Below are positions 1 to 41,614 of a stretch of DNA of 41,614 nt, piece by piece (position 1 is the first letter of the stretch; each line of letters begins with the position of its first letter). The DNA comes from Deltaproteobacteria bacterium (lineage in GTDB: Bacteria; Desulfobacterota; GWC2-55-46; UBA9637): assembly GCA_030690165.1 (NCBI GenBank), contig JAUYHF010000019.1, forward strand, positions 1 through 41,614, read 5' to 3'. Position numbers and translations under genes: made by a program. Below the pieces are notes generated by a model, which saw only the letters and a list, made by a program, of their open reading frames with translations, was not told where the DNA came from and made no database searches.

Positions 1-1
1 A

Positions 2-163
2 CTGATAGACGGGATAAAGGTATTTATCAACAAAGGTTGGGTCATAACATACCCCAGTCAGGATCAATCATATTTCCATATTGTAGCTGAAGCAACAACA
101 ATGGAGAAGGCCAAAGACCTTGTAAGAGAATACAGGGAAAAGATAATGGGATGGCAGAAGTAG
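2..163 (+). CDS. C-terminal end of a nucleotidyltransferase/phosphomannomutase-like protein (5' end outside window)
   Basis: An open frame enters from the left edge and stops at 161-163, giving 53 residues. It contains DGIKVFINKGWVITYP followed by FHIVAEA and an amphipathic tail ending MGWQK. This matches the last domain of the alpha-D-phosphohexomutase fold, in the degenerate form seen in fused NTP-transferase/phosphomannomutase proteins. The usual phosphate-binding SGTEP signature is replaced by SQDQS, so this domain may not bind sugar phosphate normally. The family call rests only on this C-terminal piece. The gene lies on the same strand as the intact phosphohexomutase that follows, which suggests a sugar-nucleotide or cell-surface polysaccharide locus. 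Confidence 0.6.
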   Translation: MIDGIKVFINKGWVITYPSQDQSYFHIVAEATTMEKAKDLVREYREKIMGWQK

Positions 164-183
164 AGCGACATTCTGCGAATGTC

Positions 184-272
184 GAATTGCAAATTGAAGA
201 TTGTAAATTGTAAAATGCAAAATTGAATGGAACTTTAAATTTACAATTTGCACTTTCCAATCTTCATTTTAC
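184..272. repeat. Two opposed heptanucleotide repeat arrays
   Basis: Positions 184-225 read as six degenerate 7-nt units of the type AAATTGN (for example AAATTGA, AGATTGT, AAATTGT). Positions 238-272 read as five units of the reverse-complement type (AATTTAC, AATTTGC, ACTTTCC, AATCTTC, ATTTTAC). Together they form an imperfect inverted repeat of about 35-40 nt per arm between the two sugar-phosphate genes. The right arm ends just before the ribosome-binding site of the downstream gene, so a folded transcript could affect its translation. That effect is inference. Confidence 0.75.
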
Positions 273-288
273 AATGGAGCAAAGCGAC

Positions 289-1710
289 ATGAGCAGCATA
301 AAATTCGGCACGTCAGGCTGGCGCGGCATTATCGCAGAGGATTTTACTTATGAGGCCGTAAGGATCGTAACCCAGTCCATTGCAGATTACCTCAAAGCGT
401 ATCATGAGGACAAAAAAGGGATAGTGGTCGGCTATGACGCCCGCTTTATGGGCGATAGGTTTGCATCAGAGGTTGTAAGAATTCTTGCAGGAAACAACAT
501 CAAATCTTTCCTGGCAATAGGGCCGACGCCCACGCCTGCTATCTCATTTGAGATAATACGGAGAAAGGCCGGCGGCGGCATAAATATTACAGCCAGCCAC
601 AATCCGCCAGAGTATAACGGCCTGAAATTTTCCTCTCCTTCCGGCGGGCCGGCGCTCCCTGCTGTAACAAGGGAGATAGAACAGAAAGCAAATGAGATGC
701 TTTTGGAGGTTGCCTATTCAGAACTTTCCATGGCTGATGCAAGGCAAAAAAACATTTTGGAAGAGATAGCGCCGTTCTATTTTTACGCAGAAGGGCTCAG
801 GCAAAAGATAGATATGGCTGTTATAAAGAAGGCGCAGCTTGAGATCGGGGTTGACCTTATGTATGGCGCAGGCCGTGGTTATTTAGACAGGATTCTGGAA
901 GACGCAGGCTGCAACATCACAGCATTTCACAACCACACCGACCCTTCATTTGGAGGCAGGCCGCCTGATCCGAGCGAGGGAAATCTTGCAACACTGATAA
1001 AAGCGGTTAAAGAAAATGGCTGCGACCTCGGTCTTGCGCTTGACGGCGATGCAGACAGGTTTGGAATAATAGACAGGGACGGCGCATTCATTGAGCCGAA
1101 TTATATCCTTGCCATGCTTTTTGATTATATGATAAGGATAAAAGGCTTAAGCGGCGGTGTTGCAAGAAGCGTTGCCACAAGCCATCTGTCAGACGCTGTT
1201 GCAAGACATTACAATATGCCGGTCTATGAGACGCCGGTTGGTTTCAAATATATCGGCGAGCTTATCACAACAGGGAAGATTTTAATCGGAGGGGAAGAGA
1301 GCGCCGGAATTTCCATAAGGGGGCATGTCCCGGAAAAGGACGGGATACTAACCTGTCTCCTTGTAACAGAAATGGTTGCAAGGGAGGGTAAAAGCCTGAA
1401 GGAGCTGTTGAATGATTTGTATAAAAGGGTAGGCAGGCTTGTTAGCAAAAGGGAGAATGTCAGGCTTGACAATGTTTCAAGAAAAGGCATGTCTCATATG
1501 TTAAATACATCCCCAAAGACGATTGCAGGCCTTTCTGTCAAGGATGCAAAGGATATTGGAGGGGTTAAATTCCTGCTGGAGCATGGATGCTGGCTCCTTA
1601 TAAGAGAATCAGGGACAGAGCCTGTTGTGCGTCTGTATGGCGAGGCAAGGGATGAGGATGAATTGGAAAGGATTATGAAGGCCGGAAGGGAAATGGCGCT
1701 GGGAAAATGA
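289..1710 (+). CDS. Phosphoglucomutase/phosphomannomutase family protein
   Basis: This 473-residue alpha-D-phosphohexomutase should interconvert hexose 1- and 6-phosphates in the cytoplasm. All four family signatures are present: the phosphoserine loop TASHNP (Ser103), the Mg-binding loop DGDADRFG (from residue 252), the sugar-binding loop GGEESAG (from residue 334) and the phosphate-binding loop RESGTEP (from residue 439). I chose the ATG at 289 because GGAG at 276-279 lies 9 nt upstream and the family N-terminus (KFGTSGWRG) follows directly. An in-frame ATG at 274 is possible; upstream extensions would be translated repeat. The stop overlaps the next gene by 4 nt (ATGA), indicating translational coupling. 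Substrate preference (glucose, mannose or glucosamine) cannot be read from the sequence. Confidence 0.92.
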   Translation: MSSIKFGTSGWRGIIAEDFTYEAVRIVTQSIADYLKAYHEDKKGIVVGYDARFMGDRFASEVVRILAGNNIKSFLAIGPTPTPAISFEIIRRKAGGGINITASHNPPEYNGLKFSSPSGGPALPAVTREIEQKANEMLLEVAYSELSMADARQKNILEEIAPFYFYAEGLRQKIDMAVIKKAQLEIGVDLMYGAGRGYLDRILEDAGCNITAFHNHTDPSFGGRPPDPSEGNLATLIKAVKENGCDLGLALDGDADRFGIIDRDGAFIEPNYILAMLFDYMIRIKGLSGGVARSVATSHLSDAVARHYNMPVYETPVGFKYIGELITTGKILIGGEESAGISIRGHVPEKDGILTCLLVTEMVAREGKSLKELLNDLYKRVGRLVSKRENVRLDNVSRKGMSHMLNTSPKTIAGLSVKDAKDIGGVKFLLEHGCWLLIRESGTEPVVRLYGEARDEDELERIMKAGREMALGK

Positions 1711-2333
1711 TATTAAAAACCCTTGTAGCAGGCACGTTAGAGACAAATTGCTATATCCTTGGGGATAAAAAGAGTAGAGAGGCAATATGCATAGACCCCG
1801 GCGGCAATGTGGATGAAATAATGGGAGAGGTTCGGAAGGAAAAACTTTCCCTTAAGTATATAATCAATACCCACGGCCACTTTGATCATGTTGGAGGAAA
1901 TGGCCTTTTAAAAAAGGCCACAGGCGCAAAACTTGCCATCCATAAAAAAGATGCTTCTCTTCTTAAAAACGCAGCATCGCAAGCCGCTGCCTTTGGCATG
2001 GATCTTGTTTCTTCGCCTCCCCCGGATATGTTTCTAAAAGACGGCGATAAGATTATAGCAGGCGCTCTGACGGTTGCCGTTATACACACCCCCGGCCACA
2101 CAGAAGGGGGCATATCTTTATTTTTAAATCAAGAGAAAATATTATTCACTGGCGATACAATCTTCGCCGGTTCAATCGGCAGGACAGACCTTCCAGGCGG
2201 CTCTTATAAAGGATTAATGGCCTCTATAAAAGACAAAATCCTTCCTCTTGGGGATGATGTCCAGCTCTTTCCCGGTCATGGCCCTGAGACAACTATTGGC
2301 AGGGAAAAGAGGTTTAATCAGTTTTTGGCATAA
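1707..2333 (+). CDS. MBL-fold hydrolase, glyoxalase II / YcbL type
   Basis: This 208-residue cytoplasmic metallo-beta-lactamase-fold hydrolase has the full metal-binding set: THGHFDHVGG (HxHxDH) near residue 56, PGHTEGG near residue 130, the bridging Asp in FTGDTIF and the last His in FPGHGPET. The segment GSIGRTDLPGG and the short C-terminus are typical of the compact GloB-like group, which hydrolyses thioesters such as S-lactoylglutathione. The long C-terminal glutathione-binding domain of true glyoxalase II is absent, so the substrate is open. It overlaps the mutase by 4 nt and precedes the antiporter operon by 20 nt. Confidence 0.88.
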   Translation: MILKTLVAGTLETNCYILGDKKSREAICIDPGGNVDEIMGEVRKEKLSLKYIINTHGHFDHVGGNGLLKKATGAKLAIHKKDASLLKNAASQAAAFGMDLVSSPPPDMFLKDGDKIIAGALTVAVIHTPGHTEGGISLFLNQEKILFTGDTIFAGSIGRTDLPGGSYKGLMASIKDKILPLGDDVQLFPGHGPETTIGREKRFNQFLA

Positions 2334-2353
2334 GAGTTAACGTATAGCGGAAG

Positions 2354-2833
2354 ATGAAATACATTATCGCCTTTTTTATACTTTTTTTGAACTGGGTTAT
2401 ATGGTCAGGCATGTTTGATGCCTTTCACCTTTCCCTTGGTGTTATTTCCTGCCTTCTCGTAATCTATATGTCCCATGACATCCTGTTTACCCATGACGAG
2501 TTATCTTACAGGCATATAAGAGAGGTTATCAGGTTTATTAAATATATCCCCTGGCTTTTATACCAGATTGTCTTGTCCAATATCTATGTGGCCCGCTTGG
2601 TTATGAACCCTAATATGCCCATAGACCCTCAAGTCATAAGATTCAAGACTAAATTAAAAAAGAATATCTCTGTGGCAACCTTTGCCAACTCTATCACCCT
2701 TACACCCGGCACCATTACAGCCGATATTAAAGAGGGGGAATTTTGTGTTCATTGTATAAGCAGAAAGGTTGCAGATGACCTTCTTACAGGTGAGATGGAA
2801 AATAAGGTGGCATATATCTTTATGGAGGATTAG
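2354..2833 (+). CDS. mrpE: Na+/H+ antiporter subunit E (MrpE/MnhE, MbhA-like)
   Basis: This 159-residue membrane protein begins with two hydrophobic segments and continues into a soluble domain. It contains the MrpE pattern FANSITLTPGTITADI and ends with a short cytoplasmic tail. MrpE subunits help assemble and stabilise the Mrp complex and are not the ion-pumping core. It is the first gene of a tightly packed block in the order of archaeal mbhA-H. Its stop (2831-2833) directly abuts the next ATG. The Shine-Dalgarno is short (GGAAG just before the ATG). Confidence 0.9.
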   Translation: MKYIIAFFILFLNWVIWSGMFDAFHLSLGVISCLLVIYMSHDILFTHDELSYRHIREVIRFIKYIPWLLYQIVLSNIYVARLVMNPNMPIDPQVIRFKTKLKKNISVATFANSITLTPGTITADIKEGEFCVHCISRKVADDLLTGEMENKVAYIFMED

Positions 2834-3139
2834 ATGGGAAATTTCTTTCTGGCGATAGCGCTGATATTAGGCTTTTTGACCCTGCTGTGTCTTTATCGCG
2901 GGGTATTCGGCCCAACGGTACTGGATAGAATAATCAGCATCAGTGTTATCGGCACAAAGACAACGATTATTCTTGCCCTTATAGGTTTAATCTATGGAAG
3001 GATGGATATGTTTGTGGATATTTCGATTGCATACGCATTATTAAATTTCATCGCTACACTGGCTTCTGCAAAATTCTTACTCACAAGAAAGAGTATTGTG
3101 CCAGGCGCAAAATTCTTTAAGGAGAGGGGGGTTAAATAG
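2834..3139 (+). CDS. mrpF: Na+/H+ antiporter subunit F (MrpF/MnhF, MbhB-like)
   Basis: This 101-residue protein has three predicted transmembrane helices. The family signature is visible: RGVFGPTVLDRI in the first loop and the acidic, membrane-embedded DMFVDISIAYALLNFIATLASAKF further on (residues about 54-80). MrpF is a small structural subunit of Mrp antiporters and of the membrane arm of MBH-type complexes. It abuts mrpE on the left and mrpG on the right with no spacer. Confidence 0.9.
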   Translation: MGNFFLAIALILGFLTLLCLYRGVFGPTVLDRIISISVIGTKTTIILALIGLIYGRMDMFVDISIAYALLNFIATLASAKFLLTRKSIVPGAKFFKERGVK

Positions 3140-3469
3140 ATGCTGACTATCCTTGCCGTAATTTTTATTGCAACAGGAGTTTTCTTCTTTACTATTGCAA
3201 GCATCGGTCTTCTCCGATTCCCTGATTTTTACTGCAGGATGCATGCAACAGGAAAGGGCGATACACTGGGCGCTTTTCTATCACTTACAGGTCTTGCGAT
3301 TTATAATCTGAACAATGGATTTTCACTGACGGTGATACTGTTGAGCATAAAGATAATGTTTATTGCGTTATTTATTTTTATAGCCAACCCTACTGCAACC
3401 CATGCCATAACCAAGGCAGGGTTTGAGTGTAACATTGAGCCATGGACAAGGAAAGGAGCAGATAAATGA
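3140..3469 (+). CDS. mrpG: Na+/H+ antiporter subunit G (MrpG/MnhG, MbhC-like)
   Basis: This 109-residue protein has three hydrophobic segments and the MrpG hallmark LLRFPDFYCRMHATGKGDTL (residues about 24-43). MrpG is an essential small membrane subunit of multisubunit cation/proton antiporters. It starts immediately after mrpF and overlaps the next gene by 4 nt at 3466-3469 (ATGA). Its C-terminal tail is polar and longer than the minimal form. Confidence 0.9.
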   Translation: MLTILAVIFIATGVFFFTIASIGLLRFPDFYCRMHATGKGDTLGAFLSLTGLAIYNLNNGFSLTVILLSIKIMFIALFIFIANPTATHAITKAGFECNIEPWTRKGADK

Positions 3470-3711
3470 TCTGGCAATTGGACATCATATTACTCCTTCT
3501 GGTTATTATATGTGCTATAGGCGCTATAAATGTGAAGGACCTTTTGAGTTCAGCTATCCTTTTGGGCGCATATAGCTTTCTCATGTGCCTTATCTGGGCA
3601 GAGATGGGTGCGGTGGATGTTGCCTTTACAGAGGCTGCTGTCGGCGCAGGCATCAGCGCTGCGTTCTTTATCGGTGCAATATATCAGACTACGAGGAGGA
3701 CAAAGGATTGA
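3466..3711 (+). CDS. MbhD-like / MrpA C-terminal-like subunit (DUF4040)
   Basis: This 81-residue protein has about three transmembrane helices. It carries KDLLSSAILLGAYSFLM and then DVAFTEAAVGAGISA, the DUF4040 signature found in hydrogenase subunit MbhD and in the C-terminal part of fused MrpA. In Gram-positive Mrp operons this segment is fused to a large MrpA antiporter; here it is a separate gene, as in MBH-type operons. It overlaps both neighbours by 4 nt (start ATGA, end TTGA), so translation of the block looks coupled. Confidence 0.85.
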   Translation: MIWQLDIILLLLVIICAIGAINVKDLLSSAILLGAYSFLMCLIWAEMGAVDVAFTEAAVGAGISAAFFIGAIYQTTRRTKD

Positions 3712-3977
3712 GGATTTTCGCCTTTATTGCGGTCATTATAACAGGCGCATTGTTGATTTACGCTACGGTGGACATGCCCAACTGGGGCGACCCAAATTCA
3801 CCGGCAAATATCCATGTATCGCCACGGTATATCAAAAAGACTATTGAAGAGACAGCAACGCCAAACGCAGTAACCTCCGTGCTTGGTGATTACAGGGGCT
3901 ATGATACCCTCGGTGAGACTACAGTTATATTTACTGCAGGGATTATCTGCATACTTCTCCTGAGGAGGCATAAATGA
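3708..3977 (+). CDS. MbhE-like subunit, TTG start
   Basis: The likely product is 89 residues starting at TTG 3708, which overlaps the previous stop as TTGA. It is preceded by GGAGGA at 3695-3700 with 7-nt spacing. A longer frame starting at 3585 would run across the previous gene and has no homology-like content. The protein has an N-terminal helix, the extracytoplasmic segment NWGDPNSPANIHVSPRYIKK, the conserved NAVTSVLGDYRGYDTLGE and a C-terminal helix. This is the pattern of MbhE and the MrpA tail. It is read together with the preceding gene as the split MrpA C-terminus. Confidence 0.85.
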   Translation: MRIFAFIAVIITGALLIYATVDMPNWGDPNSPANIHVSPRYIKKTIEETATPNAVTSVLGDYRGYDTLGETTVIFTAGIICILLLRRHK

Positions 3978-4429
3978 TAGGCAGACTTGAGAATGTTATC
4001 ATTCAGACCGTTTGCAGGCTTTTTATTCCGCCGATTCAACTCTTTGCCCTTTATGTTATTGCCCATGGACATTACAGCCCTGGCGGAGGTTTCCAGGGAG
4101 GCTGCATCCTGGGGGCAAGTTTTATCCTGATGGTAATAGCTTACGACATAAAAGAGGCAAAGCGGATGATGTCTGAAAAGGTCAATACTATATTAAGCAG
4201 TCTCGGTGTGATCATATATTCAGGGATTGGCGTCGTATGTCTGATACTCAGTGCAAACTATCTTGATTATGGAATCCTTAATAAAATTATGCCTGTAACT
4301 ATTGCAGAGGCAAGGGCATTGGGGATATTTGGAGTTGAGGTCGGAGTAGGGATAACGGTAATGGCTGTCATGGTCTCAATCTTCCTCAACCTCGCCTCTG
4401 GCGGTGAACATGAGGAGGCAGAGGAATAA
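3974..4429 (+). CDS. mrpB: Na+/H+ antiporter subunit B (MrpB/MnhB, MbhF-like)
   Basis: This 151-residue protein has four predicted membrane helices. The family motif HGHYSPGGGFQGG is at residues about 28-40, followed by an ILGASFIL helix. MrpB forms part of the ion-translocating interface between the MrpA-like and MrpC/D parts. It starts in a 4-nt ATGA overlap and ends in a 1-nt TAATG overlap with mrpC. The tail is acidic (HEEAEE). Confidence 0.9.
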   Translation: MIGRLENVIIQTVCRLFIPPIQLFALYVIAHGHYSPGGGFQGGCILGASFILMVIAYDIKEAKRMMSEKVNTILSSLGVIIYSGIGVVCLILSANYLDYGILNKIMPVTIAEARALGIFGVEVGVGITVMAVMVSIFLNLASGGEHEEAEE

Positions 4430-4824
4430 TGGAATTTATTATCGGCAAGTTTAATTACTGGGTTTATATAATCCTTATGATGATAGGCTTTTATGCCATG
4501 ATAGCAAAGAACAATCTGGTGAAAAAACTTGTGGGTATGAATATCTTTCAGACGGCGATTATACTCTTTTTCATCTCTATCGGCTCGAAAAAAGGAGTCA
4601 CAATACCGATTATTCAAGAGGGCGCTGGGGATGCCGTGAACCAGGCGGTGAACAGCGCCCGGTATATGAATCCCCTGCCCCATGTGCTTATGCTTACCGC
4701 CATAGTCGTTATGGTGAGCACCTTCGGAGTAGCGATGGCGCTGATAATAATGATATTCAGAAGATATAAGACACTGGAAGAGGATGAGATACTGGAATCC
4801 CTGAGGTCCGGAGAGGAGAAATGA
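4429..4824 (+). CDS. mrpC: Na+/H+ antiporter subunit C (MrpC/MnhC, NuoK-like)
   Basis: This 131-residue, three-helix protein is homologous to NuoK of complex I. The motif NLVKKLVGMNIFQTAIILFF (residues about 27-46) and the third helix with VLMLTAIVVMVSTFGVAMAL are characteristic. The loop between helices two and three is longer than in NuoK, as in other Mrp/MbhG proteins. It overlaps mrpB by 1 nt and the first large antiporter gene by 4 nt. Confidence 0.9.
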   Translation: MEFIIGKFNYWVYIILMMIGFYAMIAKNNLVKKLVGMNIFQTAIILFFISIGSKKGVTIPIIQEGAGDAVNQAVNSARYMNPLPHVLMLTAIVVMVSTFGVAMALIIMIFRRYKTLEEDEILESLRSGEEK

Positions 4825-6335
4825 CCGCGCAGGCCCCGATCTTAATCATAATAATTCCCCTTATAGCCTCGTTTTTAAATGTCATAATCGGGTTATGGAG
4901 GAAAAGGCTCTGCTACCCGCTCGTTATTATAACCCTGAGTCTCTCTGTTATTTTATCTATTTCGATATTGAATACAGTCATTACTCAAGGCGTCATCCAT
5001 TACAGGCTCGGAGGCTGGGAGCCGCCCTGGGGGATAGAATATGTGATAGACCATCTTAACGCCTTTATACTGATTATCGTATCATTTATCAGCTTCACTA
5101 TAGCTATATATTCAAAGAGAAACGTTGAACAGGAATTCCCTGAAAAGGCTGTCTACTTTTATACAATATACCTCCTCCTTGTAACAGGACTTTTAGGGAT
5201 AACGATAACAGGCGATGTATTCAATCTCTATGTTTTTCTGGAAATCACATCCCTTGCTGGCTATGCCCTCATCGCAATAGGAAGGGATAAGGCTCCGCTT
5301 GCGAGTTTTAATTACCTGATAATGGGGACTATCGGCGCTTGCTTCTATCTGCTGGGGGTAGGCTACCTTTACATAGCCACAGGTTCACTTAACATGGCTG
5401 ACCTCGGAAGGCTGCTACCCGACCTTTACCACTCCAAGGTGGTGCTGGTAGCCTTTGCCTTCTTTGCAGTGGGGGTTGCTATAAAGATGGCGCTATTCCC
5501 GCTCCATGTATGGCTTCCGGATGCTTATACCTATGCGCCATCAACAGTGAGCGCCTTTGCTGCATCCACGATGACCAAGGTAGGTGTTTATGTGATGATA
5601 AGGATTATGTTCACTGTATTTGAGCCGCGATTCTCCATAGTGATGCTTCCATCAACTGAGATATTAGGCTGGGCAGCCTCCGGCGCCATGATATTCGGCT
5701 GTATATTAGCCATAGCACAAACGGATGTGAAGAGGATGCTCTCCTATATCCTTATCGCCGAGGTGGGCTATATAGTGATCGGTGTGAGCGTAGCAAATCG
5801 CATGGGTTTTACAGGGGCGCTCCTCCATATCCTTTTTGATGCCTTTACGATGGCCTGCCTCTTTATGGCGGCAGGGGCAGTGATGCACAAGACAGGGGAA
5901 ACCAGCATCCACGGCTTCAGGCACCTGCACAGAAGAATGCCCCTTACCATGGCGGCCTTCAGCATTGCTGCCCTATCAGCCGTGGGGGTGCCGCCCTTCG
6001 CAGGGTTCTTCAGCAAATGGTATCTGGTCCTGGGTGCGATAGATGCCGGGAAATGGATATTTGCCGGGTTCCTTCTGCTCAGCAGTTTGCTGATTGCAAT
6101 AGCATTTTTCAGGATTATACAGAATGTATATTTCCCACCGTATGAAATCCTCATTGCGGGGAGCGAGATTGCTTTGCCTTCGGCTCGCAATGATAATATC
6201 ACACTCAGGGATGAAGCCCCTGTAAGTATGCTTCTTCCCATATTCATAATGGCCGCCGGGATACTTATATTGGGATTCTTTAGCGGGAAGATTGTCTCGG
6301 CTGTAATTCAGTTTACTGTCCCGGGGGGCTTTTAA
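4821..6335 (+). CDS. mrpD: First large antiporter subunit (MrpD / NuoN-like, MbhH-like)
   Basis: This 504-residue polytopic protein (about 14 helices) of the ND2/4/5 family is a proton or cation channel subunit. The conserved charged residues are present: Glu in FNLYVFLEITSL, Lys in AIKMALFPLHVWLPDAY and Lys in TMTKVGVYVMIR. That fits an intact antiporter core. Between the last helices, residues about 444-458 (AGSEIALPSARND) are encoded by a palindromic DNA element at 6151-6193 that looks inserted. The start overlaps mrpC by 4 nt; the next ATG follows 2 nt after the stop. Confidence 0.9.
   Translation: MTAQAPILIIIIPLIASFLNVIIGLWRKRLCYPLVIITLSLSVILSISILNTVITQGVIHYRLGGWEPPWGIEYVIDHLNAFILIIVSFISFTIAIYSKRNVEQEFPEKAVYFYTIYLLLVTGLLGITITGDVFNLYVFLEITSLAGYALIAIGRDKAPLASFNYLIMGTIGACFYLLGVGYLYIATGSLNMADLGRLLPDLYHSKVVLVAFAFFAVGVAIKMALFPLHVWLPDAYTYAPSTVSAFAASTMTKVGVYVMIRIMFTVFEPRFSIVMLPSTEILGWAASGAMIFGCILAIAQTDVKRMLSYILIAEVGYIVIGVSVANRMGFTGALLHILFDAFTMACLFMAAGAVMHKTGETSIHGFRHLHRRMPLTMAAFSIAALSAVGVPPFAGFFSKWYLVLGAIDAGKWIFAGFLLLSSLLIAIAFFRIIQNVYFPPYEILIAGSEIALPSARNDNITLRDEAPVSMLLPIFIMAAGILILGFFSGKIVSAVIQFTVPGGF
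6151..6193. repeat. Foldback palindromic element inside mrpD
   Basis: TCATTGCG at 6151-6158 pairs perfectly with CGCAATGA at 6186-6193, and the interior (GAGCGAGATTGC, GCCTTCGGCTC) pairs further with mismatches. The element resembles a palindrome with GAGCGA and GCAATC blocks that I recognise as dispersed in many bacterial genomes. Here it is translated in frame and adds a short loop between transmembrane helices. Confidence 0.7.
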
Positions 6336-6337
6336 GT

Positions 6338-7807
6338 ATGGAGGCCATAAGTTCCATAAAACCCCTGCTGGTCGTCATAGTCTCTTTGATTGCAGCCTTT
6401 CTTATCCTCCTTACAGGGGAAAGGGCAAGAAACCTCAGAGAATCATGGACAATCCTTGCCTCAGTGGTTAAATTCGCCATTGTTTTCTCCATGGTTTCAC
6501 CCATCCTTGAAGGTAAGGTAATAGAGTATACCGTCATTTCCATCTTGCCGGGTCTCTCACTGCAATTCAGGGTGGATGCCCTGGGAATATTATTCGCCCT
6601 GACAGCGTCATTCCTCTGGATAATTACATCCTTTTATTCCATCGGATATATGAGGTCATTGAATGAGCATGCACAGACGAGATATTTCGCATGTTTTGCC
6701 ATAGCGCTGTCTGCAACAATGGGTGTTGCCTTTTCCGCGAACCTCTTTACCACATTCATCTTCTATGAGATTATCACACTCTCCACATATCCCCTTGTTG
6801 CCCACAAAGAGACATCCGAGGCCATTAAGGGGGCGAGGAGATACCTTGCCTATTTACTCGGCACATCCATAGCATTTCTGTTATTAGCCATATTTCTTAC
6901 ATATAATGCTGCTGGAACGTTAGATTTTTCCAATCAGGGGATACTTGCAGGGAAGGGTTCTAATGCCCTGTTGACTGTTATATTTATCCTGTTCATGGCC
7001 GGGATTGCAAAGGCAGCGATGATGCCCCTTCACTCGTGGCTGCCTGCGGCAATGGTGGCGCCAACGCCAGTGAGCGCACTGCTGCATGCAGTGGCAGTGG
7101 TAAAAGTAGGGGTCTTTACAGTCATAAGGGTAGCGCTCTATATATTTGGAATTGATCTTCTTAGCCGGCTCGGTCTCGGTACAGCCCTCGCATATTTCGC
7201 CTCTTTCACAATTATAGCGGCCTCAATTATTGCCCTCAGACAGGATAACCTTAAGCTCAGGCTCGCGTACTCCACTATCAGCCAGCTCTCTTATATTATT
7301 CTCGGTGTTGCCTTATTAACGCCGAGCAGCATGGTCGGCGGCATTATCCATATAACCAATCATGCCTTTTCAAAGATTACGCTCTTTTTCTGCGCAGGGT
7401 CCATCTACTGCGCCGCGCATAAGACAAAAATCAGCGAACTTTCCGGACTTGGTAAAAAAATGCCGTGGACAATGACCGCGTTTTTTATAGCATCCCTCAG
7501 TATGATAGCCGTGCCGCCTGCGGGTGGTTTTATAAGCAAGTGGTATCTTGCCCTTGGGTCAATTGAGGCCAAAGAAATACCTATCCTTGCTGTGATAATC
7601 GTAAGTTCAATACTCAACGCCGCATACTTTTTGCCGATTACATACAAGGCATTCTTTGAGAAACAGGATGATGCCCATCATGAAGAGATAAAAGAAATAC
7701 CAATGGTGGCAATACCTCTTATGATAACAGCAATTATCTCTATTCTCATAGGCATCTATCCTGATTATTTCCTGACCTTGGCAAAGGAGGTTGTAAGATT
7801 AAGATGA
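6338..7807 (+). CDS. Second large antiporter subunit (MrpD/MrpA N-terminal-like)
   Basis: This 489-residue polytopic protein is of the same proton-antiporter family as its left neighbour but clearly diverged. Key charged residues are retained: Glu in TTFIFYEIITLSTYP, Lys in GIAKAAMMPLHSWLP and Lys in AVAVVKVGVFTVIRV. The final helix is preceded by a charged linker rich in Asp, His and Glu. It may replace the MrpA antiporter core that is missing as a fused protein, or be a second MrpD. It begins 2 nt after the previous stop and overlaps the next gene by 4 nt. Confidence 0.88.
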   Translation: MEAISSIKPLLVVIVSLIAAFLILLTGERARNLRESWTILASVVKFAIVFSMVSPILEGKVIEYTVISILPGLSLQFRVDALGILFALTASFLWIITSFYSIGYMRSLNEHAQTRYFACFAIALSATMGVAFSANLFTTFIFYEIITLSTYPLVAHKETSEAIKGARRYLAYLLGTSIAFLLLAIFLTYNAAGTLDFSNQGILAGKGSNALLTVIFILFMAGIAKAAMMPLHSWLPAAMVAPTPVSALLHAVAVVKVGVFTVIRVALYIFGIDLLSRLGLGTALAYFASFTIIAASIIALRQDNLKLRLAYSTISQLSYIILGVALLTPSSMVGGIIHITNHAFSKITLFFCAGSIYCAAHKTKISELSGLGKKMPWTMTAFFIASLSMIAVPPAGGFISKWYLALGSIEAKEIPILAVIIVSSILNAAYFLPITYKAFFEKQDDAHHEEIKEIPMVAIPLMITAIISILIGIYPDYFLTLAKEVVRLR

Positions 7808-8058
7808 TGATAAAGAGGATTGTGGATTATCTCGGTAATCCTGACAATGCAGGAAGGCTGAAGAAACTTCTTTATATCACACTTGCGGTGATTGTGGCGG
7901 CGGATTTTCTGGTTCCGCGGGAGCATGCGGCTTTTTTCTGGGACGATATACCCGGCTGGAGCGCTGTTTACGGTTTTATCTCCTGCGTGCTTATCATCGT
8001 TGTTTCGAAGTTTCTTGGCCATCGCGGTCTTATGAAGAAAGAGGATTACTATGACTAA
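7804..8058 (+). CDS. Small membrane protein of the antiporter operon
   Basis: This 84-residue protein has two hydrophobic segments (YITLAVIVAADFLVP and VYGFISCVLIIVVSKFL), a short charged N-terminus and an acidic tail ending EDYYD. I do not recognise a named family. It sits between two large antiporter subunits and overlaps the first by 4 nt and the second by 8 nt, so it is almost certainly co-translated. It is probably an accessory or assembly subunit. Confidence 0.75.
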   Translation: MMIKRIVDYLGNPDNAGRLKKLLYITLAVIVAADFLVPREHAAFFWDDIPGWSAVYGFISCVLIIVVSKFLGHRGLMKKEDYYD

Positions 8059-9736
8059 CTGGTTTCATCCGTCCGTATTATTTATCTTCGGCGCATTTTT
8101 AATACCGCTCTTTAAGGGGAAAGCGCGGCAGACATATCTTATTTTGATTCCGGCGCTGGCCCTTATCGATATTGCCTCCATGTCCCAAGGCACATACTGG
8201 ACTTATAACTTCCTTGGCAATGAAATCATATTCGGCAAGGTTGACAAGCTCAGCCTCATATTTGCCTATGTCTTTACCATCGCAGCCTTTATCAGCATTG
8301 TCTATGCGCTCCATATTGACGACTACGGCCAGCATATAGCCGCCTTCCTCTATGTCGGCAGCTCCATCGGCGTAACCTTTGCCGGTGATTACCTCACCCT
8401 TTTTATATTCTGGGAGATTATGGCCTTTGCCTCTGTTTATCTGGTCTTTGCCCAGAGAGGCAAGGCGAGTGTTGACGCAGGTTTCAGATACATTCTTGTC
8501 CATATTGCAGGCGGCGCATTTCTGCTTGGCGGGATAGTCCTCCATTCTATAGCTACAGGCTCCATACTTTTCGGGCCGCTTGAGAAAGACGGCAGCCTGG
8601 CATTTTATCTAATACTTATCGGGTTTATATTAAACGCCGCTGTGCCGCCGCTTAATGCATGGCTGACAGACGCCTATCCCGAAGCCACAGTAACAGGCGC
8701 AGTGTTCATGTCCGCGTTTACCACCAAAACTGCGGTGTATGTTCTGGTGCGGGCATTTCCGGGGACAGAGCTTTTAGTTGTGCTGGGCGTTGTTATGGCG
8801 CTCTACGGTGTTGTGTATGCGGTTTTGGAGAATGATTGCAGAAGACTTCTGGCTTATCATATTGTCAGTCAGGTCGGCTACATGGTTGCGGGTGTTGGGA
8901 TGGGCACAGAGATGGCCCTGAACGGTTCGGTATCCCACGCATTTGCCCATATCATCTACAAAGGGCTTCTTTTCATGGGTGCGGGCGCTGTTCTATACAT
9001 GACAGGCATACGCAAACTCACGGAGCTCGGCGGGCTATATAAGACCATGCCCATAACATTTGTCCTCTATATGGTGGGCGGATTTGCCATCTCTGCCTTT
9101 CCTCTTTTCAGCGGTTTTGTGAGCAAGTCCATGATAGTTGCAGCTGCGCAGCACGACCACAGGGCTGCTGTAACCCTGCTCCTGACGCTGGCGTCTTCAG
9201 GGACATTCATATCTCTTGGTTTGAAACTTCCGTATTATATGTTCTTTGGAAAGGATTCAGGCATAAGGGTCAAGGAGCCGCCGCTTAATATGCTCATTGC
9301 AATGGGGATTGCGGCATTCCTTTGTATAGCAATAGGCGTATTTCCAGGACAGCTTTATTCCATTCTCCCGCATCCGGTCCACTTTGAGCCATATACGCCG
9401 GATCATATAACCGGCGCCCTCAGTATACTTATGTTCACGGCGCTGGGCTTTTTTATGTTACTTAAAAAACTTAAACCCGAACCTGCCATCAGTATTGATA
9501 CAGACTGGTTCTATAGAAAGGGTGCAAAGGCCTTTATGTGGTTTATAAACAATCCGGCAGCAAAGATAGGGGCAGAGATCAACAGGGCAGCCTTTGATAT
9601 TATTCCATCATCCCTGAATGAGATCAGCAGGGGCGTTTATGATGAGGACATTCAGAGGAGGCCCATAGGCATCTGGGTACTCCTCTCATTTATTTTAATA
9701 TTCTTCTATGCCTTAATCTATATGATATTTATATGA
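8051..9736 (+). CDS. Third large antiporter subunit (MrpD/NuoL-like) with altered TM7 lysine region
   Basis: This 561-residue polytopic protein of the proton-antiporter family has a longer C-terminus with a lateral charged stretch and a final helix (residues about 535-560). The helix-5 Glu is kept (FIFWEIMAFAS), as is the helix-8 Lys (AFTTKTAVYVLVR). Where the paralogues have AIK/AKA before PLHxWL, this protein reads LNAAVPPLNAWLTDAYPEA, so Lys is Asn and His is Asn. I recall a known subgroup of subunit D-like proteins with this NAA form, so it looks like a stable family trait rather than decay. It starts 8 nt inside the small gene and closes the antiporter block. Confidence 0.87.
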   Translation: MTNWFHPSVLFIFGAFLIPLFKGKARQTYLILIPALALIDIASMSQGTYWTYNFLGNEIIFGKVDKLSLIFAYVFTIAAFISIVYALHIDDYGQHIAAFLYVGSSIGVTFAGDYLTLFIFWEIMAFASVYLVFAQRGKASVDAGFRYILVHIAGGAFLLGGIVLHSIATGSILFGPLEKDGSLAFYLILIGFILNAAVPPLNAWLTDAYPEATVTGAVFMSAFTTKTAVYVLVRAFPGTELLVVLGVVMALYGVVYAVLENDCRRLLAYHIVSQVGYMVAGVGMGTEMALNGSVSHAFAHIIYKGLLFMGAGAVLYMTGIRKLTELGGLYKTMPITFVLYMVGGFAISAFPLFSGFVSKSMIVAAAQHDHRAAVTLLLTLASSGTFISLGLKLPYYMFFGKDSGIRVKEPPLNMLIAMGIAAFLCIAIGVFPGQLYSILPHPVHFEPYTPDHITGALSILMFTALGFFMLLKKLKPEPAISIDTDWFYRKGAKAFMWFINNPAAKIGAEINRAAFDIIPSSLNEISRGVYDEDIQRRPIGIWVLLSFILIFFYALIYMIFI

Positions 9737-9771
9737 GCCTTGCCCTGTAGTCAACCTGCAACCTTGTTTTT

Positions 9772-10941
9772 ATGGATAATACCATCAGCATATATATTCA
9801 CATCCCCTTCTGTGTAAAGAAGTGTCCGTATTGTGATTTTAATTCTGTTGCAACCGCTGATATTCCTGATGATGCCTATATAAATGCCTTAAACAGGGAA
9901 TTATTCTTTCACATTAAAGAGAGACCGGTTTTATCAAAGAAAACCCTTGAGACTATTTATATCGGCGGTGGCACACCTTCCCTTATTTCTCCCCATAATA
10001 TAAAGAGGCTTTTAAGCAGTATAAAACAGGCCTTTGCAGAATCAAATCCGGAGGAGATTACTATTGAGATAAACCCAGGGACTATTGCAAAGAACAGTCT
10101 TGCTGCCTTCAGGGATGCAGGCATAAACCGGTTGAGTATCGGCATTCAATCATTTAATGATAAGACGCTCAAAACCCTTGGCAGGATTCATTCTGCCGAT
10201 AACTCGCTTAAGTGTTATGAATATGCAAGAGCAGCAGGTTTTGATAATATCGGGATAGATCTCATATTTGGCGCGCCTGGGCAATCTACAGAAGAGTGGG
10301 AAGGAGATTTAAAAACAGCCATTGCTTTAAGGCCGGAGCATATATCCGCCTATAACCTTACAGTTGAAAAAGGCACACTGTTTTTTGAACTTCAGAAAAA
10401 CGGGGGGCTTGTCCTGCCGTCTGAAGAAGGACAGGTTTTAATGTATGAACTTGCCATAGATAGTTTAAAAGAGGCAGGCTATAATCATTATGAGATTTCC
10501 AATTTTTCATTAACGGGTTTTGAATCCAGACACAACATGAGATACTGGTCGTGTATGGATTATATCGGGCTGGGGGCAGGCGCTCATTCATATATTTCAT
10601 CTCCTGATTGGGGTGTCAGATGGTGGAATGAATCAGATCCTGATGCATACATGCAGCAGATAAAAAAGGCGACTGCCGAGCAGGGGCAGGCAATTGCAGG
10701 AAAAGAAAGATTAACAAAGAAAGAGGCGCTGGAGGAAGGGATATTCTTAGGGCTGCGGAAGACATCAGGGATAAATATGAACTGGTTTGCGGCGCGATTT
10801 AATACGCCGCTAAAGAACCTGTGCCATCAAAAAATAGCCGAACTCAAAACCTGTGGGTTGATTTATGAAGATGGAAGCATCATAAGGCTGACCCGTAAAG
10901 GTCTTACCCTGTCCAACGAGGTGTTTGCAGAATTGATTTGA
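9772..10941 (+). CDS. hemW: HemW-like radical SAM protein
   Basis: This 389-residue radical SAM enzyme contains IHIPFCVKKCPYCDFNS with the CxxxCxxC cluster (Cys14, 18, 21), GGGTPSL, a TIEINPGT strand and the HNMRYWSCMDYIGLGAGAHS segment shared by HemN and HemW. Length and the missing N-terminal HemN extension favour HemW, a heme chaperone, over coproporphyrinogen III dehydrogenase. That would fit the cytochrome-related genes nearby. It starts 35 nt after the antiporter block with no obvious Shine-Dalgarno and ends 6 nt from the convergent resB gene. Confidence 0.88.
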   Translation: MDNTISIYIHIPFCVKKCPYCDFNSVATADIPDDAYINALNRELFFHIKERPVLSKKTLETIYIGGGTPSLISPHNIKRLLSSIKQAFAESNPEEITIEINPGTIAKNSLAAFRDAGINRLSIGIQSFNDKTLKTLGRIHSADNSLKCYEYARAAGFDNIGIDLIFGAPGQSTEEWEGDLKTAIALRPEHISAYNLTVEKGTLFFELQKNGGLVLPSEEGQVLMYELAIDSLKEAGYNHYEISNFSLTGFESRHNMRYWSCMDYIGLGAGAHSYISSPDWGVRWWNESDPDAYMQQIKKATAEQGQAIAGKERLTKKEALEEGIFLGLRKTSGINMNWFAARFNTPLKNLCHQKIAELKTCGLIYEDGSIIRLTRKGLTLSNEVFAELI

Positions 10942-10947
10942 AAATTT

Positions 10948-11982
10948 CTAATTTTCTATCCGCCGCACAAGCTCTGCCCTCTCTCCCCGTAAGAATAGCA
11001 AAAGCGCCATGCCTATTACAAGCACAGCAGAGCCTGCTATTATAAATCCAATCCCCGGGTCTTTATTTATATTAAGAGCTACATACGGCGTGTTTATATA
11101 GTTAGCAAGCTCTATGGTATGACCATCAAGTTTTATACTGCTGCCAACACCGGATAATGGAAGCCATGCGGTCTTGCCGCTTATGGATATAATCTCCTGA
11201 TATGGATTTCTATATTCTTCAGAATGGGAATATGGATTCCCCTTTTCATCCATCGCAAAATCAGGGAGAATATTGCCGAGTTTGAACATCGCCCCTTCTT
11301 TTGTCCTAAATGCCCCGCCAAATTTCATTCTAAAATCTTCACCGTCCACTTTAAGGATAAGCCCCGTAGGCGCCTCGCCCTGGTCAGCATGGTAAAAGGC
11401 AATGCCTCTATAGATTAACGGGCCATTTATCCGGATATTGTACTTCAGAATTTCTTTTCCATCTTTAAGCAAGGCAACCTTTGTTTTTAAATCTTCCAAA
11501 CCGGCCCTCCGCGATGTCTTCATCTCTATGTCGTCAAAACGGAGAAAAAGCTCCGGCCGGGAAGGAACCTCTATGGTTTGCCCCTGAAATACGAAATTCC
11601 CAGGGCTTCTGAAACCGTATATGCTTCCAACAAGATGTCCAAGGAGCGCTATCAGAAAACCGATATGCACAATCTGCGGGAAGAATGACTGCCACGGTCT
11701 TTTATCTTTTAATATGGAATAGAGCTTATCCAAAGTGCAGACTGTGGTATTTATGGCAAATATGGTTGTAAGGAAAACTAGTATAAAAATCCACAAACTT
11801 ATATTGAGGCGCGCTATTCCTATGGAAAAGAGCCACGGAAATAGTATTGCCTGATCCAGCGCCTGAAAGATTGCGGGATTTTTCATGGATACAATAGAAC
11901 CCCATGCAGCATCAATAACAATAATGCCTGCCAGGATTATGGTAAGTTCAGTGGATGCAAAAAAACGCCAGATAGATTTCAT
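10948..11982 (-). CDS. resB: ResB-like cytochrome c biogenesis protein
   Basis: This 344-residue membrane protein is of the ResB/Ccs1 family, which works in system II cytochrome c maturation by moving and reducing heme for apocytochromes. Three N-terminal hydrophobic segments are visible, including one with conserved His (PQIVHIGFLIALLGHLVGS). A long periplasmic beta-rich domain and a final helix (IIAGSAVLVIGMALLLFL) follow. I chose the ATG at 11982 because GAGGGG lies just upstream and the first helix follows. An upstream start at 12054 would add 24 unlikely residues. It is short for ResB, as in many anaerobes. CcsA/ResC is not in the window. The multiheme cytochrome at 22035 is a plausible client. 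Confidence 0.82.
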   Translation of the reverse strand: MKSIWRFFASTELTIILAGIIVIDAAWGSIVSMKNPAIFQALDQAILFPWLFSIGIARLNISLWIFILVFLTTIFAINTTVCTLDKLYSILKDKRPWQSFFPQIVHIGFLIALLGHLVGSIYGFRSPGNFVFQGQTIEVPSRPELFLRFDDIEMKTSRRAGLEDLKTKVALLKDGKEILKYNIRINGPLIYRGIAFYHADQGEAPTGLILKVDGEDFRMKFGGAFRTKEGAMFKLGNILPDFAMDEKGNPYSHSEEYRNPYQEIISISGKTAWLPLSGVGSSIKLDGHTIELANYINTPYVALNINKDPGIGFIIAGSAVLVIGMALLLFLRGERAELVRRIEN

Positions 11983-12141
11983 TGTCCCCTCGTCATACAC
12001 TTGTCCCTGCGAGCTCCAAGCAAGGATATAACCTTTTTGTAGCATATAGCACATTTGCAGCTTGTTTGTCTAATAACTTGAGATAGTGCAAAAGGGCTGA
12101 TTGTCTGATATGATGCACCGGTAAGCAAAGGGGGTTTGAAG

Positions 12142-13029
12142 GTGCTCAATCAATTTAGACTGGCAATTTTCTTTGTCTTGCTTCTCATAAATCCAGCCAA
12201 TGCCGCTCTACCAGAGTTGGTAAAATTGGCAGATGATGTTTACGGCTTTATAGGAAAAGAAGGCGCTACAAATTCCGGGTTTATTGTAACCAATGAAGGT
12301 GTTGTTGTGATTGATACGCAAGGGTCAAAAGACCTGGCAATCCTTTTAAAAAAGAAGATGCAGGAAATCACAGACAAGTCTGTTATCTATGTAATAAACA
12401 CCCACTATCATGGAGACCATACATTCGGAAATCAATATTTTAAAGAGGCAAAGGAAATTATAAGCCACGAGAATACAAAGAAAAATCTTATAGAAAAGGA
12501 CAGTCAGCATAGGGAGCAGTTTAAGAAATTATTTGGCGAGAACGCTCTTGAAGGTTTTGAACTAACACTTCCCACAAAAACATTTAAGGATACCCTCACC
12601 CTGCGGGTAGGCGGCAAAACCCTGGAACTTGCATATCTTGGCAGGGGGCATACAGACGGCGACATTATTGTTTACCTTCCAATAGAGCGCATTATGTTTG
12701 GTGGAGATTTACTTTATAAGGACAGGCTCCCCTGGCTTGGGGATGCCTATGCAAGCGAGTGGATAGAGACACTTGATAAACTTAAGCATTTTGATGCAGT
12801 GATACATGTCCCCGGCCATGGTGATATTGGGAATATTGCCATGCTGCAAAACATTCAGCAGTATCTTATGGATTTACAGCTTGAGGTAAAGAAATATATT
12901 GAAATGGGAAAGACACTGGATGAGATGAAAAAGGCAATAAACCTGCCGAAATATGAAAACTGGATTAAATATAAAGAATGGCTTCCTTTGAATGCGGAAA
13001 AGGTTTACAAGGAATTTACAGGGAAGTAA
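12142..13029 (+). CDS. Secreted MBL-fold hydrolase
   Basis: This 295-residue protein has an N-terminal signal peptide (LAIFFVLLLINPANA) followed by a metallo-beta-lactamase fold. Metal ligands are visible in NTHYHGDHTFGN, GRGHTDGDIIV, FGGDLL and HVPGHGD. A GTG start at 12142 is favoured because AAAGGGGG at 12127-12134 lies at 7-nt spacing; a TTG at 12136 is too close. Periplasmic proteins of this kind include quinoprotein-relay and SoxH-like hydrolases and class B beta-lactamase relatives. The substrate cannot be told. It precedes the archease gene by 8 nt and probably shares its transcript. Confidence 0.83.
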   Translation: MLNQFRLAIFFVLLLINPANAALPELVKLADDVYGFIGKEGATNSGFIVTNEGVVVIDTQGSKDLAILLKKKMQEITDKSVIYVINTHYHGDHTFGNQYFKEAKEIISHENTKKNLIEKDSQHREQFKKLFGENALEGFELTLPTKTFKDTLTLRVGGKTLELAYLGRGHTDGDIIVYLPIERIMFGGDLLYKDRLPWLGDAYASEWIETLDKLKHFDAVIHVPGHGDIGNIAMLQNIQQYLMDLQLEVKKYIEMGKTLDEMKKAINLPKYENWIKYKEWLPLNAEKVYKEFTGK

Positions 13030-13037
13030 AAAATTTT

Positions 13038-13463
13038 ATGTCATATACATATCTTGACCACGAGGCTGATGTAGGAATCAGAGCGGTTGGGACTACACTT
13101 GAAGAGGCATTTCAAGATGGCGCAAAGGCAATGCTAAATTATATGTGGGATATATCAACGATTGAGGAAAGGCAAAATGTTTCAATAGAGTGCGAGGCAA
13201 GGGATATACCTGAGCTGTTTGTAGAGGCCTTGAATGAAATACTTTTTAAGCAGGATGTTAACGGTCTTGCAATCAGCAGATTTAAGGTAGAAGAGATAAA
13301 AAAGGCGGATGAGAGATATAAACTTAAAGGAACTGCATTCGGCGAACCATTAAACCTTGAGAAGCATACTGTAAAAACAGAGGTCAAGGCAGCAACTTAT
13401 GCAGGGCTTCGCTATGAGGAAAAAGAAGGTCGGCATATCGTGCAGTGTATTTTAGATGTGTGA
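13038..13463 (+). CDS. Archease (RtcB cofactor)
   Basis: This 141-residue protein has the archease pattern YTYLDHEADVGIRAVG at the N-terminus, GAKAMLNYM, and HTVKTEVKAATYAGLRYE near the C-terminus, with Asp residues that bind metal. Archease speeds guanylylation and broadens nucleotide use of the RNA ligase RtcB. Its partner rtcB lies downstream at 15783 on the same strand, but the pair is now separated by about 2.3 kb of inserted DNA. The ATG at 13038 is chosen because family similarity begins there; GGGAAG is 11 nt upstream. Confidence 0.92.
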   Translation: MSYTYLDHEADVGIRAVGTTLEEAFQDGAKAMLNYMWDISTIEERQNVSIECEARDIPELFVEALNEILFKQDVNGLAISRFKVEEIKKADERYKLKGTAFGEPLNLEKHTVKTEVKAATYAGLRYEEKEGRHIVQCILDV

Positions 13464-13537
13464 AGTTAATGGCCTGTTGCCCAAATTCCATTCGACCGCA
13501 TAGAAACTTTTCTGGTTCATGATATATCCCCTATGAT

Positions 13538-13600
13538 GCCTAACGCCACGCATCACCGTGCCGCGTAGTTTACGGCTACAGTGTATGCAGTGAGTTAGGC
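13538..13600 (-). repeat. attC-like foldback site at the 3' end of the PIN gene
   Basis: A 63-nt segment is bounded by GCCTAAC (13538-13544) and GTTAGGC (13594-13600), a perfect 7-bp inverted repeat matching the RYYYAAC/GTTRRRY outer sites of integron attC elements. The interior also folds imperfectly: CACGCATCAC...GCCGCGTA pairs with TACGGCTACAGTGTATGC with unpaired bases. Read on the minus strand it lies exactly downstream of the PIN ORF, whose stop codon falls inside the site. This is the ORF-attC arrangement of a gene cassette. No integrase gene is in the window. Confidence 0.6.
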
Positions 13601-14149
13601 GATTCCACTTGTTTCGGTCGGATCAATCCTATCCTTCCCCCTAGTGGCGGACAGTTCTTTGATCAACTCGGACGGTTTTTGGATCCGAATCAAAGGGCAT
13701 ATTTTCCCAAGGGTAGTTTTCCGGCTCAGAATCCCGCCATCACAAGTGAGAAACCGCTGGTAGCCATTGTGCACAGCATACATCAGGTGCTTTGCATCGT
13801 CGTCTTTCAGTCCGGAGGCAAGCAGATCCGAGTACAATTTATCATTGACAATATCTGTAACCAGCGGGTTCGTGATGCAGCCACCATATTGATCAGTCTG
13901 CGTGTGAAACCCAAGTACCTTGTGATCGTCCTCCACCTCGGCGACTTCCGAAAGGCCAGTCTTGAGCTTAGCGCGATGATTAGACGGCGCGCGTTCCATT
14001 TCCCGCAGTGATTGGCACGAGGTTCCAAGGTCAAGGTTAACTGAACGTTTGGCCTCCAAGAGTTGATCTATTGCTTCGAGTTCGGCTTTGTCCATGTCCC
14101 GTCTCGAAATCGCCGAAGCGACATTGTTGTCTAAATAGACCTTTAACAT
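13595..14149 (-). CDS. PIN-like domain protein, possible integron gene cassette
   Basis: This 184-residue protein starts VYLDNNVAS, with an early Asp, and later has DDDAKHLMYAVHNGYQRFLTCD, the acidic core of PIN-type ribonucleases. Such proteins are often toxins of toxin-antitoxin systems or stand-alone cassette-borne nucleases. No antitoxin-like gene is adjacent. It is transcribed against archease and rtcB, and its stop codon lies within the attC-like foldback. Base composition looks higher in GC than the AT-rich DNA immediately upstream of its start. On its strand GGTAGGC, one base from GTTAGGC, occurs about 25-30 nt upstream of the ATG and could mark the other cassette boundary. Confidence 0.65.
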   Translation of the reverse strand: MLKVYLDNNVASAISRRDMDKAELEAIDQLLEAKRSVNLDLGTSCQSLREMERAPSNHRAKLKTGLSEVAEVEDDHKVLGFHTQTDQYGGCITNPLVTDIVNDKLYSDLLASGLKDDDAKHLMYAVHNGYQRFLTCDGGILSRKTTLGKICPLIRIQKPSELIKELSATRGKDRIDPTETSGIA

Positions 14150-14243
14150 CTATAGACCCCTTGCTCCGCCTACCAATTAATTATACAGTTTCCCGACTTT
14201 ATCAGAATCTATCTGTCATTTCAAATAAATTACAAAATCAAAT

Positions 14244-14272
14244 TTGATATGACCATCCAATTTCACTATAGT
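14244..14272 (+). promoter_or_regulatory. Sigma-70-like promoter before the rtcB remnant
   Basis: TTGATA (14244-14249) and TATAGT (14267-14272) are separated by exactly 17 nt, close to consensus. The start codon of the rtcB remnant is 33 nt further on. This may be the original rtcB promoter, now driving only the truncated reading frame and possibly the following ATPase. A 12-bp palindrome ATCAAATTTGAT (14237-14248) overlaps the -35 element. Confidence 0.55.
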
Positions 14273-14293
14273 TAAATTAGAAGATAATAGAAC

Positions 14294-14364
14294 GAGAGCC
14301 ATCTATGTCCGAAAAAACATTATCCATTGAAATAAAAAAGCTCACCCCGTATCTCTTCTGTTGA
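14294..14364 (+). pseudogene. Truncated copy of the rtcB 5' end
   Basis: Positions 14294-14354 match 15772-15832 at 57 of 61 bases by hand alignment, covering the ribosome-binding region and the first codons of rtcB. The remnant encodes MSEKTLSIEIKKLTPYL, against MSEKPLSVEIKKITPYL in the intact gene, and stops at 14362-14364 right after similarity ends. The stop lies in a short heptamer array (GATTCAA, GTTTGAA, GATTGAA at 14363-14383). It is either the displaced original 5' end or the relic of a second rtcB. Confidence 0.85.
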
Positions 14365-14443
14365 TTCAAGTTTGAAGATTGAACCGGAATTTTTAGGTCT
14401 GTTTTGTTCCAGAAAGGTATCTTTGCTAAACAGTATTAAGCGC

Positions 14444-14494
14444 TTGACTTTATCTTACGATTGTGAGTATATTTACTCAATACTTTGAGTAAAT
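14444..14494 (+). promoter_or_regulatory. Promoter and operator-like palindrome before the ATPase gene
   Basis: TTGACT (14444-14449) and TATATT (14468-14473) are spaced 18 nt. A perfect 10-bp inverted repeat, ATTTACTCAA (14471-14480) and TTGAGTAAAT (14485-14494) with a 4-nt loop, overlaps the end of the -10 element and the expected transcription start. This is a good position for a repressor site or a 5' RNA hairpin. The ATPase ATG is 28 nt downstream. Confidence 0.55.
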
Positions 14495-14521
14495 TGTAAG
14501 AGGGGCTGTGTCCCGCATATC

Positions 14522-15703
14522 ATGTATAAAAGAAAAGTAAACAAAAGGCTTCTATCCAGACTTATGGAGCAACGGCGGTTTATACAGGCGCTTGCAGGTC
14601 CGCGGCAGGTGGGAAAGACCACATCCGTGCTTCAGGTAATGGAAGACCTTCGCATACCTTTCCATTACGCATCTGCTGACAGGCCGACATTACAGGGTCC
14701 GGTATGGATAGAGCAGCAATGGGAACTCGGACGTCTTAAACTTGGCAAGAAAGGCGCTGTGCTTGTTATTGACGAGGTGCAGAAGATTCCAGGCTGGCCG
14801 GAGGTTGTCAAAGGATTATGGGATGACGATACGCGGCATAAAAGGCCGCTCCGCGTGGTATTGCTCGGCTCTTCCCCGCTTTTAATCCAGACCGGATTGA
14901 CCGAAAGCCTTGCAGGGCGATTCGAGATACTTCCGGCAACCCACTGGTCTTACGATGAATGCCGCGCCGCATTCGGATGGGATTTGCATACATATATCTA
15001 TTATGGCGGATACCCAGGCGCTGCCCCATTGATAAGCGACAGAAGCCGGTGGGCAAGATACATATCCGATTCCCTGATAGAGACTACGATCTCAAGGGAT
15101 ATATTGCTCATGACCCGCGTGGATAAGCCAGCCCTTCTGCGGCGCATGTTCCAGTTGGGATGCAGTTATTCAGGGCAAATACTTTCTTACCAGAAGATGC
15201 TCGGGCAATTGCAGGACGCCGGCAATACCACGACCTTGGCGCATTATCTTGAGCTTCTCGCAGGGGCAGGACTGGTTACCGGGCTGAACAAATATTCAGG
15301 GCAGGTTGTCCGTCAGAGGGGGTCGAGCCCCAAACTGCATGTAATGAATATGGCATTGATGACTGCTCAACAGGGGCTTTCATTGGAAGAGGCGCAGAGA
15401 GACAGAAATTATTGGGGGAGGCTCATGGAGTCGGCGGTAGGGGCTTACCTCGTAAACAGCGCCATAGAGCAAGGCTTTAATGTATATTACTGGCGCGATC
15501 GGGGGTACGAAGTAGATTTCATACTATGCAAAGGCAAAAAAATAACGGCCATAGAGGTAAAAAGCAGCCGCAGCAAAGGAGTATTCCCTGGAATGGAGGC
15601 GTTTGGAAAGACGGTCAGGCATTGTAAAAAGCTGCTGGTCGGAGAGGATGGGCTGGCCTTTGAGGAGTTTTTCCGAACAGAGCCTGTTAGGTTTCTTGAT
15701 TAG
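14522..15703 (+). CDS. AAA-family ATPase with C-terminal DUF4143
   Basis: This 393-residue protein is of the COG1373 type. It has Walker A GPRQVGKTT (residues about 26-34), Walker B VLVIDEVQKI, a sensor strand VVLLGSSPLLIQ and SLAGRFE in the ATPase domain. The C-terminal DUF4143 region contains YWRDRGYEVDFIL followed by ITAIEVKSS, which resembles a PD-(D/E)xK nuclease core (Asp, then Glu-Val-Lys). Members are common as isolated, horizontally spread genes of uncertain function. It lies between the rtcB remnant and intact rtcB, so it is the cargo of the insertion. No strong Shine-Dalgarno is seen near the ATG. Confidence 0.85.
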   Translation: MYKRKVNKRLLSRLMEQRRFIQALAGPRQVGKTTSVLQVMEDLRIPFHYASADRPTLQGPVWIEQQWELGRLKLGKKGAVLVIDEVQKIPGWPEVVKGLWDDDTRHKRPLRVVLLGSSPLLIQTGLTESLAGRFEILPATHWSYDECRAAFGWDLHTYIYYGGYPGAAPLISDRSRWARYISDSLIETTISRDILLMTRVDKPALLRRMFQLGCSYSGQILSYQKMLGQLQDAGNTTTLAHYLELLAGAGLVTGLNKYSGQVVRQRGSSPKLHVMNMALMTAQQGLSLEEAQRDRNYWGRLMESAVGAYLVNSAIEQGFNVYYWRDRGYEVDFILCKGKKITAIEVKSSRSKGVFPGMEAFGKTVRHCKKLLVGEDGLAFEEFFRTEPVRFLD

Positions 15704-15771
15704 GGCGCAGGTCAAATAATGAAGAGCCGCGATACAATATTGGGGGAAAGCATAAAGGATGATATTCTAAG

Positions 15772-15832
15772 GAGAGCCATCTATGTCCGAAAAACCATTA
15801 TCCGTTGAAATAAAAAAGATAACCCCGTATCT
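15772..15832 (+). repeat. Intact-side copy of the rtcB 5' direct repeat
   Basis: This is the partner of 14294-14354, in the same orientation, and includes the rtcB ribosome-binding region and codons 1-16. The two copies flank about 1.4 kb holding the DUF4143 ATPase. Confidence 0.85.
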
Positions 15833-17261
15833 ATGGGAGATACCGAAAAAAGGGGATATGCTTGTCCCGGGCAGGATTTACGGGGATGAAGAGACAATAC
15901 AGAGTTTACTAAAAGATGTTGAGGAAAAAAAGGGAGGCGGATTCACGCCTGCAATTGTGCAGGTCTTGAATGTTGCAATGCTTCCCGGAATCCAAAAGGC
16001 ATCCATTGCGATGGCGGATATTCATCCGGGTTACGGTTTTGCCATCGGCGGCGTTGGCGCATTTGACCTTGACGAGGGTGTGATAAGCGTTGCCGGCGTG
16101 GGGTTTGATATAAACTGCGGTGTGAGGGTTTTGGCAACGTCCCTTGATAAAGAGGATGTTGAGGCAAAAAAGGAACAGCTTGCAAACCAGCTTTTCCGGG
16201 ATGTGCCGGCAGGCCTCGGCTCTACCGGGGATATCAGATTGACCGCAGGCGAGATAGATGAGGTTTTGACAAAGGGCGCTGAGTTTGCGGTAAAAAAGGG
16301 ATATGGTTTTCCTGAGGATTTGGAATACATTGAAGAAAACGGCAAGGTAAAAAATGCTGACCCTGATAATGTGAGCAAAAAGGCGAAGGATAGGCAGTTT
16401 AAGCAGGTCGGCACACTCGGCTCAGGCAATCACTATCTGGAGGTGCAGTGGGTTGAAGAGATTTATGACATCAGGGCAGCCGATGCCTATGGCCTCCGCA
16501 AAAATCAGATACTCATCGCAATCCATTGCGGAAGCCGCGCATTGGGGCATCAGATAGGCACGGATTATTTGCAGACGCTTTCAGAGGCGAGCAGAAAATA
16601 TAATATTCCCATCAGGGAAAGAGAACTTGTATGCGCGCCGTTCAAGAGTCCCGAAGGCCAGAGATATTTTACCGCAGTGAACTGCGGCATAAATGGCGCT
16701 TTTGCCAACAGGCAGGTCATAGGCCATCTTACAAGACAGGCTGTCCAGCATGTATTTGGCATAGACATGCGGGATATAAAACTTCTGTATGATGTTGGGC
16801 ATAATACTGTGAAGCTTGAGACCCATGAGGTTGATGGTAAGATGAAGAAACTCCTTGTCCATAGGAAAGGGGCGACGCGGGCGTTTGCTGCTGGTAGAGA
16901 TGAGGTTCCAATAGCATATAGAGATGTCGGTCAGCCGCTCCTTGTAGGTGGGACAATGGGCACAGCATCATATATATTATGCGGCACCCAAAAAGGCATG
17001 GAAGATTGCTTTGGCAGCGCGGTTCACGGCGCAGGCAGGGCGATGTCAAGAGAAAAGGCTAAGAGACGGTGGCGCGGAGAGGAACTTATACATGAGTTAG
17101 CTCAAAAAGGCATATTAATAAAATCAAGGAGCAAGTCCGGAGTTGCCGAAGAGGCGCCTGGCGCATATAAGGATGTTGACAGGGTTGTAAATATAGTTCA
17201 CAGCGCCGGGGTGAATAAAAAGGTGGCAAGGGTAAGGCCGCTTATATGTGTAAAAGGCTAA
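15783..17261 (+). CDS. rtcB: RNA-splicing ligase RtcB
   Basis: This 492-residue ligase joins RNA 2',3'-cyclic phosphate (or 3'-phosphate) to 5'-OH ends using GTP and Mn. Metal-site residues are in FDINCGVRV, LGSGNHYLEVQ, IHCGSRALGHQ and VGHNTVKLE. The guanylylated histidine is His415 in AVHGAGRAMS. No intein is present. The ATG at 15783 has AAGGAG upstream at about 10 nt. Its cofactor archease is at 13038, and in the uninterrupted state the two would be adjacent. The last 4 nt overlap the convergent zinc-ribbon gene. Confidence 0.95.
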   Translation: MSEKPLSVEIKKITPYLWEIPKKGDMLVPGRIYGDEETIQSLLKDVEEKKGGGFTPAIVQVLNVAMLPGIQKASIAMADIHPGYGFAIGGVGAFDLDEGVISVAGVGFDINCGVRVLATSLDKEDVEAKKEQLANQLFRDVPAGLGSTGDIRLTAGEIDEVLTKGAEFAVKKGYGFPEDLEYIEENGKVKNADPDNVSKKAKDRQFKQVGTLGSGNHYLEVQWVEEIYDIRAADAYGLRKNQILIAIHCGSRALGHQIGTDYLQTLSEASRKYNIPIRERELVCAPFKSPEGQRYFTAVNCGINGAFANRQVIGHLTRQAVQHVFGIDMRDIKLLYDVGHNTVKLETHEVDGKMKKLLVHRKGATRAFAAGRDEVPIAYRDVGQPLLVGGTMGTASYILCGTQKGMEDCFGSAVHGAGRAMSREKAKRRWRGEELIHELAQKGILIKSRSKSGVAEEAPGAYKDVDRVVNIVHSAGVNKKVARVRPLICVKG

Positions 17262-17434
17262 AAATCTTCCTGCAGATACAATTCTTCTGTATCCTTTGTT
17301 TTTCGCAATTTTAAGGGGGTCTGGCAATAAGGGCAATATATCTCTGACCCTATCTTTTCATCCCCTGAAATAGGGACATCTGCATCGCATATGGGGCAGG
17401 TCAGATAATGTTTAACCTCACCTTTGAGAGCCAT
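17258..17434 (-). CDS. Small zinc-ribbon protein (LysW-like fold)
   Basis: This 58-residue protein reads MALKGEVKHYLTCPICDADV, then ISGDEKIGSEIYCPYCQTPL, and ends with LYLQEDF. Two CPxC knuckles (residues 13-16 and 34-37) separated by about 17 residues form a zinc ribbon like LysW/ArgW carrier proteins, but the C-terminal glutamate used as the carrier residue is absent. AGGAGG lies 6 nt upstream of the ATG, strong support for a real gene. It is convergent with rtcB and overlaps its stop by 4 nt. It could be a rubredoxin-like or RNA-binding helper; its role is unknown. Confidence 0.8.
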   Translation of the reverse strand: MALKGEVKHYLTCPICDADVPISGDEKIGSEIYCPYCQTPLKLRKTKDTEELYLQEDF

Positions 17435-17497
17435 AAGTTTCCTCCTGTTAATGGTCTATTTGCAGGCACGGTTTTAATCCGCATAGACGGACTATTT

Positions 17498-17519
17498 TGC
17501 CTGTCTGCGCAGACAGGCA
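17498..17519. repeat. Perfect 22-bp palindrome
   Basis: TGCCTGTCTGC is followed directly by its reverse complement, giving a perfect 22-bp palindrome. It lies in the gene-free stretch between the zinc-ribbon gene and the insertion sequence. I recognise this GCCTGTC/GACAGGC palindrome as a type of dispersed intergenic repeat in many bacteria. The rest of 17435-17572 shows no gene. Confidence 0.7.
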
Positions 17520-17572
17520 CGAATAAATTCGCGCCTAAGATGATTAGTCTAACAGTCTTTTCAGACAGATTC

Positions 17573-17590
17573 CACAAAATATTTGTGCTT
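17573..17590 (+). repeat. Left 18-bp direct repeat flanking the IS (target duplication)
   Basis: CACAAAATATTTGTGCTT is identical to 19059-19076. It is partly palindromic itself. Confidence 0.8.
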
Positions 17591-19058
17591 GTAATCCCAA
17601 AGTGATAATGTCCTATTCTGCCAAAGTAGAAATGTCCACTGATTAAAGCCTTCAGGGGCAGGCTCTAATTCAGAGATGCTAAACTGTCCTTATTTTAAGG
17701 AGGGCAGAATGGCAGGAAAGGACATACTCATGGTAAGTCAGGAGGAGAGGAAGCGATTACATCTTATCCACAAAGTGATTGAGGGGGCGATAAAACAAGT
17801 TGAGGCAGCCGAGGTTATCCATTTAAGCTATCGGCACACCAACAGGATAGTAAACAAAGTAAGAAGAGAAGGAGACAAGGCTATAGTCCATAAATCCCGT
17901 GGCAAGCCATCAAACAGGAGATTACCTGAAAAGGTAAAAAATAAGATAGTCAAGCTTTACCGAGATAAGTATAAAGGCTTTGGAGCAACCCTTTTTTCCG
18001 AGAAGATATTTGAAGAACACAGGATTAAAATAAGCGATGAGACCCTGCGTATATGGCTCATAGAGTCCGGAGACATAAAGAAAACCCGCAAAGGAAGAGC
18101 CCACAGAAAATGGCGGGAGAGAAAGAATCATTTCGGCGAGATGGTGCAGATGGACGGCAGTCACCATGACTGGTTTGAAGGCAGAGGTGATAAATCCGTT
18201 CTTATGGGGTATATAGACGATGCAGCAGGAGAAGCCTTTGGCAGATTCTATGAATATGAAGGAACCATACCGGCGATGGACAGCTTCAAGCGCTATACTT
18301 TAAAATATGGTCTGCCTATGAGCATATACCTTGATAAGCACTCTACCTACAAATCAACAGGCAAGCCCACCATAGAAGACGAATTAAACAATACCGGGCC
18401 TTTAAGCCAATTTGAAAGAGCAATGAAAGAGCTTGGAGTAAAAGTAATACATGCAAACTCACCCCAGGCCAAAGGACGGATAGAGAGGCTGTTTAAGACA
18501 TTACAGGACAGGCTTGTGAAAGAGATGCGGCTTCTCAATATAAAGACCATAGAAGAGGCAAATAAGTTTTTACAAGAATACCTGCTCCGATACAACAAGA
18601 GATTTGCCGTAAAACCCCAAAGAGATGAGAATCTGCATAGAGAAATACCCGAAGATTTAAACATGGATAAAATCCTGCGCATAAAGACAGAGAGGGCATT
18701 AAGAAACGACTTTACCGTAGGGCACAACAAGAAACTCTATCAGATAGAAGATAAGACAAGAGCCAAAAAGGTAACAGTAGAAGAAAAGATAGACGGCACG
18801 ATGGCAATAACATACAAAGGAGCCTCTTTAAGATTTAAAGAGATAACCCAAAGACCTGAAAGACAAAAGGAAGCCTTTCCGGTATCCCATCCCAAAAGGA
18901 AATACATTCCTCCTATGGATCATCCATGGAGGAGATTGAACTACAGTAAACATGCTGACAGATATAAAGATATAAACAAAAAAGAATTGAGGGAGGCTGA
19001 TACATAAAACAGGACATTTCTATTTTGGTAAGAATAGGACATTTCTATTTTGGCTTTA
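17591..19058 (+). mobile_element. IS1202/ISNCY-like insertion sequence, about 1468 bp
   Basis: One DDE transposase gene is bracketed by inverted ends. Each end carries two tandem copies of a roughly 24-bp motif with consensus CCAAAnTAGAAATGTCC. On the left these lie at about 17592-17613 and 17614-17637, and on the right at about 19012-19035 and 19036-19058 in opposite orientation. The outer copies are less alike (about 16 of 22) than the inner ones. An 18-bp direct repeat abuts both outer ends, so the element is probably bounded here. Long target duplications are known for the IS1202 family. Confidence 0.8.
17709..19007 (+). CDS. IS1202/ISNCY-type DDE transposase
   Basis: This 432-residue transposase has an N-terminal helix-turn-helix region (residues about 15-60) and a basic linker. 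The integrase-like core has Asp in MVQMDGSHHDW, Asp in SIYLDKHSTY and Glu in KGRIERLFKTLQ, which form the DDE triad. The ATG at 17709 has AAGGAGG about 5 nt upstream; starting at 17676 would add 11 residues without a ribosome site. The frame is intact, so the element may be active. The right inverted repeat begins a few bases after the stop. Confidence 0.88.
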   Translation: MAGKDILMVSQEERKRLHLIHKVIEGAIKQVEAAEVIHLSYRHTNRIVNKVRREGDKAIVHKSRGKPSNRRLPEKVKNKIVKLYRDKYKGFGATLFSEKIFEEHRIKISDETLRIWLIESGDIKKTRKGRAHRKWRERKNHFGEMVQMDGSHHDWFEGRGDKSVLMGYIDDAAGEAFGRFYEYEGTIPAMDSFKRYTLKYGLPMSIYLDKHSTYKSTGKPTIEDELNNTGPLSQFERAMKELGVKVIHANSPQAKGRIERLFKTLQDRLVKEMRLLNIKTIEEANKFLQEYLLRYNKRFAVKPQRDENLHREIPEDLNMDKILRIKTERALRNDFTVGHNKKLYQIEDKTRAKKVTVEEKIDGTMAITYKGASLRFKEITQRPERQKEAFPVSHPKRKYIPPMDHPWRRLNYSKHADRYKDINKKELREADT

Positions 19059-19076
19059 CACAAAATATTTGTGCTT
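19059..19076 (+). repeat. Right 18-bp direct repeat flanking the IS
   Basis: Identical to 17573-17590. Its last base is the first base of the -35 element of the downstream promoter. Confidence 0.8.
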
Positions 19077-19104
19077 TGACTGCCGGCGCTATTTCTGTTA
19101 CATT
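19076..19104 (+). promoter_or_regulatory. Promoter candidate for the HlyD-type gene
   Basis: TTGACT (19076-19081) and TACATT (19099-19104) are spaced 17 nt. The start codon of the adaptor gene is 36 nt downstream. The IS target repeat ends exactly at the -35 hexamer, so the insertion left the promoter whole. Confidence 0.5.
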
Positions 19105-19139
19105 TATACAATTATAAATCTACATGGCAGGCAACTAAA

Positions 19140-20180
19140 GTGAAAAAAGCTATCTCTATTATCTCCATACTTTTCATTATTACCCTTGGGCTGTCTACAT
19201 ATCTTAAGCTTAAAAAACCGGAAAAACCTTCTGGCTGTATTGAAACCACAGGGATTGTAGAAGCTACCGAGGTAGGGCTCGGCCCAAAGATTGCCGGCAG
19301 AATAGATTGGCTCTGCTGCAAAGAGGGAGATGCTGTAAAGGCCGGTGAACTTGCCGTAAGATTAGATGATAAGGAATTAAAAGCAAGGGTTCTTCAAGGC
19401 AGGAAATCGCTTAAAGCAGAAGAGGCATCCCTTAATATAAGCGAGGCAAATTTAGAAAATGCAAGGCTTGAGATAGATGCTGTCAGGGCAGAAGTCCAGA
19501 CAGCAGAGGCGGAGGTTGCAAGAACTAATGCGCTGGCAGAAGACGCAAAAAAGTCCCTGCAGAGGGCCTCCGGGCTTTTTAAGGATGGTTTAATATCAGA
19601 AAGGGAAATGGACGCGGCAAAGACAAATTATGACGCAAATAACGCCCAATTGGATTCTGTAAGGGCGCGAAAGAGGGCGGCGGATGTAAAACTCAAAATC
19701 TCTTTATCCAGCATCAGGACATCCGAGGCGCAGGTGTCTTCTGCAAGGGCAAAGGTGGAGGAATCGCAGGCTGCGCTGAATGTATTGGAGGCTCAGCTCA
19801 AGGATACAGAGATAATCTCGCCCATAGACGGCGTTGTTGCATATAAGGCATTTGAAACAGGAGAGGTAGTTAATGCCGGCTCGCCTGTCTATATCATCCA
19901 CGACCTCAAAAACATCTGGGCAAGGGTTGATATTGAAGAGACAAAAATAGGTGATATAAGGCTCGGTAATACAGCAAAGATAACAGCATCGGCCATGCCG
20001 GATAAGGAATTTAGCGGAGAGATCATTGAAATAGGCAGAGAAGGCGAATTCGCCACACAGAGAGATGTAACAAGAGGCAGGTCTGACATAAGGACATTCA
20101 GGGTGAAGATAGGCATAAGTAAACCTGATGGATTGTTAAAATCAGGAATGACAGTAAGGGCGCGGATATTTTGCAGATAA
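19140..20180 (+). CDS. HlyD-family periplasmic adaptor protein (orphan)
   Basis: This 346-residue protein has an N-terminal membrane anchor (ISIISILFIITLGLSTYL), a split biotinyl-lipoyl domain (GLGPKIAGRIDWLCCKEGDAV and later SPIDGVVAYKAFETGEVV), a long Ala/Glu-rich coiled-coil hairpin (residues about 85-215) and a beta-barrel region. Adaptors of this type link inner-membrane ABC or MFS exporters to TolC-like channels. No transporter gene is next to it; the next gene is an RNA helicase 15 nt downstream. It uses a GTG start at 19140 with a weak ribosome site. The double Cys in the first lipoyl half is unusual. Confidence 0.85.
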   Translation: MKKAISIISILFIITLGLSTYLKLKKPEKPSGCIETTGIVEATEVGLGPKIAGRIDWLCCKEGDAVKAGELAVRLDDKELKARVLQGRKSLKAEEASLNISEANLENARLEIDAVRAEVQTAEAEVARTNALAEDAKKSLQRASGLFKDGLISEREMDAAKTNYDANNAQLDSVRARKRAADVKLKISLSSIRTSEAQVSSARAKVEESQAALNVLEAQLKDTEIISPIDGVVAYKAFETGEVVNAGSPVYIIHDLKNIWARVDIEETKIGDIRLGNTAKITASAMPDKEFSGEIIEIGREGEFATQRDVTRGRSDIRTFRVKIGISKPDGLLKSGMTVRARIFCR

Positions 20181-20195
20181 AAAATGGAGGTTAAA

Positions 20196-21794
20196 ATGGA
20201 AAAGAAGGAAGATGTTAAATTTAGTGAATTAGGCTTAAGCAAGGAACTGCTTCAGGCTGTAGTAAGCATGGGGTTTGAGGAGCCGACGCCAATACAGCGT
20301 AGGACAATACCCATAGTTTTAAAAGGCAAAGATGTTATTGGCCAGGCCCAGACAGGGACAGGAAAGACTGCTGCCTACGGCATACCAATTGCAGAAAAGT
20401 TAGAGCCGCACAACTTTATGGTGCAGGCAATAATCCTTACTCCAACAAGGGAGCTTGCCATTCAGGTCGCTGAAGAGATGAACAAGATTGGCAGGTTTAA
20501 GAAGATTCAGGCTGTTCCCATTTATGGAGGCCAGTCCATAGAAAGACAGATAAGGGCGTTAAAAAAAGGGGTTCAGGTTGTAGTTGGCACGCCCGGCAGG
20601 GTTATTGACCACATAGAGAGAAAGACGTTGCGGCTTAATTATGTAAAGATAGTTGTGCTTGATGAGGCGGATGAGATGCTGGATATGGGATTTGTTGATG
20701 ATATTACCACAATACTTAAAACAACCCCAAAGGAGAGGCAGACCCTCCTTTTTTCAGCTACAATGCCGGATCCGATACTTAAAATAGCAAACCGCTATAT
20801 GCAGAGTCCTGAGAGGGTGACTATTGCAACGAACATAATTACTGCGCCTAAGATAAACCAGATATTTTATGAGGTGAGGCAGTCTGAAAAGACTGACGCC
20901 CTGTGCAGGCTCATAGATGCAGAGGATTCAGACCTCTTTCTTGTGTTCTGCCATACAAAAAGGGAGGTTGATGATGTTGCGGCAGATTTAAAGCTCAGAG
21001 GGTATGAGGCAGAGGCAATACACGGCGACTTTAGCCAGTCCCAGAGAGAGGCTGTGATGAAAAAGTTCCGTGAAGGCAGGATAGATGTGCTGGTTGCAAC
21101 CGATGTGGCTGCAAGAGGCCTTGATATAAGTAAGATTACGCATGTTATTAATTACAGCATCCCGCAGAACCCTGAATCCTATGTGCACAGAATAGGAAGG
21201 ACAGGCAGGGCAGGAAGGGAAGGCATCGCCATAACATTTGTCACCCCAAGGGAAGACAGGCAGCTCAGGCTTATACAGCAAGTCGCAAAGACAAAAATAA
21301 CAAGAGGAAAGCTGCCGTCTGTTCAGGAGATTCAGGAGGCAAGGGCTCTTCGCCTGAAAGAAAAGATTCAGGAATTCATTGATGATAAGCGCTTTGACAA
21401 ATATCTTAAAATGGTTGAAATACTTTCAGACGGTCTTCAGCCAATAGAGGTTGCAGCAGCGCTTTTAAAATTCCAGCTTGAAGGGTTTGGTACAGCAACG
21501 GAGACAGTAAGAGGGGGTGGGGCTGTATCCTTTGATGAAACAGGCGCCCCTCCTGGCATGGCAAGGCTTTTTATAACTGTTGGCAAAGAGCAGAAGATAA
21601 GGCCTGGGGATTTAGTCAAACTCATTGCAGAAAAGACAGGACTTAGCGGTAATACCGTCGGCAATATCAAAATTATGGAAAAGTTCACCTTTCTTGAGGT
21701 GCCGAAGGATTCGGCTGAAAAGGTAATAGATGCTTTGCAAAAGAGTATGATAGGGGGGAGGAAGGTTAATGCGGCGCCGGCAAGACCGAGGTAA
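20196..21794 (+). CDS. deaD: DEAD-box RNA helicase (DeaD/CsdA type)
   Basis: This 532-residue ATP-dependent RNA helicase contains the motifs in order: Q motif GFEEPTPIQ, AQTGTGKT, PTRELAIQ, GTPGRVIDH, DEAD, SATM, ARGLDIS and HRIGRTGRAG. The C-terminus (residues about 450-530, MARLFITVGKEQKIRPGDLV) is a DbpA-type RNA-binding domain. It probably acts in ribosome assembly or RNA turnover. The ATG at 20196 follows GGAGG at 20186-20190 at 5-nt spacing; the upstream ATG at 20184 would place that site inside the gene. The 15-nt gap to the adaptor gene suggests a shared transcript. Confidence 0.93.
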   Translation: MEKKEDVKFSELGLSKELLQAVVSMGFEEPTPIQRRTIPIVLKGKDVIGQAQTGTGKTAAYGIPIAEKLEPHNFMVQAIILTPTRELAIQVAEEMNKIGRFKKIQAVPIYGGQSIERQIRALKKGVQVVVGTPGRVIDHIERKTLRLNYVKIVVLDEADEMLDMGFVDDITTILKTTPKERQTLLFSATMPDPILKIANRYMQSPERVTIATNIITAPKINQIFYEVRQSEKTDALCRLIDAEDSDLFLVFCHTKREVDDVAADLKLRGYEAEAIHGDFSQSQREAVMKKFREGRIDVLVATDVAARGLDISKITHVINYSIPQNPESYVHRIGRTGRAGREGIAITFVTPREDRQLRLIQQVAKTKITRGKLPSVQEIQEARALRLKEKIQEFIDDKRFDKYLKMVEILSDGLQPIEVAAALLKFQLEGFGTATETVRGGGAVSFDETGAPPGMARLFITVGKEQKIRPGDLVKLIAEKTGLSGNTVGNIKIMEKFTFLEVPKDSAEKVIDALQKSMIGGRKVNAAPARPR

Positions 21795-22034
21795 TTTACA
21801 AATCTGACCACATTTTTCTCTCCTTTGCTTACAGGAGATAAGGAATTTAAGAAGCTGAAGGTGAAGTTAAGGTTGAATGGGTGTGAGAAAAAGAAATGGG
21901 GTAAGCGTTCCTGAGCAATTCTCAACTCCAAAAAGCTACGGAATTGGTGAGATAGTACAACTAATTTAGTGAGCATGAACAAGTGTCCCCTTACCCATAC
22001 CGCTCTCTTTTTTTCTCAAGGATGAAAAACATGT

Positions 22035-24371
22035 TTATGGCACGTCTGCGCTGGCAGGGTCAGGAGGACGGTAACCATCTCGCTCTACATCTACGCCCAT
22101 TTCCTTATTGCAGGAACCAACGCTAACTATATGACAGCTAAGAAAACAGGTTCTCGTTCTGGTAGCAGTTACATACCTCCACCTCGGTTTTGCATTACCG
22201 GATACAGGACGAAGGTCGGGAGAAAAATTTAAAAGTCGTAAAGGGAAGCCGACAGGCGGTGTGGGAGCAGCGGTGCCCGGGTCAAAATCGTATAGGACAC
22301 CATCAATAAGATATTCAGCATTCGGCGCCTGTACATTGCTATGAATATTAAAATGGCAATTCTTGCAGGTGGCCCGTGTTTTGTCTATTCTGTTTACAAG
22401 ATGAAGCTCGTGCAAATTATCTTTTCCATCAATGTTGTCCCAAAAGTTAGTATAGGCCGTGCCGGTGTTCAAAAGTAATGACTGATTATGACAGCGGAAA
22501 CACAGATTAAAATTTGAGGCAGAGAAGCTTGTTGGTCCATTAACATCATTGAAAAAAAATGCCCGACGAATGCTCGGATAGGTTGAACCATGGGGACCTT
22601 TTACTGTTGTACCAAGCGCCGGCGCCGCTCTATCAGTAGTTCTGAGGGCGGATTGTGTTATTGGGCCTACTATTGTTTCAAATGCGTTGTTATTGTGGCA
22701 GTCAGTGCAGTTAATAGTCAGGCCGCCGAGTTGGGCAACCGCATCGCCAGGCGGGGAGGCGCCACAATTTAGACCAAATGCAGCCTCGAGTTGCTTACAA
22801 AGCCTCCATGATCGGTTTCTTCCCGGCCCTGCCACAGGATGAAAGGAATTGTTAGTCGTCTGGAATTCTAATTTCTTATTGCTGCAAGGCATTCGGCCCT
22901 GAGCGCAGGCGCAGGTGCTATTACAAACGCAACTCGGAGTTGCGCCGCCGCAATTGCCCGTTACTATCTGGTTGGTGCCGTTGCCTACGGCTGTAATAAC
23001 GCTATCCCCATGACACTTGAAACAGAGCTCATAGATGAACGGCTGATACGGTTGCGCTAGCGCACCAGTGGTCTTCTCGGCACTCGTGCACGCAGGATCA
23101 TTAGTAGAACTTACAGGGTCGCATATTATGCCGTTGATAGTAATATATCTCATCCCCTTTAACCTGCCCCCAGCGTCCCAGGTACCGGGGGTATTATCGC
23201 CCTTTTTTACTGCATGGGGATTGTGGCAATCGTAACATTCCACATGTTTTTCGGTAATAGGACGACCCGCTTCTGCTGGTGGTTGTGGTGATAAGGTAAC
23301 AGGGATAGACTCTCTTACCGTATGACGGCCTGATAGGGCAGGATCATCAATAGGATGACCGCTGCCGGGAGCTATATGCCTTTTATTTATCTCTTCCTTG
23401 ATCTTCTTTGATGAGGGGCCGTTTGTGCTATGACACGCCTCACAGAGGTTTTCCTCCCATGCAATAAGCTGTCTCGGTATCATGTAATCAACCATGACGG
23501 AAGGGTTGCACCCGGCCGGTATATTCGGATTCAGGGAAGTGCAGGCAATTTGATTAACGGCAGGGACACCACCGGTGCCGTCCGGAGTGATAGTATAGGT
23601 AGTATTAGTATCGTATGGAGCTGCAACTGTTCCCTTTATTCCGTGCGGGGTATGGCAGTTAAGGCAGCTTCCCCTGTTCCCGGTTGGGAGGTTCAGTCTG
23701 GTGCTTCTCGGCCATATTAGTTTAGGCGTGGTTGCACTGGTTTCGGTTGTCCCAGGCCAGTAAAATGAGCCGGTGCCGTCGCCTAACGTCGGATCAAAAT
23801 GGGTGGATAACTTAAACACGTCTTTGCCCTGATAGAAACTCCACCTGCCCATATGAAGCGGGCTGGTTGAGTTGTTTATCTTTTCCATGTTTTCATGGCA
23901 GTACCAGCAAAGTTCGGAGTTTGCCCTAGGCGTTGCGGAGTTATAATCTCCCTTAAAGAGAAGATAGGGACTTGGACCTCCTATACCTGATATATCAGAA
24001 GAGGCATTTGGGTGCGGCTCGCCTCCGCCAAAGCTTGCCATAGGTTCATGGCAGTGGAGACATTCGCCGGAGCCGTATGTGCCTGCCTCGGCGGGGTTGC
24101 CGCCGGGGTTGGCGGTATTGTAAGAGCCTGCGCCAGGAAGGGTATTGCAAGGGTCGCTATTGCCGTAGTCTGCCCCCAATCCCCTGTTCACGCCTCCTGC
24201 ACAGGGTGTAAGACCATCTGTTGTGCCGCCGCCGTGTTTGCTGTAGATAAATGCGCCGCCTGTGGCAAAGGCGTCCGGGATTATTTTTAAACCGGACCAG
24301 GGATAAATATAGGCTGTTATGGCAAATACCAAAGATACAGCGGAAAGGAGTAAAAATCTTTTCATGTTCAC
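22035..24371 (-). CDS. Periplasmic multiheme c-type cytochrome (9 CXXCH plus 1 CX3CH)
   Basis: This 778-residue protein has an N-terminal signal peptide (RFLLLSAVSLVFAITAY). Counted from the GTG at 24371, CXXCH sites begin at residues 104, 155, 236, 310, 379, 450, 555, 624 and 669, and a CX3CH site (CFLSCH) is at 742-747. NPHA- and TPHG-type motifs after some sites resemble the doubled-CXXCH and NrfA/OmcA-like electron-transfer families. A Cys-rich stretch (residues about 473-496, six Cys) without heme motif lies between hemes six and seven. It is presumably an electron carrier or part of an extracellular electron conduit; no outer-membrane porin partner is adjacent. AAAAGGGGG lies before both GTG 24371 and ATG 24365, so the start is uncertain by two codons. 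Confidence 0.88.
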   Translation of the reverse strand: MNMKRFLLLSAVSLVFAITAYIYPWSGLKIIPDAFATGGAFIYSKHGGGTTDGLTPCAGGVNRGLGADYGNSDPCNTLPGAGSYNTANPGGNPAEAGTYGSGECLHCHEPMASFGGGEPHPNASSDISGIGGPSPYLLFKGDYNSATPRANSELCWYCHENMEKINNSTSPLHMGRWSFYQGKDVFKLSTHFDPTLGDGTGSFYWPGTTETSATTPKLIWPRSTRLNLPTGNRGSCLNCHTPHGIKGTVAAPYDTNTTYTITPDGTGGVPAVNQIACTSLNPNIPAGCNPSVMVDYMIPRQLIAWEENLCEACHSTNGPSSKKIKEEINKRHIAPGSGHPIDDPALSGRHTVRESIPVTLSPQPPAEAGRPITEKHVECYDCHNPHAVKKGDNTPGTWDAGGRLKGMRYITINGIICDPVSSTNDPACTSAEKTTGALAQPYQPFIYELCFKCHGDSVITAVGNGTNQIVTGNCGGATPSCVCNSTCACAQGRMPCSNKKLEFQTTNNSFHPVAGPGRNRSWRLCKQLEAAFGLNCGASPPGDAVAQLGGLTINCTDCHNNNAFETIVGPITQSALRTTDRAAPALGTTVKGPHGSTYPSIRRAFFFNDVNGPTSFSASNFNLCFRCHNQSLLLNTGTAYTNFWDNIDGKDNLHELHLVNRIDKTRATCKNCHFNIHSNVQAPNAEYLIDGVLYDFDPGTAAPTPPVGFPLRLLNFSPDLRPVSGNAKPRWRYVTATRTRTCFLSCHIVSVGSCNKEMGVDVERDGYRPPDPASADVP

Positions 24372-24673
24372 AATACCCCCTTTTACGTAAAGTTAAGAGT
24401 CAACAGTCAAAAGCTAAATCAGATAAACCTGCCGCATCTTGCCCATCAGTCCGCCTGATATGGCTCTAATCCTAACAAAATTATATTTGTCAAGATAAAG
24501 AGGAGTAGGGAGATGATGCGTGACGCTTCCCACATTTTTTAAAAACCATTTGTTTCAATAGATATAATTTTATGTCCGAAACAACCTTTAACCTGTTAGT
24601 TTTAAAAAGCGAGATTATTTTGCCCAGCTCATAATGATACTTTTCCAGCAATCTCAAATTGCTCTCCTTTTAC
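24372..24673. other. Non-coding region between the cytochrome and XRE genes
   Basis: I see no gene here. Four degenerate heptamers (GTTAAGA, GTCAACA, GTCAAAA, GCTAAAT) lie at 24392-24419. On the minus strand TTGACA at 24493-24488 could be a -35 element for the cytochrome gene, but no convincing -10 follows. The remainder is AT-rich. Confidence 0.5.
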
Positions 24674-24746
24674 TACTTATAGTATTTATTGTCAAGAGTA
24701 ATAATACTTATAGTCTTTAGTATTTTGGCGTTTTAACACTTATAAT
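24674..24746 (+). promoter_or_regulatory. Three operator-like repeats and a -10 box before the XRE gene
   Basis: ACTTATAGT occurs at 24675-24683 and 24706-24714, and the variant ACTTATAAT at 24738-24746. Spacings of 31 and 32 nt are close to three helical turns, so all three face the same side of the DNA. The third copy contains a consensus TATAAT (24741-24746). This suits autoregulation by the downstream regulator. Confidence 0.5.
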
Positions 24747-24767
24747 TAAAATAGAGGCTTTAAACCT

Positions 24768-25127
24768 ATGAAGGATATACTGAAAGAATTCGGCAGAAGG
24801 GTTAGAGATATACGAAAGGAACATGGATTATCTCAGGAGGAGTTGGCTGAAAAGGCTGACCTTCACTTTACATATATTGGTGGTATTGAAAGGGGTGAAC
24901 GAAATCTATCTTTAAAAAATATAAAGAGGATTGCCGATGCATTGAAAATAGATATAAGAGAACTTTTTACTGTGGAAGAAACGGGCATTGAAGGCAAAAC
25001 TATAATTGGTGATATTAACAGGATTCTGGCTGATAAAAATGTTTCAGCGCTACGGTTAGTAAAACTATTGATAGAAGATGTTGACAAGTGGTTGAAGGAA
25101 GTAAAAATTAGGAATAGCGACTACTAA
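24768..25127 (+). CDS. XRE-family transcriptional regulator
   Basis: This 119-residue protein has a helix-turn-helix domain of the Cro/C1 type at residues about 7-66: RVRDIRKEHGLSQEELAEKA, then YIGGIERGERNLSLKNIKRI, then ADALKIDIRELF. The size and the GERN segment resemble controller proteins of restriction-modification systems, but no restriction genes are adjacent. A short acidic C-terminal part could mediate dimerisation. It is alone on its strand; regularly spaced repeats upstream suggest it represses its own promoter. Confidence 0.85.
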   Translation: MKDILKEFGRRVRDIRKEHGLSQEELAEKADLHFTYIGGIERGERNLSLKNIKRIADALKIDIRELFTVEETGIEGKTIIGDINRILADKNVSALRLVKLLIEDVDKWLKEVKIRNSDY

Positions 25128-25261
25128 AAAGAAAGATTTGCACATTATCTGCTCATTAGTAATACAAATGCATTAAATAATCTGGCATGATGATGCGTGA
25201 GGCTATAAACAGGCTTTTAAAAGAAACCGATGAAGAAAAATTAGGCTGGTTGTAAAAATCC

Positions 25262-25279
25262 TGCGGGCTGTGGCGAGGT
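25262..25279 (+). repeat. Left 18-bp direct repeat flanking the HepT/MntA pair
   Basis: TGCGGGCTGTGGCGAGGT is identical to 26022-26039. It is much more GC-rich than its surroundings. A 20-codon open frame just left of it (25190-25255, MMREAINRLLKETDEEKLGW) may be a gene relic. Confidence 0.75.
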
Positions 25280-25297
25280 AATGGGTTCTTATCTAAA

Positions 25298-25672
25298 TCA
25301 TTTCTGCAAGTCATTCAAAATCTTATCTACAACCTTTTTCATCTCAGGGATATGTTCAGAACATACGACAAACACGGTTTCTGCATCGATGTCAAAATAG
25401 TGGTGGGTTATAATATCTCTCATACCTTTTGCCTTCTTCCAGTCCATTTCAGGATAATTGGTAAGAAATCTTGAGTCCGTCAATTTGTCTACCTGTTTAA
25501 GGGCTTCTCCGATGTTAATGAGTTGCATACAGATGCTGTCCAGCTTCTCAAAACCTTCATCATCTTTTATGAAATCATTGCTTGACCCAATGACTTTAAA
25601 TCTTTTTGTGATCTGTTCTATAGACCATGCTATGTTGCGAAATATCTCAACGATAAGCTCCTTATCATACAT
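25298..25672 (-). CDS. hepT: HepT-like HEPN ribonuclease toxin (DUF86)
   Basis: This 124-residue helical protein has the HEPN catalytic motif RDIITHHYFDID (Rx4HxY). HepT toxins cleave RNA and are silenced by their MntA partner, which adds AMP to the motif tyrosine. The start at 25672 is chosen because its ATG overlaps the mntA stop in ATGTATGA, giving 8-nt overlap and coupling; in-frame ATGs at 25681 and 25690 are alternatives. The motif is intact, so the toxin should be functional. Confidence 0.87.
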   Translation of the reverse strand: MYDKELIVEIFRNIAWSIEQITKRFKVIGSSNDFIKDDEGFEKLDSICMQLINIGEALKQVDKLTDSRFLTNYPEMDWKKAKGMRDIITHHYFDIDAETVFVVCSEHIPEMKKVVDKILNDLQK

Positions 25673-25955
25673 AGATGACATCTCTCTCAATCCGCTGTTT
25701 CAGAAACTTGTTCATCTTGTCTCTGAGCCTTACAATGTCAACATTGCTTCTAAATGCCTCCTCAATAGCCTGTTTAATGCCTATCAAATTAAAAAGGTCG
25801 GGTTTTTTCACTTCAACAACAATATCTATATCACTTCCTTCGCGGGTTTCTCCTCTGGCGTAACTGCCGAACAGACCGATTTTTGTTACCCCGAAGTTTT
25901 GCTCAAATTCAGCCTTATGCTCAAAAATAAACCTTATTATCTCGTCTCTGTTCAT
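25665..25955 (-). CDS. mntA: MntA-like nucleotidyltransferase antitoxin
   Basis: This 96-residue minimal nucleotidyltransferase has the signature GSYARGETREGSDIDI, an intact GSx10DxD, and a third Asp in NVDIV. MntA AMPylates HepT and neutralises it. The gene precedes and overlaps hepT, the usual antitoxin-first order. The pair lies between two identical 18-bp direct repeats and is opposite to the flanking genes, consistent with a mobile cassette. Confidence 0.88.
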   Translation of the reverse strand: MNRDEIIRFIFEHKAEFEQNFGVTKIGLFGSYARGETREGSDIDIVVEVKKPDLFNLIGIKQAIEEAFRSNVDIVRLRDKMNKFLKQRIERDVIYV

Positions 25956-26021
25956 TCCGTCTCCTGACAGTGAATATATTCAAGATTTTCAGCTATCCGT
26001 TTATTGATGTCAAGTAGTTTT

Positions 26022-26039
26022 TGCGGGCTGTGGCGAGGT
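26022..26039 (+). repeat. Right 18-bp direct repeat flanking the HepT/MntA pair
   Basis: Identical to 25262-25279. The two copies bracket about 740 bp that contain only the toxin-antitoxin pair and its upstream DNA. Confidence 0.75.
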
Positions 26040-26052
26040 GAAGTAAAAATAA

Positions 26053-26082
26053 TTGACATAGTATCTATGATAGATGTATCCT
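26053..26082 (+). promoter_or_regulatory. Promoter candidate upstream of the small ORFs and mfd
   Basis: A perfect TTGACA (26053-26058) is followed after 18 nt by TATCCT (26077-26082). A strong AAAAAGGAGG (26091-26100) lies 8 nt before the ATG of a 21-codon frame, so this looks like a real expression start. Confidence 0.5.
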
Positions 26083-26108
26083 TTTTATAGAAAAAGGAGG
26101 CAGTGAAT

Positions 26109-26200
26109 ATGAAGGCTACTCTTAAGTTCAAAAGCCTTGACGATTTCTTGAAGGAGCATAATCCTCGTGTATGAAGTTTATTGTGCGTTTTTCAGCGTGA
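26109..26200 (+). other. Two tiny overlapping ORFs: leader peptides or toxin-antitoxin remnant
   Basis: The first frame (26109-26174) encodes 21 residues (MKATLKFKSLDDFLKEHNPR plus V) behind a near-perfect Shine-Dalgarno. Its TGA overlaps an ATG as ATGA, starting a second frame (26171-26200) of 9 residues, MKFIVRFSA. The layout of antitoxin and toxin starts with 4-nt overlap suggests the truncated front of a toxin-antitoxin operon; the second start is RelE-like, which is only a guess. Alternatively they are leader peptides for mfd, whose GTG is 13 nt downstream. Confidence 0.4.
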
Positions 26201-26212
26201 AGTAAAGTAGTT

Positions 26213-29200
26213 GTGTCTGTTTCTTTACAAGATAACACCTTTTACAAAACTTTAGAGGCTATATCAACTCTTAAGTCAGGGCAGAGGTTTGTGCTTTCCG
26301 GCCTTTTGGGTTCGTCAAAGGCCTTTTTTATTGCCTCTCTGGTGGGTAAGGGCGTAATGCCTTACGCCCCTACTACTAACTCCGAACCCAGAACTGTTCT
26401 CATCATTACACCAACTCAGGAAGAGGCGGAGAATTTTACAAAAGATATAAACTTCTTCCTCGGAAAAAAGACAGCCTTTTTCTATCCTTCATGGGAGATT
26501 TTGCCATTTGAGAGCCAATCTCCGCATCCGGATATAATCGCCGCAAGAATAGATATTCTCCACAAACTTGCCCACGGACATCACAATATAATTGTCACAA
26601 CGCCTTCAGCCATTATGCAAAGGGTTATACCAAAGGGCGTCTTAATATCTTCTGTTCAAAGGTTTGAAGTTGGAATGGAAGTGAACAGGGACGAGATATT
26701 GCAAAGGCTTTTACAAATTGGTTACTCAAGGACAGGCTTAGTTGAAGAAAAAGGAGAGATGAGGGTTGCCGGCGGGATTTTAGATATTTTCCCTCCGTCA
26801 TATTCCGCTCCTGTCAGGATTGAATTTTTTGGAGATGAAATTGAGAGTATCAGGACATTTGAAAGCGCAACCCAGAGGTCAAAAGAAGATTTGAAAGAGG
26901 CTGTAATCCTGCCTGCAAAAGAGATTATCTTTTCAAAAAATGTAAATGAGATGGCGCTGGATAAGCTCAGAAAAAGGGCTGATGAACTGGAGCTTCCAAA
27001 GGATGTAAGAGAGTCTATTTCTGACAGAATACGGGATGGGCTGGTCTTTGCCGGTATTGATTTTCTTTCGCCTCTTTTTTACGGAAGACTTGACACGCTG
27101 TTTGATTATCTTCCTAAAGATTGCCTGCTCTTTCTCAACAACCTAAATGAGATAGAGGAGGCCGGGAGAGGGTTTGAAAATGAGGTGTCGGATGGGAGAA
27201 TAAAGATTGAAGAGAAAAGGCAGTTTTTTGTAAAGCCGGAAGAGTTTTATATGGATGTAATGGAGTTTAAGTCTGGATTTGAAAAAATGGGCACGGTTGT
27301 AATGGAGGCGTCAATTCCCCCCAGCCCCCATTTGATAGACAAGGGGGTTACAAATTCGTGTGAATTTTCTACACAGTCCAATCTTGACATAAGACAGGAC
27401 ATTGCAACCCCCCTCCCTACCCTCCCCCGCACGGGGGGAGGGGAAGGGGTGGGGGTTCTTAAGCCATTAGTCGATAAGATGAAAGACTGGCATGACCTTG
27501 GGTGGAGCGTATTTATTGTCTGCCATACGACAGGGCAAGCGGAGAGGTTGAAGGAGTTACTGGAGGGGTATAATCTGATTGTGGATTGCAGATTGCAGAT
27601 TGCAGATTTAAAATCCCAGATCCCAGATCCCACATCCCACATCCCAATAATCATCGGCGATTTAAGTTCCGGCTTTCGTTTCCCATCCATAAAATTAGCC
27701 GTCATAACAGAAGAGGAAATCTTCGGACAAAAGGTAAAAAGACGGCCGCCGCCTTCCCATAAAATAGACGCCTTCCTTACCCAATTGCAGGATTTAAATA
27801 TCGGAGACTTTATTGTTCATACCATTCACGGAATCGGTATTTATCAGGGGCTTAAGAGGCTTAAGATAGAGGATATAGAAAATGATTTTCTCCTTCTGGA
27901 GTATCAGGGGGGAGATAAATTATACCTGCCTGTCCAGAGACTGCATCTTGTGGGCAAATACCGCGGTGTAGAAGGCAAAAAACCGGAAATAGATAAGCTT
28001 GGCTCTACAAGGTGGGAGAAGACCAAAGGCAGGGTAAAGAAGATTGCAGAGGAGATGGCAAAGGGATTGCTGGAGCTATATGCGGCAAGAAAGGTTGTTG
28101 AAGGGTTTTCTTTTTCAGGAGGGGACAGGCTTTTTTCAGAGTTTGAGGCGTCTTTTGAATATGACGAAACCCCGGACCAGCTAAGCGCCATTGAGGATGT
28201 GCTAAAGGATATGGAAGAGCCCAGGCCAATGGACAGGCTTATCTGCGGCGATGTCGGATATGGAAAGACCGAGGTTGCTATGAGGGCTGCATTCAAGGCT
28301 GTTCTGGATAACAGGCAGGTGGCAGTGCTTGTGCCTACCACATTACTTGCGCAACAACACTATCTTACCTTCAAAAACAGATTTGCCGCATACCCTGTGA
28401 CTATAGAGGTATTGAGCCGCTTTAGAAGCCCTAAGGAGCAGAAATATATTTTAAAAAAGCTTGCCAATGGCGAGGTGGATATAATCATCGGCACTCACAG
28501 GCTTTTGCAAAAGGATGTTGTAGTGAAGGATTTGGGGCTCATTATTGTTGACGAGGAGCACAGATTTGGCGTGAGCCACAAGGAGAGACTAAAGCAGATG
28601 AAAAGGCAGGTGGATGTCCTGACATTGACCGCAACACCAATCCCAAGAACCCTCCATATGTCTCTTGCAGGCATAAGGGATTTGAGCATAATAAATACGC
28701 CGCCTGAAGACAGGCTTGCCATAAAAACCTTGGTTGCAAGATTTGATGATGAACTGATAAGGAATGCTGTAAGAAGGGAACTTGCCAGAGGCGGCCAGGT
28801 ATTTTTTGTCCACAACAGGGTAGAGAGTATAGCGGCAATGGCTGATTATCTCAAAAGGCTTGTCCCTGAGGCGAGGGTTGCGGTTGCCCACGGCCAGATG
28901 AAGGAAAAGGGGCTTGAGAAGGTAATGGCAGACTTTATAAATAAAGGATACGACATTCTGCTTTCCACATCCATTATAGAATCAGGACTTGATATACCGT
29001 CTGCGAATACAATTCTCATAAACAGGGCTGACAGGTTCGGCCTTGCGGAAATTTATCAATTGCGCGGAAGGGTTGGCAGAAGCAGCCATAAGGCATATGC
29101 CTATCTTCTGACGCCGCCTGAATTGATATTGGCAGGGGATGCAAAGAAAAGACTGAAGGTGCTTCAGGAACTCTCTGACCTCGGCGCCGGTTTCAGGCTT

Positions 29201-29782
29201 GCCGCACATGATCTGGAGATAAGGGGCGCCGGGGAACTCCTCGGAGCCAAACAATCAGGCCAGATTGCAGAGGTTGGTTTTGAGATGTATACGCAGCTTC
29301 TGGAAGATGCCATAAAAGAGCTAAAAGGCGAAAATATAGAAAAAGAGATTGAGCCTGAGATAAATCTCAGGGTGTCTGCATATATCCCTGAAAATTATAT
29401 CCCTGATGAGAGGCAGAGGCTCTTTATCTATAAAAGGATTGCCACAGCGGCATCTGAGGACGGGATATCTGCGCTAAAAGAGGAACTTATAGATAGGTTT
29501 GGGGATATACCTGAGCTGCTGAATAACTTATTCAGAATTGCGGGTTTGAAATTGCTGTTAAAAAAACTTAAGATAACCGAGCTTTCTCAAAAAGGGGACT
29601 ACCTTTATATAACATTCTCCAATGATACTGCTGTGTCGCCGCAAAAGCTGCTTCAACTTGTAAAAAAGAATCCAAAAAGGTTCAAACTTACGCCGGACTC
29701 AAAATTCATTGTTCTTATAGAAAAAGGGAAGGAAATCTGGGAGGAGGCAAGATATATATTGCAACAGATGATAACAGGGTGA
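26213..29782 (+). CDS. mfd: Transcription-repair coupling factor Mfd
   Basis: This 1189-residue ATP-dependent translocase removes stalled RNA polymerase and recruits UvrA. It has a UvrB-like N-terminal part, an RNA-polymerase-interaction domain (IGDFIVHTIHGIGIYQG, residue about 530), helicase motifs GDVGYGKTE (about 677), DEEHRFG (about 780), TATPIPRTL and QLRGRVGRS, and a C-terminal TRCF domain. It starts with GTG at 26213. Three blocks of translated repetitive DNA interrupt the N-terminal part: residues about 46-62, 367-418 and 458-479. Their composition (PLPTLPRTGGGEG, QIADLKSQIPDPTSHIP) is low-complexity. All keep the frame, and downstream motifs are intact, so the protein is presumably functional. 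Confidence 0.95.
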   Translation: MSVSLQDNTFYKTLEAISTLKSGQRFVLSGLLGSSKAFFIASLVGKGVMPYAPTTNSEPRTVLIITPTQEEAENFTKDINFFLGKKTAFFYPSWEILPFESQSPHPDIIAARIDILHKLAHGHHNIIVTTPSAIMQRVIPKGVLISSVQRFEVGMEVNRDEILQRLLQIGYSRTGLVEEKGEMRVAGGILDIFPPSYSAPVRIEFFGDEIESIRTFESATQRSKEDLKEAVILPAKEIIFSKNVNEMALDKLRKRADELELPKDVRESISDRIRDGLVFAGIDFLSPLFYGRLDTLFDYLPKDCLLFLNNLNEIEEAGRGFENEVSDGRIKIEEKRQFFVKPEEFYMDVMEFKSGFEKMGTVVMEASIPPSPHLIDKGVTNSCEFSTQSNLDIRQDIATPLPTLPRTGGGEGVGVLKPLVDKMKDWHDLGWSVFIVCHTTGQAERLKELLEGYNLIVDCRLQIADLKSQIPDPTSHIPIIIGDLSSGFRFPSIKLAVITEEEIFGQKVKRRPPPSHKIDAFLTQLQDLNIGDFIVHTIHGIGIYQGLKRLKIEDIENDFLLLEYQGGDKLYLPVQRLHLVGKYRGVEGKKPEIDKLGSTRWEKTKGRVKKIAEEMAKGLLELYAARKVVEGFSFSGGDRLFSEFEASFEYDETPDQLSAIEDVLKDMEEPRPMDRLICGDVGYGKTEVAMRAAFKAVLDNRQVAVLVPTTLLAQQHYLTFKNRFAAYPVTIEVLSRFRSPKEQKYILKKLANGEVDIIIGTHRLLQKDVVVKDLGLIIVDEEHRFGVSHKERLKQMKRQVDVLTLTATPIPRTLHMSLAGIRDLSIINTPPEDRLAIKTLVARFDDELIRNAVRRELARGGQVFFVHNRVESIAAMADYLKRLVPEARVAVAHGQMKEKGLEKVMADFINKGYDILLSTSIIESGLDIPSANTILINRADRFGLAEIYQLRGRVGRSSHKAYAYLLTPPELILAGDAKKRLKVLQELSDLGAGFRLAAHDLEIRGAGELLGAKQSGQIAEVGFEMYTQLLEDAIKELKGENIEKEIEPEINLRVSAYIPENYIPDERQRLFIYKRIATAASEDGISALKEELIDRFGDIPELLNNLFRIAGLKLLLKKLKITELSQKGDYLYITFSNDTAVSPQKLLQLVKKNPKRFKLTPDSKFIVLIEKGKEIWEEARYILQQMITG
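26350..26398. repeat. Foldback plus heptamers inside mfd (block 1)
   Basis: GGGCGTAA (26350-26357) and TTACGCCC (26362-26369) form a perfect 8-bp hairpin with a 4-nt loop. Three heptamers, AACTCCG, AACCCAG and AACTGTT, follow at 26378-26398. All are translated in frame. Confidence 0.7.
27325..27457. repeat. Cluster of foldback elements inside mfd (block 2)
   Basis: Three hairpins follow each other. CCCCC (27325-27329) pairs with GGGGG (27343-27347). AAATTC (27352-27357) pairs with GAATTT (27362-27367) around GTGT. A G/C-tract foldback at 27406-27457 has CCTCCCCC (27421-27428) opposite GGGGGAGG (27434-27441) and outer C and G tracts. The last resembles the CCCTCTCCC/GGGAGAGGG palindromes dispersed in many genomes. 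Confidence 0.7.
27584..27647 (+). repeat. Two heptanucleotide arrays inside mfd (block 3)
   Basis: GATTGCA is repeated three times at 27584-27604, and ATCCCAN five times at 27613-27647 (ATCCCAG, ATCCCAG, ATCCCAC, ATCCCAC, ATCCCAA). Both have a 7-nt unit, so each unit is read in a different frame. Confidence 0.85.
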
Positions 29783-29800
29783 TAGTATTTTAAAATTATT

Positions 29801-30838
29801 ATGAAAATGAGGGAACAGGTGGAAAAGGTAAAAAATAAAAGAAAAGAGGCAGCTGCATATTTCAGCCTGCATCAGTTTTGCAATCAGAAACTTGCGACTG
29901 CCTGTTTGCTGCTCGCTCTTTGCTGCCTGCTGTTTATTGCGGGTTGTAAGAGACAGGAAGAGGAAAAGGCAAAGGCCGTTTCTCCAACTGATGTGGCGAT
30001 AAGGATAGGTGACAGGGAGATTAGCCATGGAGAATTTCAGGATACATTCAAAAGATTATTTCTTGAAGGAGAAGAGGCTGCCGAGGTTAAAAATGAGGAG
30101 CTAAAAAATCTCAAAATAGACCTTGTTAATCAGCTTGTTGAAGAGGAATTGATTCTGGAAGAGGCAAAGAGGCTGGCAATAGATGTTAAGGATAATGATG
30201 TTTTTAAAGAGATGGAAGAAATAAAAAAAGAATACGATGGAGACACATTTGAATCAACCATCATGAATAAATATGGAAGCATAAATAAATGGAAGGAAGA
30301 GATTAGAAAGAAGTTATTGATTAAAAAGGTTATAGATAAAATTATTACTCCCATGATTATCGTTAAAGAGGGCGAGGCCCAAAGATACTATAAAGAACAT
30401 ATAACAGATTATAATAGGAAAGAACAGGCAAGGGCCAGGATGATTGTGGTAAAGACAGAAGAAGAGGCAAACAGTGTGAGGGAAAGGTTGAAAAGAGGGG
30501 AAGGATTTGCAAGGATTGCGCAGGAGGTTTCATTAAGCCCTGAAGGTAAGAGGGGTGGAGACCTCGGTTTTTTTGGCAAAGGAGATATGCCAAAAGAATT
30601 TGAGGATGTGGTTTTCTCTTTGCCGCCCGGCAAAATAAGCGATGTGATAAAAACTGTATACGGCTATCATATTTTCAGGGTTGAAGAAAAAAGGGGCGCA
30701 ATGGATCTAAAATTTTCAGAGGTAAAAGACCAGATAATGAATAAGTTAAAGAGAGAAAAGAGCGACATGGAATTTCAAACATGGATGAGGGAATTAAAGC
30801 AAAAGACAAGGATAGAGGTGAAGGAGGAACTATTGTGA
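29801..30838 (+). CDS. PpiC-type peptidyl-prolyl isomerase lipoprotein
   Basis: This 345-residue envelope protein has a lipobox (LLFIAGC, Cys49), a SurA-like N-terminal helical region (residues about 60-190) and a parvulin domain (residues about 210-305, with RARMIVVKTEEEA, GGDLGFFGKGDMP and GYHIFRVEE). It should fold or chaperone proteins crossing the periplasm. The stretch before the lipobox is unusually long, about 30 residues and basic; the ATG at 29807 is an alternative start. The hydrophobic core is encoded by degenerate heptamers. It overlaps surA by 4 nt (GTGA) and lies 18 nt after mfd. Confidence 0.88.
   Translation: MKMREQVEKVKNKRKEAAAYFSLHQFCNQKLATACLLLALCCLLFIAGCKRQEEEKAKAVSPTDVAIRIGDREISHGEFQDTFKRLFLEGEEAAEVKNEELKNLKIDLVNQLVEEELILEEAKRLAIDVKDNDVFKEMEEIKKEYDGDTFESTIMNKYGSINKWKEEIRKKLLIKKVIDKIITPMIIVKEGEAQRYYKEHITDYNRKEQARARMIVVKTEEEANSVRERLKRGEGFARIAQEVSLSPEGKRGGDLGFFGKGDMPKEFEDVVFSLPPGKISDVIKTVYGYHIFRVEEKRGAMDLKFSEVKDQIMNKLKREKSDMEFQTWMRELKQKTRIEVKEELL
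29903..29937 (+). repeat. Degenerate heptamer array encoding the PpiC signal core
   Basis: Five consecutive 7-nt units (TGTTTGC, TGCTCGC, TCTTTGC, TGCCTGC, TGTTTAT) encode the hydrophobic CLLLALCCLLFI part of the lipoprotein signal. Confidence 0.65.
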
Positions 30839-31818
30839 AAACAATTGCAGATTGCAGATTGCAGATTGCAAATTTTAAATCTCAAGCCTGCTTACTGTTT
30901 ACTGCATACTGCTTACTGCTTACTCCAGTCCATGCCGAGATTGCAGACAGGATAGTGGCTGTGGTGAATGACAGCGCTATTACCTTATCTGAACTGAATA
31001 TTGCCACTGCCGGACTTGGAGATATAAAGGGAGATGACAAAGAGAAAAGAAAAAAGATTATTGAAACAAAAAGCAAGGTGTTAGACCAGCTTATTGAGAA
31101 AAAACTGGTTGAACAGGCGGCAAATAAAGCAGGCATTACTGTTAGTGAAAAAGAGATAGACAATACAATTGAAGATGTGAAGAGGCAAAACAACATAGGT
31201 CAGGAAGATCTATTAAGCGCGCTCGCAAAAAATGGCCTTACATTTAAGGAATACCGCGGGCAGCTTAAAGACCAGATCAGGCAGGTAAAATTTATAAATA
31301 AAGAATTCCGGACAAATGTAAAGGTCTCTGATGAGGATGTAGTATCGTATTACAAACAAAATCAGGATAAATTTTCGGGCCCGGCGGTGTACAGAATCAG
31401 GATAATATCATTTCTCTTAAGCGGGCAAGACAAAGGAAAAGACGCGGAGAAAAAGGCAAAAGATATCCTTGCCATGGCCCAAAAAGGCGCAGATTTTGCA
31501 AAACTGGCTTTGGCCTATTCGGATGGGCCGAACGTCAAAGATGGCGGAGACCTTGGCTATATCAGTCCGGGCGAAATGGATGCGGCAGTGGAAAAAGCCG
31601 CAGGCGGATTAAATATCGGCGAAATAAGCGATGTAATAAAGACCCCCGCAGGGTTTCACATAATACAACTTATAGACAGGCGAAAGGCAGAGCCAAAACC
31701 TATTGCAGCGGTTCTTGACGAGATTAAAAATATTATCTTCCAAAAGATTATAGATGAAAGATACAAACTCTGGCTGGAAGAGATTATGAAAAAGGCATAT
31801 ATAGAGGTGAGACTATAG
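30835..31818 (+). CDS. surA: SurA-like periplasmic chaperone / peptidyl-prolyl isomerase
   Basis: This 327-residue protein has a signal peptide cleaved near PVHA, then EIADRIVAVVNDSAITLSEL, the SurA N-terminal motif. One parvulin domain follows (residues about 190-290, with GPNVKDGGDLGYISPGEM and GFHIIQLIDR). SurA assists outer-membrane protein assembly. I chose GTG 30835 because AAGGAGG lies 7 nt upstream and its GTGA overlaps the ppiC stop. The whole signal peptide is encoded by two heptanucleotide arrays. Only one parvulin domain is present, against two in E. coli SurA. Confidence 0.88.
   Translation: MKTIADCRLQIANFKSQACLLFTAYCLLLTPVHAEIADRIVAVVNDSAITLSELNIATAGLGDIKGDDKEKRKKIIETKSKVLDQLIEKKLVEQAANKAGITVSEKEIDNTIEDVKRQNNIGQEDLLSALAKNGLTFKEYRGQLKDQIRQVKFINKEFRTNVKVSDEDVVSYYKQNQDKFSGPAVYRIRIISFLLSGQDKGKDAEKKAKDILAMAQKGADFAKLALAYSDGPNVKDGGDLGYISPGEMDAAVEKAAGGLNIGEISDVIKTPAGFHIIQLIDRRKAEPKPIAAVLDEIKNIIFQKIIDERYKLWLEEIMKKAYIEVRL
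30844..30925 (+). repeat. Two heptamer arrays encoding the SurA signal peptide
   Basis: ATTGCAG is repeated three times plus ATTGCAA at 30844-30871. The five units CTTACTG, TTTACTG, CATACTG, CTTACTG and CTTACTC follow at 30891-30925. They translate to ADCRLQIANFK and CLLFTAYCLLLTP, the n-region and hydrophobic core of the signal. Confidence 0.85.
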
Positions 31819-31822
31819 AAAC

Positions 31823-31907
31823 AGGTTGAGGTTAAGATTTAGGTTGAGAATATGTTAGTTCTAAATTGCATTGCTGCCTTAACCTTAACCTTAACCTTAG
31901 CCTTAAC
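31823..31907. repeat. Inverted telomere-like hexamer arrays between surA and pdxA
   Basis: Four degenerate units (AGGTTG, AGGTTA, AGATTT, AGGTTG) lie at 31823-31846. Five CTTAAC-type units (one CTTAGC) lie at 31878-31907. The two arrays are reverse complements and could fold into a long imperfect hairpin with about a 30-nt loop. The right array ends 11 nt before the pdxA ATG and takes up the place of a ribosome-binding site; no Shine-Dalgarno is visible there. Confidence 0.75.
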
Positions 31908-31918
31908 CTTTTCCCCGT

Positions 31919-32872
31919 ATGAAGCCAACCATAGCAATTACCATGGGCGACCCGACCGGGGTTGGACCCGAGGTTGTCTTAAAGGCCCTTGCGGATAAAA
32001 AGGTTAGGCGGCTTTGCAATCCTGTGATTCTGGGCGATGAGGCGGTCCTCAGATTTATAAGCGCAAAATGCAAATTGCAAAATGCAAATTGCAAAATAAT
32101 AAACCTCTCGAATCTCAATTCTAAGAAACTAAAACCCGGAAGACCTGATAATGCCTGTGCAAAAGCCATGATGAAATATATAGAAGAGGCTGTGCGCATG
32201 GCAATGAGCGGCGCTGCAGATGCAATTGTTACGGGTCCTATAAGCAAAGAGGCTATAAATAAGGCAGGATATGATTTTCACGGCCACACAGAATTCCTTG
32301 CGCATCTTACAAAAACAAAAGACTTCTGCATGATGCTTGCAGGTAAAAGCCTTAAGGTTATTCTTGTAACCATCCACGAATCCATAAAGAATGTTCCGCA
32401 GCTTTTGACAAAAGAAAATGTTTTCAAGACCATAAAGATAACAGACGATTCATTTAAAAAATATTTTGGCTTTCAAAGGCCGAGGATTGCAGTAGCTGCC
32501 CTTAATCCCCATGCGGGTGAAGGAGGTCTTTTTGGAGACGAAGAAAAATGGATTATAATCCCTGCCGTGAAGAAGGCAAGGCAGATGGGTGTAAATGCTT
32601 CAGGCCCCTTGCCGCCGGATACGCTTTTTTACAGGGCTGTAAGGAATAAAGAATTTGACGGCATTGTCTGTATGTATCATGACCAAGGGCTTATTCCGCT
32701 GAAACTTTTACATTTTGAAGATGGCGTCAATATTACCCTTGGCCTGCCCATTATCCGCACATCCGTTGACCACGGGACAGCCTATGATATTGCATGGAAA
32801 GGTATAGCAAACCCGGCAAGTATGATGGCTGCTATAAAGATGGCGGTGGAGATGTCAAGGAATAAATTTTAA
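31919..32872 (+). CDS. pdxA: 4-hydroxythreonine-4-phosphate dehydrogenase PdxA
   Basis: This 317-residue NAD-dependent enzyme of pyridoxal 5'-phosphate synthesis has the family start AITMGDPTGVGPE. Metal-binding His residues are in FHGHTEFLA, CMYHDQGLIP and TSVDHGTAYDIAWKG, and AALNPHAGEGG is present. The segment AKCKLQNANCKIINLSNLNS (residues about 48-67) is encoded by a heptamer array and lies in a surface region between core strands. The 3' end overlaps the convergent fhs gene by 18 nt. Confidence 0.94.
   Translation: MKPTIAITMGDPTGVGPEVVLKALADKKVRRLCNPVILGDEAVLRFISAKCKLQNANCKIINLSNLNSKKLKPGRPDNACAKAMMKYIEEAVRMAMSGAADAIVTGPISKEAINKAGYDFHGHTEFLAHLTKTKDFCMMLAGKSLKVILVTIHESIKNVPQLLTKENVFKTIKITDDSFKKYFGFQRPRIAVAALNPHAGEGGLFGDEEKWIIIPAVKKARQMGVNASGPLPPDTLFYRAVRNKEFDGIVCMYHDQGLIPLKLLHFEDGVNITLGLPIIRTSVDHGTAYDIAWKGIANPASMMAAIKMAVEMSRNKF
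32063..32097 (+). repeat. Heptamer array inside pdxA
   Basis: Five units alternate GCAAAAT, GCAAATT, GCAAAAT, GCAAATT, GCAAAAT. The array is translated in frame and adds Lys/Asn/Cys-rich sequence to PdxA. Confidence 0.85.
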
Positions 32873-34459
32873 ATTCCCTTCGTCATCCAGATAAATCCTT
32901 TCTGCTATGGGGTGTTCGGGGAAGCCGGGCATGAGGAGGATTTTACCGCAGAGCGCTGCAAGAAAGCCTGCGCCGACCGCAGGCATGACCCTTTGAACAG
33001 TAATATCGAAGCCGTTCGGCCTCCCGGTGAGCGAGGGATTGTCAGATAACGAATGCGGCGTCTTTGCAATGCAGACCGGAAGGTTTTTATAGCCAATATC
33101 TTCCAAAACCTTTATATCTCCTTCTGCCTCTTTTGAGAATACTGCCTTGTCCGCGCCATACATCTCTTTTGCAATGGTGATAATTTTTTCTTTTACAGAC
33201 ATATCCAGCGGATAAAGATAATGGAATTTATTTTTATGCCTGCATAGCTCTATTATTTTTTCTGCAATATCAATTCCGCCCTTGCCGCCTTTATTTCTTA
33301 CATCTGTCACAAAGGCAGGTATGTCTTTATTTTCAAGTAGGTTGATTATCTCATTCAATTCCTCATCTGTATCTTTTTCATAGCGGTTGATTGCCACAAG
33401 CAATGGGATACCGAATTTCCGGATATTCTCAATATGCCTCTCCAGATTTTTAAAACCATGCAGCCGCAGGGCATTTAACGTTGCCACAATAACAGCAAGA
33501 GATGGATGCAGGCTGCCGACCCGGCATTTTATATCAAAGAATTTCTCTGCCCCAAGTTCTGTTCCAAACCCTGCCTCTGTTATTACATAGTCTGCAAATC
33601 TTAATGCTGTCTTTGTTGCGATAAGGCTGCTGCAACCGAGAGAAACATTTCCAAAAGGTCCGCCGTGAACAAATACAGGTGCTCCTTCTACAGATTGGAC
33701 AATATTGGGATGGATGGCATTTCTTAAAAGCGCTGTTACTGCGCCCTGGATTTTCAGATCTTTCACAAATAGAGGGCGGCTGTTGCTATCAAAGGCCACA
33801 AGGATATTTTCAACCCGCTGCTTTAAATCCATGAGATTTTGGCTCAGGCAGAGGATTGACATTATCTCGGATGCGGCAGAGATATGGAATTCATCAATTC
33901 TCTCAATTTTGCCTTCAAACCCAACTTTTACCTTTCTCAGCGCCCTGTCGTTTATATCCGAAACCCGTTTCCATAATATCCGATCTGGATTTATTTTTAG
34001 CTTATTTCCGTGATAGAGATGATTATCTATGATAGAGGAGATTAGATTGTGCGCTGAAACCACTGCATGGTCGTCGCCTGTGAAATGCATGGTAATGTCT
34101 TCAACAGGCAAGACCTGCGACTGCCCGCTTCCCGTTGCGCCGCCCTTGGCGCCGAAAAAAGGGCCGAGGCTCGGCTGTCTTATGCAGGCGATGACCTTTT
34201 TGCTCAATAATCTTAAAGACTGCGCAAGGCCGATAGTTATGGTTGTCTTTCCCTCGCCGGCAGGGGTAGGGCTCATTGAAGTAACAAGAATCAGTTTGCC
34301 GTCTTTTTCCCGGGCCGGGTCTTTAAGCAGGGCCGAATTTATTTTGGCAATATAACGACCATAGGATATGATATGCCTTGACGGGATACGCAGTCTGCCG
34401 GCAATATCCTCAATATGCTTTAACTTTACAGAAATGGCAATTTCTATATCTGTCTTCAT
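32855..34459 (-). CDS. fhs: Formate-tetrahydrofolate ligase
   Basis: This 534-residue enzyme makes 10-formyltetrahydrofolate from formate, ATP and tetrahydrofolate. It feeds one-carbon metabolism or the methyl branch of the Wood-Ljungdahl pathway. The ATP loop TPAGEGKTTITIGL and the substrate segments FVHGGPFGNVSLGCSS and TEAGFGTELGAEKF are intact. The ATG at 34459 (MKTDIEIA) matches the family N-terminus; an upstream start at 34498 would add 13 atypical residues. No other Wood-Ljungdahl gene is in the window. It is divergent from uspA. Confidence 0.94.
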   Translation of the reverse strand: MKTDIEIAISVKLKHIEDIAGRLRIPSRHIISYGRYIAKINSALLKDPAREKDGKLILVTSMSPTPAGEGKTTITIGLAQSLRLLSKKVIACIRQPSLGPFFGAKGGATGSGQSQVLPVEDITMHFTGDDHAVVSAHNLISSIIDNHLYHGNKLKINPDRILWKRVSDINDRALRKVKVGFEGKIERIDEFHISAASEIMSILCLSQNLMDLKQRVENILVAFDSNSRPLFVKDLKIQGAVTALLRNAIHPNIVQSVEGAPVFVHGGPFGNVSLGCSSLIATKTALRFADYVITEAGFGTELGAEKFFDIKCRVGSLHPSLAVIVATLNALRLHGFKNLERHIENIRKFGIPLLVAINRYEKDTDEELNEIINLLENKDIPAFVTDVRNKGGKGGIDIAEKIIELCRHKNKFHYLYPLDMSVKEKIITIAKEMYGADKAVFSKEAEGDIKVLEDIGYKNLPVCIAKTPHSLSDNPSLTGRPNGFDITVQRVMPAVGAGFLAALCGKILLMPGFPEHPIAERIYLDDEGNLKFIP

Positions 34460-34506
34460 TTTATCTTTGGTAGCACAGGTGTAAACATGTGTCAACATCT
34501 TACTCG

Positions 34507-34535
34507 TTGCATAAGTTGCATAAGATTATTATATT
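34507..34535 (+). promoter_or_regulatory. Promoter candidate for uspA-tatA-tatC-uvrB
   Basis: TTGCAT (34507-34512) and TATATT (34530-34535) are spaced 17 nt. A tandem 9-mer GTTGCATAA occupies 34506-34523 and overlaps the -35, a possible regulator site. The uspA ATG is 56 nt downstream with AGGGGG before it. Confidence 0.5.
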
Positions 34536-34590
34536 GAAACACAACTGTTTATTCTGTAAGATAAATAAAAATGGCTTATAGGGGGCTGTC

Positions 34591-35067
34591 ATGCAAAAAC
34601 AAGAGATTAAAAAAATATTATTCCCAACAGATTTTTCAGTTGCATCTGACTATGCGTTGTCTTATGCTGTATCCATGGCAAAACGGTTCAAGGCAGAGAT
34701 CTTTCTCATTCATGTTGTTGACACAAGCTATGATATATCAGGTTTTTATATACCGCATATATCCGTAGAAAAACTCATACAGGAAATGGAAAGCTCAGCA
34801 GAAGCGCAGTTGAAAAAGGTCGGCGGTAAAATATCCCGCAGCGTAAAGGCATATAAATCTGCTGTAAAAAGCGGCATCCCGTATAAAGAGATAATCAAAT
34901 TTGCCAAAAACAAAGGCATAGATATGATAATAATGGGAACCCACGGCAAGTCAGGCACAGACCACTTTTTCTTCGGCAGCACAACCGAGAGGGTTATGAA
35001 ACAGGCTGACTGTCCTGTCTTAACAATCCGTCCCCCGAAGGATATGCTTTTAAAGGGGAGGGAATAA
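34591..35067 (+). CDS. Universal stress protein (UspA family)
   Basis: This 158-residue single-domain Usp has the N-terminal [20 protein letters not shown] and the ATP-binding signature [20 protein letters not shown] (Gx2Gx9GS/T), so it belongs to the nucleotide-binding class. Usp proteins help cells survive stress and starvation. The ATG at 34591 follows AGGGGG at about 5 nt. Its stop overlaps the tatA start by 1 nt (TAATG), linking it to the Tat operon. Confidence 0.92.
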
Positions 35068-35333
35068 TGTTCGGCATAGGGCTTCCAGAGCTTATTGTTA
35101 TTCTTGTCATAGCCCTGATTGTCATAGGGCCTAAAAAACTCCCTGAGATTGCAAAGGCCGTTGGCAAGGCATTTGCTGAATTCAAAAGGGCGACTGAAGA
35201 TATAAAAAATAGCGTAAAAGATGACATTGAGAAAACGACCGGTTCACTTACCGAATTGTCTAAAGAAGTAAAAGCCCCGATAAATCAACGACCGCAAACA
35301 CCCCCCGCAGAAGAAAAAAAGAAGGATACATAA
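35067..35333 (+). CDS. tatA: Sec-independent translocase subunit TatA/TatE
   Basis: This 88-residue protein has one N-terminal membrane helix ([20 protein letters not shown]), then an amphipathic helix with [19 protein letters not shown] and a Pro/Lys-rich acidic tail. TatA oligomers form the passage for folded proteins in the twin-arginine pathway. It is directly followed by tatC with a 2-nt gap. A separate TatB is not seen, suggesting a minimal TatA-TatC type. Confidence 0.92.
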
Positions 35334-35335
35334 AG

Positions 35336-36058
35336 ATGCAGCAAGAATACAAGATGCCGTTTACATCCCATCTGGTGGAACTTAGAAAGAGGCTTATTGT
35401 AAGCGTTGTAGCTGTGGCAATAGGTTTTGCTGTCTCATACAACTATTCTAAAGAGCTCTTTATGATACTTGCCAAACCGCTCCCTCCGAACACATCTTTT
35501 GCCTTCACGAGGCTGATAGAACCGTTCTTTACATACCTCAAGGTATCTTTACTCACAGGCATATTTCTGGCAAGCCCTGTTTTAATATACGAAATCTGGT
35601 TGTTTATCGCGCCTGGGCTTCATGAAAATGAGAGGAAGTGGGTTTTGCCAATCGTCTTTTCCTCAACGGCCTTATTTATAGGCGGCGTGCTGTTCGGCTA
35701 TTTTCTGGTGCTGCCGTTCGGTTATAGTTATTTTTTAAGCTTTTCATCAGATACGATAAAGCCCATGCTGTCAATGGATGGATATTTCTCGTTCACGACA
35801 AAGTTTCTCCTGGCATTCGGGCTTGTATTTGAGATGCCGCTCTTTATACTGTTCTTGTCTCTGCTGGGCATTGTAAACGCAAAAATGCTCTCCGCCTACA
35901 GAAAATATGCGGTAATTGCCATATTTATTATAGCCGCTTTTTTAACGCCCACGCCTGATGCGTTCAGCCAGATACTAATGGCCGCGCCTATGCTTGTGTT
36001 CTATGAGGCAGGGATAATATTGGCAAGGATATTCGAAAGAAAAAGGGGCTCGCAATGA
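35336..36058 (+). CDS. tatC: Sec-independent translocase subunit TatC
   Basis: This 240-residue protein has six membrane helices. It carries the N-terminal motif FTSHLVELRKRL, the conserved loop SPVLIYEIWLFIAPGLHENE, Glu in FGLVFEMPLF and the late FLTPTPDAFSQ motif. TatC recognises twin-arginine signal peptides. It is followed 3 nt later by uvrB, so the four genes uspA-tatA-tatC-uvrB look like one operon. Confidence 0.94.
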   Translation: MQQEYKMPFTSHLVELRKRLIVSVVAVAIGFAVSYNYSKELFMILAKPLPPNTSFAFTRLIEPFFTYLKVSLLTGIFLASPVLIYEIWLFIAPGLHENERKWVLPIVFSSTALFIGGVLFGYFLVLPFGYSYFLSFSSDTIKPMLSMDGYFSFTTKFLLAFGLVFEMPLFILFLSLLGIVNAKMLSAYRKYAVIAIFIIAAFLTPTPDAFSQILMAAPMLVFYEAGIILARIFERKRGSQ

Positions 36059-36061
36059 CAC

Positions 36062-38056
36062 ATGGAGCAATTTACACTCACAACCCAATTCATCCCAAAG
36101 GGCGACCAGCCGAAGGCGATTAAACAGCTTGTTGACGGCCTCAAAAATGGCATCAGGCATCAGGCGCTTCTCGGTGTTACAGGCTCAGGCAAGACATTTA
36201 CCATAGCCAATGTCATAGCAGAGATAAATAAGCCCACGCTTGTGCTTGCGCCTAACAAGACACTTGCTGCGCAGCTCTTTGCAGAATTTAAAGAACTTTT
36301 TCCTGAAAATGCGGTTGGGTATTTTGTATCTTATTATGATTACTACCAGCCTGAGGCATACATCCCCACGACAGATACTTATATAGAAAAGGACTCGTCT
36401 ATAAACGACGAGATAGACAAACTCCGCCATTCTGCAACCCATGCGCTGCTTACCAGAAATGATGTGATAATCGTTGCATCCGTATCGTGCATCTACGGCA
36501 TAGGCTCTCCTAAAGATTACGGCAGTATGCATCTATACGCAGAAAAAGGCATGGATACCCAGAGGGACGAGGTTTTAAAGAGGCTTGTGGAGATGCAGTA
36601 TCAGAGGAATGACTATGACTTTTACAGGGGCACATTCAGGGTAAGGGGAGATGTGGTTGAGATATTCCCTGCATACGAGGCTGAGACCGCTGTGCGGCTT
36701 GAGTTCTTCGGGGATACCATAGAGGCCATATCAGAGATAGACCCAATGCGGGGAAGGATTCTAAGAAAGGCAAACAAGACACTTATTCATCCTGCAAGCC
36801 ATTATGTGACAACAAGAGATAATCTGAAAAGGGCGATGGACAGCATAAGGGAGGAGTTGCGGGAGAGACTAACACTGCTGAAGGCTGAGAACAAGCTACT
36901 TGAGGCGCAGAGGCTTGAGCAGAGGACTATGTTTGACCTTGAGATGCTTGAGGAGATGGGATACTGCTCAGGCATAGAGAATTATTCAAGGCATCTCTCA
37001 GGAAGACTTCCGGGCGAGCCGCCGTATACATTGATAGACTATTTTCCTGAGGAGTTTCTTTTGATAATTGACGAGAGCCATATATCAATACCTCAGATTG
37101 GCGGCATGTATCACGGCGACAGGTCTCGCAAGGAGACATTGGTAGGGTACGGATTCCGCATGCCGTCTGCGCTTGACAACAGGCCCCTTAAATTTGACGA
37201 ATTTGAAAAGAGGGTAAATCAGGCGATATATGTCTCTGCAACGCCTGCTAAATATGAGATGGAGAAGGCAAAGGGCGCTGTTGTGGAGCAGATTATAAGG
37301 CCCACAGGCCTCATGGATCCTGACATAGAGGTTAGGCCTGCAAAGGCGCAGGTGGACGACCTGCTTGAAGAGATAAGAAAGAGGGTTGAGAAAAAAGAAC
37401 GTGTGCTTGTAACAACCCTGACAAAGAGGATGTCAGAGGATTTGACAAGATATTATGCTGACCTTGGTGTTAGGGTTAAATACCTGCATTCAGATATTGA
37501 GACCCTTGAAAGGGTTGAGATTTTAAGGGCATTAAGACTCGGCGAATTTGACTGCCTCATAGGAATAAATCTTTTGCGTGAAGGGCTTGACCTGCCGGAG
37601 GTTTCGCTGGTTGCCATCCTGGATGCTGACAAGGAAGGCTTTCTGCGCTCTGAGAGGTCTCTCATCCAGACCTGCGGCAGGGCTGCAAGGAATGTGAACG
37701 GCTGTGTCATTATGTATGCGGATAGAATAACAGGCTCAATGCAAATAGCCATTGACGAGACAATCCGCAGACGGAAGCTCCAGGCTGAATATAATAAGAA
37801 AAACGGCATTACCCCTGAGACCATAAAGAGCGCAATCAAAGATGTCCTTAGTTCTGTGTATGAGGCGGATTACTATACTGTGCCTGTTGCGGCAGAAAAG
37901 GAAGCTGAATATATCCCGCCCCACGAGCTGCCTAATTTGATAAAGGCCTTGCGCAAAGAGATGCAGGAGGCTGCAAAAGAAATGGATTTTGAAAAGGCAG
38001 CAGAACTCAGGGACAGGATAAAGGAACTTGAGGCGCTGGAGGTAAGGATTGGATAG
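36062..38056 (+). CDS. uvrB: Excinuclease ABC subunit UvrB
   Basis: This 664-residue damage-recognition helicase of nucleotide excision repair has Walker A GVTGSGKT, the beta-hairpin [12 protein letters not shown] that probes the damaged strand, helicase motifs ([16 protein letters not shown]) and a C-terminal UVR domain ([20 protein letters not shown]) for UvrC binding. Length is standard. Mfd at 26213 acts in the same pathway. The stop lies 10 nt from the displaced gatA tail, indicating that uvrB and gatA were once directly convergent. Confidence 0.96.
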
Positions 38057-38065
38057 ATGGGAGGG

Positions 38066-38110
38066 TTAATTCAGCTTCGGCCTTTTCTTATGCCAATCTG
38101 TTGCCTGCTC
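38066..38110 (-). pseudogene. Displaced copy of the gatA 3' end
   Basis: Positions 38075-38107 are identical over 33 nt to 38655-38687, the end of the intact gatA. On the minus strand the copy encodes [14 protein letters not shown] and then a stop, against [13 protein letters not shown] in GatA. Similarity stops abruptly at about 38110. It is the tail left behind when a toxin-antitoxin unit entered, or a relic of another gatA. Confidence 0.8.
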
Positions 38111-38221
38111 AACTGAAAAAGCGTCCTGTGCACTCGTTCACTCCAATGACATGTCTTTATCAATATTATACTGCACCTATATAATTTACGGGTTTGTTAT
38201 ACCGATAAATCAAGAAAGTTT

Positions 38222-38473
38222 TTACACCATCACACCTTCTGAAAATACTTCCACAGGAACGGTAATGGTTTTATCCCACTGCTCCCTTGTCCGAATACTA
38301 TGCTCAATCTTTTTAGCTACTTCGGCAGTCAAATATTTTTCTCCGCACTGTTGGCAAACACCTGCCGGGACATTTTGGAAAATATACAACTTTTCCTTAT
38401 ACCGATAGTCTAATTCAACCCTTTCTTCTTTTACTTCCCCGCCGCAATGTGAACAATCGCCATATTTGTGCAT
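38222..38473 (-). CDS. YgiT-type zinc-finger protein (antitoxin-like)
   Basis: This 83-residue protein has CSHCGG and CQQCGEKYL as two zinc knuckles. It continues TAEVAKKIEHSI and ends with a short tail, as in small YgiT/MqsA-N-like proteins that pair with DUF4258 toxins. I chose the ATG at 38473 because AAGGAGGTGAT lies about 8 nt upstream; a GTG at 38482 lies inside that site. The partner toxin gene immediately upstream (38634-38487) is broken by an internal deletion. The ribosome site overlaps the toxin stop codon. Confidence 0.85.
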   Translation of the reverse strand: MHKYGDCSHCGGEVKEERVELDYRYKEKLYIFQNVPAGVCQQCGEKYLTAEVAKKIEHSIRTREQWDKTITVPVEVFSEGVMV

Positions 38474-38486
38474 AAATATCACCTCC

Positions 38487-38634
38487 TTATACCCTTGTTC
38501 TTTCGTCTACCCATTTTGGTTGTTTTGGCAAATAGACTGTTATTATTCTAATCCATATACCTTTCCTTTTCAGCGTGGTAACTGATTTCATATTCTCCGT
38601 GCTTTACTTTTTCCCTGATTTTTCTAATATCCAT
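38487..38634 (-). pseudogene. DUF4258-type toxin gene with internal deletion
   Basis: From ATG 38634 the frame reads MDIRKIREKVKHGEYEISYH, then AEKERYMD and a stop, the N-terminus of DUF4258 toxins. In a shifted frame the sequence continues IITVYLPKQPKWVDERTRV and stops at 38489-38487, a DUF4258-like C-terminus. The middle, roughly 40-50 residues in intact members, is missing. Toxin activity is probably lost while the antitoxin survives. Confidence 0.7.
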
Positions 38635-38648
38635 TTAATTAACTGCCA

Positions 38649-40130
38649 TTAAATCTTCGGCCTTTTCTTATGCCAATCTGTTGCCTGTTCGTAGGCATAG
38701 GCTGTTTTTAAGACAGTCTCTTCATCAAGGGGCTTCCCCAGTATCTGAAGTCCTATCGGCAGATTGTCCTTTGTAAATCCGCATGGAAGAGAAAGCCCGG
38801 GTATTCCGGCAAGGTTGCATGAGATGGTGAAAATATCAGAAAGATACATGGTGAGCGGGTCTGCGGTCTTTTCGCCAATCTTAAACGCAGGGGTCGGCGT
38901 AGTGGGTGTTAGAATAACGTCGCATTTTTTAAATGCCTCTTCAAAGTCTCTTTTTATAAGCGTCCTCACCTGTGACGCCTTTTTGTAATATGCGTCATAG
39001 TAGCCTGCCGAGAGGGAATAAGCGCCGAGCATAATCCTTCTTTTTACCTCTGACCCAAAGCCCTCATCCCTTGTTTTGCAATACATATCCATTAGGTTTT
39101 TGCTGTCCTTTGCCCTGGAGCCGTATTTAACGCCGTCATATCTTGCAAGGTTAGAACTCGCCTCTGCTGTTGCGACAAGGTAGTAAACTGCAATGGCATA
39201 GTCTGTGTGAGGCAGGTTGACATCTACAACTGAGGCGCCTTGTTTTTTTAAGACCTCTATAGCCTCCTTCACAGCCTTTTCCACATCGTTGTCCAGACCT
39301 TTAATAAAATACTCCTTTGGGATGCCTATTTTTAAACCTTTCACATCCTTTGTTAATACCTTTGTATAATCAGGCACAGGCGCATCAATTGATGTTGAAT
39401 CCTGCGGATCATAGCCTGCCATTGCATTGAGCATTATTGCGCAATCTTTTATATCTTTTGTCAATGGGCCTGCCTGATCAAGGGATGACGCAAATGCAAT
39501 CATGCCGTATCTTGAAATCCTGCCATAAGTCGGCTTCAAACCTACAATGCCGCAGCAGGACGCAGGCTGGCGGATAGAGCCGCCTGTGTCTGTGCCGATG
39601 GACCCTGCACATTCGCCTGCAGAAACGCTTGCCGCAGAGCCGCCGCTTGAGCCGCCCGGTACCCTTTCAGTATCCCACGGATTTTTTGTGACAAAGAAGG
39701 CAGAATTTTCAGTGGATGAGCCCATGGCAAATTCATCCATGTTGTTTTTACCAAGGATTACTGCGCCTGCTTCCTTCAATTTCTTTATGACAGTGGCATC
39801 ATAAGGCGGGACAAAATTATTTAGTATCTTTGATGCGCAGGTGGTTAATATTCCTTTTGTGCAGAAGATATCTTTAACTGAAATCGGCACACCTGTAAGA
39901 GGAGTTATGTCTTTGCCCGACCCACCCTTTGGGTGGGTGCACCGAATTCTTTTATCAGCCTCCATTGCCTGTTTCATGGCGTCTTCTTTTGTGACTGTGA
40001 TGTACGCCTTTATCTTTCCGTCAACCGCGTCAATCCTTTTTAGAAATGCCTCTGTCAGCTCTAAAGAGGTTGTCTCCTTCTTCTTTAATTTTTCATGCAG
40101 TTCGTGGATAGTTAAGTTGTACAGTTCCAA
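38649..40130 (-). CDS. gatA: Glutamyl-tRNA(Gln)/aspartyl-tRNA(Asn) amidotransferase subunit A
   Basis: This 493-residue amidase releases ammonia from glutamine for tRNA-dependent amidation. The catalytic triad is present: Lys86 in PISVKDIF, Ser161 in [10 protein letters not shown] and the nucleophile Ser185 in [11 protein letters not shown]. The start is TTG at 40130, preceded by AAGGAG at 6-nt spacing. Residues about 61-74 ([14 protein letters not shown]) include sequence encoded by a small foldback (39920-39938) not typical of GatA. It lies 12 nt after gatC. gatB is not in the window. Confidence 0.95.
38655..38687 (+). repeat. Intact-side copy of the gatA-tail direct repeat
   Basis: Partner of 38075-38107, same orientation, 33 identical bases. 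The two copies bracket 547 nt holding the YgiT gene, the broken DUF4258 gene and gene-free DNA at 38111-38221. Confidence 0.85.
39920..39938. repeat. Foldback element inside gatA
   Basis: ACCCACCC and GGGTGGGT form a perfect 8-bp hairpin around TTT. The element is translated in frame as part of THPKGGSG in GatA, just before the conserved [11 protein letters not shown]. Confidence 0.7.
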
Positions 40131-40142
40131 GATTATCTCCTT

Positions 40143-40430
40143 TTATTCTATGATCCTCGGCACCTTAAAACATCCCTTTGCCTTTTCAGGGGCGTTGCTT
40201 AATACATCTCCCTGTGATAAAGACGGCTTTATCACATCTGTTCTGAATATACCCGCTGGAGACACTGCGCAAGTTGTTGGCTCCACATTTTTTGTATCCA
40301 ATGTGCTAAGTTTTTCCACATAGGCAAATATCTTCCCCATCTGTTCAGTATACAGTTTGGTTTCATCTTCAGAAAGGGCAAGCCGCGCCAGCGTCGCCAC
40401 ATGCTCAACATCCTTTTTGGTAATTGCCAT
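40143..40430 (-). CDS. gatC: Glutamyl-tRNA(Gln)/aspartyl-tRNA(Asn) amidotransferase subunit C
   Basis: This 95-residue subunit clamps GatA and GatB together. It shows the family pattern ITKKDVEHVATLARLALSED, then YVEKLSTLDTKNVEPTT, and ends with CFKVPRIIE. The ATG at 40430 is preceded by GGAGG at about 5 nt. Upstream codons to 40463 lack family similarity. It forms an operon with gatA. About 200 nt of gene-free DNA lies between it and the next gene. Confidence 0.94.
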   Translation of the reverse strand: MAITKKDVEHVATLARLALSEDETKLYTEQMGKIFAYVEKLSTLDTKNVEPTTCAVSPAGIFRTDVIKPSLSQGDVLSNAPEKAKGCFKVPRIIE

Positions 40431-40641
40431 AATACCTCCAATTTGTTTAAGTAGAGTTATCATAAGACATGGTTATATTCAAGCCATTTTACATTTAATG
40501 TTGTTCGTAAAAGGTAAAGAGGAAAAGCCGTATAGAAAATGACCGGGCTGGCAATATAATGGCTGTGGGAGGCGGCGACAGGCAGGAATAAAGACAAAAA
40601 TAGCAAAAAACAAGACCCTCAACCTGCTCCAAAAGTGTTGG

Positions 40642-41502
40642 CTATTTCACCACAAAGATTACATCAGTCAATGCAGTAAAAGTTTGCGGTTTTCCTTTGT
40701 AATTAAATGTAACTTTCAAATTCTCTAATTTCTTGCTCTTGAAGTTGTCCAGATATTTCATAATCGTTGGTTTCAAAAGGTCAAGGTTTCTTTTCAGTTT
40801 CCAAGAACTATTAAAGTCATCTGTGTCAACAAGCACAAGGAACAAACGATTTTCAGAACCGAAACGCATCTCGCCTTGATTTTCGTAAAGCCACTTTGCA
40901 AGAGTTGTTGGACTGTCCTGAACCTCTTTGAGAATTTGAAGTTTCTCGTTTTTCAAAGTAGCCAAAACTGAATTACAGAAATCGTCATTTTTGTCTTTCA
41001 TCTTTTCAACGATTTCATAATAAACGTCTGCGTCTTTAGCTTTTTTGTCAACTCCGATTTTCGCTTCTGCTGCTTTGTTTTTCAGAAAGGTTAATTCAAC
41101 AGGCATACCTTTTTCTTTACGCTTGAACTTGATATATTCAGCAGGGAGGTAAGTTACTTTCAAATCAAAGGGAATGTTATTGATGAAGAAGTCAACGCTT
41201 TTGATTTGTCCGACTGTCGGTAAAACTAATGAATTAGATTTAAAAATATGTTCAATCAAGATGCTGCTCCAGTGATTATACCAACTGTTCAAAACGTATC
41301 CCTGAACTGCAATATTTATTTCTGTTTCAAATTTTGAAATGAGAGTGTCGTAAGATTTGTGAACCTTCACATAACGGCTCACTAAATACTTGTCTAAAGA
41401 GTTCTGATAATCGCCTCCCCAGTCAAAGTTTTTTAGTTTGTAGAGTTCAGAAACTAACTGCTCAGTGTCAAGTGTTTGCACCTCCCCCGAAATAGTGGAC
41501 AC
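40642..41502 (-). CDS. Nuclease-like protein, possible restriction endonuclease, 5' end altered by IS3
   Basis: This frame has up to 286 residues. The central SVDFFINNIPFDLKVTYLP has Asp104, Asp113 and Lys115, matching a PD-(D/E)xK core of restriction-like nucleases. The rest is charged and has no family I can name. The annotated start, GTG 41502, lies inside the end of an IS3-type element; only from about residue 9 (QTLDTEQLVSELYKLKNFDW) does the host gene begin. A GTG at 41481 sits on the boundary. The original start is probably lost, so the gene may be truncated or poorly expressed. No methyltransferase is visible. Confidence 0.6.
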   Translation of the reverse strand: MSTISGEVQTLDTEQLVSELYKLKNFDWGGDYQNSLDKYLVSRYVKVHKSYDTLISKFETEINIAVQGYVLNSWYNHWSSILIEHIFKSNSLVLPTVGQIKSVDFFINNIPFDLKVTYLPAEYIKFKRKEKGMPVELTFLKNKAAEAKIGVDKKAKDADVYYEIVEKMKDKNDDFCNSVLATLKNEKLQILKEVQDSPTTLAKWLYENQGEMRFGSENRLFLVLVDTDDFNSSWKLKRNLDLLKPTIMKYLDNFKSKKLENLKVTFNYKGKPQTFTALTDVIFVVK

Positions 41503-41614
41503 ACCAAAGGGTTAGGTTATAGTAGAATCATATAACCTAAGGAGGTGTGAAATGCAAGAAAGGAAAGTGAACAGGAAATACGATAAGCAGTTTAAGGAAG
41601 AAGCAGTAAGACTT
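41477..41614 (+). mobile_element. Left end of an IS3-family element (continues beyond window)
   Basis: The element appears to start with TGCACCTCCCCCGAAATAG at 41477, continuing TGGACAC, a terminal-repeat style common in IS3-family elements. A leader of about 45 nt and a transposase gene behind a strong AAGGAGG follow. The other end and target duplication lie outside the window, so the boundary is inferred. Confidence 0.6.
41552..41614 (+). CDS. IS3-family transposase OrfA, N-terminal part (truncated by window edge)
   Basis: MQERKVNRKYDKQFKEEAVR is the typical start of the helix-turn-helix OrfA protein of IS3-family elements, which binds the IS ends. AAGGAGG precedes the ATG at about 7 nt. 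The frame is open to the right edge. Confidence 0.8.
   Translation, partial: MQERKVNRKYDKQFKEEAVRL

Follow-up and report, generated by a model that had tools for sequence, protein, structure and literature searches.

The locus studied here raises the question of where the signal peptide of a conserved exported protein can come from. In the window, a stretch of 41,614 nucleotides that is contig C19 of the 2.2 Mb genome G000, two adjacent genes encode PPIase chaperones, and the start of surA, a GTG at 30835, overlaps the stop of ppiC (GTGA). The initial annotation had proposed that the signals of both proteins are built from 7-nt DNA repeats of a CTTACTG type, and that repeat expansion can create or replace signal peptides. 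Sec signal peptides (SPI/SPII) have a basic n-region, an uncharged hydrophobic core and an AxA motif or a lipobox; they are very permissive, and the origin of new ones is an open question. To our knowledge, there are few natural cases in which conserved core genes have had their signals replaced wholesale and repeatedly. The features of the window considered below are:

180..290, strand not assigned: intergenic heptamer dyad, ATTGCAA/ATTGTAA ... TTTACAATTTGCA (fold z=-4.4; TRF)
27577..27646, + strand: heptamer dyad (GATTGCA)n taaa (ATCCCAC)n, in frame within the mfd-like long ORF 26213-29782
29801..30838, + strand: ppiC-like gene for a lipoprotein PPIase (Pfam Rotamase, SurA_N_3)
29891..29949, + strand: PpiC hydrophobic core and lipobox (LATACLLLALCCLLFIAGC), degenerate 7-periodic DNA, weak alone (synonymous shuffle 122/5000)
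30835..31818, + strand: surA, SurA_N plus PPIC rotamase (ORF; Pfam SurA_N, Rotamase), with a start position kept in orthologues
30844..30874, + strand: heptamer array 1, (ATTGCAG)4.4 (TRF; observed count reached or exceeded in 3/5000 synonymous shuffles)
30888..30924, + strand: heptamer array 2, (CTGCTTA)5.3 (TRF; synonymous shuffle 2/5000)
30925..30939, + strand: end of the core and cleavage region, TPVHA followed after the cut by E, non-repeat (translation; AEI(I/V/A)DRIVAVVND conserved among orthologues)
31816..31915, strand not assigned: purine-first intergenic hairpin, AGGTTGA/AGGTTAA ... CCTTAACCTTAACC (RNA fold -34.0 kcal/mol, z=-5.9)
32063..32097, + strand: heptamer array (GCAAAATGCAAATT)n, in frame within the pdxA-like ORF 31919-32872 (TRF)

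Heptamer periodicity in the surA and ppiC signal regions

Both surA arrays are in frame and are placed after the GTG start and before the mature protein, the first encoding the n-region of the signal peptide, IADCRLQIANF, and the second its hydrophobic core, CLLFTAYCLLLT. The signal region contains 60 lag-7 matches, against 38.0 +/- 4.2 in synonymous re-codings, and only 18 to 25 matches at lags 5, 8, 10, 11 and 13. Since none of 5000 re-codings reached 60 and the other lags remained so low, the periodicity of this region is due neither to chance nor to codon use. Leu-rich signal peptides do lift self-similarity somewhat at every lag, but the excess in SurA is found at lags 7 and 14 and is absent at 5, 8, 10, 11 and 13, so that a coincidence of codons in a Leu-rich peptide was rejected for SurA as a practically negligible explanation.

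The ppiC signal region gave a different result. In the stretch 29903-29937, which the initial annotation had also described as heptamer-built, 17 lag-7 matches were counted where 12.7 were expected, a value equalled or exceeded in 363 of 5000 synonymous shuffles, and here coincidental codon use may be a sufficient explanation. For the wider region, 29891-29953, 122 of 5000 shuffles equalled or exceeded the observed count. Taken alone, the G000 sequence does not establish an array in this gene, and the periodicity appears weak and degenerate; we read the stretch as a degenerate array because arrays, either clean or degraded in part, are present at the matching place in orthologues. Clean arrays were observed there in G001, G002 and G007 (eight-family table). 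In the sister genome G001, MIIFCILYSVFCILLFAGC is encoded wholly by TATTCTG units; the unit is CTCTTGC in G002, and CATTCTG-like units, partly degraded, occur in G005, G006 and G007. The proposal of heptamer-built signals was thus borne out for SurA (30844-30925), and the CTTACTG-type unit describes the core of SurA, but neither its n-region, which is made of ATTGCAG, nor PpiC. In the ppiC gene of G003 (locus L002), about 100 nt are seemingly missing after the array, which may reflect gene decay, real variation or a MAG error.

Signal regions of orthologous genes

The comparison of orthologues covered the family of the window (f1), a sister family (f2), both within one groundwater "Deltaproteobacteria" order of uncultured bacteria, and other families of the class. 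In seven exported protein families (SurA, PpiC, BamA, a PilQ-like secretin lipoprotein, a second secretin, AtpF and a TolC-like protein), most f1 orthologues have array-encoded signal peptides. Array-like signal regions, taken as those with a synonymous-shuffle p<0.01, make up 38 of 50 entries of f1 in the eight-family table (32 of 42 without G000), 6 of 19 in f2 and 0 of 38 in the other families of the class, counts to be read knowing that five of the eight families (BamA, PilQ, secretin 2, AtpF and TolC-like) entered the comparison on account of an array in G000. An MBL-like control family, chosen without an array, showed none in any genome of the table. Within the table, the distribution of array-built signals is therefore restricted by lineage.

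Between species, the units of the signal peptides differ while the mature proteins align well. The SurA signal is encoded by (ATTTCAA)n and then TGCTTAC-type units in G001, by AAGTTTC-type units and then (TTGCATC)n in G003, and by (GATTTAC)n and then ACTGCTT-type units in G002, G005 and G007; units are of TCACTCA type in G008 and of ATTTCAA type in G010. No clear array was seen at the SurA signal region of G006 and G009, and SurA proteins of other families of the class have ordinary signals. Across species, the core units of SurA include ACTGCTT, ATCTTGC and ACTCATC, and the core of AtpF is built from seven different units among orthologues. The expectation that alignment would reveal shared mature proteins behind signals made of different heptamers was thus confirmed; an identical signal encoded without repeats, which the initial annotation had named as pointing to coincidental codon use, was looked for among the orthologues and none was seen. 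We attribute this turnover of units beside a conserved mature protein to the fact that signal peptides require just charge and hydrophobicity.

An assembly artefact was considered and thought unlikely, given that several groundwater assemblies, obtained independently, have in-frame arrays at corresponding positions. In G001, surA (L019:1990-2030) is apparently split by a frame change or a deletion, in which gene decay, real variation and MAG error are possible causes. AtpF, the b subunit of ATP synthase (L095:13850-14446), has in both f1 and f2 an N-terminus that resembles a signal peptide, is encoded by an array and precedes the membrane helix.

Abundance, gene class and inverted pairing of the arrays

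Heptamer arrays are abundant in the order of the window, at about 110-190 per Mb. The sampled stretches amount to about half of G000; one sample was picked from contigs with the TTACTGC unit, and an unbiased one was also analysed separately. In 1.08 Mb of G000 we found 117 lag-7 arrays, against 4-20 at lags 5, 8, 10, 11 and 13; G002 has 56 in 298 kb and G008 has 50 in 332 kb. No lag-7 array was found in 200 kb sampled from each of two control genomes of the same class, nor in shuffled sequence.

The suggestion that arrays are enriched at the 5' ends of genes for secreted proteins held true in two of the genomes analysed. In G000, an array is present in the first 120 nt of 11 of 151 predicted signal-peptide genes and of 5 of 705 cytosolic genes (Fisher 7e-6), the calls being made by a home-made charge, hydropathy and cleavage rule that a few cytosolic proteins also pass. 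The unbiased sample of G000 gave 5/84 and 2/455 for the same two classes at gene 5' ends, and G002 gave 5/40 and 2/211. In G008, which belongs to the sister family, there was no enrichment by gene class (1/52 signal-peptide and 3/203 cytosolic genes). Mean lag-7 excess over the first 105 nt is 0.0305 in signal-peptide genes and -0.0013 in cytosolic ones. The majority of signal-peptide genes are without a detectable array.

The arrays usually occur as inverted pairs with the purine-rich arm first. Among neighbouring arrays within 70 nt, purine-first (RY) and pyrimidine-first (YR) orders stand at 25:4 in G000, 13:4 in G002 and 12:0 in G008, and among pairs outside gene N-termini 39 are RY and 8 YR. 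Arms are more complementary within their own element than with the arms of other elements (11.9 vs 8.0, permutation p 0.0008). Intergenic dyads fold as hairpins, some of them with six pairs and one mismatch per heptamer, and lie mostly between genes of the same direction, in small numbers that speak neither for nor against a function as transcription terminators. For all G000 dyads the median fold z is -2.4; folding is strong in the intergenic ones and weak in the signal regions of SurA (z -0.8) and BamA (z -0.1), and for this reason we do not claim a role of mRNA structure within genes. In the window, the hairpin at 31816..31915 resembles the heptamer dyads in style but has a period of mainly 6 nt (TRF).

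Within signal peptides, the n-region, polar and basic, is the product of the purine arm, and the hydrophobic core that of the pyrimidine arm. The N-termini of SurA, PpiC, BamA, PilQ and AtpF present a basic n-region, an uncharged core and an AxA motif or lipobox, as judged by the home-made rule and by eye. An inverted pair that is purine-first on one strand is also purine-first on the other, so the encoded polarity should not depend on orientation. When 35 non-signal dyads were translated in six frames, arm 1 had a mean hydropathy of -0.56 and a mean charge of +1.23, and arm 2 values of +0.68 and +0.07. A signal-like reading was obtained in 18 of 60 open frames of these dyads, vs 1 of 57 with the arms swapped and 8% of random or shuffled segments. 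Since the tested dyads had been selected as purine-first, the contrast between the arms partly restates the genetic code; what is new in this test is that the purine-first arrangement prevails.

As for dispersed near-identical copies of the kind formed by MITEs or palindromic mobile elements (YPAL, RPE), some elements are shared between loci, but most arrays have private units, 94 being distinct among 176. Many units combine CAR with YTG on the complementary strand, such as TCAGGGG, TCAGCTA, GCAGTAA, GCAAATT and CAAGTTT, and the Beggiatoa unit TAACTGA also fits; this common grammar may hint at a generating mechanism. The CTGCTTA heptamer recurs in other families of the phylum, a 17-nt match being found in 19 of 395 genomes, and most of the arrays sampled there (L300-L329) are not part of clear signal peptides; in G230 and G423 such matches are numerous and form long near-perfect arrays.

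Origin of the array-encoded signal peptides

The explanation that we favour, and consider likely, is that dispersed heptamer hairpin elements overran the 5' ends of secreted genes in f1, and partly in f2, and rebuilt their Sec signal peptides. The elements would be short dispersed hairpins composed of two inverted heptamer arrays with the purine-rich arm first. A unit of 7 nt does not fit whole codons, so that an array would be read in three frames and yield a peptide repeat of seven residues; the CARRRNT-type purine arm would supply an n-region of polar and basic character, and the ANNNYTG-type pyrimidine arm a core rich in Leu, Ala, Cys, Phe and Ile. A stop-free insertion in either orientation could thus give an n-region followed by a core, while the cleavage site would come from a non-repeat AxA or lipobox beside the conserved mature protein. 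Elements would be tolerated at the starts of secreted genes because signals need charge and hydrophobicity and the dyad gives both in order. The hydrophobic core itself is array DNA, and in this sense the arrays have become the signal peptide. That the array-encoded peptides export their proteins is predicted from their composition, and the arrays presumably replaced an older signal. The claim that repeat expansion can create or replace signals was supported by the orthologues and by the enrichment, but requires amendment, since what is found is usually an inverted pair and not the expansion of a single unit, and both creation and replacement are read from sequence.

The alternative that elements insert anywhere but are removed from folded domains, the signal peptide being simply the most tolerant coding stretch to which the element adds nothing special, is a real possibility, toward which we are doubtful as a full account. 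It explains part of the pattern, given that arrays are common in intergenic DNA, occur inside cytosolic genes too, and that other palindromic elements are likewise found in signal peptides. Nevertheless, array DNA forms the core itself rather than filler beside it, and arrays are at least as dense at signal-peptide starts (16 in about 15 kb) as they are between genes (80 in 163 kb of intergenic DNA; 77 lie in all gene interiors). Moreover, pyrimidine arrays in signal peptides are more hydrophobic than those elsewhere (hydropathy 1.14 vs 0.42) and less laden with stops (7% vs 38%; p 2e-14). Arrays in signal peptides therefore reflect at least selection among units and positions. Tolerance and generation are compatible, and the data show selection among arrays, not export created by insertion alone. 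In the window, the cytosolic mfd-like and pdxA-like genes carry in-frame arrays (27577-27646 and 32063-32097), and tolerance thus extends beyond signal peptides.

It is also possible, though we lean against it, that the arrays are ancestral homologous microsatellites in which slippage spread point mutations, the units drifting without fresh insertion. This would agree with the presence of arrays at the matching place in most f1 genomes and with the sharing of units by related genomes, as in the case of GATTTAC in SurA of G002, G005 and G007. However, close relatives may have very different units (PpiC of G000 and G001; the seven core units of AtpF), and elements have copies at unrelated loci. 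The signal element of BamA recurs, with 95% identity over 64 nt, in an unrelated lipoprotein (L038) and, with 88% identity over 67 nt, in the signal peptide of a PilP-like protein, so named from the position of its gene before the secretin; a secretin element is 87.5% identical over 72 nt to an intergenic one. The 64-67 nt element common to the BamA, PilP and lipoprotein genes requires copying between loci. All three copies are read as predicted signal peptides with the same core frame.

A contingency device, in which 7-nt slippage shifts the frame and toggles the export of envelope proteins (phase variation), seems improbable. The unit length is indivisible by three, the arrays are close to starts, and the PilP-like copy has one unit fewer than BamA, with its n-region array in a different frame; yet the targets include the presumably essential SurA, BamA and AtpF, and such short arrays (4-5 units), many of them imperfect, are less prone to slippage. 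Even less credit is given to a misannotation of starts, by which the arrays would be 5' untranslated DNA and the proteins begin downstream: arrays do often precede cytosolic genes (25/715 within 60 nt), but SurA has no in-frame start from the arrays to V41, which is already inside the conserved DRIVAVVND, the lipoboxes of PpiC, PilQ and the lipoprotein directly continue the array-encoded core, and without their arrays these proteins would be left with no export signal.

Returning to dispersed hairpin elements as the preferred explanation, a bolder form of it would make the purine-first dyad an orientation-independent and frame-tolerant generator of Sec signals, which continually creates and swaps the export signals of essential envelope proteins wherever it is inserted at a gene start; we advance this form tentatively, giving it somewhat less than even weight. 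Its logic, from an inverted repeat in DNA through codon complementarity to a polar-then-hydrophobic property of the protein, would lend itself to an easy bench test.

Heptanucleotide arrays have been described in bacteria before: TAACTGA in Beggiatoaceae, in which repeats within genes are described as lying at the ends of the proteins (PMC4679880), GGGAATC in Xanthomonas and GGGGA(C/T)T in Nostoc (PMC4692102), and GGGACCG and MTYCTGA in Geobacter metallireducens (PMC2700814). They resemble the present arrays in their 7-nt tandem units, their mostly intergenic location and their frequent proximity to starts, and the Xanthomonas arrays often form convergent inverted pairs, as here. Nevertheless, those systems have one or a few units per genome, with regulatory or G-quadruplex roles, whereas here dozens of units encode predicted signal peptides; the term "signal peptide" is absent from the Xanthomonas and Nostoc paper (PMC4692102). 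The Yersinia YPAL/RU-2 and the Rickettsia palindromic elements are palindromic repeats fused in frame to genes, and the signal peptide of the putative exported protein YPO1552 of Yersinia is partly formed by one (reviewed in PMC2229807). These are single families of fixed sequence, with one putative protein, in contrast to essential conserved proteins affected at many loci, by many units and recurrently across species. The tandem repeats of Borgs evolve fast and reshape proteins, and repeat proteins are enriched in signal peptides (PMC9879509); however, their units are divisible by three and create disordered regions, and they do not form the signal peptide. Compared with known Sec signals, those described here are encoded by 7-nt repeat DNA, and their sequence is not conserved between congeners. 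Thus, heptamer arrays and one transposon-like element within a signal peptide were already known, and in the literature searched, which covered few subscription papers, we found no earlier report of recurrent heptamer-encoded signal peptides or of the rebuilding of essential proteins' signals by heptamer pairs.

As homologous genes of close relatives have different repeat-made signals, one can trace directly how export signals are gained, lost and swapped. In addition, gene-start callers and repeat masking may discard real signal peptides as junk.

Other palindromes were also observed in signal peptides. Another palindrome, GTAGCCGCAGGCTTTAGCCTGCG...CGCAACCTAAAGGTTGCGGCTACC, is dispersed through the genome in several copies (L033:5133, L112:12186; contigs C2, C3, C7, C45 and C62 of G000), two of which encode the signal-peptide residues VAAGFSLRL.RNLKVAAT, residues that the TolC-like leader of G010 also shows. 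Finally, palindromes reading VGIAHPT or VGITHPT (GTGGGCATTGCCCACCC type) occur in the c- or n-regions of signal peptides at loci L286, L284, L282 (TolC-like) and L007 (SurA of G008).
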